A stretch of 13,122 nt of DNA from Alphaproteobacteria bacterium. Its GTDB lineage: Bacteria; Pseudomonadota; Alphaproteobacteria; Micropepsales; Micropepsaceae. A program made the translations under genes and the position numbers. Of this stretch, positions 1 to 13,122 are shown in pieces. The notes beneath the pieces were generated by a model. The model saw only the letters and a program-made list of their open reading frames with translations, did not search any database and was not told the DNA's origin. The stretch spans positions 1 to 13,122 of the forward strand of contig JAFKFF010000097.1 in assembly GCA_017307315.1 (NCBI GenBank), read 5' to 3'. How positions within the stretch are numbered: the first letter of the stretch is position 1; each line of letters starts with the position of its first letter.

Positions 1-445
1 CCTCGCGGCTTTCGACCGGCGAGAGATATTGAAAATCCAGCGCGACCTCGCGCGCGCCTTCCGGCACGTCGATATGGAAGGCATAGACGTCGGCGGTATC
101 GCGCTGCCAGGGCACGGTCTTGCCGCCGGCCTGAACGGTAAGGCCCGCGAATTTATTGATCGGTCCGTTGGGCGCATGGTTGCCGGGCAGCCAGCGCGGA
201 TAGAGCAGCACCATCGGCCCGGATTTTGCGACCGGAATGACCTCATGCACCCGCATGATGCCTTGGGCGGGATCGGTGGCATCGACCGACAAGCGGATGG
301 TCCCGCCCGGATAGGGAATATCCTGCGGCGCCGGAATGGGCGGAGGCATGGGAACCGGCTGAGGTCCCGGATAAGGGCCGCTGGTCTGGGCGCTTGCGCC
401 CGCCGTCATCACGGACAGCAGAAGAACCGGAAGAATGCGTCGCAT
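1..445 (-). CDS. Exported M61-family (glycyl aminopeptidase-like) metallopeptidase, N-terminal part
   Basis: Only the first 148 residues are in the window; the gene runs off the left edge. Seen: an N-terminal signal peptide (MRRILPVLLLSVMTAGASA, probable cleavage ASA-Q at about residue 19), a proline-rich linker (about 22-46), then a beta-rich stretch containing LYPRWLPGNHAPNGPINKFA and DVYAFHIDVPEGA. That stretch matches the N-terminal domain of M61 peptidases, where a W-x-PG segment before a conserved beta-sandwich is typical. The HExxH zinc site would lie beyond the window. The ATG at 445 is preceded by a GGGGGA Shine-Dalgarno stretch (450-455, - strand) at good spacing, and a GCTAAAGT -10-like element lies at 472-479. 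It is transcribed divergently from the hydrolase at 554. The product is expected in the periplasm or envelope. Family assignment rests on the N-domain alone. Confidence 0.8.
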   Translation of the reverse strand, partial: MRRILPVLLLSVMTAGASAQTSGPYPGPQPVPMPPPIPAPQDIPYPGGTIRLSVDATDPAQGIMRVHEVIPVAKSGPMVLLYPRWLPGNHAPNGPINKFAGLTVQAGGKTVPWQRDTADVYAFHIDVPEGAREVALDFQYLSPVESRE

Positions 446-553
446 ATCGTCCCCCAACCCTGTTTTCCGGCACTTTAGCAAGGCGGGGCCGGTGGTGAAC
501 AGGCGCTTTCATACGTCATGAGAAAGGAGCCTATGCGAATCGATGGAGACCTC

Positions 554-1582
554 ATGTCCAACCGCCTGAAATCCGGACGCCTGACGCTTGCCCTGACGAT
601 TTCTCTGTTCGGGGCGCTGCCCGCCGCGGCACAGGACGGGCCGGCCTATGGCGCCATACTGGAAGGCTTCGCCTATCCCCACCCGGTCCAACATTACCGT
701 TTCACGTCGCAGGGCCAGGCGATGGACATGGCCTATATGGACGTCAAGCCGGCTTCCCCCAACGGCCACACCGTCGTTCTCCTGCACGGAAAGAATTTCT
801 GCGCCGCGACCTGGGAGGGAACCATCCATGCGCTCACCGGCGCTGGCTATCGCGTGATAGCTCCGGACCAGATCGGCTTCTGCAAGTCCACCAAGCCGGC
901 CCATTATCAATACAGCTTCGAGCAGCTGGCTTCCAACACGCGCGCCCTGCTGCATGCCGCCGGCGTCACCAAGGCCGTGATCATGGGCCATTCCATGGGC
1001 GGCATGCTGGCGACGCGCTACGCGCTCACCTTCCCGCAGGAAACCGAGATGCTGGTATCGCTGGATGCGCTGGGCCTGGAAGACGGCCGCGCCAAGGGCG
1101 TGCCCTGGACCGGCGTCGATGAAGCCTACCGATCCTCGCTGAAGACCACCGCGGACAGCATCCGCGCCTACGAGAAGAGCGTCTATTACGGCGGCGAATG
1201 GAAACCCGAATATGACAAGTGGGTCGAGATGCAGGCCGGCATGTTTCGCGGCAAGGACAAGGAATTGATGGCCTGGAACGCGGCGCTGACCTCGGAAATG
1301 ATCTACACCCAGCCCGTGATCCACGAACTGGAGCGGCTGAAGATGCCGGTGCTCTTCATCGTCGGCGACAAGGACACGACCGGAAAGAGCAACAAGGTTC
1401 CGCCGGATGTGAACGCCACCCTGGGCAATTTCGGCGCGATGGGGAAAGCGGCTGTCGCGCGCGTGGCGCACGGCCAGTTGATCGAGTTTCCCGATTACGG
1501 ACACTCGCCCCAGATCCAGGCGCCGGAAATCTTCCACAAGGCCTTGCTCGGTGCCTTGGAGAAGACTTTGCCGAAGCTTTAG
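554..1582 (+). CDS. Exported alpha/beta-fold hydrolase
   Basis: A secreted serine hydrolase of 342 residues; substrate unknown. Numbering from ATG 554: signal peptide about 1-26 (MSNRLKSGRLTLALTISLFG then ALPAAAQ, cleavage near AAA-Q), oxyanion-side HG motif at 78-79 (VVLLHGKNF), nucleophile elbow GHSMGG with Ser147 (codon 992-994), a likely acidic residue in GDKDTT (Asp274, alternatively Asp272), and catalytic His317 in DYGHSPQ. This is the complete alpha/beta-hydrolase triad in the usual order. I chose ATG 554 because GGAG (545-548) sits 5 nt upstream and it gives a clean signal-peptide n-region. ATG 533, with AAAGGAG ending 4 nt before it, and ATG 518 are in-frame alternatives. The stop overlaps the stop of the convergent phosphomannomutase gene by 4 bp. 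It could be an esterase, lipase or epoxide hydrolase-like enzyme; the sequence does not decide. Confidence 0.9.
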   Translation: MSNRLKSGRLTLALTISLFGALPAAAQDGPAYGAILEGFAYPHPVQHYRFTSQGQAMDMAYMDVKPASPNGHTVVLLHGKNFCAATWEGTIHALTGAGYRVIAPDQIGFCKSTKPAHYQYSFEQLASNTRALLHAAGVTKAVIMGHSMGGMLATRYALTFPQETEMLVSLDALGLEDGRAKGVPWTGVDEAYRSSLKTTADSIRAYEKSVYYGGEWKPEYDKWVEMQAGMFRGKDKELMAWNAALTSEMIYTQPVIHELERLKMPVLFIVGDKDTTGKSNKVPPDVNATLGNFGAMGKAAVARVAHGQLIEFPDYGHSPQIQAPEIFHKALLGALEKTLPKL

Positions 1583-3075
1583 ATCTTCTGGTCGTACTCG
1601 CCGACCTCGGGATGCTTGGACAGCCGCGCGTCGATGTCGGCGAACATGGCGCGCATATTGGCTTCCGACACCGGGCTTTCCACCACCACGACCAGCGAAG
1701 GCTTGTTCGACGAGGCGCGGACCAGGCCCCAGGTGCCGTCGGCCAAGGTCACGCGCACGCCGTTGACGGTGACGACGGAAGCGATCTTCTGGCCCAGAAG
1801 CGTCTCGCCCTTTTCGGCCATGGCGGAATAGTCCTTCACCAAGGCTTCGACCACGGCATATTTTTTGTCGTCCGGGCATTCCGGCGCCATGGTGGGCGAG
1901 CCATAGGTCTTGGGCAGGCCGTCATAGAGCGCCGACAATTTCATGCCGCCGGCGCGGTCCATCATTTCCAGCACCTGGATGCCGGCCACGATGCCGTCGT
2001 CATAGCCGTGACCGAACGGCGGGTTGAAGAAGAAATGGCCCGACTTCTCGAAGCCCGCCAGCGCCTTCAATTCGGCGGTGCGGCGCTTGATGTAGGAATG
2101 GCCGGTCTTCCAGTAATCGGTCTTGACGCCCCGCTCCTTCAAAACCGGGTCGGTGAGATAAAGGCCGGTGGATTTCACGTCGACCACGAATTGCGCATTC
2201 TCGTGCCGGGCCGAAAGGTCGCGGGCCAGCAGAACCCCGATCTTGTCCGCGAAAATCTCCCGGCCCTGATCGTCGACCACGCCGCAGCGGTCGCCGTCGC
2301 CATCGAAACCCAGGCAGACATCGGCGCCCTGCACCTTCACCGCATCGCTCATGGCATGCAGCATGTGCAGGTCTTCGGGATTGGGGTTGTATTTAGGGAA
2401 AGTGAAATCGAGGTCGGTGTCCATGCCGATCACTTCCGCGCCGATGCGGCGCAAGGCTTCCGGTGCGAAGGCGCCCGCCGTGCCATTGCCGCAGGCCGCG
2501 ATCACCTTGATCGGCCGCGAAAGCTTGTGCCCCTTGGTGACAGCCTGCAGGTAGGTCTCGCGCATGTCCGGCACCGCGACATAGGCGCCGCCCGGCCGCT
2601 CCTGGGCCAGGCCCTCCAGCACGATCTTCTTGATGACGTTGATCTCGTCCGGCCCGAAGGTGAGCGGGCGCTGCGCGCCCATCTTCACCCCGGTCCAGCC
2701 ATTCTCATTGTGGCTCGCCGTCACCATCGCCACGGCGGGGCAGTCCAGCGCGAATTGCGCGTAATAGGCGACGGGCGACAGCGCCAGACCGATATCGTGC
2801 ACTTCGCATCCCGCCCGCATCAGCCCGATGGTCAGGGCCTGCTTGATGGAAAGCGAGTAGGAGCGGAAATCGTGACCGGTCACGACCTTCGGCTTGACGC
2901 CGATCTGGTGCAGATAGGTTCCCAGACCCAGGCCCAGCGCCTGAACGCCCAGCAGATTGAGTTCCTTGCCGAACAGCCAACGCGCGTCGTATTCGCGAAA
3001 GCCGTTGGGCGTGACCAGCGGCAGGTTTTCGAAATCGGCGGTGTTGGGCTTGAGGTCGAAGCGGGGCTTGAGCAT
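1579..3075 (-). CDS. Phosphomannomutase / phosphoglucomutase
   Basis: Interconverts hexose-6-phosphate and hexose-1-phosphate (mannose and/or glucose), feeding sugar-nucleotide synthesis for LPS, capsule or glycan in the cytoplasm. It has 498 residues, a normal length for the alpha-D-phosphohexomutase superfamily. All four active-site loops are visible: phosphoserine loop TASHNENGWTG (Ser121), Mg-binding DGDGDR (258-263), sugar-binding FEKSGH (342-347) and phosphate-binding RASSNKP (453-459). The N-terminus (VTPNGFREYDARWLFGKELN) resembles rhizobial-type ManB/Pgm proteins. The sugar loop has Phe where many relatives have Gly (GExSGH), but the Glu, Ser, Gly and His are kept. The start at 3075 lacks an obvious Shine-Dalgarno. 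The gene lies 52 bp downstream of the zinc-ribbon gene on the same strand and may be cotranscribed with it. Mannose versus glucose specificity cannot be told from the sequence. Confidence 0.95.
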   Translation of the reverse strand: MLKPRFDLKPNTADFENLPLVTPNGFREYDARWLFGKELNLLGVQALGLGLGTYLHQIGVKPKVVTGHDFRSYSLSIKQALTIGLMRAGCEVHDIGLALSPVAYYAQFALDCPAVAMVTASHNENGWTGVKMGAQRPLTFGPDEINVIKKIVLEGLAQERPGGAYVAVPDMRETYLQAVTKGHKLSRPIKVIAACGNGTAGAFAPEALRRIGAEVIGMDTDLDFTFPKYNPNPEDLHMLHAMSDAVKVQGADVCLGFDGDGDRCGVVDDQGREIFADKIGVLLARDLSARHENAQFVVDVKSTGLYLTDPVLKERGVKTDYWKTGHSYIKRRTAELKALAGFEKSGHFFFNPPFGHGYDDGIVAGIQVLEMMDRAGGMKLSALYDGLPKTYGSPTMAPECPDDKKYAVVEALVKDYSAMAEKGETLLGQKIASVVTVNGVRVTLADGTWGLVRASSNKPSLVVVVESPVSEANMRAMFADIDARLSKHPEVGEYDQKI

Positions 3076-3127
3076 GAGGTGTCCGTGACAGAGGCAATCA
3101 CGCTTTTACCGGCCTCGCCGCCCTCCC

Positions 3128-3319
3128 TCAACCCGGCTCATGCGGGCCCAGGCTGCCGTCCCGCCGCTCGAAACGCGGATTGGCGATATCGAAGGTGTCA
3201 TGTCCGCAATGCGGACAGGGTTGGATCAGCGCGCCCCGGATCATGCGGGTCACCTTGTGACACTTTTCGCACCGGTAATCGGCGCTGTCGCGAACGGTTT
3301 CGCCTGTTTTCTCGCTCAT
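3128..3319 (-). CDS. Small zinc-ribbon protein
   Basis: A 63-residue protein beginning MSEKTGETVRDSADYRC. It has two CxxC knuckles, Cys17-Cys20 and Cys35-Cys38, separated by 14 residues (CEKC...CPHC). This is the layout of a rubredoxin-knuckle zinc ribbon, so it probably binds one zinc ion. The remainder is polar and has no membrane segment. Role unknown: zinc ribbons of this size can be nucleic-acid binding or protein-protein adaptors. I chose ATG 3319. The reading frame stays open to a TTG at 3379, but that would add 20 residues with no ribosome-binding site and consume most of the divergent promoter region before cobA. It is followed after 52 bp by the phosphomannomutase gene on the same strand. 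Confidence 0.75.
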   Translation of the reverse strand: MSEKTGETVRDSADYRCEKCHKVTRMIRGALIQPCPHCGHDTFDIANPRFERRDGSLGPHEPG

Positions 3320-3406
3320 CGGGGTCTCGGCGGGCTGTCGCCCCAGGGCAACGTCCGCCCGCGGCGCCTGTTCCGTCAAGGCGGATGTTTCGGCGTCCGG
3401 CTTTTG

Positions 3407-3412
3407 TATAAT
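3407..3412 (+). promoter_or_regulatory. Consensus -10 hexamer before cobA (possible leaderless start)
   Basis: A perfect TATAAT stands 5 bp before the cobA ATG (3418), with no good -35 hexamer 16-18 bp upstream. Initiation 6-8 nt downstream of this box would place the first base at or beside the A of ATG, giving a leaderless mRNA. No Shine-Dalgarno is present, which fits. Leaderless genes are common in alphaproteobacteria such as Caulobacter. Inferred from position only. Confidence 0.5.
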
Positions 3413-3417
3413 CGGAC

Positions 3418-4230
3418 ATGGACAGGACTTTCGCCGATATCGCAGCCGCCTTGAATCTGCCGGAGTTCCAGCCGGGCTGGGTCTGGCTGGTGGGCGCCGG
3501 TCCGGGCGATCCGGGGCTGATCACGCTTCTGGGCCTTTGCGCGATCGCCGAAGCCGATTTCATTCTTTATGACGCCTTGGTCGATGAAAGCCTGTTGTCG
3601 CTCGCCAAGCCGGGCGTGGGTCTCATCTTCGCGGGCAAGCACGCCGGCGTGCGCACCTGCCGGCAGGAAGACATTTCCCGCCTGCTCGCGGATCTGGCGC
3701 GAGAGGGCCATCGGGTGCTGCGGCTGAAAGGCGGCGATCCCTTCGTGTTCGGGCGGGGCGGCGAGGAAGCGCAGGAACTGGCGCGCGGCGCCATTCCCTT
3801 CCGCGTGGTGCCCGGCATCACCGCAGGCATCGGCGGCCTCGCCTATGCCGGCATTCCCCTGACCCACCGCGACACCAATGCCTCGGTGACATTCCTCACC
3901 GGCCATGGAGCGGACGGCCAATTGCCGGCGCACGACTGGCCGGCGGTCGCCAAAGCATCTCCCACCCTGGTTTTCTACATGGCGCGCAAGCAGGCCGCCG
4001 CCATTGCCGATGCGCTGATGGTGGCGGGGCGCGCATCGCACGAGCCGGTGGCGATCCTGGCCAACGCCACCCGGGCCGATCAGGACGTCGTCCTTACCGA
4101 TCTGGCGGGGCTGGCGGAAGCGGCGGCGAAGAGTCCGGCCATCGCCATCATCGTGGTCGGAAAAAACGTTCTTCTGCGCAACGAATTGGATTGGCTGGGC
4201 CGCATGGCGCCGGCGCTCAATCCTTTTTGA
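3418..4230 (+). CDS. cobA: Uroporphyrinogen-III C-methyltransferase (SUMT)
   Basis: Uses S-adenosylmethionine to methylate uroporphyrinogen III at C-2 and C-7, giving precorrin-2 for siroheme and/or cobalamin. It has 270 residues and is a stand-alone SUMT without the CysG dehydrogenase/chelatase domain. Seen in order: VWLVGAGPGDPGLITL (signature 1, GAGPGDPG at 26-33), YDALVDESLL (51-60), GGDPFVFGRGGEE (105-117, signature 2), VVPGITAG (130-137), GIPLTHR (145-151) and VFYMARKQ (185-192). About 20 residues precede the methylase fold. The ATG has no Shine-Dalgarno and sits 5 bp after a TATAAT, suggesting a leaderless transcript. No other siroheme or cobalamin gene is in the window, so the pathway branch it serves is open. 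Its last 14 bp overlap the convergent DUF1289 gene. Confidence 0.95.
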   Translation: MDRTFADIAAALNLPEFQPGWVWLVGAGPGDPGLITLLGLCAIAEADFILYDALVDESLLSLAKPGVGLIFAGKHAGVRTCRQEDISRLLADLAREGHRVLRLKGGDPFVFGRGGEEAQELARGAIPFRVVPGITAGIGGLAYAGIPLTHRDTNASVTFLTGHGADGQLPAHDWPAVAKASPTLVFYMARKQAAAIADALMVAGRASHEPVAILANATRADQDVVLTDLAGLAEAAAKSPAIAIIVVGKNVLLRNELDWLGRMAPALNPF

Positions 4231-4387
4231 GGCTCGCCATCCGGGCGGGAAGCGCGGCCATGATCCTCTGCCGTTCCGCATCGCTCATCGACGCCCATCC
4301 GGCGATCTCCGCCAGGGTGCGCCCGCAGCCCAGGCACACGCCCTTCCCCGGCTCATAGGTGCAGATCTTCACGCAAGGGCTTTCCAT
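4217..4387 (-). CDS. DUF1289-family small cysteine protein
   Basis: A 56-residue protein (MESPCVKICTYEPGKGVCLG, then CGRTLAEIAGWASMSDAERQ, ending in SLKKD). The four cysteines Cys5, Cys9, Cys18 and Cys21 (CxxxC-x8-CxGC), followed by GRTxxEIxxW and a short helix with SDAERQRIM, are the hallmark of DUF1289, a proteobacterial family of unknown function. The cysteine pattern suggests metal (zinc or iron) binding. The ATG is at 4387; a GGGAG stretch lies about 11 nt upstream on the minus strand. The 3' end overlaps the cobA stop region by 14 bp (4217-4230), tail to tail. It is transcribed divergently from the gene at 4520 and shares the intergenic region holding a CtrA box. Confidence 0.85.
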   Translation of the reverse strand: MESPCVKICTYEPGKGVCLGCGRTLAEIAGWASMSDAERQRIMAALPARMASLKKD

Positions 4388-4463
4388 GCCCCAATATTCT
4401 CCCAGCCGCCGGACCGGATAAAGCCCGCCGAATGGCCGGTTTTGTCAAAGGCCGGGCATGACC

Positions 4464-4479
4464 TTAACCGGGGTTTAAC
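4464..4479 (+). promoter_or_regulatory. CtrA box (TTAA-N7-TTAAC)
   Basis: TTAACCGGGGTTTAAC is an exact match to the CtrA consensus TTAA-N7-TTAAC. A TATCCT sequence at 4490-4495 could be a -10. If so, transcription would start near 4502 and the box would cover the -35 region, the geometry of CtrA-activated promoters. It lies between the divergent genes at 4387 (-) and 4520 (+) and could affect either, but the orientation and the -10 favour the plus-strand gene. Confidence 0.75.
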
Positions 4480-4519
4480 AGCGCTTTCCTATCCTGGCGC
4501 ATCTGCCGGGACCTGTCTG

Positions 4520-5050
4520 ATGGCCAAAGCCCAATTCCACAAGAACCAGCGCGTCTATGTGAAGCCGGTCGGCACCTGGGCCTTGATCGAGCATGTGGTG
4601 CCGCACTGGGCCAAAGGCATCGATGAGCCCATCCGCGTGCATTACGATGTCGGCCTGGGCCGTGAATTCTCCGCCGAGGAATTGCAGAGCGAAGAACCGA
4701 TGGCCGATGTCGCATTGGCCATCGGGCCGCGCTGGCGCGTGGTGCTAGCGCGCAACAAATGGCAGCCCGCCGAAGATTGCGCCCGCCACCCGGTGCCGGG
4801 CACCTATCCCGTGGTGATTACCGGTGAAGCGGAATGGGGCGGCTGGCGCGTGCCGGGCGCCGAATACGACCTCAACCCCCAGCATATCGAGATGCAGGCG
4901 CGCCTGATCGCCAGCGCGCCGCAACTGGCGGCCTTCGCCAACTCCCTGGTGGAATGGGCGCGCAAATCCGGCGAGGAGATGCCCAATTCCCTGGTCGAAC
5001 TGGCCCACAATGCGCAGGACATTCTCGCGCATGTGAAGGGGCAGGGCTGA
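4520..5050 (+). CDS. Conserved-looking hypothetical protein, putative CtrA target
   Basis: A 176-residue soluble protein that I cannot assign to a named family. No signal peptide or membrane segment. Residues 1-60 (MAKAQFHKNQRVYVKPVGTW ... FSAEELQSE) look like a compact beta domain rich in Trp, Val and Tyr. The middle holds RWRVVLARNKWQPAEDC and VVITGEAEWGGW. The C-terminal third (from IEMQARLIASAPQLAAF) is predicted helical. The QARLIASAPQL segment resembles a motif seen in many small phage and bacterial hypothetical proteins, which gives no function. ATG 4520 is chosen over the TTG at 4442 because the latter would put the CtrA box inside the coding region. The ribosome-binding site is weak. 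The CtrA box 41 bp upstream suggests cell-cycle-linked expression. Confidence 0.8.
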   Translation: MAKAQFHKNQRVYVKPVGTWALIEHVVPHWAKGIDEPIRVHYDVGLGREFSAEELQSEEPMADVALAIGPRWRVVLARNKWQPAEDCARHPVPGTYPVVITGEAEWGGWRVPGAEYDLNPQHIEMQARLIASAPQLAAFANSLVEWARKSGEEMPNSLVELAHNAQDILAHVKGQG

Positions 5051-5070
5051 CAGGCTCGACGGCATTGGCC

Positions 5071-5087
5071 GCGCGACTGCGTCGCGC
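5071..5087 (+). repeat. GC-rich hairpin between the hypothetical gene and pepN
   Basis: GCGCGAC-TGC-GTCGCGC is a perfect 7-bp stem with a 3-nt loop, 20 bp after the stop at 5050. No T-run follows, so it is not a classical intrinsic terminator. It could be a Rho-assisted terminator, an mRNA-end stabiliser or an operator. Confidence 0.45.
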
Positions 5088-5096
5088 CAAGATACC

Positions 5097-5126
5097 CTGA
5101 CAGCGCCGCCGCTTTCCCGCTAACCT
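5097..5126 (+). promoter_or_regulatory. Candidate housekeeping promoter for pepN
   Basis: CTGACA (5097-5102, five of six matches to TTGACA) and TAACCT (5121-5126, within GCTAACCT, close to the alphaproteobacterial GCTANA -10) are 18 bp apart. A start near 5133 would give a short leader carrying GAGG (5141-5144), five bases before ATG 5150. Based on motif matching only. Confidence 0.4.
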
Positions 5127-5149
5127 CGGGGCTTCCGACAGAGGTCCCC

Positions 5150-7753
5150 ATGCGCACCGAAGAACCCCGCGCCATCCATCTTGCCGATTACACGGCGCCC
5201 GGTTTCCGTATCGAGACCGTCCATCTCGATTTCGCCCTCGATCCCGAAGCCACCCGGGTCAAGGCGAAACTCGCCATCCGGCGCAAGACCGCGGGCGTAC
5301 CCCTGGTGCTTCATGGCGAAGAGTTGAAGCTCGTTTCCATCTCGATCGACGGCCGCGCGCTCGGCGAAGCCGACTATGCGCTGGACGAAAAATCCCTCGC
5401 CATCGCCCGGGTTCCGGACCATTTCGTGCTGGAAACCGAATGCGAGATCGCGCCCGCCGCCAATACCGCGCTGGAGGGCCTTTACCAGTCGGGCGGCATC
5501 TTCTGCACCCAATGCGAACCGGAAGGCTTCCGCCGCATCACCTGGTTCCTGGACCGGCCCGACAATCTTTCCATCTTCACCGTGCGGATGGAAGCCGCCA
5601 AGGAGCAATATCCGGTGCTCCTGTCCAACGGCAACCGGATCGCAGCCGATGACCTTCCCGGCGGGCGGCATTTCGCGGTCTGGCACGACCCCTTTCCCAA
5701 GCCCTCCTACCTCTTCGCCCTGGTGGCGGGCGACCTGGGTTCGATCCATGACGGTTTCACCACCATGTCCGGGCGCGAGGTCGCGCTCGCCATCTATGTC
5801 GAGCATGGCAACGAGCCGCGCGCGAGCTATGCCATGGGCGCGCTCAAACGGGCGATGAAATGGGACGAAGAGGCGTACGGCCGCGAATACGATCTCGACA
5901 TCTTCATGATCGTGGCGGTCTCGGCCTTCAACATGGGAGCGATGGAAAATAAGGGCCTCAACATCTTCAACGACAAGGTGCTGCTGGCCTCGCCCGAAAC
6001 CGCGACCGACGACGATTATGCCCGCATCGAAAGCGTCGTCGCCCATGAGTATTTCCACAATTGGACGGGCGACCGCATCACCTGCCGCGACTGGTTCCAG
6101 CTTTCCTTGAAGGAAGGCCTCACGGTGTTCCGCGACCAGAGCTTTTCCGGCGACATGCGCAGCCATGGCGTGCAGCGCATCCAGGACGTCCGCGCGCTGC
6201 GCGGCCGCCAGTTCCAGGAAGATGCAGGGCCGCTTGCCCATCCGGTGCAGCCGCAGAGCTATATCGAGATCAACAATTTCTACACGGCCACGGTTTACGA
6301 AAAGGGCTCCGAAGTCATCGGCATGCTGAAGACCTTGGTGGGGCCGGACGGCTACCGCAAGGCGACCGATCTTTATTTCGCGCGCCATGACGGGGAAGCG
6401 GCGACCGTCGAGGACTGGGTGAAATGCTTCGAGGACACCAGCGGCCGCGATCTTTCGCAGTTCCGCCTCTGGTACCGTCAGGCAGGCACCCCGCGCATCA
6501 CGGCGCAAAGCAGTTACGACGCCAAAGCGCGCGCTTATACGCTGACGCTTTCCCAAACCCTTCCCGCCACGCCCGGTCAACCGGCCAAGGCGCCGATGCA
6601 TGTGCCGGTTCGGATCGGCCTTGTCGGCCGCAGCGGTGCGGCACTTGCCCTGACCCTGGACGGCGAGAACGAATCCGGCCCCGACAGCCGTGTGCTGGAA
6701 TTGACCGAGGCGCGGCAGAGCTTCCTCTTCGTCGATGTCGCGGAAGAACCGCTTCTGTCGCTGGGGCGCGGCTTCTCCGCGCCGGCGCATTTCGAAGTGC
6801 GCCAGAGCCGCAAGGATCGCGCCGTGCTGATGGGCCGGGATGGCGATGATTTCAATCGCTGGGAAGCGGGTCAGGCCCTGGCGGCGGAGATCATGCTGCA
6901 GGGCGATGGCGCCGATGGCGACTATGTCGCGGCACTGGGACCGGTGCTGAACCAGGCTGGCAACGATCCCGCCTTCGCCGCCCAGATGCTGGCACCGCCG
7001 ACGGAGAGCGAGTTGGCGGCGATGCGCGCCCCGGCCGATCCCGATGCCATACACGCCGCGCGCGCGGCGCTGATCCGCTCGGTAGCGCATGCCCACGGCG
7101 CGCGGCTGGCGGAGATCTACGAGCATATGCGCGATGCGGGTGATTACAGTCCCGACGCGCGACCGGCCGGCCGGCGGGCCTTGCGCAATGCCTGCCTGCG
7201 CTATCTCACCGCCGCCGACGACGAAGCCGCGGCGGGCCTGGCCGATGCGCACTATCGGACCGCCACCAACATGACCGACATGATCGCCGGTCTGGCGGCG
7301 CTTACCCGCATGGAGAGCCCGCTGCGCGACAAGGCCTTCACCCATTTCCACGACCGCTTCCGCGCCGATCCGCTGGTCCTGGACAAATGGATGAGCCTGC
7401 AGGCGCTGGCGCCTCTGCCGGACACCGTGGCGTCTGTACGCGCGTTGATGAAGCATCCCGCCTTCGACATGAAAAACCCCAACAGGGTCCGCGCCCTGAT
7501 CGGCGCTTTCAGCGCCAATCACCTGCGCTTCCACGACAAGTCCGGCGCCGGATACCGTCTCCTGGGCGAAACGATCCGCATGCTCGACCCCATGAACCCA
7601 CAAGTCGCAGCGCGGCTGGCGGGCGCCTTCGAGAGCTGGCGGCGGTACGATGCCAGCCGCCAGGGCCTGATGCGGGCGGAATTGGAAACGACCCTGGCGC
7701 AGAAGGGCCTGTCGCCCAACCTGTTTGAAGTCGCTTCCAAAATTCTTGGCTAA
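5150..7753 (+). CDS. pepN: Aminopeptidase N (M1 family zinc metallopeptidase)
   Basis: Removes N-terminal amino acids from peptides during cytoplasmic protein turnover. It has 867 residues, essentially the length of E. coli PepN (about 870). Visible motifs: substrate N-terminus-recognition GAMEN at 263-267, zinc site HEYFH at 299-303 with the third ligand Glu322 in LSLKEGLT (19 residues after the second His, as in PepN), and transition-state Tyr383 in TATVYEKG. The N-terminal beta domain (about 1-190), catalytic domain (about 190-445), small beta domain (about 446-545) and all-helical C-terminal domain (to 867, with LNPMNPQVAARL-like features near 810-820) are all represented. There is no signal peptide. 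ATG 5150 has GAGG five bases upstream. It stands alone on the plus strand, 99 bp after the hypothetical gene. Its TAA stop forms part of a 13-bp palindrome next to a CtrA box. Confidence 0.97.
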   Translation: MRTEEPRAIHLADYTAPGFRIETVHLDFALDPEATRVKAKLAIRRKTAGVPLVLHGEELKLVSISIDGRALGEADYALDEKSLAIARVPDHFVLETECEIAPAANTALEGLYQSGGIFCTQCEPEGFRRITWFLDRPDNLSIFTVRMEAAKEQYPVLLSNGNRIAADDLPGGRHFAVWHDPFPKPSYLFALVAGDLGSIHDGFTTMSGREVALAIYVEHGNEPRASYAMGALKRAMKWDEEAYGREYDLDIFMIVAVSAFNMGAMENKGLNIFNDKVLLASPETATDDDYARIESVVAHEYFHNWTGDRITCRDWFQLSLKEGLTVFRDQSFSGDMRSHGVQRIQDVRALRGRQFQEDAGPLAHPVQPQSYIEINNFYTATVYEKGSEVIGMLKTLVGPDGYRKATDLYFARHDGEAATVEDWVKCFEDTSGRDLSQFRLWYRQAGTPRITAQSSYDAKARAYTLTLSQTLPATPGQPAKAPMHVPVRIGLVGRSGAALALTLDGENESGPDSRVLELTEARQSFLFVDVAEEPLLSLGRGFSAPAHFEVRQSRKDRAVLMGRDGDDFNRWEAGQALAAEIMLQGDGADGDYVAALGPVLNQAGNDPAFAAQMLAPPTESELAAMRAPADPDAIHAARAALIRSVAHAHGARLAEIYEHMRDAGDYSPDARPAGRRALRNACLRYLTAADDEAAAGLADAHYRTATNMTDMIAGLAALTRMESPLRDKAFTHFHDRFRADPLVLDKWMSLQALAPLPDTVASVRALMKHPAFDMKNPNRVRALIGAFSANHLRFHDKSGAGYRLLGETIRMLDPMNPQVAARLAGAFESWRRYDASRQGLMRAELETTLAQKGLSPNLFEVASKILG

Positions 7754-7763
7754 CGTCACGTTA
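7751..7763. repeat. 13-bp palindrome TAACGTCACGTTA
   Basis: TAACGT-C-ACGTTA has perfect 6-bp arms around one central base. It begins with the pepN stop codon and shares its last three bases with the following CtrA box. It has the size of a dimeric transcription-factor operator; no binder can be named. Confidence 0.45.
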
Positions 7764-7776
7764 ACCACTCATTAAC
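7761..7776 (+). promoter_or_regulatory. CtrA box (TTAACC-N5-TTAAC)
   Basis: TTAACCACTCATTAAC is an exact TTAA-N7-TTAAC site, and both halves extend to TTAACC as a direct repeat. It starts eight bases after the pepN stop and ends 71 bp before the kinase ATG. No convincing -10 is visible downstream, so activation versus repression cannot be read from spacing. Confidence 0.8.
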
Positions 7777-7788
7777 CCCGGTGGACAG

Positions 7789-7831
7789 CGAGTCGTCGAT
7801 TCGCGTACTCCTGGACGAATCGCTGATTCGC
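7789..7831 (+). repeat. Two 16-bp operator-like repeats containing four GANTC sites
   Basis: Unit 1 (7789-7804, CGAGTCGTCGATTCGC) and unit 2 (7816-7831, CGAATCGCTGATTCGC) match at 13 of 16 positions and repeat every 27 bp. Each is a near or perfect inverted repeat CGARTC-N3-GATTCG. Each contains two GANTC sequences, the target of the cell-cycle methyltransferase CcrM (7790-7794, 7798-7802, 7817-7821, 7825-7829). The block lies between the CtrA box and the kinase start codon. It could be a methylation-sensitive tandem operator. Confidence 0.7.
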
Positions 7832-7837
7832 TTTTTT
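7816..7837 (+). terminator. Weak hairpin followed by T6 in the kinase leader
   Basis: CGAATC-GCT-GATTCG forms a 6-bp stem (three GC pairs) followed by C and TTTTTT (7832-7837). It resembles a weak intrinsic terminator 63 bp after the pepN stop. Its left arm can alternatively pair with CGATTCG at 7797-7803, an attenuator-like choice. The stem is short, and the same bases form the operator-like repeat, so the terminator reading is only tentative. Confidence 0.3.
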
Positions 7838-7847
7838 CGGGGGCAGC

Positions 7848-9386
7848 ATGGCGCATCAGGGCGCCTTGAAGGGACCATGGGAGCTTGCAGGACGGGCCCT
7901 GCCCCGTCGCGTCCTGCGCAATGTCCGGCTGATGGTGCCGATTTCGATCGCCCTGATCTGCGGCTGCTTTGCGGCCACGGCGGTTCTTTCCATGCGGCTG
8001 GACCGTACCCACGCCCTGAACCAGGCAACCCATTACGAACAGCGCCGCGCGGGAGACCTGGCGGCGGTGGCGGGCGCGTCCCTGGACAGGCTGGTGGCGG
8101 CAGGCCTCGGCTTCGCGCGCAATCCCGGTGCCGCCATCGCCGAGCCCGGCATCCGCAACATCGCGGTGTTTCAGGGCAATGAAGCCCGCGCGGTGCTGAA
8201 ACCGCAAAGTGCGCTGCCGCCTGCGCCGGCGTTCACGGGATCGCGGACCCTGTTCCGCTTCGGGCCGCATGCGGGATTGGCGCTGCGCGACGATGCCGGG
8301 ATCGTCACGGTGCTGTTCGATCCGGCGCTGCTGGCGCCACCGTCCCTGATGCAGGATGCCATGCTGGTCGTCGATGGCGTGCCGCTGGCGGGCAACGCGC
8401 TTTCCGCCGATGGCATGCGCCAGGAACAGCCCGTGCCGGGCTGGCCGCTGGCCGCGGTCACGGCATTGGACAGCGACGGCGCGCTGGCCAGCTGGCGCGG
8501 CCTTCTTCCTTTCTATCTCTTCGTCATCCTGGGTCCGGCCATCGTCGGCGGCTGGCTGGCGGCGCTTTTCGTCGGCGCCTTCGAGCGGCACCAAAAGGCG
8601 GCGCATGCGATCCGGGCGCTCAAGACCACGCGCCCGGTCGAGGCCAGGCTGATGGTGCGGCTGGCCAACGCCGAACGCGCCGCTTTCGAGGCCGCGCGCT
8701 CCAAATCTGAATTCATCGCCCATATGAGCCACGAGTTGCGCACGCCGCTCAATGCGGTGATCGGATTTTCGGACATCATCGCCCAGGGCCTGTTCGGCCC
8801 TCCCGGCCATCCCAAATATGCGGAATACGCCAGGGACATCGGAGAGGCGGGACGCAGCCTTCACACCCGCATCGGCGATGTCCTGGAATTCGCCAACATC
8901 GAAGCTGGGCGCCATCCGCTCAATCCCATGGCGACCGATCTGGCGGCGCTGGCCAATGCCTGCGTCGAGGAACACAAGGGCCGCGCCTTCTCCCGTCGCA
9001 TTCAGCTCGATCTGGGAAAGGTCGCGGCGGCGCCAGTCCATGCCGACCCCGTCGCCGTGCGGCGCATTCTCTCGAATCTGATTTCCAACGCCCTCGCCTA
9101 TACCGCCGAAGGCGGCTCGGTCCTGGTCGATGTGCATATCGAAGAGGGCGCGGGTGTGGCGCTGGTGCGCGACAGCGGCCCCGGCTTTTCCCGCGCCGAG
9201 CGGGGCCGGGCGGGGCGTCCGTTCCAGCGTTTCGACCGGCCCGGGCATGTCACCGGCGCGGGGCTGGGCCTTGCCATCGCGATGGAGCTTGCCCGCCGCA
9301 TGGGCGGCGCGATGCGCCTTTCGTCCCTGCCGGGCCATGGCAGCGCGATGGAATTGCGCCTGCCGAAAGCCGAAGCCGCGGCCTGA
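7848..9386 (+). CDS. Membrane sensor histidine kinase, PleC/DivJ (PdhS)-like
   Basis: A 512-residue two-component sensor kinase of the inner membrane. Layout: TM1 about 28-48, a periplasmic sensing region of about 170 residues (49-218) ending in a PDC-like segment (GWPLAAVTALDSDGALASWR), TM2 about 219-245, then about 45 residues of linker straight into the kinase core with no PAS domain. H-box SKSEFIAHMSHELRTPLNAV (phosphoacceptor His295), then GFSDIIAQGLFGPPGHPKYA and EYARDIGEAGRSL, the DHp type shared by PleC, DivJ and PdhS kinases that signal to DivK/PleD. The ATP domain is intact: N-box ILSNLISNA (Asn414), G1 DSGPG (442-446), F-box RPFQRF, G2 GAGLGLAIA (470-478). No receiver domain is fused and no response regulator is adjacent. 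ATG 7848 follows GGGGG (7839-7843). The upstream gap carries a CtrA box and four GANTC sites. Kinase identity is certain; DivK as partner is inference. Confidence 0.93.
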   Translation: MAHQGALKGPWELAGRALPRRVLRNVRLMVPISIALICGCFAATAVLSMRLDRTHALNQATHYEQRRAGDLAAVAGASLDRLVAAGLGFARNPGAAIAEPGIRNIAVFQGNEARAVLKPQSALPPAPAFTGSRTLFRFGPHAGLALRDDAGIVTVLFDPALLAPPSLMQDAMLVVDGVPLAGNALSADGMRQEQPVPGWPLAAVTALDSDGALASWRGLLPFYLFVILGPAIVGGWLAALFVGAFERHQKAAHAIRALKTTRPVEARLMVRLANAERAAFEAARSKSEFIAHMSHELRTPLNAVIGFSDIIAQGLFGPPGHPKYAEYARDIGEAGRSLHTRIGDVLEFANIEAGRHPLNPMATDLAALANACVEEHKGRAFSRRIQLDLGKVAAAPVHADPVAVRRILSNLISNALAYTAEGGSVLVDVHIEEGAGVALVRDSGPGFSRAERGRAGRPFQRFDRPGHVTGAGLGLAIAMELARRMGGAMRLSSLPGHGSAMELRLPKAEAAA

Positions 9387-9388
9387 TT

Positions 9389-9874
9389 TCAGGAAGGGGC
9401 GGTCCGCCGCATCAGCCGCCGCCACCAGGGACCGGCGCGCCGTGCCTTGATGCGTTCGGCGACAGCCCTTCGCTCCGCCGGGGTCAGCGCGTCGATCATG
9501 TCGTGCTGCAACGATACGGTTTCTTCTTCCAGCGCCGCGTCGGCGGCGCGCACATCGTCCAGCGCGCGGCCAAAATCGGCCGAGGAATAATTGGGCGCAT
9601 CGAGAACCCGCAGGGCTTCCTGGCGGGCGCTGCGCGCCGCGCGGCGCCGGTCGCGCAAGGCATCGCGATGTTCGGCCGCCAGGTCGCGGATCTTCTCCCG
9701 CTGCGCCTGCGGCAGCCCGCGCGCGATCTGTGCCGGCGCCATCACGCCGGGGGCGGCAAAGAGACGGCCGCCCCGTCCCATGCCGACCGCGATCATGGCG
9801 ATCAATCCCACATTCAGGCAAAGCGACAGCACCAGAAGCACGGCGCGCGCCCGCGACGGCGTTGCATCGGCCAT
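9389..9874 (-). CDS. Periplasmic sensor protein of the heavy-metal-sensor (CnrX/ZraP/CpxP-like) type
   Basis: 161 residues. A single N-terminal membrane anchor (about 11-31, VLLVLSLCLNVGLIAMIAVG) is followed by a long charged helical periplasmic domain. That domain contains LPQAQREKIRDLAAEHRDAL (54-73) and ends with LTPAERRAVAERI (130-142), recalling the LTxxQ repeats of Spy/CpxP and Metal_resist proteins. Possible metal ligands are His69, His124 and Met126 (QHDM); the spacing is not that of CnrX, so metal and even metal sensing are unproven. Its ATG directly abuts the anti-sigma stop, with a perfect AGGAGG (9883-9888) eight bases upstream inside the anti-sigma gene. It is the last gene of a sigma/anti-sigma/sensor operon. 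It probably binds the anti-sigma in the periplasm and releases the sigma factor on stress. Confidence 0.75.
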   Translation of the reverse strand: MADATPSRARAVLLVLSLCLNVGLIAMIAVGMGRGGRLFAAPGVMAPAQIARGLPQAQREKIRDLAAEHRDALRDRRRAARSARQEALRVLDAPNYSSADFGRALDDVRAADAALEEETVSLQHDMIDALTPAERRAVAERIKARRAGPWWRRLMRRTAPS

Positions 9875-10228
9875 TTAGGAATCCTCCTGCTGGTCGGACG
9901 ACAGGCTGAAGGCGGCAGGTTGTTCCAAGGAGAAAGCGGGCGCGGCGTCCTCCGCCGCGGCAGGCAACACCGTTCCCAGGCCGGCTCCGACCAACAGTGC
10001 CGCCGCCAGCGCGGCGCCGGGTGCCCAGCGCGGCGCGCCCGGCCAGACAAGATCCGCGAAACGGGCAAAACCTGCTTTCCAGGCCGCGCCCGCGCCATGC
10101 GGCCGCGCCTCCCGCCAGGCGTCATACGCCGCCAGCAGAGCCGCCTCGAATCCCGGCGGCGGCGCTTCTTGCGGCAGACGCTTGACCATCCGATCCGTGA
10201 AGTCGCGATCCGAAATCTCACCGCTCAT
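9875..10228 (-). CDS. Putative membrane anti-sigma factor
   Basis: 117 residues: a cytoplasmic N-terminal part (1-68) with an amphipathic start (ISDRDFTDRMVKRLPQEAPP), one membrane segment (about 69-91, APGAALAAALLVGAGLGTVL) and a short periplasmic tail. This is the topology of small anti-sigma factors such as CnrY. No HxxxCxxC zinc motif of ZAS-type anti-sigmas is present. Identity comes mainly from context: the ATG overlaps the sigma stop by ATGA (10225-10228), with GGGAGAG upstream, and the sensor gene follows without a gap. Inferred role: it sequesters the adjacent ECF sigma at the membrane until the periplasmic partner signals. Confidence 0.7.
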   Translation of the reverse strand: MSGEISDRDFTDRMVKRLPQEAPPPGFEAALLAAYDAWREARPHGAGAAWKAGFARFADLVWPGAPRWAPGAALAAALLVGAGLGTVLPAAAEDAAPAFSLEQPAAFSLSSDQQEDS

Positions 10229-10776
10229 GTCCGCTCTCCCGTAAAATCGTTCAAATGCGCCAGGCGGGTCCGCAAGGTTCGGCGGCCGCGCGCCAGGAGC
10301 GATTCCAAAGCTTCAACGGAGATGCCCATCATCTCCGCCGCTTCGACATTGCCGTACTCCTGGAAATGACAGAGCAGGATCGCGGCCCGCTGCCGTTCCG
10401 GCAGGCCCTCCAGGGCGCGCGCGATTTCCTGCGCCTGTGCGTTCGCCTCCAGCCTAGTGTCCGCCGGGACCGTATCGTCCGCGACGTCGGACGCAGCTTC
10501 CAACGGCTGGGTCGGGCGGCGGCGCAGCCGGTCGTAACACTGGTTCAGCATCACGCGGTAAAGCCAGGTTTCGAACTTGGCGCGCCCCGGCTGCCAATGC
10601 GCGGCGTGAGTCCAGAGGCGCAGAAAGACTTCCTGCACCGCATCCTCGGCCTCGCCGCCCAGCATCCGGCGCGCCACCGAAAGCAGTTTGGGCGCATGAC
10701 GGGCGATCAGCCGGGCGGTCGCGGCGCGGTCGCCTCGCCCGGCCCCGGCAACATCTTCGGCATCGGGATCATGCAT
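10225..10776 (-). CDS. ECF-type RNA polymerase sigma factor
   Basis: 183 residues, normal for an ECF sigma. Region 2 spans about 17-88 with EDAVQEVFLRLW (core binding and -10 recognition) and KFETWLYRVMLNQCYDRLRR. Region 4 spans about 115-172 with LEGLPERQRAAILLCHFQEY and the helix-turn-helix NVEAAEMMGISVEALESLLA. There is no C-terminal extension. It directs RNA polymerase to a small regulon, probably including its own operon. It is the first gene of the unit and overlaps the anti-sigma gene by 4 bp. ATG 10776 lacks a Shine-Dalgarno. Just upstream lie an 8-bp inverted repeat and a CGTT motif that could be an ECF -10, so the message may have a very short leader. Inducing signal unknown. Confidence 0.93.
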   Translation of the reverse strand: MHDPDAEDVAGAGRGDRAATARLIARHAPKLLSVARRMLGGEAEDAVQEVFLRLWTHAAHWQPGRAKFETWLYRVMLNQCYDRLRRRPTQPLEAASDVADDTVPADTRLEANAQAQEIARALEGLPERQRAAILLCHFQEYGNVEAAEMMGISVEALESLLARGRRTLRTRLAHLNDFTGERT

Positions 10777-10789
10777 CGCGGAATCTTTT

Positions 10790-10811
10790 GAACGGAGCAG
10801 CCCCTCCGTTC
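10790..10811. repeat. Perfect 8-bp inverted repeat before the sigma gene
   Basis: GAACGGAG-CAGCCC-CTCCGTTC on the plus strand, 13 bp upstream of the sigma ATG. No T-run follows in the direction of the operon, so it is not an intrinsic terminator for the FAD oxidoreductase genes. It overlaps GGAAC and CGTT elements on the minus strand and may be an operator or part of an autoregulated promoter. Confidence 0.55.
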
Positions 10812-10820
10812 CGTTGCAGG
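10793..10820 (-). promoter_or_regulatory. Possible ECF-type promoter elements for the sigma operon
   Basis: Reading the minus strand, GCAACGGAAC precedes CGTTCAAAA. GGAAC and CGTT are the typical halves of alphaproteobacterial ECF promoters, but GGAAC to CGTT is only 13 bp, while GCAAC to CGTT is 18 bp. The usual spacing is about 16-17, so neither fits exactly. Autoregulation is common for ECF operons, which is the main reason to list it. Confidence 0.3.
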
Positions 10821-10852
10821 GAAAGACAGCCTTGCCGTCCTGTTAACGTGGT

Positions 10853-12157
10853 TCAGCGCCAGAGAATGCGCCGCGCCGCCAGCCGCCCAGCCCGCCCCGA
10901 AATCGCCGGCAGAGGTTCGGCATCCTCGCCCGCCAGGAAAAGTCCCTTGAGCGGCGTCGTCACCCGCGCCGATGGCGGCGACAGCAGGTCCGCGAGCTTG
11001 GCCCGTTGCGGCCGGACATGAATTTCGACACCGGTCACGGTCGCCGCCACGCCCGGCAGGCTGCGCGACAGGGCGAACACCGCCTGCGCCGCCAGCCGCA
11101 TGCGCCGGTCCGGATCGAGCGATGCGGGAACCGGACGCGCGGTGACGGCGATCCGGTCGGGCGCCAGCATCACCCATTCCATCGGCAAGGGATCGGCGAT
11201 TCGTCCGGCGCGCGCGTATTCATGCGCGTCGGCATAGGCGCCGGGCGGCACCGTCCGGATATGTCGCGCCGCCGGAAAAGAGAAATCCGATCCCAGCCGG
11301 AGCAAGATCCAGGCTTCGCCGATCGCAGGTGTCTGATGGGCAAGCCCGGCCAGCGCCAGCGTCTTGCCGCGCGGCAGCGCCGAGACGATGTGATCGGCTT
11401 CGATCTCCGTTCCGTCCGTCAAGGTCACGCCGGTCACCGCGCCGGACTGGGAGAGAATGCGCTCGACCTTCGCTCCCAAGCGAAGCTGCGCCAGGCCCAG
11501 CGCGCGCGTCAGCGCGGCGACCAGGGTGCCGGGCTTCGCCACGGCGGCGGCTTCCTGCAGCCCCATCATTTCCTGGGCGGCGCGCCACACCAGGGCCAGC
11601 ATGGAGCCCGGCTCGCTGACCGCGAAACCACCCGCGCTCGCATCCCACAAAAGGGCGGACAGCAAGGCGGGCGTTTCGAAGCGCGCGCCCAGATAGGCGT
11701 CGGCGCCGGAGAGACAAAGATGGCGGAACTCGCGCCGCGCGGTGCTCTTCCATGCCGCGTCGGGCGCGCCGGCATCATGATCCATCCACCACCAGCGGCG
11801 GAGCTGTCGTGCCTCCACCGCCAGCCGGCGGCGATAGGCCGGCCAGGCGAGCGCATCCGCGTCGCTGAATTTGGCCAGCATGGCGCTGGCGGCATTCAGA
11901 TCGCGCCCCAGCACAAGTGGCGGCTCGCCACCCACCGTCACCGGCAAGTCGCGCGCCGTAAAGCTGAGGCCATGCGCCATCAGCCTCAACTCCGTCACGA
12001 GGCGCGGATCCAGCGCCGCTAGGGCCTCGCGCGGCTCCGGGGGACCATGGCCCGCATCCAGGATCAGCGTATGCAGGCCGCCCCGCGCCAGATAGGCGGC
12101 GGCGGCGAGCCCGCCGGTTCCCGCGCCGATCACCAGGGCAGCGGCGCGCTCGCTCAT
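10853..12157 (-). CDS. FAD-dependent oxidoreductase, phytoene dehydrogenase-like (COG1233 type)
   Basis: 434 residues. The N-terminal Rossmann fold has GAGTGG (11-16) in ALVIGAGTGGLAAAAYLARG, followed by an acidic strand end (LILDA) for FAD binding. The C-terminal FAD-contacting segment reads LKGLFLAGEDAEPLPAISGR. The middle has DASAGGFAVSEPGSMLALVW and an ADHIVSALP segment, typical of the PYROXD2/CrtI-like amine-oxidase superfamily. The family includes carotenoid desaturases and many uncharacterised oxidoreductases; the substrate cannot be read here. Its ATG overlaps the stop of the upstream paralogue by ATGA (12154-12157), so the two are translationally coupled. The sigma operon follows after 76 bp on the same strand. 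The canonical C-terminal GGG-x-PG of CrtI is not seen, which makes a true phytoene desaturase less likely. Confidence 0.85.
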   Translation of the reverse strand: MSERAAALVIGAGTGGLAAAAYLARGGLHTLILDAGHGPPEPREALAALDPRLVTELRLMAHGLSFTARDLPVTVGGEPPLVLGRDLNAASAMLAKFSDADALAWPAYRRRLAVEARQLRRWWWMDHDAGAPDAAWKSTARREFRHLCLSGADAYLGARFETPALLSALLWDASAGGFAVSEPGSMLALVWRAAQEMMGLQEAAAVAKPGTLVAALTRALGLAQLRLGAKVERILSQSGAVTGVTLTDGTEIEADHIVSALPRGKTLALAGLAHQTPAIGEAWILLRLGSDFSFPAARHIRTVPPGAYADAHEYARAGRIADPLPMEWVMLAPDRIAVTARPVPASLDPDRRMRLAAQAVFALSRSLPGVAATVTGVEIHVRPQRAKLADLLSPPSARVTTPLKGLFLAGEDAEPLPAISGRAGRLAARRILWR

Positions 12158-13122
12158 GGGCTGCCATCCGCCATCAGCGCCGCTGCGGCGGCGAATCCCG
12201 CCGCGCCGGTGCCGAGCGGCCCCGCCTGCGCCGAACGCCCCCCGAGATAGAAGCCCTTGAGAGCCGTGCGCGGTCCCGGCCGCAGGTCCAGCATCTGGTC
12301 GGGCGCCAGCGCGCCGCCATCGAGATCGCCGCCGCTTGCCGCCAGCGCGCCCTCGATATCCGGCGGCACGATGATCTTCACCGCCGCCACCGTGGCGAGC
12401 GTTCCGGGCATCGCCTTTTCGATTCGGGCGAGCGCCTGCGCCGCCAGCAAGGTGCGCTGCTCCGCCGTCCAGCCGCCATCGAGCAGGCGAAACGGAATCA
12501 TGCCCAAGGTGACGGTGGCGGTGGCCGCCCCCTCCGGCGCCAGGCTCGAATCGCGCCGCGACACCGGATCGAGCCGAAGCGGCGGCTGGCGTGGCATCCG
12601 GCCATGGCGGAATGCGATGCGGGCGTCATCGCTCGCCTTCAGGAAGATCGGCACCTCGCTTCGCAACGGTCGCCGGAGCGCCAGAAGCAGGCGCGCCGTG
12701 GCGCCCGTCATGCGCCAGTTCCGCGCCTCCTGCGGCATCTGCACCGGCAGGGCGGCTCGGGGAAAGAGTGAAAGGAAGCTGTGCCGCAGATCCAGGGTCG
12801 AAATCACCGCCTTGGCCATCACGCGGCTTCCGTCGGCCAGCGCCACGCCGGCGGCGCGGGCTTCGGCGATCACCACTTCGCCCGCCTCCTGGCCCAGCCG
12901 GATTTCCGCGCCCGCCGCGTCCGCGGCTTCGGCGAAGCGTTCGGCCAGGGCGCCCAGTCCGCCGCAAGCCGCTTCGTCGTGCGGCAGCGACAGCAAGGCG
13001 AGCGCGCTGCCCGCCAGTCCCGGATCCAGCGCGCGCCCCAAAAGCGCGGCCTCCCGTAAGGGAGGCCAGGCCGCCAGTTCCGCCGTCGCCAGTTCCTCGC
13101 CCGGCCAGGGATCGGGCGCGGG
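12154..13122 (-). CDS. FAD-dependent oxidoreductase, phytoene dehydrogenase-like, 5'-truncated by window edge
   Basis: 322 C-terminal residues are visible; the frame stays open through the right edge, so the FAD-binding N-terminus lies outside. The TTG at 13041 is not the true start, because the preceding in-frame codons (PAPDPWPGEELATAELAAWP) read as protein. Seen: GGLGALAERFAEAADAAGAE followed by IRLG and ADGSRVMAKAVISTLD, matching the GGMGxLxxALAxAAxxxGAEI...VSNAD pattern of PYROXD2-like COG1233 proteins. The C-terminal FAD segment is LKGFYLGGRSAQAGPLGTGA. It shares architecture and scattered identity with the downstream gene (RTLLAAQALARIEKAMPGTL versus RMRLAAQAVFALSRSLPGVA), so the two look like an old tandem duplication. 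Their ATGA overlap suggests a heteromeric or sequential pair. Confidence 0.85.
   Translation of the reverse strand, partial: PAPDPWPGEELATAELAAWPPLREAALLGRALDPGLAGSALALLSLPHDEAACGGLGALAERFAEAADAAGAEIRLGQEAGEVVIAEARAAGVALADGSRVMAKAVISTLDLRHSFLSLFPRAALPVQMPQEARNWRMTGATARLLLALRRPLRSEVPIFLKASDDARIAFRHGRMPRQPPLRLDPVSRRDSSLAPEGAATATVTLGMIPFRLLDGGWTAEQRTLLAAQALARIEKAMPGTLATVAAVKIIVPPDIEGALAASGGDLDGGALAPDQMLDLRPGPRTALKGFYLGGRSAQAGPLGTGAAGFAAAAALMADGSP

Follow-up and report, generated by a model that had tools for sequence, protein, structure and literature searches.

The segment at positions 7761-7848 of the window, that is, of the whole 13,122-nucleotide stretch of DNA analysed here, is probably (we put it at about 0.78) a sigma70-type promoter of the histidine kinase gene adjacent to pepN, controlled by CcrM and GcrA, the kinase being PleC-like by position. 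The cluster of four GANTC sites in this segment most likely belongs to a conserved kinase promoter read by the cell-cycle methylation system, rather than being the target of an unknown regulator.

The cluster lies in the intergenic interval (7754-7847) between two forward-strand genes: pepN (5150-7753), encoding aminopeptidase N (NCBIfam TIGR02414 above cut-off; Pfam M1 and DUF3458 domains), and a downstream gene (7848-9386) encoding a 512-aa histidine kinase with HisKA and HATPase_c domains (Pfam). As the first-pass annotation had claimed, four GANTC sites fall within 40 bp on the forward strand, at 7790-7794, 7798-7802, 7817-7821 and 7825-7829 (GANTC1 to GANTC4), forming two GANTC-N3-GANTC units; reading of the sequence also bore out that these units, CGAGTCGTCGATTCGC (7789-7804) and CGAATCGCTGATTCGC (7816-7831), are identical at 13 of 16 positions and start 27 bp apart. 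The two units can also pair together into a single long hairpin. The upstream box described in that annotation is present as well: a perfect TTAA-N7-TTAA at 7761-7775, forward strand, which we take to be a CtrA box, ends 14 bases ahead of GANTC1 and overlaps none of the GANTC sites. The remaining elements, all on the forward strand, are a predicted -35 (TGGACA, 7782-7787), assigned by its position and by the GACA kept in many relatives; a predicted -10 (CGTACT, 7804-7809), located by an anchored comparison of relatives and poor as a -10, with a weak match to TATAAT; a run of six T (7832-7837), terminator-like in combination with the upstream hairpin; and GGGGG (7839-7843), a possible ribosome binding site. 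In this arrangement GANTC1 and GANTC2 would occupy the promoter spacer, the latter one base ahead of the -10, GANTC3 would be at the predicted transcription start, and GANTC4 (TGATTCG) would follow it. On the far side of the kinase gene, and converging on it from the minus strand, positions 9389-10776 hold an ECF-type sigma factor gene, a 117-aa frame with no Pfam match and a Metal_resist-family gene.

The sequence GANTC is scarce in the window as a whole, with 19 occurrences, whereas 200 shuffles had 54.84 on average; where about one site per 300 bp had been expected earlier, the shuffles give one per 239 bp and the window holds one per 691 bp. Such rarity is reported for alphaproteobacterial orders except Rickettsiales, together with an intergenic excess (PMC3973325). 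Among 1000 dinucleotide shuffles of the window, at least four GANTC in 40 bp were found in 7, at least one GANTC-N3-GANTC in 186, and two such pairs no more than 60 bp apart in none; when the 19 sites were placed at random, 28 of 100,000 trials had four of them within 40 bp. The four-site clustering exceeds chance expectation. Over the entire own assembly, GANTC-N3-GANTC occurs at five places (three for the backward-pattern control), two of them in the cluster and the remaining three inside putative open frames of 148 to 465 aa.

A search with the N-terminal part of the kinase gave matches in 56 of 69 genus genomes, and the upstream regions of 55 were tabulated; G026 was left out because its contig ends inside the kinase gene, and L055 and G086, which by length are the same contig, were counted once. 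The region upstream of the kinase in these 55 genomes looks like a sigma70-type promoter, with a shared layout that often comprises a GACA-type -35, GANTC at -14 or -15 and at -6 from the -10, and then downstream GANTC; this geometry is partly circular, since the -10 was placed by hand in 14 genomes and by a consensus derived from the same set in the others. The spacer ahead of the -10 holds two GANTC sites in 38 genomes, one in 11 and none in 6, the paired sites being separated by N3 in 28 genomes and by N4 in 10, and GANTC stands at the offset of GANTC1 in 44 of the 55 and at that of GANTC2 in 43. A GANTC site 13-22 bases past the start of the -10, the place of GANTC3, is found in all genomes except G091 (54/55). 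The -10 sequences were CATAAT (29 genomes), CATACT (11), TATCAT (8), CGTACT (4) and three others, one each, and the -35 was unrecognisable at the expected place in G004, G036, G064, G072, G077, G080 and G088, among others. A sigma70 scan of positions 5100-9900 of the window found no promoter. The density of GANTC was 2.73 per 70-bp promoter segment, with seven genomes mis-anchored, while the upstream sequence, with 150 in 67,718 bases, averaged 0.155 per 70 bp. An exact TTAA-N7-TTAA box no more than 90 bp upstream of the -10 was present in seven of the 55 genomes, among them all five that carry the four-site form.

The orientation of the sites also follows a pattern. All four sites of the window match YGAKTCK on one strand, as read from the sequence, and in the relatives this fit on one strand was found for 24 of 44 GANTC1 sites, 33 of 43 GANTC2 sites and 61 of 61 downstream sites. 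Since 32 of 43 GANTC2 sites match YGAKTCK on the plus strand, and TGATTCG is on the minus strand in 44 of the 61 downstream sites and on the plus strand in 10, GANTC2 and GANTC3 are in most cases oriented towards each other, with the -10 between them. Assuming the usual spacing, GANTC1 would be located near -26, GANTC2 near -18 and GANTC3 just past the start. The extended motif YGAKTCK is described as a hypothesis for Caulobacter that was not borne out in Brevundimonas (PMC7987155).

The machinery required for this type of control appears to be widespread in the genus: of the 37 same-genus genomes searched, the own one included, 34 have the GcrA domain (PF07750), as G014 does, and 33 the RAMA domain of CcrM (PF18755). 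The own assembly, 86.65% complete, gave no match to GcrA and none to RAMA. It does contain a CcrM-like fragment of 185 residues, corresponding to the first part of the protein, which is 94.6% identical to the G014 protein and runs to the contig end.

The kinase gene of the window directly follows pepN, as pleC does in Caulobacter, where the consecutive locus tags of pepN (CCNA_02566; PMC11481889) and pleC (CCNA_02567; PMC7200025) place pleC directly after pepN. Orthology to PleC by best match failed: when the genomes were queried with the pepN-adjacent kinase of Phenylobacterium, whose identity as PleC is itself a presumption, in none of six was the top match the kinase next to pepN, and in the own genome the window kinase showed 39% identity and another kinase 58%. 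This closer kinase is located at G000:C21:228-956. Against NCBIfam, the window kinase matched TorS best, followed at lower scores by DivJ and PdhS, all far below the cut-offs. Pfam detected no PAS domains ahead of HisKA in the window kinase, L002 or L055; PAS domains are present in the kinases near pepN of L103, L120, L070 and L108. Because of the failed best matches and the absence of PAS domains, the term PleC-like refers to position only.

The association of pepN with a kinase extends beyond the genus. Matches to pepN were obtained in 84 of 192 genomes of the class, of which 30 loci were fetched and 20 analysed. A Pfam-confirmed histidine kinase came next in six of the 20, with 1, 3, 3, 4, 4 and 4 GANTC sites in the 150 bp after pepN; in the other 14 loci, where the Pfam check covered one neighbour, an EAL protein, the same interval held no GANTC in ten, one in two and two in two. 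Pfam-confirmed kinases adjoin pepN in L070, L072, L077, L103, L108 and L114, and one follows 1.8 kb after it in L120; GANTC sites, often several, lie upstream of these kinases in varied layouts. In L103, a Phenylobacterium MAG, four GANTC sites with an exact 15-bp period are found at about 6460-6510, between pepN and a PAS-HisKA kinase.

The spacer pattern GANTC-N3-GANTC-N-YRTNNT occurs at 48 places in 37 of 60 genomes (backward control, 4): 23 at the kinase, 9 at a second element and 14 at single places (G006:C5, which is L169, among them), with two more that resemble the kinase site and were not placed (G001:C171 and G018:C256). Allowing one mismatch, TGATTCGCATAATC was found at 34 places (control, 0), of which 17 are at the kinase; among 14 of the 17 places elsewhere, none has more than two GANTC sites in 100 bases; an N3 pair is present in both L153 and L155, and L143 has two sites. 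The second recurring GANTC-N3-GANTC element, with GACTCccgGACTCttgttttc or near variants (cttgtcat in L170), was fetched for seven of its nine places and lies at about 900-1100 in each of L166, L167, L168, L170, L171, L172 and L173. It has more GANTC sites within 60 bases upstream and precedes a frame that is presumably YbjN-like, a name given by reading and not by family search.

The comparison of relatives lent no support to the reading of the cluster as a pair of dyad operators for a dimeric regulator not yet described. The two similar palindromes with equal internal spacing agree with a regulator that recognises a 16-bp palindrome, but two N3 pairs are found in only five of the 55 genomes (G000, G014, G086, G087 and G090), a sixth, G083, having the second N3 pair with a single spacer site, and across the 38 genomes with a spacer pair the spacing is N3 in 28 and N4 in 10. 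None of the 20 GANTC sites is lost in the five genomes of the four-site form, the first linker varies (GTC, GCT, GCC, ACC, ATC), and GANTC3 is either GAATC or GATTC; the GATTC of G086, G087 and G090 breaks the second palindrome and retains the GANTC. As far as these sequences go, what is conserved is not the double palindrome, and we regard an operator of this kind as very improbable. It had also been proposed to look for loss of the repeats in relatives: they are not absent in relatives with the kinase gene, but the element that persists is GANTC at promoter positions. This conservation in 55 genomes contradicts a functionless chance cluster too, and even though four GANTC sites in 40 bp do arise in the occasional shuffle, we consider that reading negligible.

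The same replacement of GANTC3 in G086, G087 and G090 bears on a further explanation, namely that the cluster is the intrinsic terminator of pepN, a hairpin of both units followed by six T, with the GANTC letters as a by-product of the stem: GATTC spoils the pairing and keeps the GANTC. The own genome does present the feature, a hairpin and then a T run, with a terminator-like match at 7816-7830 followed by TTTTTT and a 59-nt segment that folds at -22.9 kcal/mol (z -2.65). However, a run of at least five T after the -10 is present in one of the 55 genomes, the own one, in 12 of the 55 the equivalent segment has a lower folding energy and lacks a T run, and the four terminator-like matches in the region compare with 3.4 from shuffles. 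A terminator as the explanation of the cluster is improbable, and terminator and promoter functions could coexist in the own genome. It is also quite unlikely that the cluster is a hypomethylated switch in which a protein such as MucR or CtrA shields the GANTC sites from CcrM. The TTAA-N7-TTAA box ends close enough to GANTC1, 14 bases ahead of it, to invite this reading; in Caulobacter, CtrA can occlude GANTC sites that overlap its boxes, and P169, with four GANTC sites, is an occluded target of MucR (PMC5172544). Nevertheless, the box of the window does not overlap the sites and is exact in only seven genomes, there is no known MucR consensus to test against, and PpleC, the counterpart by position, depends on GANTC for its activation (PMC3667746).

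The promoter reading is best compared with this counterpart. The activity of a Caulobacter PpleC-lacZ fusion and of three other reporters is reported to drop by about 60% upon GcrA depletion, and mutation of GANTC cuts it by 60-80% (PMC3667746). The likeness of the kinase promoter to PpleC and PmipZ consists in the location of pleC after pepN, the presence of GANTC in the promoter and the presence of CcrM and GcrA in the group, and mipZ moreover has two juxtaposed GANTC sites (PMC3667746); it differs in having spacer sites 8 or 9 bp apart plus one or two start-proximal ones, kept over many species. The likeness to PpleC is drawn from descriptions rather than from the promoter sequence, and the regulation of the kinase promoter is what we infer from it. 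The Caulobacter ftsZ promoter also has a conserved GANTC between -35 and -10, required for the effect of CcrM, but as a single CGACTC motif instead of a pair with start-proximal sites (PMC3708114). The MucR-occluded P169 shares with the window four GANTC sites in one promoter; multi-GANTC promoters of this type are hypomethylated, a state that is only conjectural for the kinase promoter (PMC5172544). In Caulobacter, a class of transcription starts that carry GANTC in the interval from -10 to -35 becomes active at 40-60 min, 11 of 96 starts were recorded with two or more GANTC upstream, and only 31% of GcrA-enriched cell-cycle starts have GANTC within 50 bp upstream (PMC4287350). This low share weighs against the promoter reading, as do the partial fit of GANTC1 to YGAKTCK, the negative sigma70 scan, the weak -10 of the window, the -10 positions placed by hand, the missing match to GcrA in the incomplete own assembly, and the failed best matches and lack of PAS domains of the kinase. 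A limited literature search on multi-GANTC promoters met no description of the layout of the kinase promoter, and one may exist.

The earlier suggestion of a methylation-sensitive switch may hold in a broad sense, given that GANTC is kept in and after promoter-like sequence and that pleC, the positional counterpart, depends on GcrA and GANTC. From these comparisons we infer the promoter elements, their methylation, the binding of GcrA, the timing and the role of CtrA. CcrM would methylate the GANTC sites. GcrA, a sigma70 cofactor (reviewed in PMC7403470) with a preference for GANTC in its methylated state, would occupy the -35/-10 spacer, perhaps along with the start-proximal site or sites, and may help RNA polymerase to open a promoter whose -10 is poor. 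As the replication fork passes, the sites would become hemimethylated, which would set the cell-cycle timing of expression, with the upstream CtrA box as a possible second cell-cycle input. A more speculative and rather doubtful version is that the promoter reads methylation at several sites, the methylated spacer GANTC and the oppositely oriented TGATTCG at the start holding the -10 from both sides with two GcrA per RNA polymerase, and the four-site form giving a steeper response to hemimethylation. If this were so, the passing fork would give a cell-fate kinase a sharp on/off signal.

The 55 genomes offer natural versions of the promoter with zero, one or two spacer sites, one or two start-proximal sites and N3 or N4 spacing, which allow a direct study of how the number, spacing and orientation of GANTC sites set the response to GcrA. 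The comparison also points to the promoter of the pepN-adjacent kinase as a long-kept CcrM/GcrA target, despite the reported rewiring of the CcrM/GcrA regulon between close relatives (PMC7987155).
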